Source of the DNA: Rhizophagus irregularis
Taxonomy: Eukaryota; Glomeromycota; Glomeromycetes; Glomerales; Glomeraceae
Assembly: GCF_026210795.1 (NCBI RefSeq)
Contig: NC_089429.1
Coordinates: 7,349,001-7,413,000, forward strand
Reading direction: 5' to 3'
Length of the DNA: 64,000 nt
Part shown: positions 1 to 64,000 of the stretch, in pieces
How the letters are laid out: each line of letters begins with the position of its first letter
Position numbering within the stretch: position 1 is the first letter of the stretch
Translations under genes and position numbers: made by a program
Notes under the pieces: model-generated
The model's database searches: none
What the model was told of the DNA's origin: nothing
Seen by the model: the letters and a program-made list of their open reading frames with translations, nothing else

Positions 1-1331
1 CATTGGATAGTCAGAGAGGATTTTTATCACAATTAAGAATTGATTTAGCAAAATCAATACCTGTCGACATTAATAGATTAGATTATATAAAATGTTGTGA
101 ATATGATAATAGCAAACAACCTCCAAGAATTCTTTTATCATTACCTATTAAATCGACGACAAATCCATATGAAAGAAATGTTGATCATATTATAAAAGAT
201 TTAGATATTTTGATTAAAAACAAAGAAGTAACTCCAATTTCATGGTTTGGTACAACAAATCATTTAGAAGCTAGCTTTGGATTTCAGAGATATAGTAATT
301 ATAATTATTATTATAAAGAATTTTCATTATTTGAATTTTAATTCTTTTTTTATTATTTAGAAAATTTATTGGATGATTTTAAGTTCCATTTAATTGGTAT
401 TGTTATTGGAATAGTAATTTTAGGATTCCTTTATATTTACGCCAAGAAGAAATATCCCATGGTAAAGTACTTTATATATCTTTTTTTATTATTATTATCC
501 GTAACTAATAATATATTACTTATTTATAGGGTAAAAATATCGTAATATTTAAATTTCCCTTAATTATTTTGAATTTTATCATGGGTATTATGTTTATTTT
601 GAATAATGGAAAAAATGTTCCACAATTATTTATTCCAAGGTATGATCCATCTTCATTTTCAAAATTTTTTTTTATGCCAATTAAATTTTTAATTTTTTGT
701 AAAAAATTTTAATTATAGCGTAATTTTCTGCGTGATACCAATAATAATTAATTTTATTATGGGTGCAATTATAATGCTTCAAGAAATTAAAAAAAACAGA
801 GATTTCTATGGATGGTTTAAAAACAATGTTGATATGGCATCATTATTTACCATATTATCTGGTACTAATATTGAAATGTTAAATATACTTTCTTCTCAAG
901 TTGCTGGTATAATTTTATTCAATGCTCCTATATCAGAAGAAACTCAATTTGATATTTTTTGGGGAAGTTTTATCGGATTATTTATTGGTGATATCCCTCG
1001 ATTTATTATTCAGGTTTGTAAAAATTTTAACATTATTATATTAAAACCATTATTAAATTAAAACTAAAATCCCATTGAATTTTAGGTTTTCTACATAAAG
1101 TTAGTTGTTAATTATGATATAATTCCTTTTCTTACTCTATCAACAAGTTCGATTATTTTAGCGAATAATATAATTACAAAAATATATCATGCAATAGTAC
1201 ATTTATATTCAAAAAAAAGGAAATTTGTTATGATATTACAAACTGAAAAGATATTATGTAATTCAGCAAATGAAAATTCCAGTATTACAGTTCCACAAAA
1301 GATAAGAAAAACTGTTAGGCATTCAATGTAA
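1..1331 (+). CDS. 3' part of a five-exon membrane protein gene, lineage-specific family (5' end outside window)
   Basis: Five exons can be joined in one frame: <1-294, 361-461, 530-639, 719-1013 and 1086-1331, with GT..AG introns of 66-79 nt and a TAA stop at 1329-1331. The joined frame gives about 348 residues. The reading frame is open at the left edge and no ATG is seen, so the start lies upstream. The N-terminal part is soluble (motifs LSLPIKSTTNPYERNVDHII and ISWFGTTNHLEASFGFQRY). It is followed by at least four hydrophobic segments: FHLIGIVIGIVILGFLYIYA, the LIILNFIMGIMFIL stretch, IFCVIPIIINFIMGAIIM, and the segment around FIGLFIGDIPRFIIQ. The tail is basic. The C-terminal part resembles the decayed minus-strand copies near 39.5-39.9 kb (shared pattern W-S-x-I/F..D-I..IIQ..Y..V-x-YD-x-IP). 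I do not recognise a characterised family. The acidic-IPxxIIQ helix faintly recalls XK-related proteins, but that is only a guess. The intact splice sites and frame suggest a functional gene. Confidence 0.72.
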
Positions 1332-2274
1332 ATAATATTTCAATAAAATAAAATAATCATTATAATAAATAATATAAAAACATATAATTTAAATAAATTT
1401 TCAAAAATTAAATTTTTTTTTTTTATTTATAATGAGTTATCTTCATTAAAAATTTTTTAACAAATTTTTTATTATAAAGTTACATTATATTTACATTCCA
1501 AGTTTTAAGCTTTATTTTTTAATGGTGTATAGAAAAAAAAAAGAAAAAAAGAAATCTTAGATTGACAATTTCATGTTTTAAAAAAAAAAAGATTTCTTAA
1601 AATTTTGAATTTGTTTTTCAATTATTATTAACTTTGTTAAAATTTTATTAAAGATTAAATTTCAAGTTCAAAACCAACTAAAGTGTCAAATTACACTATA
1701 AAATTTCAGTTATTATATTGAAAAAAGTTTTGTAATGAATCATATTGTAATGAATCAATTTATATATAAAAGAATAATTACAAATTTGCTATTTTATTTT
1801 TTTTTGAATTATATCAAAATTTTTTTTTCTTTATAATTTTACTTTATTTATGAAAACAATTTATAAATAAAAAAAAAAATTTTTAAATTTTTATTTTTTG
1901 TAATTTAAATAACAAGAATTTCATATTTAAATACTGTTTAAATGTTTAAATCAACTGAATTTTGATTTAGAACAAATAAATATATCATTTTGCTATTATT
2001 TATAACAACGAGGAATTCAGGAGGATCTTGAGTAAAAATACTAAATAATACTTTCTATCATATATAACTAAATAAAATAAAATAGCGTAAAAATAATATA
2101 AAAAAATATGCTATGTTGATATATCGTTATTTTATTATTAGGTAAATTGGTGTAATATTGTTACTTAAGTCAAGTAATGACCTACTTAACCATTAGGTAA
2201 TTTAGGATCTTAATTAATTTTACATTTTTGTCTAACATTTATGATTATATTTGCCATCCAAATAAATGAAATGG
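1332..2274. other. AT-rich intergenic sequence, no gene seen
   Basis: This stretch consists of homopolymer A and T runs and short inverted AT motifs, with no coding-like frame of useful length. It probably holds the 3' untranslated region of the gene ending at 1331. Confidence 0.5.
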
Positions 2275-2487
2275 AAGTTCTCGCTTATTTATAATAAAGG
2301 TTATTATAGAAAATTGGCCTTTTACTAATAATTTTTACTATCTTACTTTTTTTTTAAATTCTATTGGTTAATTAGTTTAAAAAAAAATTATAACAATATT
2401 TCCTTTTATAATAAGATCTGCAAAGAATTTTATATATGATTTTTACCTTAAACCTAGGGTGACCTATCTTATAAGTAAATGAAGTTC
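2275..2487. mobile_element. MITE, degenerate copy of the element at 29777-30000
   Basis: The body is clearly homologous to the 29.8-kb element: both carry AATAAAGG, TTGGCCTTTTACTAATA, AAATTCTATTGGTTAATTAG, and the same right end (GGTGACCTATCTTATAAGTAA). The ends form an imperfect inverted repeat (left TTCTCGCTTATTTATAATAA, right TTATAAGTAAATGAAGTTC). No clean target-site duplication remains here, so this is the older copy. It has no coding capacity. Confidence 0.65.
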
Positions 2488-2961
2488 TGATAGAACCCTA
2501 AATATAACTAAAATAACTGAGATTCTGTATAACAAAAATTTTAAAATACTATATCTCAATCAATATTATACCTAAAATCATGAGTTATATATCAAATATT
2601 GTCTCATTAAAATAAATCTAACAAGCTTAAAGATCATTAAAATCCAATCACTGGATCCTAAGCAAAATTTGAAGCTAAAATCTACATATAATTTTTATAT
2701 ACATTTAAAATAGAAATTAATTATAAGGTTTATACAAATTCAGATTTGGGTTTTTTAATAATGTTCAGGTTCTATTCTGACCTATTTTAGGACTCTGCTT
2801 ACTTCTAATAGAGGTCACCGTAAAATTTTTAAGATTCCTTCAATTAAGTAATTTTACAACCTTTTCAGTTACATTTTTAAATCATATATATTTTTACCTT
2901 ATAATAAGTTTAGTAATATTTATAATTATAGATTATATAAAATATAATTTATTTTAGAAAT
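2488..2961. other. AT-rich sequence, no gene seen
   Basis: No coding-like frame. Around 2765-2815 a further fragment resembles the ends of the 2275-2487 MITE family (GACTCTGCTTACTTCTAATA), possibly a terminal remnant. Confidence 0.35.
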
Positions 2962-3105
2962 AATTTATTTATCGCACGTGCGATGCAAATTTTTATGTTT
3001 ATCATTGCCATTTTAAGGGGTGGCGATGTATAAGCAGGTTGATCAACATAAATAATTTACAAAAAAGGAAAGTGGCAATGCATCGCACGTGCGATGAATA
3101 AATTT
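2962..3105. mobile_element. Small inverted-repeat element with palindromic ends
   Basis: A left terminal repeat at 2962-2987 and a right one at 3080-3105 match as inverted repeats with one mismatch over 26 bp. Each contains the perfect palindrome ATCGCACGTGCGAT, which has a CACGTG core. The 92-bp interior has no ORF. The size and architecture fit a MITE. The superfamily is unknown because no clear target duplication can be fixed in the AT-rich flanks. Confidence 0.6.
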
Positions 3106-3244
3106 ACTCTTTATTTTATACATTTAGTACTTTTTATTTCTTTTAAAATTGGCCTAATTTTTAAATATAATTATTTTAAAAAAAAGTAAAAAAGTTCCTA
3201 TTTAAAATAAGTTCAAAATTAATCAATAGTTACAAATAAATATA

Positions 3245-3415
3245 CAGTCAACCCTTGTTATAACGAACCCTAGGGTCCAGACCTCAACTGTGCTATAAAA
3301 CTATAGTAAAGATTTTAAGAGATTTGATTGGTTAATTCGTTATAGCAAGGGAAATTTATTATAATTGTCTGAAAAATCCACTATATCAAGGGTTTGCTAT
3401 ATCAAGGTTTGACTG
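3245..3415. mobile_element. Tc1/mariner-pogo-like MITE with TA duplication
   Basis: The termini CAGTCAACCCTTGTTATA and (reverse complement of the right end) CAGTCAAACCTTGATATAGC form an inverted repeat, and the element is flanked by TA on both sides. Termini of the type CAGTCxxACCTxxxTATA with a TA target are typical of pogo/Tigger elements. It is 171 bp and non-coding. Related elements lie at 27883-28080 and 38553-38736. Confidence 0.8.
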
Positions 3416-3930
3416 TATATATTATTTTTGACAAAAAAAAAAAAATAACATTTTTGTAGAATAGTTTTGGAATCATTAGATGAGAATACTGAAGGAATAT
3501 GTTTGATCATCAGCAAAACAAATTTGATGAATGGGAATAATGGTTCTTATACTGGTGTCACCTCAATAGTATTAATAAAGGTCGCTGTGATAATTTTAAT
3601 ACTAATAACACTTTAATTAATTTTGTAAAAATGTCAAACAATTTATTACCTACAGTTGATAATCTCAGGAAGCGCAATAATATATACAAGTATAAGTTAT
3701 TTTAAAAATGTCTAGGGCTGATATTACTACCATTGCATTCTTTTCATTGAGATGAATCCAATGATATAAATTTTATCAAAATTTAATACAGTAGATTCTT
3801 AAAATTAGGAGTATATAGGATAGGAAATTTAAACCCCTGTAATACTAGAGCTGTAACTCTGGCCGGAATTATATGATCGGCGTAAAAATTAAATCTCCCA
3901 TTTCTGTGAAAAGAAAAAATTACTTTTTTT

Positions 3931-4038
3931 TATGGGATATGGGATATGGGATTGGAATGGGATTATGGGATTATGGGATGGGATAAATGGGATATGGGAT
4001 AAATGGGGATATGGGTGGGATGGGATATGGGATTCTCC
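3931..4038. repeat. Minisatellite, GGGATAT / GGGATAAAT units
   Basis: About a dozen short tandem units of the form GGGATAT, GGGATTAT, GGGATAAAT, strongly G-rich on this strand. A 20-nt poly-A run follows at about 4090-4110. Confidence 0.85.
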
Positions 4039-4129
4039 CAATCCCATTTATATGGCGGCAGGTATATTACTATATTTGTGATAATACACAAAAAAAAAAA
4101 AAAAAAAAAACTTTTCCCACTTTAAAATA

Positions 4130-6850
4130 ATGGATAAAAACGCGAGAAAATCCTTCTCCAAACAGTTAATTTGGCTCCTAGAACTTCAAGCATTAGTAAT
4201 TTTCCATAGGGGAACTGGATTTACGTAAACATTTTGTGAACCGTTCGATTGTTAAAACTTTGAAATGGTCGAATGTAATATTTCTTTTAATTACCTTAAT
4301 GAGTATAACCTTTGTGAAGAATTCTTTTCTCTATTATATCAACAACATACTGGAGTCTCTCTTGATATTTTGAAAGGTATTTTTTATTCAAGGAAGAAAT
4401 GGATCTATAAGCCTTTAACATATTTACTTTCAGAATTGCGGCCATGGCAGTTGAGTTGAAAAACTCATTTATTTGTTTTTTTTGAAAAAGAGATGATTTT
4501 AATGAGTAATATTGAAATTGAAAACATGGACCTTTCAAATAACGACATTCCTATTACTTTCGATAAACGTTGATGATATTTGATATTGGAGAATTCAAAA
4601 TATAAATGGATAATAAACCTAAATATCTACCATATTATTGTGGTATGGTGCGTAAAGTTGTTGTAACTCCTACTACAAGTTATATTTTAACTCCAACCAT
4701 GGAAACTTAATAGGGTGATCCGTTATTTTCGTCATAAGAAAGATCATTTTTTACGTGTCCAATTTGTAGATGAGGCTTTGAGTAAAGTTGGTTCATCTAA
4801 TGATGATACTTCTAACCATGCTTTATGACAGAGTTTATTGTACTTTACGTGATGGTATCATTATTGGTGATAAGCACTACGAATTCTTGGCTTTCTCTGC
4901 TAGTCAATTAAGAGATCATAGTTGTTGGTTTTTTCACCAACTGGCGATTTAACTGCCGATAAGGTTAGAGATTGGATGGGAAATTTTTTAACAAATAAAA
5001 GTGTAGCAAAATGTGCTGCCCGAATGGATCAGTGTTTTTCAAGTACTCGTCAAAAGCTACCTGTTGATGACATTAAAGAAATGCCCGATATAGTTAGAAA
5101 TGGTTTCACTTTTTCTGATGGGGTAGGGAATATCTCTTTTTCATTAGCAAAGAAGATTGCTTATTAATTGGATTAAGGGTGTTTTATGTCAGCCAGCTTG
5201 TGTTGGAAGTTATCAGAGGTTCTACATTCATCTCAGCATATCTCAATCGTCAGGCGATTATATTATTGTCCGCATTAGGAACTCCTGATGAAGTATTTAT
5301 TGAATTAAAAGATTTACGAGTTAGGGAATTGGATAAAATGCTTGAAAGTGAACATACGGCATTGGATTTTCTACAAAGGTATGTTGATGAATATGGAATT
5401 TCAATCTCACTTGCTGATCTTGTTAAAGCAGGATTTTTAAGAAATAATCATCGTTATTTGATTTATTTGATGAATTTTATTTCATTATTTGATGTTAGGA
5501 GACATTAAGAAAAGGCAAAAATTCGCGTTGATAAAGTACGCGTCTTGGATGTTACCGAAATTTTACAGGAGAATCAAATTTATTGCTAGAAGTGGTGATT
5601 TAGATGGTGATGATTTCACGTATGTTATCTTTACTTTAAGTATTTAAGTTTTTTAAGTTATTAACAATTTTTTTTTTTTTGGAAAAAAAGATAATCACTT
5701 ATTGATCTTGTTAAAGCGGGATTTTTAAGAAATAATGATCGTTATTTATGAATTTTATTTCATTATTTCGTATCATGATGTTAGGAGGAGACATTTAAGA
5801 AAAAGGCAAAAATTCGCGTTGATAAAGAGGCATTCTTATTAGGCGCCTTGGATGTTGCCGAAATTTTACAAGAGAATCAAATTTATTGTTAGCGGTGGCG
5901 ATTAGATGGTGATGATTTCACGTGTGTATCTTTATTTCTCATTTTTTAAAATTTTAAGTATTTAAGTTGTTTAAGTTATTGACAATTTTTTTTTTAGAAA
6001 AAAAAAAGATAATCACTTGTTGATCTTGTTAAAGCGGAAATAATGATTCATTATTTGATGTTAGGAGACATTAAGAAAAGTCAAAAATTCGCGTTGATAA
6101 AGGGGCATTCTTATTAGGCGTCTTGGATGTTACCGAAATTTTACAGGAGAATCAAATTTATTGTTATTTAGATGATGATTTCACGAATGTATCTTTATTT
6201 ATATTGTTAAAACTTTTTAAAAAGTTTTAAGTTGTTTAAGTTATTGACAATTTTTAATTTAGTGTACTATGAATTATGAGGCTCAAAAATCAAGAATGGT
6301 TGAAAATGTAACGATGAAAGATATCAAAACATTTTTCGTAAATTATATCTTTTCCGACAACTTTGGTATGATCGAGAACGCTCATTAGCAAAAGCAGATT
6401 TTTTCAAAGTTGGTGCATTACATAGGCAATGTAAACGTCTTGTACAATTACATTCTGACGCCATAGATTTCCTAAAACGGGAACACCATCAGAATTTCCA
6501 CCTGTATTTCGTGCTAGTAAATTCACAGATTTTATGGAAAAATTGATAAACAATCTTATGAATCTCAAAAAAGTTCTTGGCATTTTATAGAGTATACCCG
6601 CAAATTATTTTAAATATAGAAACTTTTGATCAAAGAATATATGTTGATGGGATGATGCACGAAAGTTAAGACGAGAGTACAATGCAAACATAAGAGGATT
6701 AATGAAATTGAAGTAACTAATGGATACATTATGAATACTATTGTTACAAAAGTTGATAAAGAAACCTCGCAATGTAACAAAATCTGTGATGGAAGATGGA
6801 ATCTTTAATTCCAATTAATGACATTATAGAAAATCATTTGAACAAGAATT
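4130..6850 (+). pseudogene. Eukaryotic RNA-dependent RNA polymerase (RNA-silencing RdRP, QDE-1/RDP family), decayed
   Basis: Fragments in order, in changing frames, match the cellular RdRP family that makes dsRNA for RNA silencing. About 4265-4459: CEEFFSLLYQQHTGVSLD. 4720-5165: FLRVQFVDEALSKVG, LYDRVY, LRDGIIIGDKHYEFLAFSAS, LRDHSCWFFSPTGDLTA, FSDGVGNISFSLA. 5170-5520: the frame VLCQPACVGSYQ, then LNRQAIILLSALGTPDEVF. 5590-5625: SGDLDGDDF, the DxDGD metal-binding catalytic motif. 6265-6870: a C-terminal domain with DNFGMIENAHLA-like and DFLKTGTPSEFPP motifs. At least six frameshifts or stops interrupt it (TGA near 4457 and 4572, TAA at 5165, losses near 4700, 5180 and 6390), so no full product is possible. 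The family is normally over 1,000 residues; what remains covers the middle and C-terminal parts. An internal tandem triplication is described separately. The family assignment is secure. Confidence 0.88.
5408..6262 (+). repeat. Tandem triplication of the RdRP catalytic exon end plus its intron
   Basis: Three consecutive units start with CACTTxxTGATCTTGTTAAAG at 5408, 5696 and 6014 (periods 288 and 318 bp). Each has the exon part encoding the AEILQENQIYC and DGDDF region followed by an intron beginning GTRT and carrying the shared TTTAAGTTATT(A/G)ACAATTTTT 3' portion. Only after the third intron does the downstream exon (YEAQKSRMVENVTMKDIK) begin. The units have diverged by indels; unit 3 has lost part of its SGDLDG codons. 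The duplication must have occurred in a copy with introns, not a retrocopy. Confidence 0.85.
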
Positions 6851-8709
6851 TAAGGTACTCGAAGGGTTTCCACGCCACCAAAGTTTACTTTTTTACATAA
6901 ATAAGTTTTAAAATTAAAAAGATGGCACAACCAGAAAGATTAAAGAAAGATACCTATTGGAAAGTAAAAAAAGAGAAATTGATCAGTCGAAAGGAAATTA
7001 AAGAAATAAATGAAATCACGGCTGAAACTATTAGAACTCATCAAGGAATATTACGTAAAAAAAGAACAGGAATTACTGGATGTAATCGAACAAATCGTTT
7101 AATTTTAATCGTTCACAAAACATGTTAGCCGGTTTATTGTCGAAGGACTATATATACTGTATTTATGCTGATTGGTCCGCACAGAATGCGCGGCCTCCGC
7201 GTGAGCTTTACTAGCGAAGATGTGCTTTGCCTGCGCTTTGTTAGCAAACCGTTAAAAAAGAAAGTAAGGTTACAAGGGGATATTAAACCCCTAAAGTCAA
7301 TTCTAAAGTCGTCCAGTAAGTACAACCAGGAAAGTTACGTACGATTTATTTTTTTAAAAAAATCTGTTCCCAATAATTTGTGACCATTTATGGGGAAAAT
7401 TGGGATTTTCGATAACACAAAAGAAAATGTAAGCAAAAGAAATGTTTGGCAAGAATATAAAATTCAAATAGGGAATTTAAAAATTATAAGAAGGGGAAAT
7501 TTCTTCAGAGATAATGTATATGAATTCAAACGAAATTTTATTCGTTAGAATTATATAAAGATGGACCAATTTTGATCTTAAGCGTAATTCCCCTTGAATT
7601 GTAATCCGTTTATTCTTTTTTCTTGTTGATTTTTCTTAATGTATATGATACAATTATTATGATATGGAATACTAGGATAATAGGATATGTAATTATGTTT
7701 ATTATACGGTATCTTTTATCTTGTTAATAAAATTTTAATTGCCAATGCCTATGCTTTGCGCTACGATAAACTAATTCGCAATTTCTTTATTCCTAATTGA
7801 TAAACAATATTTGATGTGCTAAAAAAAATGACTTTTCTCTACTAGATGAATCGGTCACTATGATTGAAAAAAATTGCCAATATTAAAAAGAATACGCATC
7901 TTTCCTTATTGCAAGAGCATGAGAACTAATTTTATATATTCTGGTCCCCATCCTATAGATTGATATTTCCCCTCCTACATAAAATGAACGCATTTTGGTA
8001 GACAACCTAAGTCCTTATCAATTTTAGTAGGATGCAAAACTTTTGACGAATTCTCAATTTTTCCAGTACTTTCGCCATTCGGATTTTTTCACGCTAATTG
8101 TTCCATCTAACTTACAGTAACAGTAAAGAAGAGTTGATGATTTCGACGGAGAATACTCTCACGATTATCCTTAAATTAGCCTCAGCACTTTCTTTTTTTT
8201 TCAGTATCGAGTTCTTTTGGGCCAATTTGTCTTTATTTCTTTGCTGATTTTATTGAGAAATTTGGCAAGCTCCGTTTTTAATAAATTCGTGAATCTAAAG
8301 ATTAAGTTTTAAAATTAATGTATGTACTATTAAAGCATTTATTTAAGTTAAAGAAAAATTTAAACACCTACTTTGTTAGAGATACATCTAAATTTTTATT
8401 GAAATTCATTATTGTTATCAAATTTGTTTGGCTTTGAAATTATCCGGTTCGATCCAACCAGGTTAAAACACACCACAGATAATAATTCCATTACTTTGTG
8501 ACTAAACAGAAGACTTCTAAGTGGACACGTAGTTATAAAGAAGTCCTCTCGCTTCAAGGTCATAAATGCACACTCAGGGAACAGATTAAGTAATTCTTCT
8601 TTTTACTATTATGTACAGGGTTACAGCAGGGTTGTAATGAATAATTCGATAAATTCATTTTTTCTTTTTCTCATCACGACTAAAGATGGAAAGATTTGAA
8701 GTTAATATT
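6851..8709. other. Intergenic sequence with short uncertain ORFs
   Basis: 6922-7128 could encode a 68-residue, lysine-rich peptide (starts MAQPERLKKDTYWKVKK), and 7165-7383 a 72-residue peptide in a patch of unusually GC-rich DNA (7160-7250). Neither resembles a family I know, and neither has visible introns or a partner exon. The rest is AT-rich non-coding sequence. The 7160-7250 patch may come from a different source than its surroundings. Confidence 0.3.
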
Positions 8710-8835
8710 GATTTTTTTTAAATTATCTAAACTTTATATTCAATAAACTTACTTTTTAAGAACTCTGTGAAATGATCGAAATAGTTTAATAGTTTGTCAA
8801 TATACTGTATCATCATTAGATAATCAATTCAGACA
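8710..8835. repeat. Dispersed repeat, copy 1 (second copy at about 62865-62972)
   Basis: Shared core: AAATTATCTAAACTTTATAT, then TTTTTAAGAACTC(T/C)GTGAA, ATGATCGAAATAGTTTAATA and GTTTGTC(A/G)ATATA. Weaker similarity extends upstream (TAATAATTCCATTACTTTG at about 8480 and 62805). It is direct-oriented and non-coding. Confidence 0.75.
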
Positions 8836-9368
8836 ACTATAGTTATAATACACTACCCTTCAACTCATATACCTTATTTCCCTCGCCTACAAAGAAAATA
8901 AAATACATCAAATAATAATCCTTTCAACTGAAAAAATCGAAAATTTTTATATAAATATTGATTGTTATCCTTTTTTTTCATATTATTTAATGTTCATATC
9001 ATTTATCGTTTTAAATATACATCAATAACTCCTTTTATATCATCTTGTTGATTTTTTGCCGAATTACAAAATGATCCTGTTTTCTTATATCATGTATTTT
9101 AGTGACGTCGAATATAAGGATCACGTGAAAAACTAACCTAACCATTCGTACTATGAGGTGCATTATTGCGTCGCCAAAAATGCGTTTTTTTAACGGGTTT
9201 TTTTTAAAAAACAGATATATTTACATTTCATAAGATAAATAATTAAAAAAATATAATTAACTAGTATTTAGAATAAAAGAACTACATGTTGATCTAGCAA
9301 TTTGCACCTTGCTTCTAATATTGTCTATTATCTTGGGCCAACCAATATATTAATTGAAAATACTTATA

Positions 9369-9434
9369 CCCTATAAAAAAAATTCTGGAAAAACTCTGAT
9401 AAGTGATCATTTTTCTGAAAAATTTTTTATAGGG
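9369..9434. mobile_element. Tiny MITE with CCCTATAAAA termini
   Basis: The 66-bp element starts CCCTATAAAAAAAATT and ends AATTTTTTATAGGG, flanked by ATA on both sides (3-bp duplication). Its interior GTGATCATTTTTC also occurs in the larger 19111-21053 element, which has the same termini, so it is probably a deletion derivative of that family. Confidence 0.7.
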
Positions 9435-10519
9435 ATAAAGATTTATGGGTTCTCAAATTACCTGTGTTCTGAAATTATTAGGCATATTTTTAATGATTAT
9501 TACTTTGGTCGGAAAGAATTAATTGAAAAAAGTGATAATATTTATGTAAACATATTTATTGAATGTATTATTTGTAAAAGTTATTTTAATTTTACATCAG
9601 TTTGATCGATGGCAAATCACATGATGATCAATGTTTAGAAAATTTTCTGAAGGAGGCAATTTTGCGTACTAAACTTAGTATAGAAACCCCATGCAATCAT
9701 GCATACAGCTATTAATAAAAATTTGAAAGTCACTTTACTTCTTTATATATTTCGAGGTTCTCGTATGCTGCATCCCATATTATCGATTAATGATCAATTG
9801 TGCTTAAGACGAATCCGTTTATTCAGTCCGATAAATATTTTAGTGGAGGTAAAATTGAACAGTGTACAGTAAGTCCATGATGATTTACATTCCTATCGCT
9901 CATAATAGCGCAGAGAATTTCTCCATAAAATTGAAATCGTATGCTCATTAGAGATGAGAAGAGGGTAGTTTTTCAAGTATCGATATTCATAATGTTAGGA
10001 AAATAAAATCAAAATAAAGAACCAAGTATTTTTTTTTTACAGTAATTGAATGTTTTTGACAAAGCATTCGGATCTTTTACTTTTTTAAAATTTTCTTTTG
10101 TAAAAAAAGAATGCAAATTGTGGGACGTTAAATCAGCGAGTAGCATTTATGGAGAAAGTATTTATTGATTAAAGAATTTAACCAAAGTGTGTATATATAG
10201 ATATACTGTTTAATCAAAAAAAATTACGTTTCATCATAAAATATAAAGAAATAATTTTTTCGCGTTCGTTATAGCGCCAAATCCTGCCAAAAAAATAATG
10301 ATTAAAAAATATTTATGTTTTTAATTAGATTTGAAATTTGCTATTTTATTTATTTTTATTTTTTTTTTAAAAAAAAAACGGATTAATAATATTCTGAATA
10401 GACTGACAAATCATTTCGCGCAAAAATTTGCTCTCAAAAATGTACAGTTGGATCAGATATGAGACTTATCAGCGCAATTAATGCCAAAAATTGTAAGATT
10501 CATATTGAATTTCAAGATT
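9435..10519. other. AT-rich sequence with a faint coding trace
   Basis: Around 9600-9900 the plus strand shows interrupted peptide-like stretches (GKSHDDQCLENFLKEAILRT; KTNPFIQSDKYFSGGKIEQC) separated by stops, suggesting a badly eroded exon of unknown type. Nothing else is recognisable. Confidence 0.25.
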
Positions 10520-10655
10520 ATTAAAAAGAAAAAGAAAGAAATCTATAAAATATCAAAATCAAACAAATTTATTAAAAAAAAAGAAAGAAAGAAATCTATA
10601 AAATATCAAAAACAAATCTATTAAAAAAAAAAGAAAGAAAATCTATAAATAAACA
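10520..10655 (+). repeat. Tandem repeat of about 50 bp, three units
   Basis: Three purine-rich units of the form AAAGAAAGAAATCTATAAAA followed by TATCAAAA and (C)AAAT(C/T)TATTAAAAA lie in tandem, with small length differences in the A runs. Non-coding. Confidence 0.75.
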
Positions 10656-11896
10656 CAAAAAATGAGGAAAAAAGAAAAAAGAAAATAAAGCTTGAAGTCT
10701 TGATCCACCAGATGAGTAGTTTCGACTCAGGATCTTCTCTGGTATGATCTATAGACGTAAAAACCGGAAGAGCAACTCTTGTTTCCGATTCTTTATAGTT
10801 GTGGCCTCCTTAATAGGAAAAAAATAAGTTTTAGATTTTTGCTTGAAAAATATTTAGAACGGTCGAACAATATCACATTATAAGACACATACCTCCCCCC
10901 ATCCCATCAGATTCATTTATCTGACATTTTAAAATAAATTTTTAAATAAATTTTAATTAAAATATTGAAATTCAAAGAATTTTTTAACGTCTTTTCTTCA
11001 AAAGAATTTTTGGGGGACGCGTAACTTATATTTATAATTGCTGCTTCAACGCTCATGGAAGAATAGAACATATGTTTGATTGGTACTTCAGTCCATGAAA
11101 ATAAATGATTACCCTAATGGTCAGTCATGCAAAAGAGATACCAATTTTGTTAAATATTGATCATACGACATTTCACGTTATACATGATTAACGATTGCAG
11201 CCTTGCAGGTAATCTTCTTAAACCAAAACAATACAACCATAAACTAAAAAGATCGAATACATCCTATGATGTGAGACAAAAATATAACCGTTTAGTGTTT
11301 GATTCTTCCGCGCTATTGCATCGGCAATATCTTCTTGAGTTATTGAGGTTGGAATTTTTTTTTCTTTTTTTTTTGCGAAGAACTTTATTAAAAGCATCAC
11401 AATCAATTTTTCTAATAAAAGAAATTTATTCGGAATGCCATGTGTTTTTAGCTGTACTGTGTTTTTAGTTGTACTCAAATGTAAGTAATTTTGATTACGA
11501 TTAACAAACTAAAATTATGATAAACATGGCTTGTACCATTCCCGATGTATTCGACATCATGCATTTCTTTGTTACTTTGATAACGAGTCAATCGAGTCAT
11601 TATTTCTAATCATATATCTTTATCAATCAGTTCTTCTGATCAGATTAAATCATTAAGTTGAAAAGAAGTTAACATATTGCGGACAACCTTTTTTTATACG
11701 AAATTAATTGAGTAATAATTTTACATTATGATTTTGACATTCATGATTATTTATTCCAATTGTGTCAATTTAACTTATTTTAATACTCCATTCATTAATA
11801 ATGAACTTTGAATTTTTCTTACAGCAAAAAAATTCTTAAAAAATGTAAAGAAAAAGAATTAGCATGTCTAATACTAAGGTCAACTTGCATTAAAAC
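10656..11896. other. No convincing gene
   Basis: Overlapping open frames on opposite strands at 11157-11478 have no recognisable domain and AT-driven composition; I do not call either. The rest is non-coding AT-rich DNA. Confidence 0.3.
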
Positions 11897-12163
11897 ATGA
11901 CGAACTCAAAGATGAACAACTTTCAAATAAAGCAGCTGTTCAAGAATTTTTTTTCTGATATGAAATTCAACCTGGACTTTCATTATACAAAAAACATACA
12001 AAGCCTATTTCTAAAAGTAAAAAGAGCTTGCAATGAGGACTATAATTGGTTTACAGGAGATCAAAAAAGTCGTCTCTTGAAACTTATACCGGATTGTGAC
12101 TTGTTGGATGATATTGTTGACACTCCAAGAATTGAACGAGAATATATGGCCGTGAGAATATAA
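11897..12163 (+). pseudogene. Hypothetical exon or gene fragment, 88 residues, unknown function
   Basis: The frame has a normal mixed amino-acid composition, unlike the AT-driven ORFs nearby: DYNWFTGDQKSRLLKLIPDC, then LLDDIVDTPRIEREYMA, with a stop at 12161-12163. The other frame just upstream (about 11880-11940) also reads as protein (ALKHDELKDEQLSNKAAVQE). It would join this frame if the run of eight T at about 11948 had one base fewer or more. That suggests a 1-nt indel in a homopolymer (mutation or sequencing error), with the real exon starting after the AG near 11878. I do not recognise the family. With the indel this would be a pseudogene; without it, an exon of an unknown gene. Confidence 0.4.
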
Positions 12164-12437
12164 TACTGGATACACAATGGAATAATCTTGAAAAAATTTA
12201 AGGCCGAGTTTCTCAAGTGTTGAAAGGTGATTATTTATATTACGTACTTAATTTTTATTTTTTATATATTAATTTTAATATTATTATGATATCATTAAAT
12301 AGAGCGATAACTATGAACAATAGTAGGACTCTGAGAAAATTAGGAAAGAAATAAATTGCAGGGTAAATATTATATAATGTAAGTGTATAAATGCTTGCTT
12401 TATAATATATTATTATCTGATGGAAAAAGAGTGAATA

Positions 12438-12536
12438 ACATTATTTTTACTTATGGAAGGTAAATGATTGGCTGAAAATAAGCCACGAAGTGGCTTATTC
12501 AGCCAATCATTTTCCTGTAATAAGTAAAAATAATGT
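12438..12536. repeat. Long near-perfect hairpin (about 48-bp arms)
   Basis: Left arm ACATTATTTTTACTTAT..., then TGATTGGCTGAA and TAAGCCAC; loop GAA; right arm GTGGCTTA, TTCAGCCAATCA..., ending ATAAGTAAAAATAATGT. Only a few mismatches and a 2-nt bulge interrupt the pairing. It could be a palindromic MITE or a hairpin RNA source. No target duplication is obvious. Confidence 0.85.
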
Positions 12537-13675
12537 AATCATTTTCTATCGGATAAATTTTATATCCGAGAGGCCTCAATGATCATGTATAAATAGTTTA
12601 TTAATAGTCTAGCAAAGTATAATCTTATCACCTGTTTTCTTTCTTTCATTAATTATTAGCTTATAGAATTGATAATGTATATAAATATAATTTTATTGCG
12701 TGTATAAATAATAATGAAATAAATTTCATATTTGATATTGCATATAAAATACTATCGGATAACTATAAAATTTTGCTTTACATGATCCTATGGAATATCG
12801 GATATTGATTAAATTTGATGATTTTAGTGATCCCGTCATATTCCCGAAATGACCAATGCACATAGATGATGCATTCATTAAACATAAACGATAATTTAAA
12901 AACGTTAGGATAACAGTTTAACGAAATTGAAGTAATCACATAATTTAGTAATTTTTATTCAGTGTTTCGAGTTATTTGGTGAACAAAGCAAAATCAAAGA
13001 TGACATACATAATCCAACTCGTCTGGAAATGACGTTTTAGATTTGACGGACGTGTTGCAAAAGGTTCTCGCCCTAATAGTAATGCCTCTAAAACTTTAGC
13101 ACTGTAAGGTCAGAAGATTATTCCCTGAGGCGAGAGAAGAATATTGGTCGAAAAAAGTCAATAATTTTTTGTTTTTTCCTTTTTTTCGTAATATTATATA
13201 CACTTCATTTTATCGATTAATGTAAAATATAATTTATAAACGATATTCTGACTTTAAATATGATGTACTTTAAATATGAGATGTTGATATAATAAAGAAT
13301 AATATGTTCATTAATTGACAATACAGTTAAGATTGGTACTACCGTAATATCATCTGGCTTTAAAATAAATTTCCAATGATTTTTCTCATAATTTTGAGTC
13401 CTTAGGCAGGCATTTAACAATAGTTTAAAGAATGGGTTCGATTATGTAATTTTAGGCAATCTTTTATCTTGTAAACACGGATATTAAGATTTGCGAAAAT
13501 ATTTTTTTCGTGATATGGATGATAGTATACAGTATCACATGACCGAACCCGACATAAATTTTGGTAAATTATCAGTACATGAAATTAATATTTAATTCAG
13601 TAGCAAAACATGAGAGTAGTATAACAGGATGAGTGTTATCATAACAAAATAAAAAGTTTATTCATATAATTATAA
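12537..13675. other. AT-rich sequence, no gene seen
   Basis: No coding-like frame beyond short AT-driven ones; the 67-codon minus-strand frame at 13217-13420 is not convincing. Confidence 0.4.
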
Positions 13676-13815
13676 AGAAAAATATCATATGCTTAGATGT
13701 AAAGATGTGGGAGGGGGAAAGAAAATATCATATGCTTAGATGTGGAGATGTGGGAGGGGGAAAGAAAAATATCATATCTGATATGCTTAGATGTGGGAGG
13801 GGGAAAGAAAAATAT
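13676..13815 (+). repeat. Minisatellite, about 50-bp units, three copies
   Basis: Units contain AAAATATCATATGCTTAGAT followed by GTGGGAGGGGGAAAG; three copies with small internal indels (AAAGATGTGGG, GGAGATGTGGG, direct GTGGG). The open frame across it (13705-13890) is a by-product of the repeat. Confidence 0.85.
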
Positions 13816-13959
13816 ATATTTACGAATCGATTTTTAACGAAGAAATACGAATATATATATAACGATACGAATCGATTTTGCCACTCTTAATTACGAAACG
13901 AAAAAAATTAATTAAAATTATAAATAATCGATGAACGAGGAGTTACTAATTCGTAAAAA

Positions 13960-14265
13960 TTAAATGTACAAGATTATATATTGTAAATCTTTTAATAAAT
14001 GCGAAAAAATATCAATATTCAGATTTGCTTTTACCTCGAAAAAAAAAACCGATTGGCCCGGTTTTTGGCCATCGGTATTTCTTCCATAAGAGCATTTATA
14101 CTGCTCTTGCTCCTCTTCCGATAATAGCCGCCAAATTCTTGAGGCGGCCTTTGCGTTTATATGAAAATGTTCCGCCAGATCACGACGGAACAGTATGAAG
14201 CAATTAGGTTGCTTCCTATGTTTATATGGATCAAACTTTACAATTTTGATCCTTTTTTTTTTCAT
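13960..14265 (-). CDS. HMG-box protein, MATA-HMG type, 101 residues
   Basis: The minus-strand frame starts at ATG 14265 (MKKKRIKIVKFDPYKHRKQ). The frame is open a few codons further up but only via GTG, so the ATG is preferred. It stops TAA at 13960-13962. The core is an HMG-box of the mating-type/Sox class: PNCFILFRRDLAEHF (helix 1), INAKAASRIWRLLSEEEQEQ (helix 2 with the conserved Trp and the LSEEE turn), then YKCSYGRN into a shortened helix 3. These domains bind and bend DNA in the minor groove, and such proteins are transcription regulators in the nucleus. Large expansion of MATA-HMG genes is known in arbuscular mycorrhizal fungi. The box is a little shorter than usual between helices 1 and 2, and the C-terminus (after QSVFFFEV) is not conserved, so reduced DNA binding is possible. 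It stands alone, with no introns. Confidence 0.78.
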   Translation of the reverse strand: MKKKRIKIVKFDPYKHRKQPNCFILFRRDLAEHFHINAKAASRIWRLLSEEEQEQYKCSYGRNTDGQKPGQSVFFFEVKANLNIDIFSHLLKDLQYIILYI

Positions 14266-17200
14266 TTTTAAATTGAAGAAACCCACTCACAACCCACTCA
14301 TATTTATATATATTTTCATCTATACAATAGTCAACCTTTTAAATACATATTTGTAGTAATATTTGAGACACGAAATTTATTGATTATATAAAGTTTATAG
14401 TAATAATAATATAAAGTTAAATTTAAATTTAATAAAAGTCATTGATAAAGGAGTGTTGTATAATTTTGGTAATATATATTTGAGTATATAAGAACAATAT
14501 ACCTTTCTTAATAAACTCGAATGTAAACAAATATGGATCTATATCAGTCAATTAATAAATTACCATATATAATATAAGATTTATATTATTATAAATACAG
14601 TAATTGTTTTCGTTTAAGTATTAAAATTGAATGGTACATGTAAAATATATTAAATATTTGAAAGTTTGTTGTAAAATATGTGCTTGGAATTACAAAATCT
14701 TAATAAAAACCTATATAAGAAATTCTATTAGAATTTTGTATATAATTCTATACTAGGAAAATTGAAACAATTTTTGGTATTACAAAATTTTGAATGACGT
14801 GATACTAATACAAATGCGGTGAGATATTGCGCTTTGAAGCGTCTTTGATTAGATGATAAAAATAACTTTCCCGGCTTATCCAAAAGATTCTTGAAAACAT
14901 TTTATTTTTTATCGATAAAATAAATACACGATATTATAAACGTAGTCTTTATCATAAAAACATTACGATGATGAAAACCATCTGTGAAGATCATCACGAT
15001 CACGGATCACCCAATGAAGTTTTGTAATACTCATCAATAACGATTATAAGTATATATTCAGTTTAATGAAAAGATCTGCATATACATTTTTGGGATTAAA
15101 TTTTCTTTAACCGCAACTTCTTTTATTAAGCCTGTCTGCTATGAATGTAAATAATATACTCCGATATTTATTTTATGTACCACGCGAGTGTTTCAAAAAA
15201 ATTTAAATATATTTTTATTATTCCTACTAAAAAAGTTATCGTATGAAAGTTCAAACCCGAGAATGTTTGGATTTTTATTCACATTCCTAATCTCGCTTAT
15301 AATTATCATTAGTTGTTATTGTTCTGACCTTTGTCTTTTTGTTAAATAAAAGTAATTCTAAAATTATTATTATATCACGTATTAAAAAAATCGAAAAGAG
15401 TTAAATCATGTCTCCCTATTACACTTTTTTAATACAAAAGCGGTGCATAATCTCCGAATAGAATTTAGTACAAGATATGGCATCCGAGTATTCAAATATT
15501 CAAATCGGAAAAGTCAGAAATTAATAAATGCCATAATTAGATAATAGATACACGTATCTTGATTAATTTATAGAAATTTATATTGGATTAGTATTATCCA
15601 CATGGAATTTCTCTTTCCTTTTTTTATATTAATACTAATAATTACATAATCATAAAATTTATAAAAAAATTTCAATTATTATTATAAAAAATTCTAATAT
15701 TAATCAAGCAGACAATTAATTTCTTTTTTAATTTTATCAGAATTTCATAAAAGGAAAAATCAATAAAATCAATTAATAATACTTTACCGAGCGAATATTT
15801 TAACAAATTTTGATAACGTGGCTCAATTTTGCCCCTTGATTTGTTTGACTCACATTTCTAAGGTAAGGTATAAAAGCGATTTATGTGCTTCTGTAATTTG
15901 AGTAGAGCTTGATTTACTAATATTTTTAAATCGATTACTGTATCATGATGATGTGAGATATTTTGACCTTATATTTTAATCGAAAAATAAACCCGCAGTC
16001 AACAATGTTTGTCACGTGAGCATGTATAATAATTTTAATACATAGTAACATAGATGACATGATAACAAATAATAATTTATTAATGGTACAAAAAATTCTT
16101 CATTGAATATGATTTGCATTCTAAAACTGGAAACAATGAAAAAACTATGAAATTGCTTATTTTGTCAGCTTAATACTTATTTTCCCCTTCAAACATACAA
16201 TATCTGAATAAAATCTGGACCTTACATATTTTGAAGGGATTTCATTTCTTTAAATGGATTAAAGAAAATTTTTAATTATTAAATACACTATGTTTCAGTT
16301 TTGTTTATCAATTACTAACAAAATTGGTTTGTTTGAACTGACAGAAAAAGTAATTTATTAAAGAAAATAATTAATATCGTACATTCAATGTTTGGGTACA
16401 TTCTGAAAGACTAGTTTTGGAGGTGCAACATCGTAATGTGTGTTAGTTGATAGTTTTAAAATTTAATATTTTAATTCCATGTATTTCTCGTCCAAATCCT
16501 AGCCGACTGTAGTGTTATATTTGTTGCTACAGGTGCAGTATCAATAAGTCCGCTAGTCCTCGTTGCGAAATTGTATTCTAAATTTCTTTAGATATTATGA
16601 TAGAAATTAACCAAATATAACCTCCATCCGACCATCCGTACATATATATTTTGGCATATCTGCATAGATTAGTCGAATATTTGCGTTACGTTACGTACGT
16701 CGTGTCACTGCATAATTGACTGTGTTTCAGTTAAATTAATTCCGTCAAAAAATTTGCACTCCTTTTTAAATTTTTAAATAAGTTAATTGTTAGAAAAGTA
16801 CGCCTTATCCCATATCGACATTTTCATGTACAATAATAAACCTGAGAATTTTCAGGTTTATTGCGCAAAAAAATTAATGTCGTACAACAAGGTCACGAAT
16901 TTCTTGATCTACGAGTTGTAACTGTGGCTTTATTTCTTGTTAAATGTGGCGAAATTCCCGATATCGGAACGATTATAAAAAACAATTATCGCATCTTTTG
17001 TAGAGATTTCATAACATAAGAATTTATATTAAAATTATACGATAGATACATACAGTATGTTTGTACTTTTGAAATTGTCAAATATTTTGATACCCAAAAA
17101 AAAAGGGAAGAGTTACTTTTTATCCCTATCTTTATTTCTACTGTTTATCGGCCGGATGTTACGTTTTAATATGTACCCATGAGTAAAAGGGTCAGTATCC

Positions 17201-19110
17201 TGATTTGTTAATCTATTTGCCATAAATATAGAACAAGATGAGAAAATCTAACAAATTGCAAGAATATTTACATTATAACTTTCGATAAATAGTGTATATT
17301 GCTCCTTCAAATAATTTTTACAAACAATTTGAGCGTTTCTTTTCAATAATTAAAAAATATTTGAACGTGTACTTTCGTATTATAAATATAAACAATAACA
17401 AATTTTTTTTTAATTACCAAGTCATTACTGTAATACTTGGATCGGCTGTACAAACGAGTATTACACCAATTATTTCCCTTATCCGTGAAAAAGGCTTATT
17501 TGTGTGAAAAATTTCAATAAATGATTACTGATTAAGTTTTCATTGATGTAACAAATATTATGAAAGTATAATCTTAAACTGGAAGAAATATTCCAGACCA
17601 TATATGTCAATCTATTATGACATATCGATAGACGATCACTTTTTTAAATAAGGAGCGTTCTTTATAATAAAATTTTCATTTGATTAAGGATAACCATCGA
17701 AAAAACCGACATTAGATCATCCTCAAACAGTAATATCTTGAAAATTTTCGATCATTTCGTGCGCTTCAAACATTGAACGTGTCCGTCCACATGGAAAAAC
17801 ATTTCCAAATTGAATATGCAAGCCGCCAAGCCGCCAAGCCCCATCAGCATCTTAACAGCCTTACCGTTGACTGATTTTTTACGTAAAGAAAACAATAAGC
17901 CGCCAAAGCCTCTAAAGTTATTGATTTGGCCACATATTATAAACTAGATCATATGCAAGTTGTTATAATCAGCCTTATCGTTAACTAAAAAAAAAAGATG
18001 ACAAATTTTTTTATATAAATATGCTATCCGTTAAACGATTTTACACCTTTATTACTCTTTATTACACCTTTATTAACCTTTATTATTCTTTTCTTCTTTT
18101 TCCTACTTTGGTATTATAACGACTGAATTCATATACATTCCTTTATATACATTATCCTATCATTTTCTTCGAAAATAAATCAAATACCCTTTAAATACAT
18201 ACATACATATACTGTATATATATAATTATTATTCTAACTGAATTTTGTATAGTTATAACATCATTTTTCAATTCCTTTTGAAGAAAGAATATAATAATCT
18301 CACTCAGGGCATGGCTTAATCTCAAATAGGAATTGCTTAGGACTACGACGAACTGTGCTCTTGATTATTACAAATTTTACTTCCGTAAAATGTAAATAGT
18401 TGTAAGTATGTAATATATTATTTATTTTTATAAATTAATTTGAATAAATTAATATATTACAATAATGATATGTAGTATTTTTCGGCCCAATATTCCTATT
18501 TTTAGATTTATTGAAAGACTGGTTTTGATTAGAAAGAGGAGGATGCGCTTCTCCTGTTGCTATTTTGCACGGGACCCTTCTAATATCAACTGGTACTTTG
18601 ATTGCTTTGCTCATCTTTCCATTAATTCGATGTCATTTATCTATCACGATCCATCCCCGACGCGATAATAATTAAACATTTTATATAATATAATAAATTA
18701 TTTTAAAATTTCATTTTTAGAATTACAATCTAAAATTAATAGATTAATAGTACATTATTTTAGATGATTTAGACGTTATAATTTTTTATAGATATTTAGA
18801 TTAAATAATTTAATTCAACTGATAGAATAAAGATAATTATTTTTACTGATTTTATATAATAAGGTTAATAAATTTGTTCGCGCCACATCATACCATTATT
18901 AAGCACGCCCATACAATAACATACAAATACAAATATTTTTATTCGTAAAGAAAGACCAATGTGAATACCAAATATTTATAATTAACCATTCGATCTGTCG
19001 TACAAATTAATGTACCCGCGCCACTATTTTTATTTTTTTGTCTTAACTATTACTGATTTACGTTTTATTTATTTTATTTCTGAAATTATATAAATATATA
19101 TCATCGTAAT
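14266..19110. other. Long AT-rich intergenic region, no gene supported
   Basis: Nearly 5 kb without a convincing coding frame, RNA gene or inverted-repeat element. Small features are a 12-bp-arm hairpin at about 16834-16861 (AATAAACCTGA...TCAGGTTTATT), short direct repeats of GCCGCCAAG near 17822-17900, and TTTATTAC-type repeats near 18050-18090. ORFs at 17292-17507 and 18465-18668 are AT-driven and unconvincing. Confidence 0.45.
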
Positions 19111-21053
19111 CCCTATAAAAAATTTTTTATGAAAGTATTCCGAATTTTATCTGGTTTTTGCATTCCGAAAATGTCCCGAATTTTACTATTATGATTCCAC
19201 TCCGAAAAGTGATCATTTTTCGGAATAATACTTTATGTTATTACCCGGAAACACTCAAATTATACTCAGTAAATTTTATGAATTTAAACGGAATATTATC
19301 AGATGATTTACACAGATATTATCCGAAAATATTCAGTAAATTTTATTGAATGCGATCAAGATACACTTCAATTATATTTGCAGGATATTATCTGAAAGCG
19401 TCTATGAATGTGAACTATGTAGTTTTCAATAATACGTTAAATAATTGATACATTAATAGGACCCTCTATATTAATAAGCTTCTCCGTCATTATTTCTAAC
19501 TTTCTTACAAGTGTTATGTGTAACCTTTGTTGTTTTGGTTATTTTTTCTGAATTTGCACGTTATTCATTCTAGTTGACCTTCTTTTCCTTTCTTGCAAAG
19601 GCAATTGGGCATCATTGGCTTCTATTTAGTAAGAACGATGATTCAGAAATAGATTTAGATGAAATAGCAATATCAGTATGTGGAAATGATTCAGAAATTG
19701 ATGTACCATATTATCATAAGAAATTGGAGTAGGTAGTGATACCACTTTCTCGAGTTTTTTATTAGGTGGTGTGATATTTTTGTATTTAAGAGGTGGGTTA
19801 ATGCCTTGGATAAAAGCTTCTTAATTTTTTTTAAATAGTTTCAGCTTAGAAAACTTACTAGGTTTCGCTCATTGACATTCTTTTAAATTAGTTTTTGAAA
19901 GATTCCAAAAACTTACTATGATTCTAGCACTTTAAAATCAGAATTGGCTATCTATAAATAAGAAAAATGAACTTTCAGTAACAGTTCATTAAAAACCAAC
20001 CAAATCCTGCGTCCAAAGAGCTGAAAAGTTGTCTAAAAGTTAAAAAACATGTTAGCAATCATTTCATTAATAGAATTAATTCAAAGGAAAAATATCTACT
20101 CACCGAATTTTCTACATGTCCAGATACTCCAAAGAATACAAAAGAAAAAAATGAAATGTTCATTAGTAGCCATTTTGTTAAAATACTTTACTAATGCCCA
20201 AACTCCAGAGACCCGAAAGAGCCACTAAAAAAAAGAAAAAGAAGTGAACCATTAACATAAATGAATTATAAAAAGAATGGAAAAATAGTTCACCAGATTC
20301 TTACGTGCCCAAAGACCCTTCATGCCATTTAAAAGATTAATGATTCCACGCCAAATTTCCATGTATTCAAGGCCAGCCCATTAAAAAAGAAAGAAAAGAT
20401 GAAACATTAATAAAACATTTTGTTAAATGAATAATTAAAAAGAAAAAAGACAAACTGTTAGTAAAGTTTGTTGAAATAAAATAGAAAAAATTTTAAAAAT
20501 TTTGAAAAACTTATCAAAGTTTCGCGTTCAAGGAGACCGAAAAAATGGCCTAAAAAGTTTTGTCTAGATTTTTTTCAACAGAAAGTGTGAGGTGGGAAAG
20601 GGAAAAGAAAGATGAAGAAAAGGGAATGGTAAGAAAAGGACAAAGGAAGGGGAAAGGACAAAAGGACAAAGGGAAGGGAAAGAAAAATGAAAGAGTTTAA
20701 AAAAGTTAAAAAAAAAATTGATTAAGGACTGAGCCTAATTGCTGATCATTACCGTTACTAATTGAGGTCGAATATAGGATATTTTATCATTGATAAAGAA
20801 GGTTACATTTTATTGAAATATATTGTTAATAAAAATATTTTAAATAATCGGAATATAATTGGAACATTTTCAATTTGAATACAAAATCGGAATACCTTCA
20901 AAATTTTTTGGAGTATTTCCTAATACTTTTTATCATATTAAAACTTCTAAATTTTAACTTGAAATATAATCGGAATGTTATCAGTATAATCGGAGTATTT
21001 TCAATAAATTCGGGAAAAAATTGGAGTGTATCCGACAAAAATTTTTTATAGGG
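19111..21053. mobile_element. Non-autonomous DNA transposon, 1.94 kb, CCCTATAAAA termini
   Basis: Starts CCCTATAAAAAATTTTTTAT and ends AAAATTTTTTATAGGG (inverted repeat of about 17 bp), flanked on both sides by AAT, a 3-bp target duplication. Both terminal 250-bp zones are packed with subterminal motifs of the type ATTCCGAA / TCGGAATA / TATCCGAAA in both orientations, as expected for transposase-binding arrays. The interior has no transposase, only scraps of frame (for example SEIDLDEIAISVCGNDSEID at about 19635-19700) and a 120-nt polypurine tract at 20583-20700. A 3-bp duplication with CxCTA-like ends would fit the CACTA (EnSpm) superfamily, but this is inference. The 66-bp element at 9369 shares its ends. 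Confidence 0.75.
20583..20700 (+). repeat. Polypurine tract
   Basis: About 118 nt almost entirely A and G (GGGAAAGG, AAAGGACAAAGG repeats) inside the 1.94-kb transposon. It is a candidate for unusual DNA structure; no function is claimed. Confidence 0.7.
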
Positions 21054-21589
21054 AATAGGTTATCCGTTCTCTCTATATATATATTTGAACACATATCTTA
21101 CTTATCTAAAAATTCATAATGTGGGTATCTGATTATACGGAATTTGGAAAAGACGTTAAAGAATTTTTAAATTTTGAAATCATGACGCTGAAAGGTATCC
21201 GATATAACTCGTATACGCATATACAGTATATATAGCTTTTAAATAATTCTGGTTATTTAATTTGCTTTTTCTTTTGTATCGGCTTATTTATTTTACACCT
21301 TTTTTTTATAAAATTTGCGTAATCTTGAATATAATAAAATATCTTTACCATATTGTTGTTAAGTCTGATCTTAAATCCTGGATATCCTGGATGAGCCTTA
21401 AACGCGCGCTCGGAATTAGTGTTGCGATCCTCCAATCCGCCAATCCGCGGATTTATCCGATTTGAAACTGCATGATTTAAAGTAATAATAGTAATTAATT
21501 AAATTAATTATAAAATTAAATAAATAATATACTGTATGTGTATAATACATATACAGTATATAATATATACATACAATTTATTTAAAAAA
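21054..21589. other. Intergenic; no convincing gene
   Basis: A 38-codon frame at about 21119-21235 (MWVSDYTEFGKDVKEFLNFE) has protein-like composition but is too short to support. Opposed ORFs at 21253-21465 overlap and have no domain. Confidence 0.25.
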
Positions 21590-22080
21590 CAAAAAAATTA
21601 AGTGGCTAATTATTTATTGATGTATAACATCCTTTCGGTTTAATTAACGAATTGAACAAAGGTCATGAACCATATGCATATGTTGAAAGTTTTAAAAATA
21701 TGATAATATTAAAAAAAAATAAACTTTAACGACCTTGACAAAGAAGGCAATGTATTGTCATTTTTTACGCCAGCAGAGTATTGATTATTATGTAATTATC
21801 ACTGCACTATTTATAAATCTTTCTATATTAATTTCGTGTCAAATTGATTTTTTTTATTTGATTGTTAATATTTTGTTACGAAATGCATTTCATTTCATTG
21901 ATATTTCTATAAAATTGATTTTTGATTAAATTGATTAACTTAATTTTCAACTAAATTTTAAATTATTAAGGTTCATAATATAAAATTATAGTTTCGTTAT
22001 TTTATTTTGTTCTATAAATGCCACATATGCAATAGATGTTGATTTACCTGCTAAATTAAAAGTTTATTAAGTTGTAAATA
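21590..22080. repeat. Dispersed repeat, copy 1 (copy 2 at about 50625-51255)
   Basis: Shared blocks in the same order: AACAAAAAATTA(A/C)GTGGCT, AATTAACGAATT, TGAACAAAGG(T/A)CATGA, CATATG, GTATTGTCATTT, ATTGATTAACTTAATTTT, AAGGTTCATAATATAA, TATAGTTTCGTTATTTTATT and AGTTTATTAAGTTGTAAATAA. Copies differ by many indels. Non-coding; the type of element is unknown. Confidence 0.75.
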
Positions 22081-25000
22081 ATTTGTAAAATAAATAAATA
22101 TATTGTAATTTTTGAATATCATCATTTAGAGTTGCGGCACAGTAATTTTTATTTTATTTATTTTTTTTTTTTCGTTTAAGAAGTTGAAATTTCAAGTTTC
22201 AAAGAGCGGGATAGAATTTCCTTATATAAACATGTGATTTCAATAATAAAGATATCTGATATTCTAAATTATATATATTATGATTACAATAAAACCTTAT
22301 TTCATGCTGTAAATTCGGAGAATTTTTTGTAACATCTTGTACCACCGACAAGCATTTATAATTCCGCCCAAGATCGCCAAAGATCATCATAATGCAGGCC
22401 AAAAATCATAATTTCTGATGTCCTATTCGGTTTAAAACGAGGTTAAAGTAAAGACTTTCGTTTAGTTTGTTCTTGGCGTATATAAACAGTTACGCAATTA
22501 TGCAATGGAGAACAATACTATGAACGAAATGATATTATATGCAATCAATTATATAATTAAAGTTTCACAAAAAGAACAAAGAACATGGATCAAAAGACTA
22601 TTTTTGTGTTCGTTATTATAAAAGTTTATGATGTATTCTTAATTTTTTAAATCAAACACAGAATTAAATTAATTTCAATGGTGTAAACATATGTGAAACA
22701 TTACAAAAAATATATTGCATAATATTACAAATTATTTTCACCATGAGAACCCTTGAGAACTTTAATTTTATTTATTTTTTATTATTATTAATTATATTAA
22801 TTATAGTTAATTCCTAATGATAATTTATTACTAATGATTCTAAAAATATATTACATTAGAAAATTCCAATGAATGCATATTGGCGTTTATTTACCTGCCA
22901 TCCTTTGTTGTTTAAATGAATTTTTTTATTTTTTTAAAAATTTATTATATCAAGTAGAAGCCTCCTATCATAGTAAATGAATGAAATGAATGATCAATAC
23001 AAACAACCAAATTTAGGTAAATTATTAAATTTTTTCCCCAAAAAAAACGAGTTTGTTATAAGAAAAAAAGAATTTTAGAATCTGTATTGTGAAATTCAAA
23101 ATTTTCTTCTCGATATATTGAAAGTATCATTACGATCGTCAAATAAAAATTATTTATCCGCCCATCAGTTTACTACTTTCATAATTTTTTTATATACTTT
23201 ATTAAATAAAAATATTCTAGAAAAAAATTTATTATTATTTTTTTATGAATGCAACAGGTGAGTAAATTTCAAAATAGTATTGATTATTTGGGTACAAATT
23301 TGATGTCTAACTAAAATAGCACAAAACATTTCTTTTTTTCTGTGAATAAAGTTTGTTGAAATAAAACAAAAAAAGTGATTCATTCTAATTATTCTACTAA
23401 TTGCAGAAACTTAGTTGTCGTGGCACTGATTGTGATTGATTAGGACGTGTATGAATTTATGATTATAAAAAAACTAGTGATACAATTAAGATGTATAGTT
23501 ATAATAACTTCCCCATAAAGGAAAAATATTCCTTATCTCCTTAGAATCATTCACAATTATCATACGATTGAAAAAAATAAAAACAATCAATATACTTGTT
23601 TGGATACGTGTAGTTCATGTAAAAGAAAACAATATCGTGACAATTTTCTTTATTGTGCTAAATAAACTCCCCAACCATTTATTGTGCATATCAAATAGAT
23701 ATTGTATAAAAATCAATAAATAAATTTCAGTTATCAGTATATATCATTCCCTATTCGTATAAGTTATTTAATTAATAATAAGGACCACTCATATTTATTA
23801 TATTATGAATTACCAAATCGTTCGTGTAACGCAGAGATATTTTATATAATATTAAAACAAGATATTTCTTTTAAATGTAGTCTTTGATTAGTGTTTTACG
23901 CCCCGCTCGGATGAAATACGTCAATGAATCTGGGTTACTGCTAAAAATGTAGTATAGGCAGGCTAAAAATTTGTGGTGCAGACCCCAATGCAGAATAAAT
24001 TTTTTACATAAAAGTTTTGCTACGTCAATTTGGTAAATATTGGGCAGTACTATAAACTTGATTTTTAATAATCTATTTAAAATAATTAAGCTATTTAATA
24101 ATATTATTAGATATTCCTCCTTATTTATTAATCAAAGATATCATCAAAGGCGTCGTCAGAGATAGTGTAGACGCGCGTTGATCAATGCATCTACTGTACA
24201 GTACATTGAATTAGTTCGTCTGCTTCTAATAACCTACATGTTAATACTTTTTTAAACGGGTTCTTTTTATTAAATACATTTCCCCCTTATTATATTGTTA
24301 GAAATATTTCATAAAAAAAAATAATAATAAATAATATCTGATATGATATATAGGTTAGTATAAATTTTTTGAATTTTTCCACTCGGTCACATGATAAATC
24401 TACGTCTGATCGTTAACCTTATTCAATCAATCGTCAGTAGATCGTTAATACGTTTATCAAAAATCGACTTGATGTATTCCGATTTTTGCCATTGGTCAAA
24501 GTATGGCGATTCACATGACCAATTGGTAATGATCTGTGATATTATTTTTTTTTTTCAATTAGCTACCTGTATATATTTTTCTCGAGAAGTCAAGAACTAT
24601 GTAATGCAAACCCCATTTCCATTATTACCATATTGAATAAATTCGCTAATTATACTAATTAGACAAGTATGAACAATATATCTGAGGAGTGAGGGCTTAA
24701 GATTCCTATTGCTTTGATTTATCAAGAAAAATAATCTTTTTATTAGACTTCGGAGCATTTGACGCATGGGTACCAGAAATGGTAAGTTTTGTAACTAAAA
24801 AATTGAGGAAACTTTTGTCTTTATTTATTTATTTATTTATTTATTTTTTTAAAAAAAATGGAAACGTTTATTAATGTTCTTATTTTTATAGATTTTGGTT
24901 CGAGATACTGGAGTTCAGAACGCTGAAATAGTAAGTTTCGCAACAAAAAATTTTATGAATAATATCATGATATATCTAATACTGTTACATTTATTTAAGT

Positions 25001-27242
25001 AGAAGGAAATGAAGAAATTCTAGACGGATATAATCCTTTGAAATGAAAATTAGCTCTCAGTTTGTCAAAACTAAAGATAGTTTTATTTTTTCTTTAATAG
25101 TAACAATATTAAAGATACAGTAATAAGTAAATATAGATTATTCACTATATTATCATTCTCAACATGGTCCATACTTTGGTGATGATATTGTTATATAGAA
25201 TTCTAAAGATAAATTCACAGATTAAGGATATAATAAAAAAAAGATGAAATTCTAAAGATCATTTTTCTATGGAGATCTCTAAGTAGTAGACTCTTCTAGT
25301 TATTGTTATTTAAGATTTCTTTATTAAACTAGTAGAGATAGCCCTAATCAACTAAAAGACTGAAACTCTACAAAAATAATATATAAAAATGTTAATAAAC
25401 ATTTCTAACTAAATTATTAAAAATTGAGGTTTTAAAACATCTTTAGAAGTAAATCCATTTCAACTTCCTTTCAATAGTAGTTTAAAAAATTTTCTAATTT
25501 TTACTTTATCAATCTATCTTGAAATAAATGAAACAATATTTAAATTAAATATATTCAAATCAATTTTGTTTATTATAATATTTCTAGAAAGTAAAATATT
25601 ATTAGTTGATATACCATTAGAATTCATATAAGGATATATTAAGCCTTTATAAAGTTGTCAATCTAAGAGTTTTTGATATGGTTGAACTTTTTCTAAAAAA
25701 TTTAATTAAAGGTAAATAATATTGTAAAGTATTTTTATTGTTTTGAAATTATTATCAGATCAAGTTTTAGAATCTGGAATAAGAATTAAATTTTGTATAA
25801 GATTCCATTTCCTATACTTCAATTTCTTTTATTTGTAAATCATTCTTTTTGGTAAAATTAAGAACTTCTCAGGATTTTATATTATACTATATATAATTGA
25901 GAATTAAATTTAAATAAAATACATATTATATTTTCATTTTAAATTTAATTATGTTAATGTATCATTACTTATAATGATGATATTATATCTGTTGCTTATT
26001 ACCTGATCCATTTACAATATTTTGTTGTTAAAGTTTGCCAAATAGTTTTGTAATACTACAGACTGTGATCCAACTTCTTAAATTACTTGTTTAACTGGAA
26101 AATCATCAATAGTAAATTCTTACAATAGAGAATTATAAGTATTTCTTATTCTATTACTTCATTAAATTAATTAAAATTATATTATTGAATATTTGGATTA
26201 AGATTTTTGCAGGTAAAATTTAAATAATATTTGTTTCATATTAGTTTGTATTCTTTGGTATATTTGATAAGGGTAATAGCATTTGTTATGTTTGCATAAA
26301 CTCATTCTTGTTTATAAGTAAATTATTCAACATTTTATATTTACCTTTTGAAGCAGAAAATTTATTCTTTTGAAATATAAATTTTACTATCATATCAAAG
26401 CTCTAGAGTAAATTTTATGATACATTAGTTCTTAAATTAAAATTTAATCAATATTTGAAATTTTGAATTAATTAAACAAATTAATCAAAACCAAATAATT
26501 TTAGACTATTCTTATTGATCTTTTAGAAAAATTAATTAAAATAAAACTATTGATATAATACCAGATTCTAAACATCAATGGTTTCTTTTTTAGCAGTTCT
26601 TTAAAACATCGAGGTTGGTAGATCATATCTAAAATTAATTAGTTCTGGTTAATTTAGCTTTTTTTTTTTTAAAAAAAAGAGTTTGAAAATTGTAAATAAA
26701 GTATTATTATTATATTTTGCACTAATTAAATACTTTATCAAATAAATATCTATATACATAATAAGTAAAAGAGTATAGCGAATATACTTATATTACTTTA
26801 CTGATCATTTACCAATCACTTAATTTCAGATTTTAAAAACTTATTGAAAAATCACAAATATTTTTAAAATAATGTGGCAAAAAATAATGAAAAAGTATTA
26901 AATTATTATATATAGTAGTAAATTTAATTATATTATTATTAGTAAAATTTTTAATATTGTTATTACATTATTTGTATATAAATAATATAATGATTTATTT
27001 ATTTTTCTCAATTATCAGTCAAAAATTGATTTGCAAAGATGAATATATATCTGTGAAACTTGAAACTTTGTATAAATATTCTTTATATTATATATAATAT
27101 ATAGTAAAAATAATGTAATGATCTGATCCATAATGCAAGTTTTTTACTAATAAGATATTTAATATATAATTTCACAAAATGATGAATAAATAAATGTCAA
27201 ATAAATTAATACCACAAAATTAAGTAAATACCATAATATAAT
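22081..27242. other. Long AT-rich desert, no gene supported
   Basis: Over 5 kb with no convincing coding frame, RNA gene or splice-consistent exon series. Local items are TTTA repeats at about 24825-24845 and a small frame at 24391-24636 that lacks any recognisable domain. From about 25000 to 27200 the base composition becomes even poorer in G and C, as in an old decayed segment. Confidence 0.45.
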
Positions 27243-27485
27243 TAAGGTTGCCTGCCTAAACCTCTCCAAAATTCTACGATTAGTTTCTCCAAGATTTTAC
27301 TATAGTTTTATTATAGTTTCGGCAAAATTTTAGCAGTTTTGGCATTTATAATAAGTTTCATCAGGTTTTGCTTTTCTCCAGAGTTTCACTAACTTTAATA
27401 AGACTTTCATATAGTTTCGGCAAAGTTTTGCTATTTCAGCATTTTGCCAACTTGCCAAAACCCCTTAGTTTCTTCAGCAACCTTA
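27243..27485 (-). mobile_element. hAT-like MITE with 8-bp target duplication (family member of 37354-37598)
   Basis: Starts TAAGGTTGCC and ends GCAACCTTA, a 9-bp terminal inverted repeat, and is flanked by perfect 8-bp duplications AATATAAT (27235-27242 and 27486-27493). The body is the reverse complement of the element at 37354-37598 (243 vs 245 bp, high similarity). It carries internally repeated motifs of the type TAGTTT..GGCAAA. Non-coding. An 8-bp duplication is the hAT signature. Confidence 0.88.
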
Positions 27486-27493
27486 AATATAAT

Positions 27494-27882
27494 TAAATAA
27501 ATTTTATTGTTTTATTAGTTTTTTAAAAGAATCTACAAAGTATAAATAATTAATTTTATGTAAAAGATTATATCAATTTATATAAATATTTATCTAGTTT
27601 AATAAAAATTCAGAATAATAATAAAAATTAAAAAGTTGCTATTAATAAAAGTTACTTAATAATAATTTAACTTTGATAAAATTTAATATACAATAAATTG
27701 AAACTAAATTTATATTATTTGTAAAATTTAAGTATATAATATTATGTAAAATTTTTTAACAATCACATTAATTACATTTATATTATGTGATGATATAACT
27801 GAATAAATAATCAGCAAATGATTGATAAATAGTCATCAAAATTGTGATAAAATAGAGATATCTGCTATGCTAAGTAGAAGTA
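27494..27882. other. AT-rich sequence, no gene seen
   Basis: No coding-like frame or repeat with defined ends. Confidence 0.4.
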
Positions 27883-28080
27883 CAGTCAGACCTCTATAAT
27901 TGTACTCTCCATAATTGCATCCACTATGTATACCCTCTCTAAATGCACCCTCTGGTTCGGTCCTAAGCTTATATGATCTCTAATTATTTTACCTCTATAA
28001 ATGCACATCCTCTTTAAATGCACTATTTTGAAAATTATGCATATGGTCCCAAGAGGTGTGCAATTATGGAGGTCTGACTG
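27883..28080. mobile_element. pogo/Tigger-like MITE, TA duplication
   Basis: Termini CAGTCAGACCTCTATAATTG and (reverse complement of the right end) CAGTCAGACCTCCATAATTG match at 19 of 20 positions, with TA on each side. 198 bp, non-coding. The CAGTCxGACCTC ends are the classical pogo/Tigger type. The minus-strand ORF across it is an artefact of the repeat. Confidence 0.88.
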
Positions 28081-28082
28081 TA

Positions 28083-29767
28083 CATACAAAGTTTTCATAT
28101 ACAAAATTTGCACAAATTTCACACACTCAAATACAGATTATTAATAATATATATGACAATAGTAATTCTTACAAATAAAATTAATTTATCATCACTATCA
28201 GTATAAAATAAATAATTTTTTCCAACAATATTGGATATATAAAATTCTTATAATTAAAAAAACCTAAGAATTAAGTTTAAAAAAATATTGAAAAGTTTTG
28301 TTCAACTTTATTACTTCCTTTAAATAAGTGATTCATAAACTATCATAAGCTTTATTCTTTATGAAATTCTCTCATTTAATGAATATTTGACATTATTAAA
28401 AGTCTTTAATTCATGAATTATGTTAATATAATATTTCAATATAGATTTGTCTTTCAGTATAATATAAAGTTAAATAAAATGCATTATTGAAAATATAACT
28501 AAATCATAGGATAGAAGAGATCAATAAATTTGTAATGTAAAAATAAACTAGTTCATCAAATATTACCAGTTATAGAAATAAAAACAGAATATGGAGAAAA
28601 AAATAATAATACAGATTTACTAGCTGATTTTTCTTCAGATCAAAAGAATTTTTATTATTTACTAAGAAATGGCATTCTTTTAAAAATATGCTGCAGCAAG
28701 TGTTAGAGAAAAAAGAAAAAATAAGTAAATTGTAAAGCTAAAGCTGAAAAAAAAGAACATTCATATGAAAAAGAAAATAAAAAGAGAAAATGTGAAAGAG
28801 TAAAAAAACTAATAAAAATCAAGATCAGCAATATGAACATTATTATCAACTAGTAAATTTTGTTCCTGTAAGAGAATCAAGATGCAAATCTTATATTTTA
28901 GATAATAAAGAAGAAGAACAATACAGATAAGCTAAAAGAAAACTGAAATAGAAATGACTTTTAAAGAAATATAAATTATTAAATTTTATTTTTGGATTAT
29001 ATATACTAATTTTAATACATATAAGCATATTTTTAGAATAGCCTTATTAATCTGATATAGATTAAATTGACATATATTTTAAAATTAATATATGATCTAA
29101 ATTATCAGTTTATTTTAATAATATTTTAAAATTATATAAATGATACTTTTCTTATATAATTAATCATACTAATTTGAAATATATATTGTTTTAGTTATAA
29201 TAAATTTAACTAATTGATTCAGGTAAAAGGTATATCAATAATATATTAAATTATTAATTCTAATCAAATGTTCTAAATAGAAGGATGTGTCAAATTTCAA
29301 AAATGCGCTTATATGAATAATTATTATCTTATATTAGAGAGAAAAAAGATAGTAACATAGAGAAAAAATAAGAGCAAGTAATAAATCATGAATGTGAAGT
29401 AAATGAGATTTAGATATTAAAGAAAAACAAATTTGAGATTGAGAAATAATGGTAAAAAAGTTAGTAAAATGGAGCAATAACATTGAAGCTGATAGTGATT
29501 AAAAAAAATATTACAAAAACAGATAGATATATATTATAATTACTTTAAGAATAAATTATGAATTTTAACTTTTTTTATAATTTATATAAATCTTATTAGT
29601 GGTTCTATTGAGAGTAGAGTTTGGAATTGATTAAGGTTAATCAATTAATTAATCAACTAAGATGGTTAATTGATTAAAGTATTTTAAAAATTGGTTAATC
29701 GATTAAAGTATCTCAAAAATCAGTTAATTGATTAAAATTATCAACTCATAATTCTGGTCAAATTATC
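28083..29767. other. AT-rich sequence with eroded lysine-rich coding traces
   Basis: At about 28600-28940 a plus-strand trace reads as lysine- and glutamate-rich peptide (KKEHSYEKENKKRKCERVKK; later PVRESRCKSYILDNKEEEQY), broken by stops, and 29330-29520 shows similar scraps. This may be an eroded coiled-coil or basic-region gene. At 29620-29760 there are several direct repeats of TTAATTGATTAAA / TTAATCGATTAA. Confidence 0.3.
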
Positions 29768-29776
29768 TAATGCAGC

Positions 29777-30000
29777 AGGCCCTGCTTACTTATAATAAAG
29801 GTCACTATAAAAAATTGGCCTTTTACTAATAGTTTTTACCTTACTTTTTTTTTAAATTCTATTGGTTAATTAGCTAAAAAGGAAAAAAATCATAACAATG
29901 TAACCTAAAATTTCCTTTTATAATAGGATTTATAAAGAATTTTATATATGATTTTTATCTTAGACCTGGAGGTGACCTATCTTATAAGTAAGTGAGGTCC
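29777..30000. mobile_element. MITE with 9-bp target duplication (Mutator-like)
   Basis: 224 bp. Left end AGGCCCTGCTTACTTATAA, right end (reverse complement) GGACCTCACTTACTTATAAG, flanked by perfect 9-bp duplications TAATGCAGC at 29768-29776 and 30001-30009. A 9-bp duplication points to the Mutator superfamily. An older copy is at 2275-2487. Non-coding. Confidence 0.82.
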
Positions 30001-30009
30001 TAATGCAGC

Positions 30010-30915
30010 CCAGAGCTGTGAATTTTTGGTCATATATTCTCTGAACTTAGAAGAATTTGTATTAATTTTTTAATGATAATTATAATAAATAAGACTTTCT
30101 TATAACTAAATGTATGATCAATAACAATTTGATGCAATCTGCGGTCAAAAAAAAAAAATTTTTAATATTTTAATATTAATCGATTATTAATCGATTAGGA
30201 CCCTTAATTAATCAATTATTAATCGATTAAGGTTTTTTGGTTGGTTCCAACCTCTAGTTCAGAGCATATAAATTAGCTATAAATAAGGCAAATAGGTTGC
30301 AAGAAGTCAAGAACAGCAAGAAATTGAGCTTAAGTAACATCAATTATAGATACTTAAAAAAAAAGAAAGTAGTGTAAAAAAAGCTATGAAAGCAGAATTA
30401 AACAATGAAAAGAAATTTTAACGTTTGCCACAGTTGGTACTTTACAAAAAATAGTGTTAAATTAAAATTAACTCTTGATCTTATATTAAAATATTATATA
30501 GCATTAATAGTCCTAACTAAAAAATGATGAAGAAGATATTAAAGTCAAAATGTAAATATTGAATTTTAGTTTCTTTAAAATATAGTAATAATAAAAACAA
30601 TGAAAACAGAGTCAAAGAAAGGAAAAAGAAAATTAGTTAAAGAATTAGTAGCAATTATTATATCAATGAATAAAAAAAGACTTCAGTTTGAATTGGAATG
30701 TTAAATGAAAGGAATTAAATGAGATAAGTTTCATATGTAATTCATAATTTTCATTTTATAACAGAATATTCTTAACAAAAAGTTACAGCTATTTGTAAGT
30801 AAAAAAATTGTTGAATATCTTAATGTACAAGAAGATGAATTAGTTTCTTTTATTATTGATCATTTATGTAATAAAAAGTCAACTGAAAATTTAACCAAAA
30901 AAATGATAATAGTAT
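30010..30915. other. AT-rich sequence, no gene seen
   Basis: Contains repeats of TTAATCGATTAT / AATCGATTAAGG at about 30170-30230 and lysine-rich, stop-broken traces; no gene is supported. Confidence 0.35.
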
Positions 30916-30923
30916 GTTGTAAA

Positions 30924-31878
30924 TAAAGATGTTAGCTATAACTGTAATATTAAGACACAGTGTCGTATGTAATAGGTTGCAACCTATCTACATTAAAAAG
31001 CAAAAGTTGTAATGCTGTAATTAGGTTGTAATGCCATAATTAGGTCGTAATACTGTAATTAGGTCTTAATGCCGTAACTAATCCGTAATGCCGTAATTCC
31101 GAAATTACGTATGTAATTTCGGCCAGAATTATGCACTTAATTTTAGCAGAAATTAACAAATATCCTAAAAAGGAAAGTGTTGTTACACAAAATTCCAGTG
31201 TCGTTCCCACTAAAATCAATTTTTGTGGAACGGCTATCGCCAAAAAAGGAAAGATCTGCATTCCCGTTTTGGCTGAATTATGATTTTCGGCTGAAATTAC
31301 ATGTTTAAGTGAAATTACGTTAATTTCGGCCGGAATTATATTTCGGATTTCGGATTTCGGATTTTAGGAAATATGTGACCGTGTAATTTCAATTTTAAGG
31401 GGTAAATAATATCAAAAATAATAATAATAATAATTTTTTTTTTTGTAAAAAAGTTTATATGTAAATTATGCATAAAATCATAAATTTTTTGAAAAAAACT
31501 TAATATTTCCCACCTTTCACCTCCGACCACCCACCCCTAGGGATTTTAGTTCATTATATAATTTTTTTCTTTACACGAACGCGTATATAAAATACAAAAA
31601 AAAATGTGACGCGTCTTATGTACCCCCTAAAAATTAAAATTACACGACATATAAACTATTGTAATTTACTTTTATAATTCATTACTTTTATTTTAAATTT
31701 TTATGCCATTAAAAATTACGACATTACAGCCTAATTATAGCATTGCAACCTAATTACAGCATTACGACCCAATTACAGCATTACGGCCTAATTACAGTAT
31801 TACGAAAAGTGTCATAACTGTAATGCTGTATGCTGTAATATTACGGCATCGGCTAATTAATTACGGCTAACATCTTTA
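30924..31878. mobile_element. Foldback-type element with tandem-repeat inverted termini, 8-bp duplication
   Basis: 955 bp, starting TAAAGATGTTAGC and ending GCTAACATCTTTA, flanked by perfect 8-bp duplications GTTGTAAA (30916-30923, 31879-31886). Inside each terminus is an array of about 19-bp units (GTAATGCTGTAATTAGGTC and variants, four or more per side), inverted between the two sides, so each arm is about 150 bp. The middle carries further CGTAATTTCGGC-type units. There is no transposase. The architecture is like foldback elements, and the 8-bp duplication like hAT. Confidence 0.85.
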
Positions 31879-31886
31879 GTTGTAAA

Positions 31887-32795
31887 TTACTATTTGCATT
31901 AAATATCAAAAAGTAATTAACAAGCCAAATCATTAATTTTTTATATTCTTTGATTTATATATAGACTTTAGATGAAGAATCTGAACTATTTGACAAATAT
32001 CAAAAATATTTAATAAATACACTTATTATATATATTGCCAAAATATTCCAGCTATTTTGTTCATATGATAAACTTTTTAAAGCAAAATCATCTGATTTTA
32101 TAGATTTGGCTAAAATTAGACTTTAAATAGGTTAATCTGGATCTAAAGAATCTACAAAAGAACTTTTGAGGAATTTTGATCAACTTACATAATTTTAGTA
32201 AAGCTCTAGAATTTCGAATAACCTATATTTAATATATGGCTAAAACTTTAAAGTCTGATTTAAAATTATTGCAAATTATATTAAAATTTTCTGAAGTTTG
32301 CTAAAGTTTCTGCAAATCTGGCTCAAATTATTTGAGGTTTAAAAAAATTTATTGATATATCTACAAATAACTATATTCTGAAGCTGAAATATGACCGAAA
32401 TTAAAAAAAATTTTGGCAATATGTATAACACTTATGGGCAGTGTAAACGGTCGAATATCAAGCATGAAAAGATGATAAAATTCAATCACCAAATATAATT
32501 GCCAAATATTAAGAACGAACAAATTAATTATGAATTGACGTAGATGGATAAATGATTAGCCGAAAAGGATAAACATTTAGGAAGAGTAATGATCTACATG
32601 ATGTAATATTTATCGAATGATTAACAAGGAACCAATAGATTGAGTAAGGAGTCGATCAATTGCAGCTTAGCAACCAGTTTATTGAGTTCAACAATAAGAA
32701 TAATTGGAAAGAATAATTATAAGCCACAAAAGGTAAATCATATAAAATGGAGGGATAGCGGATTAAAGGAACACACATAATGAAAATACATAAAA
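31887..32795. other. AT-rich sequence, no gene seen
   Basis: At about 32100-32340 there are stop-broken frames only. 32425-32470 (ACACTTATGGGCAGTGTAAA) could be the left edge of the LTR-like segment described next, but I cannot fix it. Confidence 0.3.
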
Positions 32796-33150
32796 ACAAT
32801 AATATAAAAGATAATATGGAAAGATAATATGAAAAGATAATATAAAAGATAATATAAAAGATAATATAAAAGATAATACGAAAAGATATAAGCCACAAAA
32901 GATGGAATATAATATATTAAAAATAGAAATATATTGAAAGATAGTGTATTAAAAAGACGGAACATGAAAGATAATATAGAAATATATTGAAAGATAACAT
33001 ATTAAAGATAGTGTATTAAAATAGTATATTAAAAGATAGCATATTAAAAGATAGCGTATTTAAAATATAGATAGCATATTAGAAAGATAGTTCAAAGATA
33101 ATATGTAAAAAGAACATAAAAGATAGTATATAGATAGCACATATTAGAAT
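32796..33150 (+). repeat. Minisatellite of AAAGATAATATA / AAAGATAGTATATT units
   Basis: About 20 degenerate 10- to 16-bp units in tandem, changing from the AAAGATAATAT type on the left to the AAAGATAG(C/T)ATATT type on the right. Open frames on the minus strand (ILSYYLLYYLLYYLL type) are repeat by-products. Confidence 0.85.
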
Positions 33151-33164
33151 AGAAAGTATCATAA

Positions 33165-33415
33165 AATTTGTTTAAATAGAGAGCGGAATTCAAAGCGAAT
33201 TCCACAGTTGTTCAGTTAGTTAGTTTCGGAATAACTCAATAAAAATATAAGTTTCATTTAATTATTTGTTAGTAAAGTTTAATATTAATTAAAGGTAATA
33301 GGTTCGCCCTAAACTTTAATTAATATTTGCTTAATTAATTTTAATTAAATTTTAAGATGAATTAAATATACACTTTGAAAAGTAATAATTCGTAGCGAGA
33401 GCTATTGAAGTTTGA
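33165..33415 (+). mobile_element. Possible LTR fragment of a retrotransposon
   Basis: A compact promoter-like order is visible: TTTAAATAGAGAGCGG (TATA-like, about 33172), a region with CAGTTGTTCAGTTAGTTAG, and AATAAA at about 33239. About 150 bp later comes CGTAGCGAGAGCT (33391-33403), which resembles the start of a tRNA primer-binding site. That order (TATA, start, poly-A signal, primer site) fits the end of an LTR. No second LTR or pol gene is seen in the window. Tentative. Confidence 0.3.
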
Positions 33416-34000
33416 AATTAAAGGTAAAGTGGATAAAAATTGATGAAAATTTAGAGAAGTTAAATTTTATTTTATATCACTTGATGTTTTATATTACTAA
33501 CGCTATTTATGTTGTGAACCAAGAATGTTGTTGTATATTGTTGTTATATGTTATTGCATGTTGTTCGTTGATTATGTTGTTGTTAATTATGCTGTTGATT
33601 ATTTGCTTGTTCGTTTATTTGTTCGTTCATTCGATTATTCGTTCGTTCGACCATGAGAATGTCCGTTTGATGTGGCAACTTTGTAAATTGATGACAGAGG
33701 GAATAGGGGGATCTCAGCAGTGTTGTACATTTTTAATGTTTGCAACTTTTTTTGGTTATTCTGAACATATCTGTGCTCTGTCCATACTCTTATATAACTT
33801 AAAATTCTTTACAAAAATTATATATATTTATGTATAATTGGATGTTAAACATTTTTGCTAAGTATCAAATAAGGTTATCATAAAAAAATTTGAGAGGTTA
33901 TCATTTTTTTGTGTAACATATTTCAGACATTATTTTGTGATAACACTGCTTATAGGTCATTATATAAGGTATACTTTTATCAATTAAAGATGTATATTCA
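33416..34000. other. No supported gene
   Basis: An open frame (33412-33837, 141 codons) has no ATG at its start and is dominated by simple TTGTT and TTCGTT repeats that give Leu, Ile and Val runs. I do not regard it as a gene. Confidence 0.35.
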
Positions 34001-34585
34001 TTAGATAAAAATGCAGTAAACCTTTTTTATTTGATTAAGATTCTTAAAATTTTAAATATCATTTAAAAGTTTGGTTCAATTATATGATTATCTTTAGCTT
34101 CATTTATTTTAAATATTAATAATATTTTTTTTAGAGAAGTAGAATCATATGTTTATATATTACTTGTCAATATTTTTTATTTAGTTACTAGAATTATTTT
34201 AAATCATATTTTTAAAAAATATTAAATAATTTTATTTAAAAAATTTTAAACTTCTTTCTTTATTTAATCAAAGTAATTTTGCAACTGAATTTAAATGTTG
34301 TATTAGTATATTAAATGGTTTTAATAAATATAGTAATAGAATATAAATTTTTCTATTCAATCATTAAAAAATTTTAAAAAATATATATATATTATTTATT
34401 AAAAATGTCTAAATATTTTTTTAATAATTTTCATTAAAGGTTTATCTTTTTCTTGAGAGATGACAAACTTATTATCAACCAACACATAATAAGAGAAATT
34501 GAATTGGCTAAATATGCTTTTAAAAATTGAGAAATACACTGTATAGTTATCACATATATATGTCTAATAATACATAGTTTATGAT

Positions 34586-34751
34586 AGGTAAATAGATAAA
34601 CTGTACTGTATAAAAATATTTTAGCTAATCATAACTCATTGTATACTTTTCAAATTTTTTTTATTTATCATACAATAAAATCTGATTGGTGAGTTCTTAC
34701 TTTGTACAGTACAGTTTAGCTAACTATACAGTACAGTTTATATGTATACTC
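34586..34751. mobile_element. MITE (hAT-like) inside pseudogene copy A
   Basis: 166 bp, with inner inverted repeat ATAAACTGTACTGTATA / TATACAGTACAGTTTAT, outer imperfect arms, and perfect 8-bp duplications TTTATGAT at 34578-34585 and 34752-34759. The paralogous site in copy B (about 40450) is uninterrupted, which confirms an insertion. Confidence 0.85.
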
Positions 34752-35300
34752 TTTATGATTCCTTAAAAATATTTGTCATAATAGATCTGGTTTATTTAGA
34801 TTATCACTTAGTTGAAATATTGAAATATTCACAGTAGATAATTTTACTGAAATGGTATATTTGATCATTATTTCTTTAATCGAAAGATCAATAATTTCAT
34901 TAATAGCTAGCTTTGTTATTTTAATTATAGAATAACCATATTCAGTACCTACAGTTATTAAAAAGAAAATATTAAACAAATATACTGTATATATATATTC
35001 TATAAAAAATTCCAGAAAAATGATCTTGTATCTGAATTTCTTTAGAATAAAAACTAGAAAAATAATCATTTACTACAGAAATTTTTATAAAAATGTAAAA
35101 AAAGAAAAGAAATTAAAAGTTTACTTTGATTATTTAATTTTAGTATAAATTTTAATAAAAACTTTAATTTATTATTATTCTGATTCTTTATTTTAACAAT
35201 AGTATTATTTAGATAAAATATATTAAAATGAAAGAACTTTAGTCTAAAAGATTTCTGTGATTGCATATAATTATCATTATCATTTAAAAGATAAGAATTC

Positions 35301-35417
35301 TATACATGCTGCCCAAATTATTTTGGGATATCATAATTATAATTTGGGATGTTATAATTGAGTTTGGAATTTTACTTATAATTATGGTAGCCCAAAATAA
35401 TTTGGGTGGCATGTATA
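35301..35417. mobile_element. MITE (hAT-like) inside pseudogene copy A
   Basis: 117 bp, starting TATACATGCTGCCCAAATTA and ending GGGTGGCATGTATA, with inner arms CCCAAATTATTTTGGG. Flanked by perfect 8-bp duplications AAGAATTC (35293-35300, 35418-35425). Non-coding. Confidence 0.87.
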
Positions 35418-36633
35418 AAGAATTCATTATACTGCGAATATTCTATAAAAATTTCTTATAATATAAAATTTTTCAAATTAATATCTGTATTATTTGTTGA
35501 ATTAGAAATTTTATTTAATTATTCTAAGACTCCAGTTGATAAAAATCTTGAACTGATGGTAATTTATTTCAGTTTAAAATTTATTATTCTTCTTATTCAT
35601 AACTGTATTATTTAATATCATAATATATATATATATTAATATTATAAGTTATAGTACATAAATTAGTTGTTATATTATTTAATCTTTTAGTGATTTGGTA
35701 AACCAGATAAGATATTGTAAGGGAATCTGCATCTTCTCTTAAAAAAGATACATATACTTTTCAGTATTGAAGATTTGGATCAGATTTTTTTATTTCATCA
35801 TATTTTAAAATATACATAAAACTAAGTCTTTTATTTATTAATAAAAAATTTAAACTATTAACTAAGATATATGATAATAGATTTAATGTATGAAATTTAT
35901 CATTTTTACGTTCTATTACTTCTCCTGTTATAATATCTCTAAAATAAGGTGAAAAAATTAATCAATTAAACAATAAAATATTTTTAAAAAAAAACTAATT
36001 ATTACTATTTATAAAAATACTTACAGAAGGCTAAATTAATATTATTACTATTCCTTTTTTATCTGATTTTTCAATACTAATAAACCCTTTATATGATACT
36101 ATACTATGTTCAACAAATTTGTTAGCATTTTCTAAATATATTCGCCAAAAAAAATTATTATTAATCACTATTATTAACTTTTATTAATAAGAATTTCCAT
36201 TATTTAAACTTACTTTATAGACTTATTATTATAATTAATTATTATGCTATATTTTTTTTAATACCATTATTTAATTTAATATAAATTATCATTGCATGAT
36301 TATTAGTTAAAGGTAAAATATTCATATTAATGGAACAAATTGCTTCTACAGAAGAAATGTAATTAAAATCCATATATTTTATTTTTTTATTTTATTTATA
36401 AATTGTAGATATAAATAAGGTAGTATACATGCTGGATCTTCATCTTTGAAAGCAATTTACATCATCAAATAATCATCTAAATTAAAAATGTAAGTATTAT
36501 GTAATTTTAATCTATTAATTGGTTCTTTATAAATAAATAATACATTTTGGGTTAATATATCTTGAAAGGATGTAATTTAAGATGCATTTTGTAATGATAT
36601 GTTTTGAGAAGAAGATAGTATAATTTAAGATAA

Positions 36634-38039
36634 GACAGACAAGTAATAGATGAATAGTATTAAACAGATAAAGGTGATCAATACCTTTAAATTGAATATT
36701 TTTATTAAAAGACTTGAAAAATGATAAATTTTTTACTTGGAAGGATTATAGAATAACAAAGTATTTATATATGTTTTTTTGTTATTATAATCTTAATTTA
36801 TTTATTAACTATTAATAACTTTTTCTTTTTAATAAACATGTTTTAAAAAAAAAAAAATTCAAAGCATTTCCATTATTATATTACCAAATTTGTATTTTAA
36901 AATATTACTTTATTCACATATATAAAAAAATGTGATGATTAATATAATACATATGGTCTTTTTTTATTTGCAAAGAATTTTTTACAAAAGCTTTTATTAA
37001 TATAATATGTTAATTTTTAACTATAAAAACTGTGAAAAATATACTATAAAAATTTGAACTAATTTATTAAAGTTAATTAGTAATTTAAATAGAAAAATTA
37101 ATTGTTTATATTTGACACTTTTTGAAAGTAATTCAAAACCCAGTATTTGGTAAGCATATGCATTTGGTATTAAAGGTATTTATTACCTTGTATAAATAAA
37201 TTTTGGAAGAAATAATTAAACTATAAGCACTGGGATCAATAAACTTAAACATATAGTAAATTATGCACACAAATAATATTCTGAAAATAGAACAAAATAT
37301 TAAATTTTTTAAATTTTATTATAATTTTTGTAATAAAATTATGATATCACTGCTAAGGTTGCTGGAGAAACTAGGGGGTTTTGGCAAGTTGATGAAATGC
37401 CGAAATAGCAAAACTTTGCTGAAACTATATGAAAGTCTTATTAAAAAGTTAGCGAAACTCTGGAGAAAAGTGAAACTTGACGAAACTTATTATAAATGCT
37501 GAAACTGCCAAAACCTTGCTAAAACTATAATAAAACTATAGTAAAATCTTAGAAAAACTAATCGTAGAATTTTGGAGAGGTTTAGGCAGGCAACCTTAAT
37601 CACTGCTAATATAATTATTGGGTGCAAAATGGCACAATAAATAAACCAATTTGCTGATATTTTAACATATTATTTCTCATTTAGTATTGTACTTAGAGAT
37701 ATGAAACCATTACTATTTGTAAGACAACTCTAATGAAGTAGAACAGTATTGCAAGAAAATGGAAGGATATTTATAAAAGTTTATCTTTTTAGCGTAAAAT
37801 AATAATAAAGAGTGAATCAATTTTTAACATGAGACATTCCTATTGTTTAATTATCATAATCACACTTAAAAAAATTAAAAAATATTTTACAATCTATTTA
37901 CTATATATTTTTTCATCTAATTAGATTTTTTAAAATCACAAGATTTTTTTTCTTTAATTTTTAAATCCCAATAATATTAAATTAATAGTACTAAAAATTA
38001 AAATATTTTACAATCTATTTATTATATATTTTTTAAAAT
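36634..38039 (+). repeat. Tandem segmental duplication, unit 1
   Basis: Runs from about AGACAGACAAGTAATAGATG to about TTATTATATATTTTTTAAAA and is highly similar to unit 2 (38040-39375). After removing the MITE in each unit, both are about 1.15 kb. No convincing gene is inside; only short AT-driven frames. Confidence 0.88.
37354..37598 (+). mobile_element. hAT-like MITE, second member, inside duplication unit 1
   Basis: 245 bp, TAAGGTTGC...GCAACCTTA, with perfect 8-bp duplications ATCACTGC at 37346-37353 and 37599-37606. Unit 2 of the duplication has the uninterrupted site (ATCACTGCTGGTATAATTAT, about 38938-38957). Opposite orientation to the copy at 27243-27485. Confidence 0.92.
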
Positions 38040-39375
38040 GAAACAGATAAGCAATAGATAAATAGTATTAAACAGATAAAGGTGATCAATACCTTTGAAT
38101 TGAATATTTTTATTAAAAGACTTGAAAAATGATAAATTTTTTACTTGAAAGAATTACAGAACAACAGAACATTTATATATGTTTTTTTGTTATTATAATT
38201 TTAATTTATTTATTAACTATTAATAACTTTTTCTTTTTAATAAACATGTTTCAAAAAAAAAAAATTCAAAGTATTTCTATTATTATACTACCAAATTTGT
38301 ATTTTAAAATATTACTTTATTCACATACATAAAAAAATGTGGTGATCAATATAATATACATGATCTTTTTTTATTTGCAAAGAATTTTTTACAGAAGCTT
38401 TTATTAATATAATATGTTAATTTTTAATTATAAAAACTGTGAAAAGTATGCTATAGAAATTTGAACTAATTTATTAAAGTTAATTAGTAATTTAAATAGA
38501 AAAATTAATTGTTTATGTCTGATACTTTTTAAAAGTAATTCAAAACCTAATACAGTCAGAACTCGATATACCGATATTCGATATACCGATACATTATTAA
38601 AAACTTGATTTACTGATAAAATTTTACATTTCCACTATATGTGAGGACATATAAATATCGGTATAATTTGATATAACGATATTTTTTAAATTTTTTCTTA
38701 TGAGTCCCGACATATCGTTATATAAAGGTTTGACTGTATTTGGTAAGCACATGCATTTGGTATCAAAGGTGTTTATTACCTTGTATAAATAAATTTTGGA
38801 AGAAATAATTAAACTATAAGCATTGGGATCAATAAACTTAAACATATAGTAAATTATGCATACAAATAATATTTTGAAAATAGAACAAACTATTAAATTT
38901 TTTAAATTTCATTATAATTTTGATGATAAAATTATGATATCACTGCTGGTATAATTATTGGGTGCAAAATGGCACAATAAATAAACCAATTTGCTAATAT
39001 TTTGACATATTATTCCTCATTTAGTATTGTACTTAGAGATATGAAACTATTACTATTTGTAAGACAACTCTAATAAAGTAAAATAGTATTGCAAGGAAAT
39101 GGAAGGATATTCATAAAAGTTTGTCTTTTTTTAGCATAAAACAATAATAAAGAGTGAATCAATTTTTAACATGAAACATTCCTATTATTTAATTGTCATA
39201 ATCACACTTAAAAAATTAAAAAATATTTTACAATCTATTTACTATATATTTTTTCATCTAATTAGATTTTTAAAATTACAAGATTTTTTTTCTTTAATTT
39301 TCAAGTCTAAATAATATTAAATTAATAGTACTAAAAATTAAAATATTTTACAATTTATTTACTATATTTTTTATA
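38040..39375 (+). repeat. Tandem segmental duplication, unit 2
   Basis: Second unit, head-to-tail with unit 1. It differs by scattered substitutions, lacks the hAT-like MITE and instead carries a pogo-like MITE at 38553-38736. Confidence 0.88.
38553..38736. mobile_element. pogo-like MITE with TA duplication, inside duplication unit 2
   Basis: 184 bp with termini CAGTCAGAACTCGATATACC and (reverse complement of the right end) CAGTCAAACCTTTATATAAC, TA on each side. Unit 1 has the empty site at about 37141-37150 (CAGTATTTGG), where the single TA is intact. Confidence 0.9.
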
Positions 39376-39529
39376 TTTAATTTAACATTCAATCTTATCT
39401 GCCACTTCTTTAAAGAAATGGCAAATAAATGTCAATATTTATTATATTCTTTAATTTTATTGTGTCAATGATTCCATCTTAATAACACATAATATGATCT
39501 TAAAATTAATTTATTTATTATAAGTCTAT

Positions 39530-41060
39530 AACTAATTCACCAGATGCAAGCGCAAGAGATGGAATAAGATCATATGTTATAACACTATTGTAATATAACT
39601 CTTGAATAATGATTTGAGATATATCTTCAATAAAGATATTTATGATACTATCCCAAAGCATTATTTTTTTTGATCTTTAAATTAAAGAGTCAAAAATATT
39701 TTAAGGCCAAATAAATCTAATAATAAAGTATTTATTAATGGCTAAAAGTAGTGTGTACATTAGAGATCCACTTAGGAACGATGGATTCATTGCCATTTTA
39801 GATACAAAAATATTTATGGCTAATAAAATATTGATTACAATAGGTAAAACAAAGAATATCATACATACTATATAATAATAAATAAGAAAATTAGTAATCA
39901 ATTGAATTAATTTTTAAAATAGTATAAATAAAATAATATTAAATGAAATTTCTTACGTTGAAATTATCAAATATGATGTATTTTTAACCTTTAATAATAT
40001 GAATGCTAGATCAGCAAAATCTTGTATGGATATAGGATCATATTTCCATTTACCACTTGTTGATTCAGTTACTGGAATTATTTTAAAAAATTTTTGAATC
40101 ATATTTTTGAAAAATATTGAATGATTCATTTGGAGAAATTTCAAACTTCCTCCCTCATTTAATCGAAGTAATCCTGTAACTGAATCTGAATGTTGCGCCA
40201 TTTTAAGTGGTTCTAAATATAGTAACAAAATATAAATTTTCTATTTATCATTAAAAAATTTTTTTTAAAAAAAAAAATGTATATTACTTGTTAAAAACAT
40301 CCAAATTTTCCCTTTAATTCCAAATAAAGGTTCATCTCTTTCTTGAGAGATGACAAAATTATTTTCAACAAAAACATAATAGGTAGAATTCTGTTGGTTG
40401 AATGTACTTTCAAAAATTGGAATATGTACTGTATAGTTATCGCTTCCAATGGTACATAGTTTAGAATCTCCTGAAAATGTTTGTCGTAATAGATCTGGTT
40501 TATCTAGATCATCATTTAGTTGAAATATTGAAACATTCACAGTAGATAACTTTACTGGAATGGTATATTTGATCATTATTTCTTTGATTGAAGGATCAGC
40601 TGGCATTACAAGACAATTAAATTCAGCATCTACAGATAAAAAAAATTATTATAAATCTATATATGTATTAAAAGAAAGAAAAGAAATTAAAAGCTTACTT
40701 TGATTATTTAATCTTAGTAAAGGTTTGAATAAAAATTCTATTTTATTTTTGGTCCGTTCCTTTACTCCAAAAATAGAATTATTCATCTGAAATGTATTAT
40801 AATGAAAGAACTCTGACCCGAAAGATTCTAGATGAAGAGTTTGGTTTTCTGTATATTTTAAAATATGACGAAACAAAAAGATCTTCAGTAATAAAAGATC
40901 CAAATCTTCAATACTGGAGAATTTACGTGTCATTTCTAAAAGAGAAAAAAGGTTTACCCATAACACTCTCTATTCTACTAAGGTATACGAAATTCGCCAC
41001 TACTACGTTCCACCACTTCTCCTGTTGTAATATTTCTAAAAAATACTTACGGAGTAATCA
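39530..41060 (-). pseudogene. Copy B of the membrane-protein family, broken by a local inversion
   Basis: Minus-strand exons with plausible GT..AG introns. 41040-40990: NITTGEVVERSSGEF. About 40840-40700: ESFGSEFFHYNTFQMNNSIF, KNKIEFLFKPLLRLNNQ. 40640-40290: CLVMPADPSIKEIMIKYTIP, VSIFQLNDDLDKPDLLRQTF, then NNFVISQERDEPLFGIKGKI. 40210-39960: MAQHSDSVTGLLRLNEGGSL, GKWKYDPISIQDFADLAFI. 39895-39700: hydrophobic IFFVLPIVINILLAINIF. 39670-39530: LWDSIINIFIEDISQIIIQ and YDLIPSLALASGE. The last two blocks resemble the end of the gene at 1-1331. This copy is less decayed than copy A. The exon containing YILKYDE, however, lies on the plus strand (40830-40985), and the first intron has shrunk to about 15 nt. 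The upstream exons seen in copy A are missing. Function unknown. Confidence 0.72.
40830..40985 (+). other. Inverted exon segment within copy B
   Basis: The plus strand reads EFGFLYILKYDETKRSS, then DPNLQYWRIYVSFLKE. In copy A the homologous exon (FMYILKYDE, SDPNLQY, KVYVSFLRED, about 35720-35830) is on the minus strand, co-linear with the exons around it. Both flanks of this segment in copy B are still minus-strand coding, so about 150 bp has been inverted in place. Confidence 0.7.
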
Positions 41061-42849
41061 CATAAATCACATTTACGATTGGCTATTGGCCGGCGCGGTG
41101 ATCATCGATCATCCAATATTTGAATTGATAATTTTTTTATTCTAGGTTGCATAGGTAAACCTATAATGCAATGAAGTCAAAAGTACAATTGTGTTGATAT
41201 AGGTTAGGTTCGATTTTTTTTAAAAAGAAAAAAGCTAAAATGTTTTTTCATGTTGATTGGATTGGAAGAAAGATAAAATCAATATTTAAAATCTCTTTAA
41301 CCGACCTTTCTAAAAGTATGCATTTTGTACTGAATTAGAATTTCTATTAAATAATTTCATAATTTCATATTAACTTGTTGGTTTTTTTTAGTTTGAATTT
41401 CAACAATTTCAACATAGGTTATCACGAATCCAATTGTAAAGCCTACTATTTATTTAACGAGGTGTGTTGAAAAAAATAATGGAAATAGCTCCATAGTGTA
41501 ATGAATCGCCTGTAAAGCAACATGATATTGTTATCAGTGGTACATCACAATCAAGCTAGTGGAAAGTATATTGACTAGTGAGTTGATTTATTCCCTGGGT
41601 ATAAGAAGTAAGAGCAGCATCTATTTTTACCTAAAGTTAAATTTAATTAATTCGCGTACTATTTAAGACCAATGTATTTCAATACAGATCTGGTGGACAT
41701 CTCACTATTGTATGTATCGGATAAGCTAATTGAACTTCAACAAACTGAATGCGAAATTTTATTTAATACGATTTATTTATTTTATTTCATTTTCTTAATC
41801 AGCTAATCATCTCGACACCCCTATTTACTCATGATTCTACGTGTTCATTCACCTAAATTGGGTTCCATTTCCTTCCATAGACCGTATTTGATTCGAAAAT
41901 AAAGAATCATCAACCCTCTTGTAGAATTTTTTGGCATTAATAATATATGAATTTAAAATTAATTTTCAAATAAAGTAATAAAAATAATGACCGACACACT
42001 GAATGCATTTTTCCTTCCATCGACTTTTTTTGAAGTTCGAGCGCTTAGAAAGCCATTGATCTCTAATCTACGATTATAGAACGAGAGTCTCCAATCATAA
42101 GAAGGAAAATGCATATTATTGTTTATATAATAACCAAAATTTTGTATCATTTATCTAATAGATCAAAGAAGATAAGAATGAAAAACATTTTTGAAATTAT
42201 TAAATAAAAGAATTAGAAATTATAATAAACGTATATCAAGATAATAGGAGTAATATTTAAGGATATGTTCAAGGTAGTAAGTAAGTAGTATTGGTAGTAG
42301 TAATGTTTTTTTGGTCAGTATCCGAGACATTTGGGTTAATAGTACTTTTAATATATAAAACTATTAATTATGGAATTACGGAAAATTGTTGTTAATTAAA
42401 AACGGTTAATATAAATATTATTTTTTTTAATTTAAGTTTTAAATGTGACGCGGATGATAAATTTTGTAACATAAATACACTTCATAAGTAAAAAAGAACG
42501 TCGCCTAATCAAAAACAATATATTTGCAACGTGCATTAAAATAACAAAATCAAATGGATATTGAATTGTCCTAAGTACGATCGAAAGAAACGCCCCTTAA
42601 TCAAACCGATAATATGTAAACCACGTAATAATTATAATTTGCGACTTAATCAAATTTTTTTTTCTTTATTCACAAGCCAAATTGTAAGCATTTCCAATAA
42701 AAACCTTGCATTACATCGGATTACAATATGGTAAGATCACTTTAATGAGGATATACAATAATTGTGTAAGGGTATTTGTGCATAGCTCCTCTTTCAAATC
42801 ATCTCAAGAATAAAGAGAATAGAGAGAAGAGAATAGAGAGAACATGTTA
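41061..42849. other. Intergenic, no gene supported
   Basis: Mixed AT-rich sequence. A short 63-codon minus-strand frame at 41959-42150 has no recognisable domain. GTAGTAAG-type short repeats occur at about 42270-42305. Confidence 0.35.
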
Positions 42850-45800
42850 ATTGATATGGAAGAAGCTCATTTGTCACATGATCGGAAAGGAGAAGATGGA
42901 AATTGCTAAATAGACTAATGAGGAGCGCGAGGAACGCTTAGCACGTGATCGAGAAAGGAAGCGTAAAGCGAGAAGAGACCAACGAGGAGCGTGAAGTACG
43001 TTCGGTAGTTGAAGAGAAGTCTTGCGCGTAAGAAATATTCGCTTAGAAGAGCAAAAGAAACTCCAAATCAAATTGCAGTAAGGCTTTCACAAAAGAAGTC
43101 AATTATGCGTCAAAAATATGCATTCCAACTGTTGATGAGAAGCTTTTGCGCCAATTTCGCAATACAATGAACAATCTCAAAAACAACCTAAGTGAAACGT
43201 GCAATGAGCGATTCCCTTCTATTATGCTCATTGGAAAGGAGTGCCGTCGTTGTCATGTTTGAGGATGATCCTAAAACAATATGGGTCCAGGTAGGTATTG
43301 ATTAGTATATTTTCTATATAACTAAATACTTTTATTTTTCTGAGACTTACCGATGTAGAAGAAATACTGATCGGGAAAGTATTCCCTGTCATTTCGGTAT
43401 ACACCCTTCCTGGAGGACAGTATGCATATCGTGGAAATATTATTAATTTTCCACAAGATGCGCAGGAATTCGCGGCACGACTTCTACATGATCCAATAAT
43501 CGTTGGATTCACTTATTGTTCGGCGTCATTCGGCCAGTCAATTCTCTCATGATCTTGTTGCGCTCAATTGAGAATTTCATTAATTGCCCTGTCTTCATTA
43601 AGTCTGTGGGTAATGAAGGAACAAATGTTTGTGAGTTGAAAGAGTTTTCATCATTTTCGTTCTCATCTTCATCGTCCGGTTCTTCTTCAGAACTATTAGT
43701 TCTATTATCCGTGAATTGTGGAAGTTTTCCGCAATCGAACCATTTTCAGGTAAAGTTTGTAATATTCATCATCAATATCGATATCACGATAGAATTTATT
43801 GTTTGCCTTCAGCCAATGAAGAGCTCGCATTACTTTTCCCCGACGAACAAGAAAATCCCAAAAATTTGGATCCATCTTCAGAGCATAACGAAGTTTCTCC
43901 GGTTGAAGAGTTTCATACCCCTGGATATTCTCCTACATTTATCCTTGGAGGGTCATGGACCTTAATGAACCCCGGATAAAAAGAAATAAAACTGTCGGAA
44001 TACTTTAAACATCTTTTAGCCTATAAAGATGGCCAATTTGCTCGTCATCGACGGTGGCGTTACTTTGCCCTAAATTCATTAATGAGACGCAGAGCATCAT
44101 CAGAAGGTCGCGTATTTGTTCGACAAAATTTAGAGAAAGGGCAACTCATAGTACAGGATACTGGATTTAATGCAAAACGATACTCACATAGTAAAGTATT
44201 ACGGTATGATGAAGGATTGCGTGGTACTATTCAATATTGGATACGTCGTAGAGCTGAATTAGATAAGGTCTCAGAGAATGATTTTCTTTGCATTTTGCGC
44301 AGATATGCATTGGCAAGACCGCCGATGTAAAGATCTCATAAATAATCTCCATATTGCTGCATGGTTCTTTGAAAAGCGATTTAAAGTTTTTTTTTTGAGG
44401 AAATGTTAATTCCTAAATGGGAATTAGTTGACTGGTGGTATGGTATCGATTTGAGTGGCAACATAATGGTAGTGTTCATGTTCATGGCATTGTCAAGCGA
44501 AAAGAAGTATCAGGAGTCGATTGGGAAAACATGAAAAATAATGATGAAATAAGATTCTTTAGTTACAACAATCAATCCCGACCTGAATGCACCTCCTTCT
44601 GATCACCACCCATGCCAAAAGCACTCTGAAGACTTTAATGATAATAATGGTTACCTTATTTACCTAGAACTAACAACTACCAGAAATGATCCACTTATAA
44701 ATCCACATGATCGTATTCAATTACAGGGATGGAGGGCAAATGTTGATTTGATACCCATCCTTACCAAGCAGTATGTTTCGAAGTATGCTAGTGAAGCAGA
44801 ACCACGGTCCTTAGCCCTCTCAGAAGTGTTGTACAAAGCTCTTCGTAGTGATAACCCCAATGATCCAGCTGTTAAAGCATTCCAGAAGTTGCTCATTCAC
44901 ACAGTCGGAAGAACGTGATTTTTCGGCGCAAGAAACCTGACATCATCTTCAATTACCGCTCTATCATAGTAGCTGAAATTTTGTTAGTCTAAAACTTAAT
45001 AAAGAGGCGAATCAACAGCTTCGTGATAGTAATGAAATGTTCCAAATAATGAGAACAATGGAATTATGTAGACAGATCCCTCACCTCTACAAAGATATTG
45101 TAATAGACCTGCCGAACTTGAGGAACTTTCATTGTTCAAATTGGATCAGCAATATAAATTAGTAAAAGGCAACTGGGTAGAATGCTCTGGTAAAACATTG
45201 TACGTATTTATCCGCGTCCATCTCCCATTCGAAATGGTTCGTTATAGAGACCTTCTTAACCTCACAGAGAATCACACTCTTTCATGGATTGATTTATATA
45301 ACCAACATCTTGTAGAAATCAATGATGCCCCTAATGATTTAATTGAACCTGCTGTGGATGATATTCAAGAAGTGATGGTAACGATTCTGATGAAGAAGAC
45401 GACTACACACCACAGGAAGCGTATGAACTTCGAACTGACTGGATGTTACTGGCTGAAATGATGCCAAATAGACAGACGCGTAGCTTAGATGACTTAGTGC
45501 CCGCGATATTGATAGAAATCACGATTGGGTTAACGAAAGTTTGCTAAGTTTGCTACGATATCATGAAATTGAAGGGGCAGAAAGCTTCATCCAGCAGACA
45601 ATTGGTAACAACTAGTATCGACCTTAGGACTCTAAGTGAGAAACAAAGGTTAATACGTGAAAGAGTAGAATCCATAGCACCTTTAAGAATTATTGTTATG
45701 GGTACTGCTGGAACCGGCAAATCTTACCTTATTAATGTTATTCAGGGAAGGTTATATGAGATCGCAAAGGAACATAACTTACATGAGAACAATATGGTAG

Positions 45801-46745
45801 TCGCTCCAACAGGTGTTGCGGCTTTAACATTGAAGGCAGCACTATACATTCGTCACTTTCTGTTCCAATATGCGGGGTAAACATTGAGAATCTTTGAAGA
45901 AACTCCAAAGAAAACTAAAATATATAGAATATTTTATAATTGATGAAATGAGTATGGTAGGACGTCGTTTTCTTGCATTATTGATTTACGACTGTGGCAA
46001 ACATTTCCAGATCACTACAATATTCCCTTTGGTAGCCGATCCATAATTCTTGTTGGTGACTTTGGGCAGCTTCCTCCGGTATGTGATATTCCCAGGACTC
46101 TCGAAAATCAGATCAATGGTCGTAGTGCCTATAGTCAACTTCAAGAAATTTATAAACTTGAGGATATGCAAGACAACAGGTAACTCGGATAAACAACAAC
46201 AATTCAGAAACCTGTCATATCACTTACGTGATGGAAGGTCTACACGATCCGAATTCCAGAAAATATTCCTGAATCAGATAAAATAAATTTGAATAAACTT
46301 CGATTATTAAACCAACCCGTTGCCAAGAATCATGCGGTACATACGGGTGGATCTGAAGCTTCTAAGGCCTGCAGAATGCTGCTGGTCTTATAATTGGGGT
46401 AATGGGGACAATAACAGATATTTTATATAAGAGAATCTTTACCTGAGTTTCATTTGACAGTATAACGGTCCAACTCTTAGGAATATAGAAGGGCCTATTG
46501 TTCTATAAGACGTATGTGGGAAGATAAAACCGGAAGTTGCTCTCGCTTGCAATTTCCACTTTCTCTTGCGTGGGCCATCACAGCTCAAATTGCAAGGTCT
46601 GACTTTATCAAAAGCAGTAATAGACCTTGGGAAGAAGGAATTTGTGGCTGGCTTGTCATTTGTAACAATTTTCCGTGTTCGTTCTCTTGATGATATTCTT
46701 TTCAAACTCTTTAGTTTAAACAGACGAGAGCGTAAAAGCGAATAG
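42850..46745 (+). pseudogene. Helitron Rep-helicase (RepHel) relic
   Basis: Fragments appear in the order of a fungal Helitron protein. 42890-43080: basic repeats of the type TNEEREVR / RERKRKAR. 43170-43240: zinc-finger-like CNERFPS...KECRRCHV. A likely intron at 43292-43347. 43350-43490: GKVFPVISVYTLPGGQYAYR, FPQDAQEFAARL. 43740-43980: VCNIHHQYRYHDRIYCLPSA, SPTFILGGSWTLMNPG. 43990-44330: YFKHLLAYKDGQFARHRRWR, FALNSLMRRRASSEGR, RYDEGLRGTIQYW. 44470-44490: SVHVHGI, the HuH metal site of the rolling-circle replicase. 44650-44930: LQGWRANVDLIPILTKQYVS, PRSLALSEVLYKALRSDNPN. 45640-46150: PIF1-type helicase with Walker A GTAGTGKS (45701-45724), Walker B IDEMSMVGRR (about 45939), then SRSIILVGDFGQLPPVCD. 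46300-46700: HTGGSEASKA and CSRLQFPLSLAWAIT. More than ten frameshifts or stops; inactive. I could not fix the Helitron ends (5' TC, 3' CTRR hairpin). Confidence 0.87.
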
Positions 46746-49700
46746 CGGAAAAAACTAGATTAAGTGGAATATAACGATTTAAATTTTTCTCGTTTTTTTA
46801 ATAACCAAATTTTTTATTTTTGGTTTTTTTCGTTGAAAAAAGATTATCAGAATATCTGTGTTACAAAAAAAAAAGGTTATTAGTGGAAACTGAGGCCCGA
46901 ACAAACTTTTTCTTAAGGATAATACAAATTAAGGATAATACAAATAATTAAAGGCGATGCAAACGTTTTATAGCTGATTTATTCTTTAAAATTCTGAATT
47001 CATATTTTTTTTTGTTAATATTTGCTTCTTCTAAAGATCTTATACAGGTTCGACAAAATTCATGTCAAGTATAGTAATTTAAACTCTGATAATATTATAA
47101 TAGCGGTAAAATCAATTATTCACCGAAGTGAGACTTTATTCATATAATAATCATTTTCATCTTGAAAAAAAAATCGAGGAGGAAGATGAAGAAAATATAA
47201 TTAAAAGAAGATATCATCACCGTCAAATAGACTATCTAAGAGTAAAAGATTCATCACGTGAGATTTGCAAAGAACGTAAAAAGAATTCACCAAAACCCAT
47301 TACAGTTAATAACTCTGATGAAAAGCTTCATATAAATACAGAAACTAAAGAACTGCCAACAAGATCTAGCTTCAATGTTTTAGAAGGACTGTCCTGTTTT
47401 GACTCATCAATAAGCGCATTCCGCCCGCCTAGGTCCCGGCGGTGTTCTTGGAACATCTTCATCTCCCGAAGTTTTCAAGACCAAAGTGTATTGATTAATT
47501 TTCAATTTTTGAATTGATGGTTATTTTTCCTTTGTAATTCTTTGAAAGCTTTGATCACAACATAATCAAAACGGTCAAACGGTCTGTTTTTTGACATTTC
47601 TTCACTTATTTAAGAAGACATTGTTCTTTTATGCGCCTTGGAACTCTTGAATATCCTAACAAAAGAGAAAGAAGTCATTCATCTATTAGTAAATAATTTT
47701 TTATCAAATTACCATGAAAGACGACATTTCAAAAGAAAAAGAAGTCATTGATAATAAATAATTTTTTATCATAAATTACCTCGTTGCTTTTGGAGAACAC
47801 GGAAGCGTGTTTGGAAATTGCGCGCACCAAAACGTTCACGACGTGCCCAAGAAAATCTTGAGCAAAATGATTCTTCTATTTTAACTTTGTGCAAGCATTT
47901 ATTGACGAAAAACCGGAAATTAAATCCTTGGTTCTCGCAGCAGCTGCTGCAAAAAGCAAGAAAAAAGAATCATGAAAGCACAACGCGCGAAAGGAAAGGT
48001 GTGCTTTAATATGAAAAATTTTTTTCGAAAAAGTTTTAAAGTTTAACCACTGTTAGATCTGTTAGATCAAGACCTCTATTTATATACAAAATTGCAAGTT
48101 ACTGAATTAGGATCGTGTTTCGTGTTTTGTTGTGAACGTGTATAACGTTACTGAATTAGGTGAAGAATTTTAGATTGGTTTGATTCGTAAATGTAAAAGG
48201 AAAAACACGTAACTGACTTTAACCCACGTGTAATACTTTAATACTTTGTAGCCGTGAATTAGCAAAATTCAAAATTCATTAGACGTGACGCGCGTGACGC
48301 GTATGCAACTTTTTTTTAACCTTCTGTAAAATTTCCACTTTCACTCAAAAGATGACAAAAAAAACGAAGTATAGTACTAAACGTTAGAAATAATATTAAT
48401 AAAAAATTCAATAGATTTAAATCATTAAATTAGTAATTATGTACAACTTTAATAAAAATTATCCAGATATCAGATATCGTAATTGTTGCGCCACTACTAT
48501 AATGGTGGATTTAAATTTATCATATTTAATCATCGGGATATCCGGGTTACCCGGTCACGAAAATTAAATCCTTTCAAAGAATTTTCGGCCTTTTTTTTAT
48601 TTCTTGTTGATATTCACGCATTGACATTATCATATGGTCGGCTTTTTGTTTTTCTCAGAAGCAGAAAAGCCTTTAACAAGGTAAAAATTCAAGAATTCTT
48701 AGTTGTGAAATAGTTTTTCTCCCCAATTTTATCTCGCAATCTCTTTGTATTACAATATAGATTAAAGAATATAGGAAACAATTGAGAAATCTAGACCCCT
48801 AATCAAACCATTTTCAACCATAAATCAAATAAACAAACTGGTTGAGAACAATCAAGCCATTTTAATTTTTAAAGGAAAATAGGGATGCGTCCATATTTTC
48901 AACCTATCGGTTATTCAGACTGCAAAAAACCTGAATTGATTCTTCTGAGTTGATCCCTGAGTCGAAATAGAATATTTACGGGATGAAAAATTAATGTTTC
49001 AAAATGGAACAATAGACCTTTTCTTTTTGAAAAGATTGATGATATACAGTAAATATTTACTAAAAATAGATCAAAATTTAAACCTAATAATTTTTATGCC
49101 TAATAACTAATTATCCAAGGTTTTACACAAATAAAAAATGAAACGAAGGGAGCATACCCGGCCTGTTATATAAATAATCAATTAAATTTTTTATATATTT
49201 ATTCATTGTTCCTGAATTCAGTTTTTGTACAATAACTTTGACAATAAATGATGCAGATCGTACGAACGACTTTCGCATTGACTATTGAGGGTAAATGGAC
49301 AAGGAAATTCGACGATTAGATTAGGTTTATTAGGTTTGTATTTTCAGGTTTTAAAGTGAATAAGGAATGTTAGTTTTTGAGTATGTCATGATGAAATTAT
49401 ATTTAAAATTTTCGTGTAGGATAATTATCGGTTTAATTTTTGGACAACAAACATTAATTGGGTTAAGCCAATAGTTTTATAAGATGGCGCAGTTGATATT
49501 TAATATATTTTAATTACGATAATGTCACAGCAATGGATAAGAACGTCACATTCATTACATTTTATAATAAAATCATATTAATATTTATTTGATTGATAGT
49601 TTATTTTTACATATAAAAAAGTGAAATAATTATTTTTTGTTTAATTAATAAACTTATTTTTGGGAAAAGTGAAACGAAAACGGAAAAGAATGAAGCAGAT

Positions 49701-49813
49701 TACTTCGTATACTATAGATTGCAAAATATTAAATTAGTTGAGAGTTGTAATTTGGATAAATTCATTTTAATTAATTCATCTTAACTAACCATAATTTTTT
49801 TTTTTTTCGGTTT
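46746..49813. other. Intergenic with two weak coding candidates
   Basis: 47128-47517 could encode 129 residues, lysine- and glutamate-rich at the start (KKIEEEDEENIIKRRYHHRQ). It appears frame-shifted near 47430, where another frame reads GPGGVLGTSSSPEVFKTK. 47818-48009 encodes 63 basic residues (PKRSRRAQENLEQNDSSIL). No family is recognised, and both may be eroded exons. The remainder is non-coding. Confidence 0.3.
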
Positions 49814-49972
49814 TGATGGGCGGTTTTGATGGCGGTTTTGAGGACGATTAGGATGGATTTGAGGCCGGTAAGGACGGTTAGGGTGGTTAGGATGGTTAGG
49901 ATGGCGGTTTTAGGATGGTTTTGGAGGACGGTTTTGGAGGAGGTTTTGGAGGACGGTTTTGATGGTTTTGGG
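49814..49972 (+). repeat. G-rich minisatellite, GGTTTTGGAGGAC-type units
   Basis: About 160 bp of degenerate units GGTTTTGATGGC, GGTTAGGATGG and GGTTTTGGAGGAC between two poly-T runs. GG and GGG runs recur often enough to allow G-quadruplex folding on this strand. The 61-codon ORF across it is a by-product. Confidence 0.85.
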
Positions 49973-50624
49973 GAAATAATTTTTTTTTTTGTTAATGAAA
50001 TAAAATCATAATTAATATCTTAAGTTTTTTAGAATATCTTTTCATATTCTTGTTTTTTGACCAGGACTGTTTTATGATTGCTTTTATATTTAATTTAAAC
50101 CTTGCGCAGCAAATGAAACGAATAAGGATACATATTACAAATCAAAAAAAACTTAATCAAAAAGAAGAACAACGCGTAATAACATGCATGAAAATGATTA
50201 AATGATTTCAAATCGCGGAAAATTGCAGACGGAAATAAATTATAAATATTATAAATAAAGAAATATCGCGCCATTTCAACATCTTTGTGTAAATCATGAG
50301 ATGAAACAACTAAGAAAAACAAATATGAAATCATTTATCCTGTAATCTAAATTAATCGAAATAATAACGCCCTCTATGTTCCTTTCAAAGAAAGATAATC
50401 GTGTGTTTAATTTCATACATAATTATTGTTTGAATGATAAGGATGGATACGAAGATACGGAAATAATTAACGTAAAAAAAGTAAAATATTTTAAAAGTAT
50501 ACTGTATAATGAATGAATGAATTATCGTAAAATTTATTCAAGATGAATATAAATGAATATAATTAAATAATCAATTAATTTATAAAAATAAATATATATA
50601 TACAAATTTTTAATTTATAAAACA
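49973..50624. other. AT-rich sequence, no gene seen
   Basis: Only AT-driven frames; nothing recognised. Confidence 0.4.
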
Positions 50625-51255
50625 AAAAATTACGTGGCTGATAATTATTATCTTACTAAACCATATTTGGAATCCTTTGCAGATCCTGAGTAGGGTTAAA
50701 TTTCCTACCAAATATTTATATTGATCAGCGATCCTTTTGGTTATTCCACGAATTAACGAATTACTAAAATGAAAACCTTGAACAAAGGACATGATGATTT
50801 GAAACATCATAAGCATATGATAAAAGTTTTAAACCTTACCGAAAAAGTCAATATATTGTCATTTGATTAATAATTATATATGCAAATTAAATCATGAATT
50901 ATCGAAAAGTTCAATCATATAGGTTAATAATTATATAGGTATACTAAATGGATTACCTAAAATAGCTGATCTTTAACCAATAATTTACGCCATTGAATTA
51001 GTTTATTGATTGATTTAATTTCGGCGATATGTTTCTATTATTTTTAAAATTTTTTAGCCGTTTCAAAAATTGATTTCATTGATTAACTTAATTTTTAAAA
51101 AAAATGGGAAATAATTAAATAATTATTCAGGGATTAAATATTTAAGGTTCATAATATAATACTATCAGTTATAGTTTCGTTATTTTATTTCATATATGCA
51201 AGTTCCCCCTGAATTACAAGTTTATTAAGTTGTAAATAAATTTGTAATAATGAAT
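50625..51255. repeat. Dispersed repeat, copy 2 (copy 1 at about 21590-22080)
   Basis: Direct-oriented relative of the 21.6-kb repeat, with the same ordered blocks and about 140 bp of extra sequence (for example TTGGAATCCTTTGCAGATCC and TTGATCAGCGATCCTTTTGG) missing from copy 1. Non-coding. Confidence 0.75.
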
Positions 51256-54200
51256 TTTTGATTTGCAATTTTTGAATTTTTCATTTTATAATACAAATTC
51301 GTAATGACGAAATGTGTGATCACAACTGCGCCGCTGCCGCCGCATGACTAAATTTTAATTTGGCACGTGACTAATGGTCCAAGTTTCATTTAGACCACTT
51401 GCCATCTTGCCATCACTAGTGGAAATTGCAAAGAGTATGATGACAAAACTTGCCTTATAAATAAAATAAATAAATGATAATAATTAAATATGGTTTTGGT
51501 ACGAAATCTCGAAAATTATTTGAACGATATAATGACTTGTGGGAGTTTGGGATTGTCGAGATTTTGATCGGATACCATTAAATGGATTAAATATATCGCA
51601 AAAGCTTTAATTTCTGTTATTTTTGTTAATTTTCTTTTTAAATCAAAGGCAGTATTGTTTTTATAATCAAAATGCAATGAGCCTTTTCTACGATCATGTA
51701 TATGCGACAAATAACCATCACACCTTTCAGGCAATCAAAAGCCTTTACAGTTTACACCACACATTATCTGTTAGAAGTATATTGTATATGAATAATAAAC
51801 ATTTTAAAATGCTTTTTTATATCAAACAAACAATTTTTTTTAAGCACTACGATAAGTTTATTTCCTAGTAAAATGTATAAAATAAAAAATAAAAAATGAA
51901 AAATATTGGAAAAAAAACAATAAAAAAAAAGTGGAACAATTCGTCTAAACAAAAAAAAAAACTGAAGAGAAGGAATAAGTTTGCAAGATATATAAGGTAG
52001 ATTAACAAATACACATACCGAAAAGAATTTAGAAAAAAAAAATAATCAAAGAAAGAACCGAACATAATAATGAAAAAAAAGGGTTTTACGAAAAAAAAAC
52101 ACCAAGATTTTTACGAAAAAAAATGCAAGAACGAAATGTATTAAAAAAAATCGAATAGAAATATATCAAAAGGACAGTGATATACAGTACAGCAATGTTC
52201 ACGTACTGTAAGCCCACCTACCCACCCCACTGCCCTTTATTAGATCGGTTAAAGGTTGGAACAAATGATTTCTTACTGGTATTTTTGCACTTTATGCAGA
52301 AAGATTACGATCGCCGTGACATTTTCCGAATTCTCTCCCAATTATTTTATCTTATCGATAAAATCTCTCTCGTAGACTTAACTGTTCGTGACACATTAGT
52401 AAAAATGGAGAAACTTATTTATTTTCATTTCTCTTTTTAAATATATACTAAAAGATGTATATTATTTACTTACGATGTGGATCGAGAACATTCCTCCAGC
52501 TAAATTAAAAAGAATATTAAAGTCAAATTGCCTTTTTTTTACGACTTTATTTATTAAATTAAAAATTACCGATCATTTATCTGCTGAAAAATTTGGTTAT
52601 CCAAAAGCTACCACCATTTTGCTGTGTTCCGGAATCTTTTTCAAAACAAGTCAGACCGGTGTCATAATTTCTTCATCGAAATTAACAATAATTGCATCAA
52701 CTTATAAGATAAAAACCAAAACATGTTTTTTAATAATTGATAAATAAAAGGTAATATATATCGTTATTAATAGTTAATGTTGTTAGTGGTATTTTTTTTT
52801 TTTAATAAAATATTTGATCCTTTATTTTTTTTAAAAAAAATATTTCATAAAAAAACCCACCTATTTATTTAATAAAAAAACTTTTTTGGCGTATTCATAG
52901 ATTTTTTTTTCTTTTGTTCTTTTGTTCTCTTTTTTTTTTTGATTATCGGACTTACATTCCGAATTCTATATCGAATGAGAGAAAAGGGGGCCAAATCAAT
53001 CTAAAAAAAGAAAAATTTTCTTTGTCCTTGATATGTACGTACGTTAAGTTATATTTACTATACGTGTAATCAAAGTTTTTGAATATTATAAATTTTAAAT
53101 TCTTTTAATAATTTATCACAATTATCTGCAGTAATATTTGTCGCAAATAGAACTTACATAAACTTCAATATTCTGATTGAAGGATTAAGGCTAATGAATC
53201 AAACGAATTTGGTGAATCTATAATTCGAAAATGGGAGAATGCATCATAAGACGGATTTTTTAATGATTTACAAATCAAGACTCTACGCTTTCATTATTTT
53301 TGCGCAGTGCATAATCAGCAATACTGTGATTGGTTGATTGATGGTAGCTGAATAAATTTGGACTCGACGCGTTCCCTTTTTGGAAAAAATTTACATGATT
53401 GTATAATTTAAAAGAAGGGATGTTATTGTTTTGGATCAGGGACTACTTTAATTTAATAAATATAAGTTTATTGATTGCACATTATAAGTAAATTTTGAAT
53501 GCAGTAGCACCCGAGCTTGTAAGAAATGACTGGTTCTTTTTCCTCCGGAATCCGAAAAGTACAAGTTTGATTAATTAACCGCATTTGTTATCAATCATTG
53601 TTTCAAATCACCCCATACTGTATATTAATAATTTAGTTTATGGAAAAAAAAAAATAATTTTTTATTTTTATTCCATTTTTGTTTTACCGAAATCCGGATT
53701 CCGGAAAATGCATTTTAATACATGAGTAAGCGCATTGTTATTTATCATATTTCAAATCATTCGATGCATCAGTTGACTTTCTTGTATACTTAAAAATTTT
53801 GTACTTTTGTAAAAAGAAAATTATTTTTATCGATCGAAAATTTCAACACGATTTATTGCAGCGGATTTTGGAATTTTCAAGGTAAAAAAAAAAAAGGTGA
53901 TTTATTATGATTTAATTACTAAAATACATTTTATTCAAAATTTCAAATTACTCTAACAAGAATATATATATTTCTTTTTAAAGTTATAAATATGTTATTA
54001 GAAAATTTTTTTTTTCTTTGATAGGTACAGATTTATTAGATAGCGCATTTGTTTTGATCAATTGATCAAATGATGATAAAAAAAAATTATCGTATCTCTT
54101 TACTGTATAATTTATATTATTGATAAAGATAAATGTTCATTGTTTATATATTTATATTTTTATATAATTTATTTTGTCATGATATTAATAATACAGTCTG

Positions 54201-54378
54201 GGATTTTACCATAAATGGAATCATTTTTAAGCATTTTGATTGGTAGTGATCTTACCATTTTTGTATATGCCGATCAAAGAATGTTGATCAGAATATTCTA
54301 TGACTGACATCGCTACATTGATCGTTCGAAATGATAAAACTTAGATAATTTTATTATTTTGAAAAATATATTTTTCGC
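51256..54378. other. AT-rich region, two weak ORFs
   Basis: 52177-52440 and 52475-52747 are plus-strand frames of 87 and 90 codons with partly protein-like composition (DYDRRDIFRILSQLFYLIDK; DHLSAEKFGYPKATTILLCS). They lie 34 bp apart in different frames, so they could be pieces of one decayed gene. No domain is recognised. 51880-52160 and 52780-52930 are A- or T-homopolymer rich. Confidence 0.3.
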
Positions 54379-54882
54379 CTAAACTACATCTATATCATCT
54401 AATTCACTATCTATACTCTGCAAATTTCGTACCTCTTGTAATATGGCTAGCAATTCACTTTTCTTTTTAGATCCTATTCCATGGCACTGCTTGCGAATAC
54501 TTTCACTCATTTGTTCTAAAAGAGATTCTACTTTATGCAAAATATCTATTCGTATTATGTTGAATTCATCCGCCTACACCATTGCTTCTTGTTGAGTTAT
54601 TGGAATAAGCAGAAATGAAAGAACTGAACTTTTTTTTGTAAAACACTTCAATAATATATTCTTGTCGTGCCTTTTTTGCTAAATTAATACTAAAATTTTT
54701 CTTAATTTACTCTCTCCACCTAGACTTTTAAAATCTGTTTTTGTCTCCATTGGATTAAGAAAATTAAGTTTTCTTAAATAAACCCAAAATCTTTGACATT
54801 CTGTAATTGATTCAGGATAAAAGTATGATAAAGAAGGAGACATGTTGCCATACTTGTGATGGTTTGTCTCACATTTTCTCAA
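54379..54882 (-). pseudogene. Unknown 167-codon gene interrupted by two in-frame TAG codons
   Basis: One uninterrupted minus-strand frame runs from ATG 54882 to TAG 54379-54381. It is broken only by TAG at 54679-54681 and TAG at 54574-54576. The protein-like composition continues across both: CQRFWVYLRKLNFLNPMET, then stop, QKRHDKNILLKCFTKKSSVL, ITQQEAMV, stop, ADEFNIIRIDILHKVESLLE, QMSESIRKQCHGIGSKKKSE, LLAILQEVRNLQSIDSELDD. The last part is predicted helical and coiled-coil-like. Family unknown. The first stop could be removed by a 38-nt GTAAAT..TTTAG intron (shorter than usual here); the second cannot. A lightly damaged pseudogene is the simplest reading. Confidence 0.5.
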
Positions 54883-55339
54883 ACCTTTTCGCTCATATGT
54901 GATTACTAAATTTGCGAAAAAGGCAGCTCTTTAGCATATGATTTTTCGCACATTATCACTACAATAAAATTAAGAAAAAAGTTAAATTAAAAATAAAAAA
55001 AAATGACAATGAAACTCAAAAAAAAAGCATTTAAAATGAAATTATGTCATTTTATAGTCATTTTATGGTCTTCATACCTTTTTGAAAGAGAGTTGATTAT
55101 GAAAAAATATTCACTGATTATGAAAATACATACCTTTTATGACGTATTTTTATAATTACGTTTTGCAGTTTCAAAGAATATATCGTGAGAAATTCTTTCA
55201 CCAAATCACGTTAATATGACAGGGATTAACCAATTAAAATGTTGGTGTAATTGCCGATCATTCTAGAATCATTCCAGAACGTGATCCGTTACACAATCCA
55301 ATTTTGGAAATATCCCGGACTGTAATAAGGGGAGGAGAT
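54883..55339. other. Intergenic
   Basis: No gene is supported. 55261-55279 holds TTCTAGAATCATTCCAGAA, an imperfect array of TTC/GAA units resembling a heat-shock element. Confidence 0.3.
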
Positions 55340-55735
55340 GGTAAAAAAGATTAAGATTACCGTTAAAATCTACCGATTCGGGCTCAACTTATTGCATCAA
55401 TATCAAACGACCACAAACATATGAATATTACCAACCACAACTATCCTCAACGCAACCACAATTACACTCGTATATGAACAATATGACCAACCACAACCGC
55501 AACCGCTATCACAACTATTATCACAACCGCAGCAGCTGCAACAACTACAACCGCAACAGCCGCAACAGCAATCGCAACCTCATCTACTATCATATCCACT
55601 ACTGATATACACCAACTGCAACCACAACAAGAAGAATTCTTGCAATCATATATATCAGAAGATGAACTTCAGCTGCAGTCAAGTGAACATGAACAACCGC
55701 AGTTACCAATATCATATGACTTTTGTTTTTATTAA
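55340..55735 (+). pseudogene. Glutamine-rich protein fragment, frameshifted
   Basis: CAACCG-type codon repeats encode a glutamine- and proline-rich tract: YEYYQPQLSSTQPQLHSY, then in another frame QPQPLSQLLSQPQQLQQLQP and QQPQQQSQPHLLS, then in a third frame QLQPQQEEFLQSYISEDELQ and EHEQPQLPISYDFCFY with TAA at about 55735. Two frameshifts separate the pieces. This is typical of a C-terminal activation-like or low-complexity tail. No DNA-binding or enzymatic domain is visible upstream, so its identity is unknown. Confidence 0.5.
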
Positions 55736-56442
55736 GCTTTCTTATCTTTAGTATCCGAATAATTTTTTTTATCTCAAGATTTTATATCATAAGATTAATT
55801 GTAAAGAAAAAAATCAATAAAAATTATAATATAACAATAACAATCTTATTGTCCAAAAGTATTTTATAATGTTGGCAAATACCCAAGAGGCACGAGAATT
55901 ACCAGCTGCTTCAGTGATACAAGCATAGTTTCCATAATAAATCTTGTGAAACATGATTTTATGATATCGCTCACAGATTTTCATTTCTCATTTGCGATTT
56001 TCTCACTGTGATTATCTCATTGATTCTTGTGAATTTCTCTTTTCAATTTTTCTAATTTGCTACCAAACGTATTCATCAAGAAACAAATGTCTGCATACAC
56101 TCAAGCACGTCACATCAAATACTTTTTATTATTTATTCACACTATTGAAACGTGTATACTGTAATTCTTGCAATTTCACTAAAGTACCCGCAAAACAAAC
56201 TACCCACTTTTATAGTGCCTGTACCAACAATTATGATACAGATAATACAGAATTTGCCATTGTCGGAGGTCGTTATGTAAAGTATATCATTTTAATAAAA
56301 AAATTGTAACGTCCCTTAGTAACCTTATTAGCTATTTTCTATATTGAGCTATAAGCAACATTATTTGATATGAAGTCAATTGAAGAAGTAAGTATTATTA
56401 TTGTCTTTTTGTTTTTAATTATTTATAATTTATGAACTAAAT
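55736..56442. other. Intergenic; uncertain ORF
   Basis: The frame at 55992-56309 (105 codons) has no recognisable domain and is not called. Confidence 0.3.
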
Positions 56443-57741
56443 ATGTCATCTGATAAACTTCGAAGACTTAATTATGGAAGGCTTTATTTTTTACTGGAAT
56501 TTGTTGAGTCTTCAAATCATGATGATTATTTTTACATTCGAAAGCTTAATGATATTCAATTATTAGAATCACCATTTGATAATAAATTTATCAAATTAAA
56601 TGAGGAAATAATAAATAATTTACAACCTTTATTAAAAAAATGGAACATCAAGAAGGATATTATTTAACAAATATTTTAACGGGTGAATGCATTTGTTTTA
56701 TATTTGGAATGGGCCATTCCGAGATGTCTGTAAACATGTTCATGCAGCACGTCGAAATGCTAATCTACATTCAGATAAGGAATTATTTTCTAGACAAGTA
56801 AAAGAAGATCTTGTTACTTATTTTAAAAACAAAGAAAGAGTAATTCCTGCTGAAAATAAAAATAGATTAATATATGAAGGAGATATTGATGTAGCATATA
56901 ATAAAATAATCAGACTCTATTATTTACAAGGTAAAGAATTTTTTTTTTAAAAAAAAATATTTTAATTTTATATTTTAATCTGATGATTATGTTGTATTCA
57001 TTAAAAATTTAGGAGGATCAGTATTTTCACCAAAAGACAATATTTCTGAACGTAATTCAGATCATTTTAGACCACCAGAATTGTGAAATATAAAACTAAT
57101 AAAGGAGCACCGCCAAAAGCTGTAGCGAAAACCACGTAAACCATCACGGATTTTTCGAACCCTTCAATCAAATTCTCAAAATGAAACTAATACATTTGCT
57201 TCGGAAAAAAGAAATACTAAAAGAACAAGAAAGAATCTCCGAAATACAAAAGTATATTTCAGTTATTTATTTTACAGTAATTTATTATTTATATAAATAA
57301 ATTATACTTTATTTAGGAATCAACCAAAGAAGAAATTGCTTATAATTCTACAAAAACTCAATCTTATCATGATGCAAGCAATTTAATTCATAATGAAAAT
57401 TCTAGTATTGTATCTATTTACTCTAATACGAATTTTCAACATGAATTATATCCTTCCACTAATATTTCACAACCCTTACACGATTCACGATTCACATATT
57501 TTTCTCCTAACAGCTTTTCTTATATTCCTTCTTCTATAATACTTTGCAGTCTTTCCCTAATAACAATCAACCTTTGTATAATCCTTATATACACCAACTG
57601 CTAACTCACTCTTCAGACTCATTGCCTACAGATTTACAATCACACGAGTCACTTAATATGTTAAATTCACCTTTTTTTTACATAACTTACCTAATTTCTA
57701 ATATGTTTGGCTCCACATTACAAAGTTATTTGAATAAATAA
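56443..57741 (+). pseudogene. SWIM zinc-finger transposase C-terminal part (MULE/FAR1-like), degenerate
   Basis: Exon 1 is 56443-56930 (MSSDKLRRLNYGRLYFLLEF..). One frameshift near 56690 separates TGECICF from IWNGPFRDVCKHVHAARRNA. Joined conceptually, these give a SWIM motif C-x-C-x(n)-C-x-H, used by MuDR/FAR1-type transposases and derived regulators to bind DNA. It is followed by ELFSRQVKEDLVTYFKNKER and IRLYYLQ. A GT..AG intron at 56931-57012 leads to exon 2 (GGSVFSPKDNISERNSDHFR; stops and shifts near 57085-57140). A second intron at about 57252-57316 leads to an Asn/Ser-rich exon (KEEIAYNSTKTQSYHDASNL...), shifted again near 57540 into NNQPLYNPYIHQLLTHSSDS, ending TAA 57739-57741. The transposase catalytic (DDE) core is not in the window, so this is a 5'-truncated, inactive copy. 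Confidence 0.68.
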
Positions 57742-58510
57742 ATAATTGTTCGTTTTTCTTAATAATGAAAAATTTTTTTCCATAGAAAAATCTTTGAAAT
57801 AAAATGAAATAAATATACAATAAAGAATAAAATGATAAATAAAGAAAAATTAAACCAAAAAAATATAAAAGTGATTAAACGCGCTTTTAGTAAAATATCA
57901 CTTCGCGAGTTTCTTTGTCAAAAAAGACAGATATATAAAAAGGGGTGCATATTGTGATATTTGATCGTATAAGAAAATAGCACGTGATCGTATAAGAACG
58001 TTTGCGGCAAAAATAGTGCTTTGTTGATCATTTCCAAAAGGTGGACGCGTTTTTTAATTATTTTACTATTTTTAGAAGTGCAATTAGCACGTAGACGTGT
58101 TGACGTGTCGTGCAATTATAAAATCCTATAAAATCGTGATCCAGGAGTTTATTTTTTTTCGTTTTCATTGCTTTCTTTTTAACCCCAAAAAAAATTTTGA
58201 TTTTTTCTTTCACCCTCACAAAGACACAAACCTCCGAGCTTCACCTTACAAAACTTCACGAACCTCATAAAAAAACTCACAAACCTCTGAACCTCACATT
58301 ACAATACTTCAAGAACCTCAAAACCTCATTATCTCAAACCCTTAACAACCGCACCTTCGCCAAATCAATAATTATTACGTGAATATATATTTTAAAAGAA
58401 ATATCTAATACTTGGCGCCAGATTAGGAAACTTTTGTAAAGTGGTTTTATAAAGGTGAAATGAAAAAAAAACCAAAAAAAAAAAAAAACGACAAGCACTG
58501 TAAAAGTAAA
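57742..58510. other. Intergenic, CT-rich patch
   Basis: 58195-58345 contains repeated CTCACAAACCTC / AACCTCA motifs, giving a spurious 61-codon frame. No gene is supported. Confidence 0.35.
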
Positions 58511-58765
58511 AAGATATTACCTAATCCGTTGTCAGAAATTACGGTAACCATTATCGGAAAGAGTCATTATGCCTATCTACTTTCAATCATATGCGCGGAA
58601 ATTTAAAATGATATACGCTGGGCCTAATCCGCTTCCAGAAATTACGGGGGCCCCTAATCCGCTTCCAGAAATTGCGGGGGGGGAGGCCTCCTAATCCGCT
58701 TCCGGAAATTGCGGGGGGAGGCCTCCTAATCCGCTTCCAGAAATTACGGGGCGGAAATTTAAAAA
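58511..58765 (+). repeat. GC-rich tandem repeat, CTAATCCGCTTCCAGAAATT units
   Basis: At least four close units of CTAATCCGCTTCC(A/G)GAAATT followed by (A/G)CGGGG and a spacer with GGCCTC or GGCCC (58622-58750). A diverged unit lies at 58518 (CTAATCCGTTGTCAGAAATT), and partial CAGAAATTAC units continue to 58815. It is strikingly GC-rich for this window. The 128-codon ORF over it (58672-59058) is a repeat by-product. Confidence 0.85.
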
Positions 58766-59684
58766 GATGTACGTTGTGTCAACTGCGCGGGACAGGAGAT
58801 CGTTACCAGAAATTACAGTTCTACTGTAAGCAGATCATTTTATACTCTGACCCTTTCTGGGGGTATAGAAGCTTGGCAGGGGTATTACCAATTAGCGCGT
58901 CTCACGAAAAGAGGAAGATTGACTTAACTAGCATATTGATCCGCATATATTGTGTTTCATACAGGAGGGTTCATACAGGGTCAAATTACCAATTCTATTA
59001 CGAACTAGTTTGTTTATTTTTTATTTATTTCATGTTTTATTATTATTTTTTAATATAGAATCCACTAAATTATATTTGTAATAAATTATTTAATAAATAT
59101 ATATTTTATTCATTATTGTTACAAATTCAGGTTGTATATAAATATTCAAATAGCAATGCTTAATTTAATTTAAGTTACTAGTATATGAAATTCTGAATTA
59201 GCTGGAGGAACTCCATTTAATAATAGATTATTGAAGATTCAAAGTGCTATCTTTATGACGACGGAAAGACAACTAAACTAAAAAAAAAATACACGTTTCA
59301 AAACCTCAATTACTTATAACTTGAATAATTAAATTTGATCTGATTGATTCTGATTTTTTATTTTTATTTTTACTATACATATTCTTCTATCACAAGTGTT
59401 CTCTCTATCACGCGTATTCTCTCTGACATGTATTCTCTATCATTAGACCATTGATTTTAATCAGAAATGATGTTAAATTAATAAAGATCAATTAATAAAA
59501 ACGTAAATAAAATAAAATAAATAATTATTGATTTTCCCAGTTCCCCAAATTTTTAAATAAATAAAATAAATAAAAATTAAATTAAAAAAATTTCTTAATA
59601 ATAATTTGATTTTTGATTAAATATTAAATGTCCAAAGTGTTCACCACGTTCATCATTAAATCACTGATTTGTGATCCTCAAATT
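58766..59684. other. Intergenic, no gene seen
   Basis: AT-rich; TATTCTCTCT / ATCACGCGTATTCTCTCT short repeats at about 59395-59450. Probably includes the 3' flank of the SR-alpha relic on the minus strand. Confidence 0.4.
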
Positions 59685-60453
59685 TCATTCTTTAAGAAGA
59701 GAGTGAATGATATGTCCGGCTCTCATGTTCTTTGAGTCTGTATACGTTTGACCGGTTCCAACGAATAAAATCGTTGTCCGGTTGTATAAGTCATTGATAA
59801 GGCTGCCCCAACCTGTTCCAAATAAAAAATTTTAGATTAGTGTTTGATTACCATATGTTAGTCTTTAATATCATTTTCGCCAAACCTTATCATCAACTGT
59901 ATCAAATTTCGTCAAAATCATTCCATCTATATGTCTTGGATCTTGTAACCCTGAAAAATCTTTCAAAGCTTGATTAAATTTCGTGAGTTGATCAACGGCA
60001 ATGCTTCACCGACGAATATAATCTTGTCGGGATTATTCGCCGAAGCAACTAATAGTGTAAATTAAAGTTAGTTAAAAGATCGCGTAAAATATATATATAA
60101 TACGATCAGTATCATACCTTAGCTAACGCTCGCATTAATGGTTCGTTGTCCCGCCGTATCGATCAATACAACATCAAATTTGTTTATTTTGGCTAAAAAT
60201 GTAAAAATATGTCAACAACAAGTCTCCACCGTAGTCAATTTTATACATACCGTAATTAATAGCATCCTTTGCTATCCTAGCAGCATCTTTTCTATATCCA
60301 CGTTCATATAATTCAACATTTGAATTTTGACCTAAAGCATTCAAATTCCTAACATGTACTCTTAATTGTTCTACGGCACCTGATCTAAAAGTATCACATG
60401 CTGCAATAAGGACCTTTAATCCGTTTTGTAATAACCAATGATAAATTCGTGGA
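59685..60453 (-). pseudogene. SRP101: SRP receptor subunit alpha (SR-alpha) GTPase domain, damaged; C-extein of an intein
   Basis: Minus-strand exons 60453-60251, 60192-60118, 60048-59886 and 59812-59685 have GT..AG introns and TGA at 59685-59687. They encode the NG domain after the P-loop: STNL, WLLQNGLKVLIAACDTFRSG, AVEQLRVHVRNLNAL, ELYERGYRKDAARIAKDAIN, KFDVVLIDTAG (G3), NEPLMRALAK, IIFVGEAL, VDQLTKFNQALKDFSGLQD, IDGMILTKFDTVDD (G4 TKFD), VGAALSMTYTTGQ, TYTDSKNMRAGHIIHSLLKE. SR-alpha docks SRP-ribosome complexes at the ER membrane. Damage compared with the family: about 11 nt lost after STNL, about 11 nt lost in DTAG-(RMQD)-NEP, about 13 nt lost in GEAL-(VGNEA)-VDQ, and 1 nt lost in TTGQ-PILFVG. 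Each shifts the frame, so no product is possible. The P-loop first half (GxxGxGK) is not directly upstream; an intein is. Confidence 0.88.
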
Positions 60454-60556
60454 CTAATAAGAGAGGATATACATAATTAATTAATAATAAATCAAAAATA
60501 AAGCATTTGTTTTTTTTAAAAAAAATAAATAAAAAGATAGATAAAATAAGACTCAC

Positions 60557-61614
60557 ATTATGACTCACTGTCAAATCTGCTAGTAAAATGCGCTCGTTTT
60601 TATCAACCTTGAACCCATAATATGACCCAAGGCCAACTTTTTCTACTTTAAATCGCCATACCATATCGCGATTAAATTTGGATTTTTGAATACTTTCTTA
60701 CGTGAGAACTAAAGGAAGTTTTTCTAACTTATTGGCACTGATAATCGTACAACAAGATGGGGTCGTTATATTATCTGAACACTCTTTCATGTTTGCAACT
60801 ATGTTTGTAGAATAAACCCTGATAAATTTGCCAGATTACAGATTTGTTCACATCGCTCGTGAAGGGACCGGTAAACATATCTGTATTTCTGTTCTCTTCT
60901 AGTAAATGGCTACTAATGTCTAAAATTCCAGCGAGTAGAGGCAAGCGAACCTATTTGAATTAAAAAAAGTTAATTCACAATTTTTTCTCTTGAACGAATT
61001 AATTATTACATAAAACCAAAATTAATCAAACCTGATCAAGTTCATCAGTCATAATAACTGATGGCACTTTTTTAGTGTCCAAAATATCCAACATTTGAAG
61101 AAGGACATAGAACCGTTTTCAATATCATTATCGCTCATAAATGAAATTTTCCATTCTGAATCATCTAATTTAGCTTTATGTAATTCTTTCATATATCTCC
61201 AATTTAACATTTCACTGTATTGCTCTATAGCTCTTAAATCTCATTTTCATTTTCATTAACATAAATAATGGGTGATTTTACAATTCCACCACCGAACCAA
61301 GCACCAACAAGCCATGAAGCAGCCGAAATTTGAGAATTAGTAGGGTTGACTCCAAGAATTTTGCTTAAAATAACGCGAAATCTTCCTTGTACCGATTTAA
61401 AAATAACTTGATTTGGCTTAAACATAAGACAACTTCGTTGTACTTCATCTGACGCAGTCAAGAAATCTTTAATTGGTATCTCCCAAATGAAATTTGATGA
61501 TACAAGATTGGGTCTTCTCGCCATTTCTCGTATCGCTGCTCTCTTGGCTACCTCTTTTTTAGGATAATCTTCGCCGGGACCGTAATAGAAAGAATCATTC
61601 TTTTTAACGATCAT
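60557..61614 (-). pseudogene. Intein (C-terminal half with LAGLIDADG endonuclease) inserted in the SR-alpha P-loop
   Basis: Minus-strand exons 61614-61032 and 60950-60557, with a GTTTGA..AATAG intron at 60951-61031. The last 19 residues, YYGFKVDKNERILLADLTV, followed by SHN, are a textbook intein block F/G ending in His-Asn. An intron 60454-60556 (GTGAGT..TTATTAG) follows, then TCC ACG AAT = Ser-Thr-Asn, the P-loop GK^STN, giving the obligatory Ser at +1. Upstream are FIWEIPIKDFLTASDEVQ, LVGAWFGGGI (first LAGLIDADG-like motif), KKVPSVIMTDELDQV, RLPLLAGILDISSH (second motif), KLEKLPLVLT. About 326 residues remain. Blocks A and B (Cys/Ser-1, TxxH) and the N-extein are not found. Frameshifts near 61230 and 61110, at least one more near 60800, and TAA at 60698-60700 make it inactive. 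Family assignment rests on the motifs read by eye. Confidence 0.82.
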
Positions 61615-61785
61615 ATTATTCCTGATGATATTATTGATGCAAACCCCTCATTAGATTGTATTAATTTAGGAAATAATACTTCAAATATCTGTTAGGGAAA
61701 ATGGAAGGGAAAATGGAATTTCTCACGGCTTTAGTTACAACATAGATTTGATCGAAATGAATGTTCTAAATCACAAACACAGCTT

Positions 61786-62010
61786 ATGGATACACTTTAG
61801 TTGTATGATTCTAAGTTGCTGTTGCGCATATCAGAATTAGATATGGCTTTGTCCTTATGAAACCATCGACGGTCTAATTCTGATGAATATAAGAGGGTAC
61901 TCTTCTTAATTACAAGATCGCCGCAATCTCCGCGCTCGAAAGGTTACCAGATGAGCATGTGCTACTCGGCACTCCACATTTGGTGTGTTGATATCTGCCG
62001 AGTGGCGTAA
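61786..62010 (+). other. Possible decayed coding fragment, unknown
   Basis: A single frame from ATG 61786 to TAA 62010 is interrupted by TAG and TGA but has protein-like composition (LYDSKLLLRISELDMALSL; NHRRSNSDEYKRVLFLITRS; KGYQMSMCYSALHIWCVDIC). No family is recognised. Confidence 0.25.
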
Positions 62011-62864
62011 AAATATTTCAATTAAACCGATAATCTCATTACAATTTCTCGTAAGGGCAAAAGGTATTATTATCCAAAGTTAGAGTTTTGTATCGCTATG
62101 ATTTGTTGAGAATTGTTCAACTACCTTATTTTTTAATACAAAGGAAAAAAAAAATAAATAGAGGGGCAAAAGAAATATGGCAATATTTTTAGAGATTACA
62201 CTACCGAAATTCAGAAGTTAAAAACGTGGGATTAAATGACACAAATGTCACGGGAGCGAATTTTGACTAACGGAGGTCTCATTCAAAGCATCAAATTCCG
62301 CTAAGCCAACCGTTTATTGTAAAATAGATGAAAAACAGGTTTCTTTTTTCAAAATAAAAAATCCAAATTTGATAAATTTGATTCTTTATTTTATAATAGA
62401 TTTATTTTAAATAGTAATTATCCGGAATTATACGTTTCTCGTCTAATTCATAGTTTACGAATTAAATATTAAAAAATGTATTGAATAAATGTAACTAAAG
62501 TTGAATAAAAATATAATTAAACAGAGAAAGTGATAAAAATTCAAAAGTTTTGAAATTATCCATAATGATCAGTTGGGTTCGTAGTTAGTTGTATTTTCAT
62601 TTCTATGAATTTGAATAATTATGAAACATATGAGCAGATACAAGCGACAAATAAGTACATGATTGCGGAAAATTGAAAAAAAATTGTAATTTTTTTTATT
62701 TGATAATTATATTTCGATGATAAATTATTAAAATTTTGATTCGATTCAACCAGCAAATCAGGAGGTAAAGTAAAAAAACACCAACATATTCTGATGATTC
62801 AGCTAATAATTCCATTACTTTGCATCAGGCCTTTTTAATTGATCAGAATCCCAACATTGTTATT
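62011..62864. other. Intergenic, no gene seen
   Basis: No coding frame of note. No N-terminal SR-alpha or intein block A sequence is recognised here on the minus strand. Confidence 0.4.
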
Positions 62865-62972
62865 TTTTTTAAAAAAAAAATTATCTAAACTTTATATTTT
62901 ATTTTTAAGAACTCCGTGAAATGATCGAAATAGTTTAATAGTTTGTCAGTATATCGTTATTAGATAACTAGT
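62865..62972. repeat. Dispersed repeat, copy 2 (copy 1 at 8710-8835)
   Basis: Contains AAATTATCTAAACTTTATAT, TTTTTAAGAACTCCGTGAAA, GATCGAAATAGTTTAATAGT and TTGTCAGTATAT, direct-oriented relative to the 8.7-kb copy. Confidence 0.75.
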
Positions 62973-63340
62973 CATATATCTTCCCCATCTCCTTGCTTAG
63001 TCTCGATCTTTCTTTACGTCTCGCCAATATATGTTTACAACAAGGAAACATCCCTAATGAATGGCGGAATGCCATATACCCCGCATGATTTCGATGCTCT
63101 ATTAGTTAATACTCGCCCGATCACTCTTCAAATACAAATAATAATTCTCGTTACGCAGAATAAAAAGTTGACAAGCGATTTACTAATTTTCACCCCAAGT
63201 CATTTCACAACATCCTATGACAATATCCACAATAGGTTATTTACTAACAATAACATCAACCCTTCCTGAATATATATATATACTGTATATAATATGTTTT
63301 ACTGTGCCGCATTTCTTTATTAGTGATTTTTGTTAATTCC
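62973..63340. other. Intergenic, no gene supported
   Basis: The 70-codon frame at 63057-63269 has no recognisable domain. Confidence 0.3.
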
Positions 63341-63343
63341 GCT

Positions 63344-63906
63344 TTAATATCCATTATTATCCATATTTTGTTTATCATGCATTGATCCTCCTTTAGATGT
63401 ACCGTTATTGATACATTTCTTCCTTGTCCTAAATTTTGTAATATGAATTTCCACTTTACAGGGACCTAATTTAACTTTTTCATTTTCAGCACGTAATTTT
63501 TCTATTTCCAACTTAATCTTTTCTAACTCGTATTGTTGAGTTAATTTTTTTTCTTCTAATTCAAACATTCTTTGACATTCATGTTCTTCTAAAGTTAATT
63601 TTTTTTCATAAAACCTATTAGGTATAATATTTCATTGATAATTAAATAGAATATTGTAATGGATATGCTGCTGTATAAATTTCAGAGCATCCACCTTTGA
63701 CCATCTTGTGATAAATATTGGAAGGTGAATGGTTCAGATTGGAGATGGTAAGGATGGCATTTATCAAGAGGAATATTATTAAAAGGAGCATTGATGAAAT
63801 TTGCACCCATTTGGTAAGACATTTTGAAGATTTTGATAATATTTGAAAAAATTTGATTTTGTCTGAAAATTTGACGTTTGTCCTTAAGATTTTCCTTTTC
63901 ACTCAT
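63344..63906 (-). pseudogene. Coiled-coil protein of unknown function, frameshifted
   Basis: The minus-strand ATG at 63906 (MSEKENLKDKRQIFRQNQIF) opens a frame to 63682 (SYQMGANFINAPFNNIPLDK, QYLSQDGQRWML). A frame change near 63690 continues as DALKFIQQHIHYNILFNYQ. After a stop, the 63600-63344 part reads EKKLTLEEHECQRMFELEEK, KLTQQYELEKIKLEIEKLRA, ENEKVKLG: a clear heptad-type coiled coil rich in Glu, Lys and Leu. It ends TAA at 63344-63346. The frame change and stop could mark an unrecognised intron rather than damage. Family unknown. Confidence 0.5.
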
Positions 63907-64000
63907 CTTACGTCTTAGAAGAAATCAAAGTCGAAAAATGATCATTTATCAGAGCTTTTTCCAAAAAATTTTTCACAAGGATGTAAGTCAATATTTGAAA

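Follow-up and report, generated by a model that had tools for sequence, protein, structure and literature searches.

A putative class 1 intein with decayed endonuclease motifs in the P-loop of the SRP receptor alpha of Rhizophagus irregularis

The window analysed here, a stretch of 64,000 nucleotides of the Rhizophagus irregularis genome (contig C1, positions 7349001-7413000; the genome comprises 146.7 Mb in 32 contigs), carries on its minus strand a broken sequence in which the end of an apparent intein is followed by the GTPase domain of the SRP receptor alpha (SRα). This raises the question whether the fungus has a working SRα gene of which the P-loop is interrupted by an intein and, if so, whether this intein would still be removed by protein splicing, whether it can still spread, and where it came from.

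The decayed window copy and the live gene

The minus strand of window positions 59370-61621 is a 5'-truncated, decayed copy of the SRα gene. It aligns to a gene on contig C6 with 93.7% identity over 2315 columns (blastn; positions 4621-6909 of locus L007), a resemblance far beyond chance, and patchy homology to the C6 stretch extends on to window position 58039. The copy starts within the intein, at about residue 511 of the precursor, leaving approximately the last three quarters of the intein, and its reading frames are broken. The intein remnant (60557-61621, residues ~511-844) consists of the endonuclease region and the C-terminal Hint part, without the N-terminal Hint part, and is matched by the R. 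irregularis database protein P0001 at C1:7410231-7410623 (93%), 7410103-7410252 (86%) and 7409545-7409817 (81%). Two LAGLIDADG-like motifs can be read in it. The first, WLVGAWFGGGI (61282-61314), has a Gly at the acid position, as seen when the intact copy is aligned to PI-SceI (WIGGG versus WIGDG), and the second, LAGILDISS (60909-60935), has a Ser at the acid position in the same alignment. Between the motifs lies an 81-nt intron (60951-61031, GTTTGA...AAATAG) which matches an 82-nt intron of the intact gene. Intein blocks F/G (60557-60622, YYGFKVDKNERILLADLTVSHN, a string found identically in the intact precursor) end in His-Asn and are followed, at the boundary of intein and C-extein, by a 103-nt intron (60454-60556, GTGAGT...TTATTAG; 85 nt in the intact gene), directly past which TCC ACG AAT TTA encodes Ser-Thr-Asn-Leu. 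The decayed C-extein continues from there with the GTPase domain (59685-60453; PF00448 at C1:7409252-7409443, 35.7 bits), all on the minus strand. Since introns have been kept, the copy must have been made from genomic DNA and not from mRNA, and to judge from its sequence it is a dead duplicate of the R. irregularis SRα gene. A sequence-only reading had described just such an intein C-terminus, joined across the 103-nt intron to Ser-Thr-Asn-Leu and the SRα GTPase domain on the minus strand of 59685-61614, with two LAGLIDADG-like motifs upstream, in a decayed copy devoid of the intein N-terminus, and this description agrees with the features found. Downstream of the duplicate, a short repeated motif (aatttctggaagcggattagg) occurs at window positions 58600-58850, and similar stretches are found past the live gene (L007 7700-7960).

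The live SRα gene is located on contig C6 at 3666579-3670593 (L007 2580-6594). Its 12 exons were delimited manually; each of the 11 introns has GT-AG borders, and the resulting translation of 1045 residues lacks internal stops and is 100% identical over its full length to P0001 (protein search), which confirms the gene model. The intein comprises residues 409-844 (436 residues) and is inserted in the P-loop, GVNGVGK^CFAKGT...TVSHN^STNLS. Pfam domains of the precursor are SRP-alpha_N, SRP54_N, Hom_end_hint (409-843) and the SRP54 GTPase (843-1043); those of the exteins (PF04086, PF02881 and PF00448) each score above cut-off and identify the host protein as SRα. The joined exteins read GVNGVGKSTNLSK, a whole conserved protein. 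The sequence-only reading had placed an intein at GK^S of the SRα P-loop; a search of the same genome for an intact gene turned up this very insertion, with the intein complete, its N-terminus included, between GVGK and STN, and the searches described below added a Hint profile match for the intact intein and its presence in three other Glomeromycotina.

Six matches to the SRP54 GTPase family were obtained in the genome, two on C2, two on C6, one in the window copy and one in a broken copy on C17. The two C2 pieces are apparently SRP54, as the SRα precursor is only 32% identical there. Besides the window copy, ten more decayed SRα copies or fragments were encountered (L032, L033 and L035-L039 on C17, L034 on C11, L040 on C18 and L041 on C4), nine of which show traces of the intein. 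The seven decayed copies on C17 are clustered within 0.51 Mb (3.38-3.89 Mb). Aligned pieces of the decayed copies are 67-91% identical to the live gene, and the C4 fragment is 99% identical over 99 bases.

Splicing residues, endonuclease decay and distribution

Class 1 inteins are characterized by a Cys or Ser at position 1, a His in block B, a penultimate His and a terminal Asn, with Cys, Ser or Thr at position +1. The SRα insert, which lies in frame between the two exteins, has this complete set (Cys409, Asn472-x-x-His475, His843, Asn844 and Ser845), and Cys1, the block B Asn-x-x-His, the His-Asn and Ser+1 are retained in all five precursors found (P0001-P0005). Its Hint fold is recognized by the Pfam model Hom_end_hint with 74.3 bits (cut-off 32.1), and it aligns along its entire length with PI-SceI (E 3.6e-16). 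When the intein part of the AlphaFold model is divided into 43 blocks of ten residues, 39 show a mean pLDDT of 75-94, with low confidence outside the intein (mean 59.4 for the whole precursor), and in a Foldseek search PI-SceI structures rank first (E 3.0e-28, TM 0.75 by target length), followed by SRα structures. The general Pfam model Intein_splicing (PF14890) has no match anywhere in the genome, so that recognition as an intein depends on Hom_end_hint, PI-SceI and the fold; other Pfam Hint models stay under their cut-offs on the SRα precursor, and NCBIfam gave a single weak match below cut-off.

The endonuclease presents a different picture. Active LAGLIDADG homing endonucleases have an acid in each motif, and the SRα intein has neither: motif 1 reads WIGGG or WISNG in the five precursors, versus WIGDG in PI-SceI, and motif 2 reads LAGILD followed by ISS, INS, ISG or IGG, versus LAGLIDSDG. 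Because both catalytic acids have been lost in every precursor seen, the intein probably no longer homes and is no longer self-spreading. Between R. irregularis and Funneliformis caledonium, identity amounts to 80.0% (68/85) in the N-terminal Hint part and 78.3% (36/46) in the C-terminal Hint part, versus 62.5% (188/301) in the endonuclease part, and to 95.5% (192/201) in the G domain of the C-extein. Selection for splicing, with none for homing, would be expected to give such a pattern of better conserved Hint parts.

Among the proteins listed (best 120 of 262 matches to the precursor, the candidates scored being those that share most words), the SRα intein occurs in R. irregularis, R. diaphanus, R. 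clarus and F. caledonium; Rhizophagus and Funneliformis both belong to the Glomeraceae. Over the whole precursor, identity to R. irregularis is 99% for strain C2, 98% for R. diaphanus, 89% for R. clarus and 77% for F. caledonium. For species other than R. irregularis these are predicted proteins, not DNA. Eight other Glomeromycotina are intein-free, with GK joined to Ser or Thr, i.e. Acaulospora colombiana, Ambispora gerdemannii, A. leptoticha, Gigaspora rosea, Diversispora eburnea, D. epigaea, Entrophospora sp. SA101 and E. candida, and no SRα protein of Glomus cerebriforme was present among the matches listed. In a broader set of 120 SRα proteins (best 120 of 5064 matches, again those sharing most words; the proteins bearing names are from fungi), the P-loop GVGK[ST] is continuous in 111, and five contain the intein. 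The nine without the standard string are P0001-P0005, P0238, P0083 (A. gerdemannii), P0240 (Dentiscutata erythropus) and P0242 (Paraglomus occultum). The odd strings of P0083 and P0242 seem to reflect flaws in the gene models; P0083, in which GK-STNL is contiguous and the odd string stands just before GK, was scored as intein-free, and P0240 and P0242 were counted neither as intein-bearing nor as intein-free. The simplest reading of this distribution is a single gain ahead of the split between Rhizophagus and Funneliformis. Taken together, the SRα insert appears to be a class 1 intein that can still splice, carries a dead endonuclease and has been inherited vertically.

Relation to the eIF5B intein and the border intron

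Hom_end_hint has two matches above cut-off in the genome, in SRα and in the gene for eIF5B, in addition to a fragment in a C17 copy; no Prp8 intein was found in the part of that gene covered by locus L048. The eIF5B gene (L031, G000:C30:1554000-1562500, minus strand 5210-2002) has an intein of 381 residues in its P-loop (GHVDTGK^CFGKGT...TVTHN^TKLLDK), the endonuclease motifs of which are broken too (WIGTD and LAGIIDSKG). Among the best 120 of 3946 matches, eIF5B inteins, some as fragments, were found in ten other named Glomeromycotina and in Mycoemilia, Dimargaris, Dispira and Coemansia. Related inteins at GK^S/T are also present in P0196, P0134, P0136 and P0138 (a GTPase with EF-Tu-type domains, and AAA ATPases), which by their sequences may represent a wider intein group favouring P-loops.

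One possible origin, which we regard as tentative and less likely than not, is that the SRα intein was copied from eIF5B in an ancestor of the Glomeraceae, with the intron at its 3' border carried along. Both inteins interrupt a GTPase P-loop at GK^S/T, those of R. irregularis are 39.9% identical (144/361), and in both genes an intron begins right after the His-Asn codons (85 nt in SRα, 60 nt in eIF5B); moreover, eIF5B inteins occur in many Glomeromycotina and the SRα intein, among the matches listed, only in Rhizophagus and Funneliformis. The family trees, however, do not favour this origin. In a tree of 39 inteins, a split supported at 100/100 sets those of SRα, fungal eIF5B and two AAA ATPases (P0134 and P0136) apart from 17 others. 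Yet the eIF5B inteins of Glomeromycotina form a clade without SRα in the main tree (100/98) as well as in trees of the Hint parts (100/99) or the endonuclease part (100/100) only. The main tree left out the eIF5B fragments of Scutellospora, Racocetra, Glomus cerebriforme and Gigaspora and the near-duplicate P0003, and the two partial trees additionally left out F. geosporum copy 2. The neighbours of SRα differ between trees: in the Hint-only tree it stands, weakly supported, beside the eIF5B inteins of Mycoemilia, Dispira and Dimargaris (75/81), and it has another position when the endonuclease part alone is used. When grouping of SRα with Glomeromycotina eIF5B was forced it was not rejected (p-AU 0.093 for the main tree, 0.060 and 0.149 in the Hint-only/endonuclease-only analysis), yet it was not favoured either. 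Furthermore, in pairwise comparison the R. irregularis SRα intein scores highest, outside SRα, with the AAA ATPase inteins (P0136, P0134) and not with eIF5B, and the two border introns have no clear similarity by eye. Descent of the SRα intein from within the Glomeromycotina eIF5B clade is thus not supported by the trees. We consider that it would have arrived before Rhizophagus and Funneliformis separated, from a P-loop intein lineage that is also represented in fungal eIF5B.

The border intron itself is a puzzle. If introns were placed at random, the chance of one falling on the exact border would be approximately 0.35% for SRα and 0.18% for the modelled part of eIF5B. Traces of the SRα border intron are preserved in diverged C17 copies, with the donor side in L033, L036 and L037 and both ends in L033. 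P0122, a metagenome ORF with an eIF5B intein that is 75% identical to that of R. irregularis and presumably stems from a related fungus, continues after His-Asn with Val-Lys-Tyr-Lys, as would be expected if a GT donor followed His-Asn there too. SRα has a further intron just 11 nt before the start of the intein (GVNG|VGK). Had an ancestor without the intein contained both introns, the exon between them would have measured 11 nt, and the border intron therefore probably came with the intein or after it. A far more speculative and unlikely extension is that, in arbuscular mycorrhizal fungi, intein and border intron form a compound unit that moves from one P-loop GTPase gene to another and is removed at one and the same border by RNA splicing followed by protein splicing. 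The endonuclease being dead, SRα splicing might then have turned into a post-translational checkpoint tying ER targeting, and thereby secretion while roots are colonised, to the state of the cell.

Probable protein splicing in the live gene and comparison with known inteins

We estimate the probability at roughly nine in ten that the P-loop of the live SRα holds a class 1 intein which is spliced from the 1045-residue precursor and of which the endonuclease is dead; as regards splicing, this estimate is drawn from sequence. The C6 gene would be transcribed, freed of its introns at the RNA level and translated into a precursor whose P-loop, divided between Lys408 and Ser845, should not bind GTP. 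After folding of the intein, Cys409 and Ser845 would carry out the acyl shift and transesterification, and Asn844, aided by His843, would cyclise, such that the 436-residue intein is released and GVGK and STNL are joined in a receptor of 609 residues. The intein probably persists because nothing but its exact deletion would leave a working P-loop.

Two alternatives to protein splicing both appear very improbable. According to the first, the insert is excised from the RNA as an intron and its open reading frame is a relic, in line with the introns found within the intein as well as at its 3' border and with the annotation of P0238 (strain DAOM 197198w), which takes the insert out as an intron. 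This model, however, reads GVNDLTSTNL, in which the P-loop lysine is lost, and there is no GT-AG placement that reunites GVGK with STNL, the two equivalent placements at the boundaries being TG-AG and GT-GT. Given these boundaries and the destroyed P-loop of the P0238 model, removal at the RNA level was rejected; the maintenance of frame and splicing residues across four species and the better conservation of the Hint parts also argue against it. P0238 is best explained as a gene predictor having cut out the intein as an intron.

The second alternative, about equally hard to uphold, is that the intein has lost splicing, that the C6 gene is dead and that another receptor works in its place. The endonuclease is indeed dead and, as the ten further decayed copies or fragments attest, the SRα family does gather pseudogenes, but the C6 gene is free of internal stops across 12 exons, the other precursors are 77-99% identical to its product, with a C-extein G domain that is 95.5% identical in F. 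caledonium, and no second intact SRα gene was found among the best-scoring candidates of the genome searches. A chimera or assembly error was rejected, as the precursor is present in several database records and in four species.

With protein splicing as the preferred reading, SRα would be a candidate new host for an element of a known type. Green et al. (2018, PMC5784728) count 257 inteins from nucleus and plastids, 71 being plastid-borne, and the nuclear rows of their Table 1, seven in all, sum to 184 of the remaining 186; three are fungal eIF5B (IF2) inteins, from Chytridiomycota and Glomeromycota. R. irregularis is credited there with two inteins that are not named in the main text. As two were also found here, in eIF5B and SRα, the latter may already be present in the supplement of that study (PMC5784728). 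No SRα intein was described in the titles and abstracts listed by the literature search. The suggestion of the sequence-only reading that SRα is a new intein host gene was accordingly not contradicted by the literature search, but is left unproven by these two unnamed inteins.

SRα would add the co-translational protein-targeting pathway to the few nuclear hosts of inteins. If the C6 gene is the sole SRα gene, every receptor molecule must first be spliced, and a block in splicing should stop ER targeting. R. irregularis is an obligate plant symbiont that depends on secretion. An intein with a dead endonuclease that is common to Rhizophagus and Funneliformis also bears on how inteins persist without homing, and an intron at the exact 3' border in two GTPase genes poses a puzzle for the entry of inteins into intron-rich genes. 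In addition, P0238, in which the annotation drops the intein along with the P-loop lysine, illustrates that gene models can mishandle intein genes.

Among known systems, the fungal eIF5B inteins, as represented by the R. irregularis gene, resemble the SRα intein in their insertion at GK/T of a GTPase P-loop, in having a Hint domain with a LAGLIDADG region, and in the 3' border intron. They differ in host gene and in length (381 residues, compared to 436 for SRα), the SRα inteins form a clade of their own, and SRα has an intron inside the intein. The fungal Prp8 inteins are alike in the match of the N-terminal Hint part and in being nuclear-encoded within an essential host protein, but have another host and site, and the solved chains that were matched are short (176-214 residues). 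PI-SceI, the VMA1 intein of Saccharomyces cerevisiae, resides in a V-ATPase subunit and is active as a homing endonuclease. The SRα intein shares with it the fold over the whole length, the terminal splicing residues and the two-motif layout of the endonuclease, but is inserted in SRα and has lost both catalytic acids.
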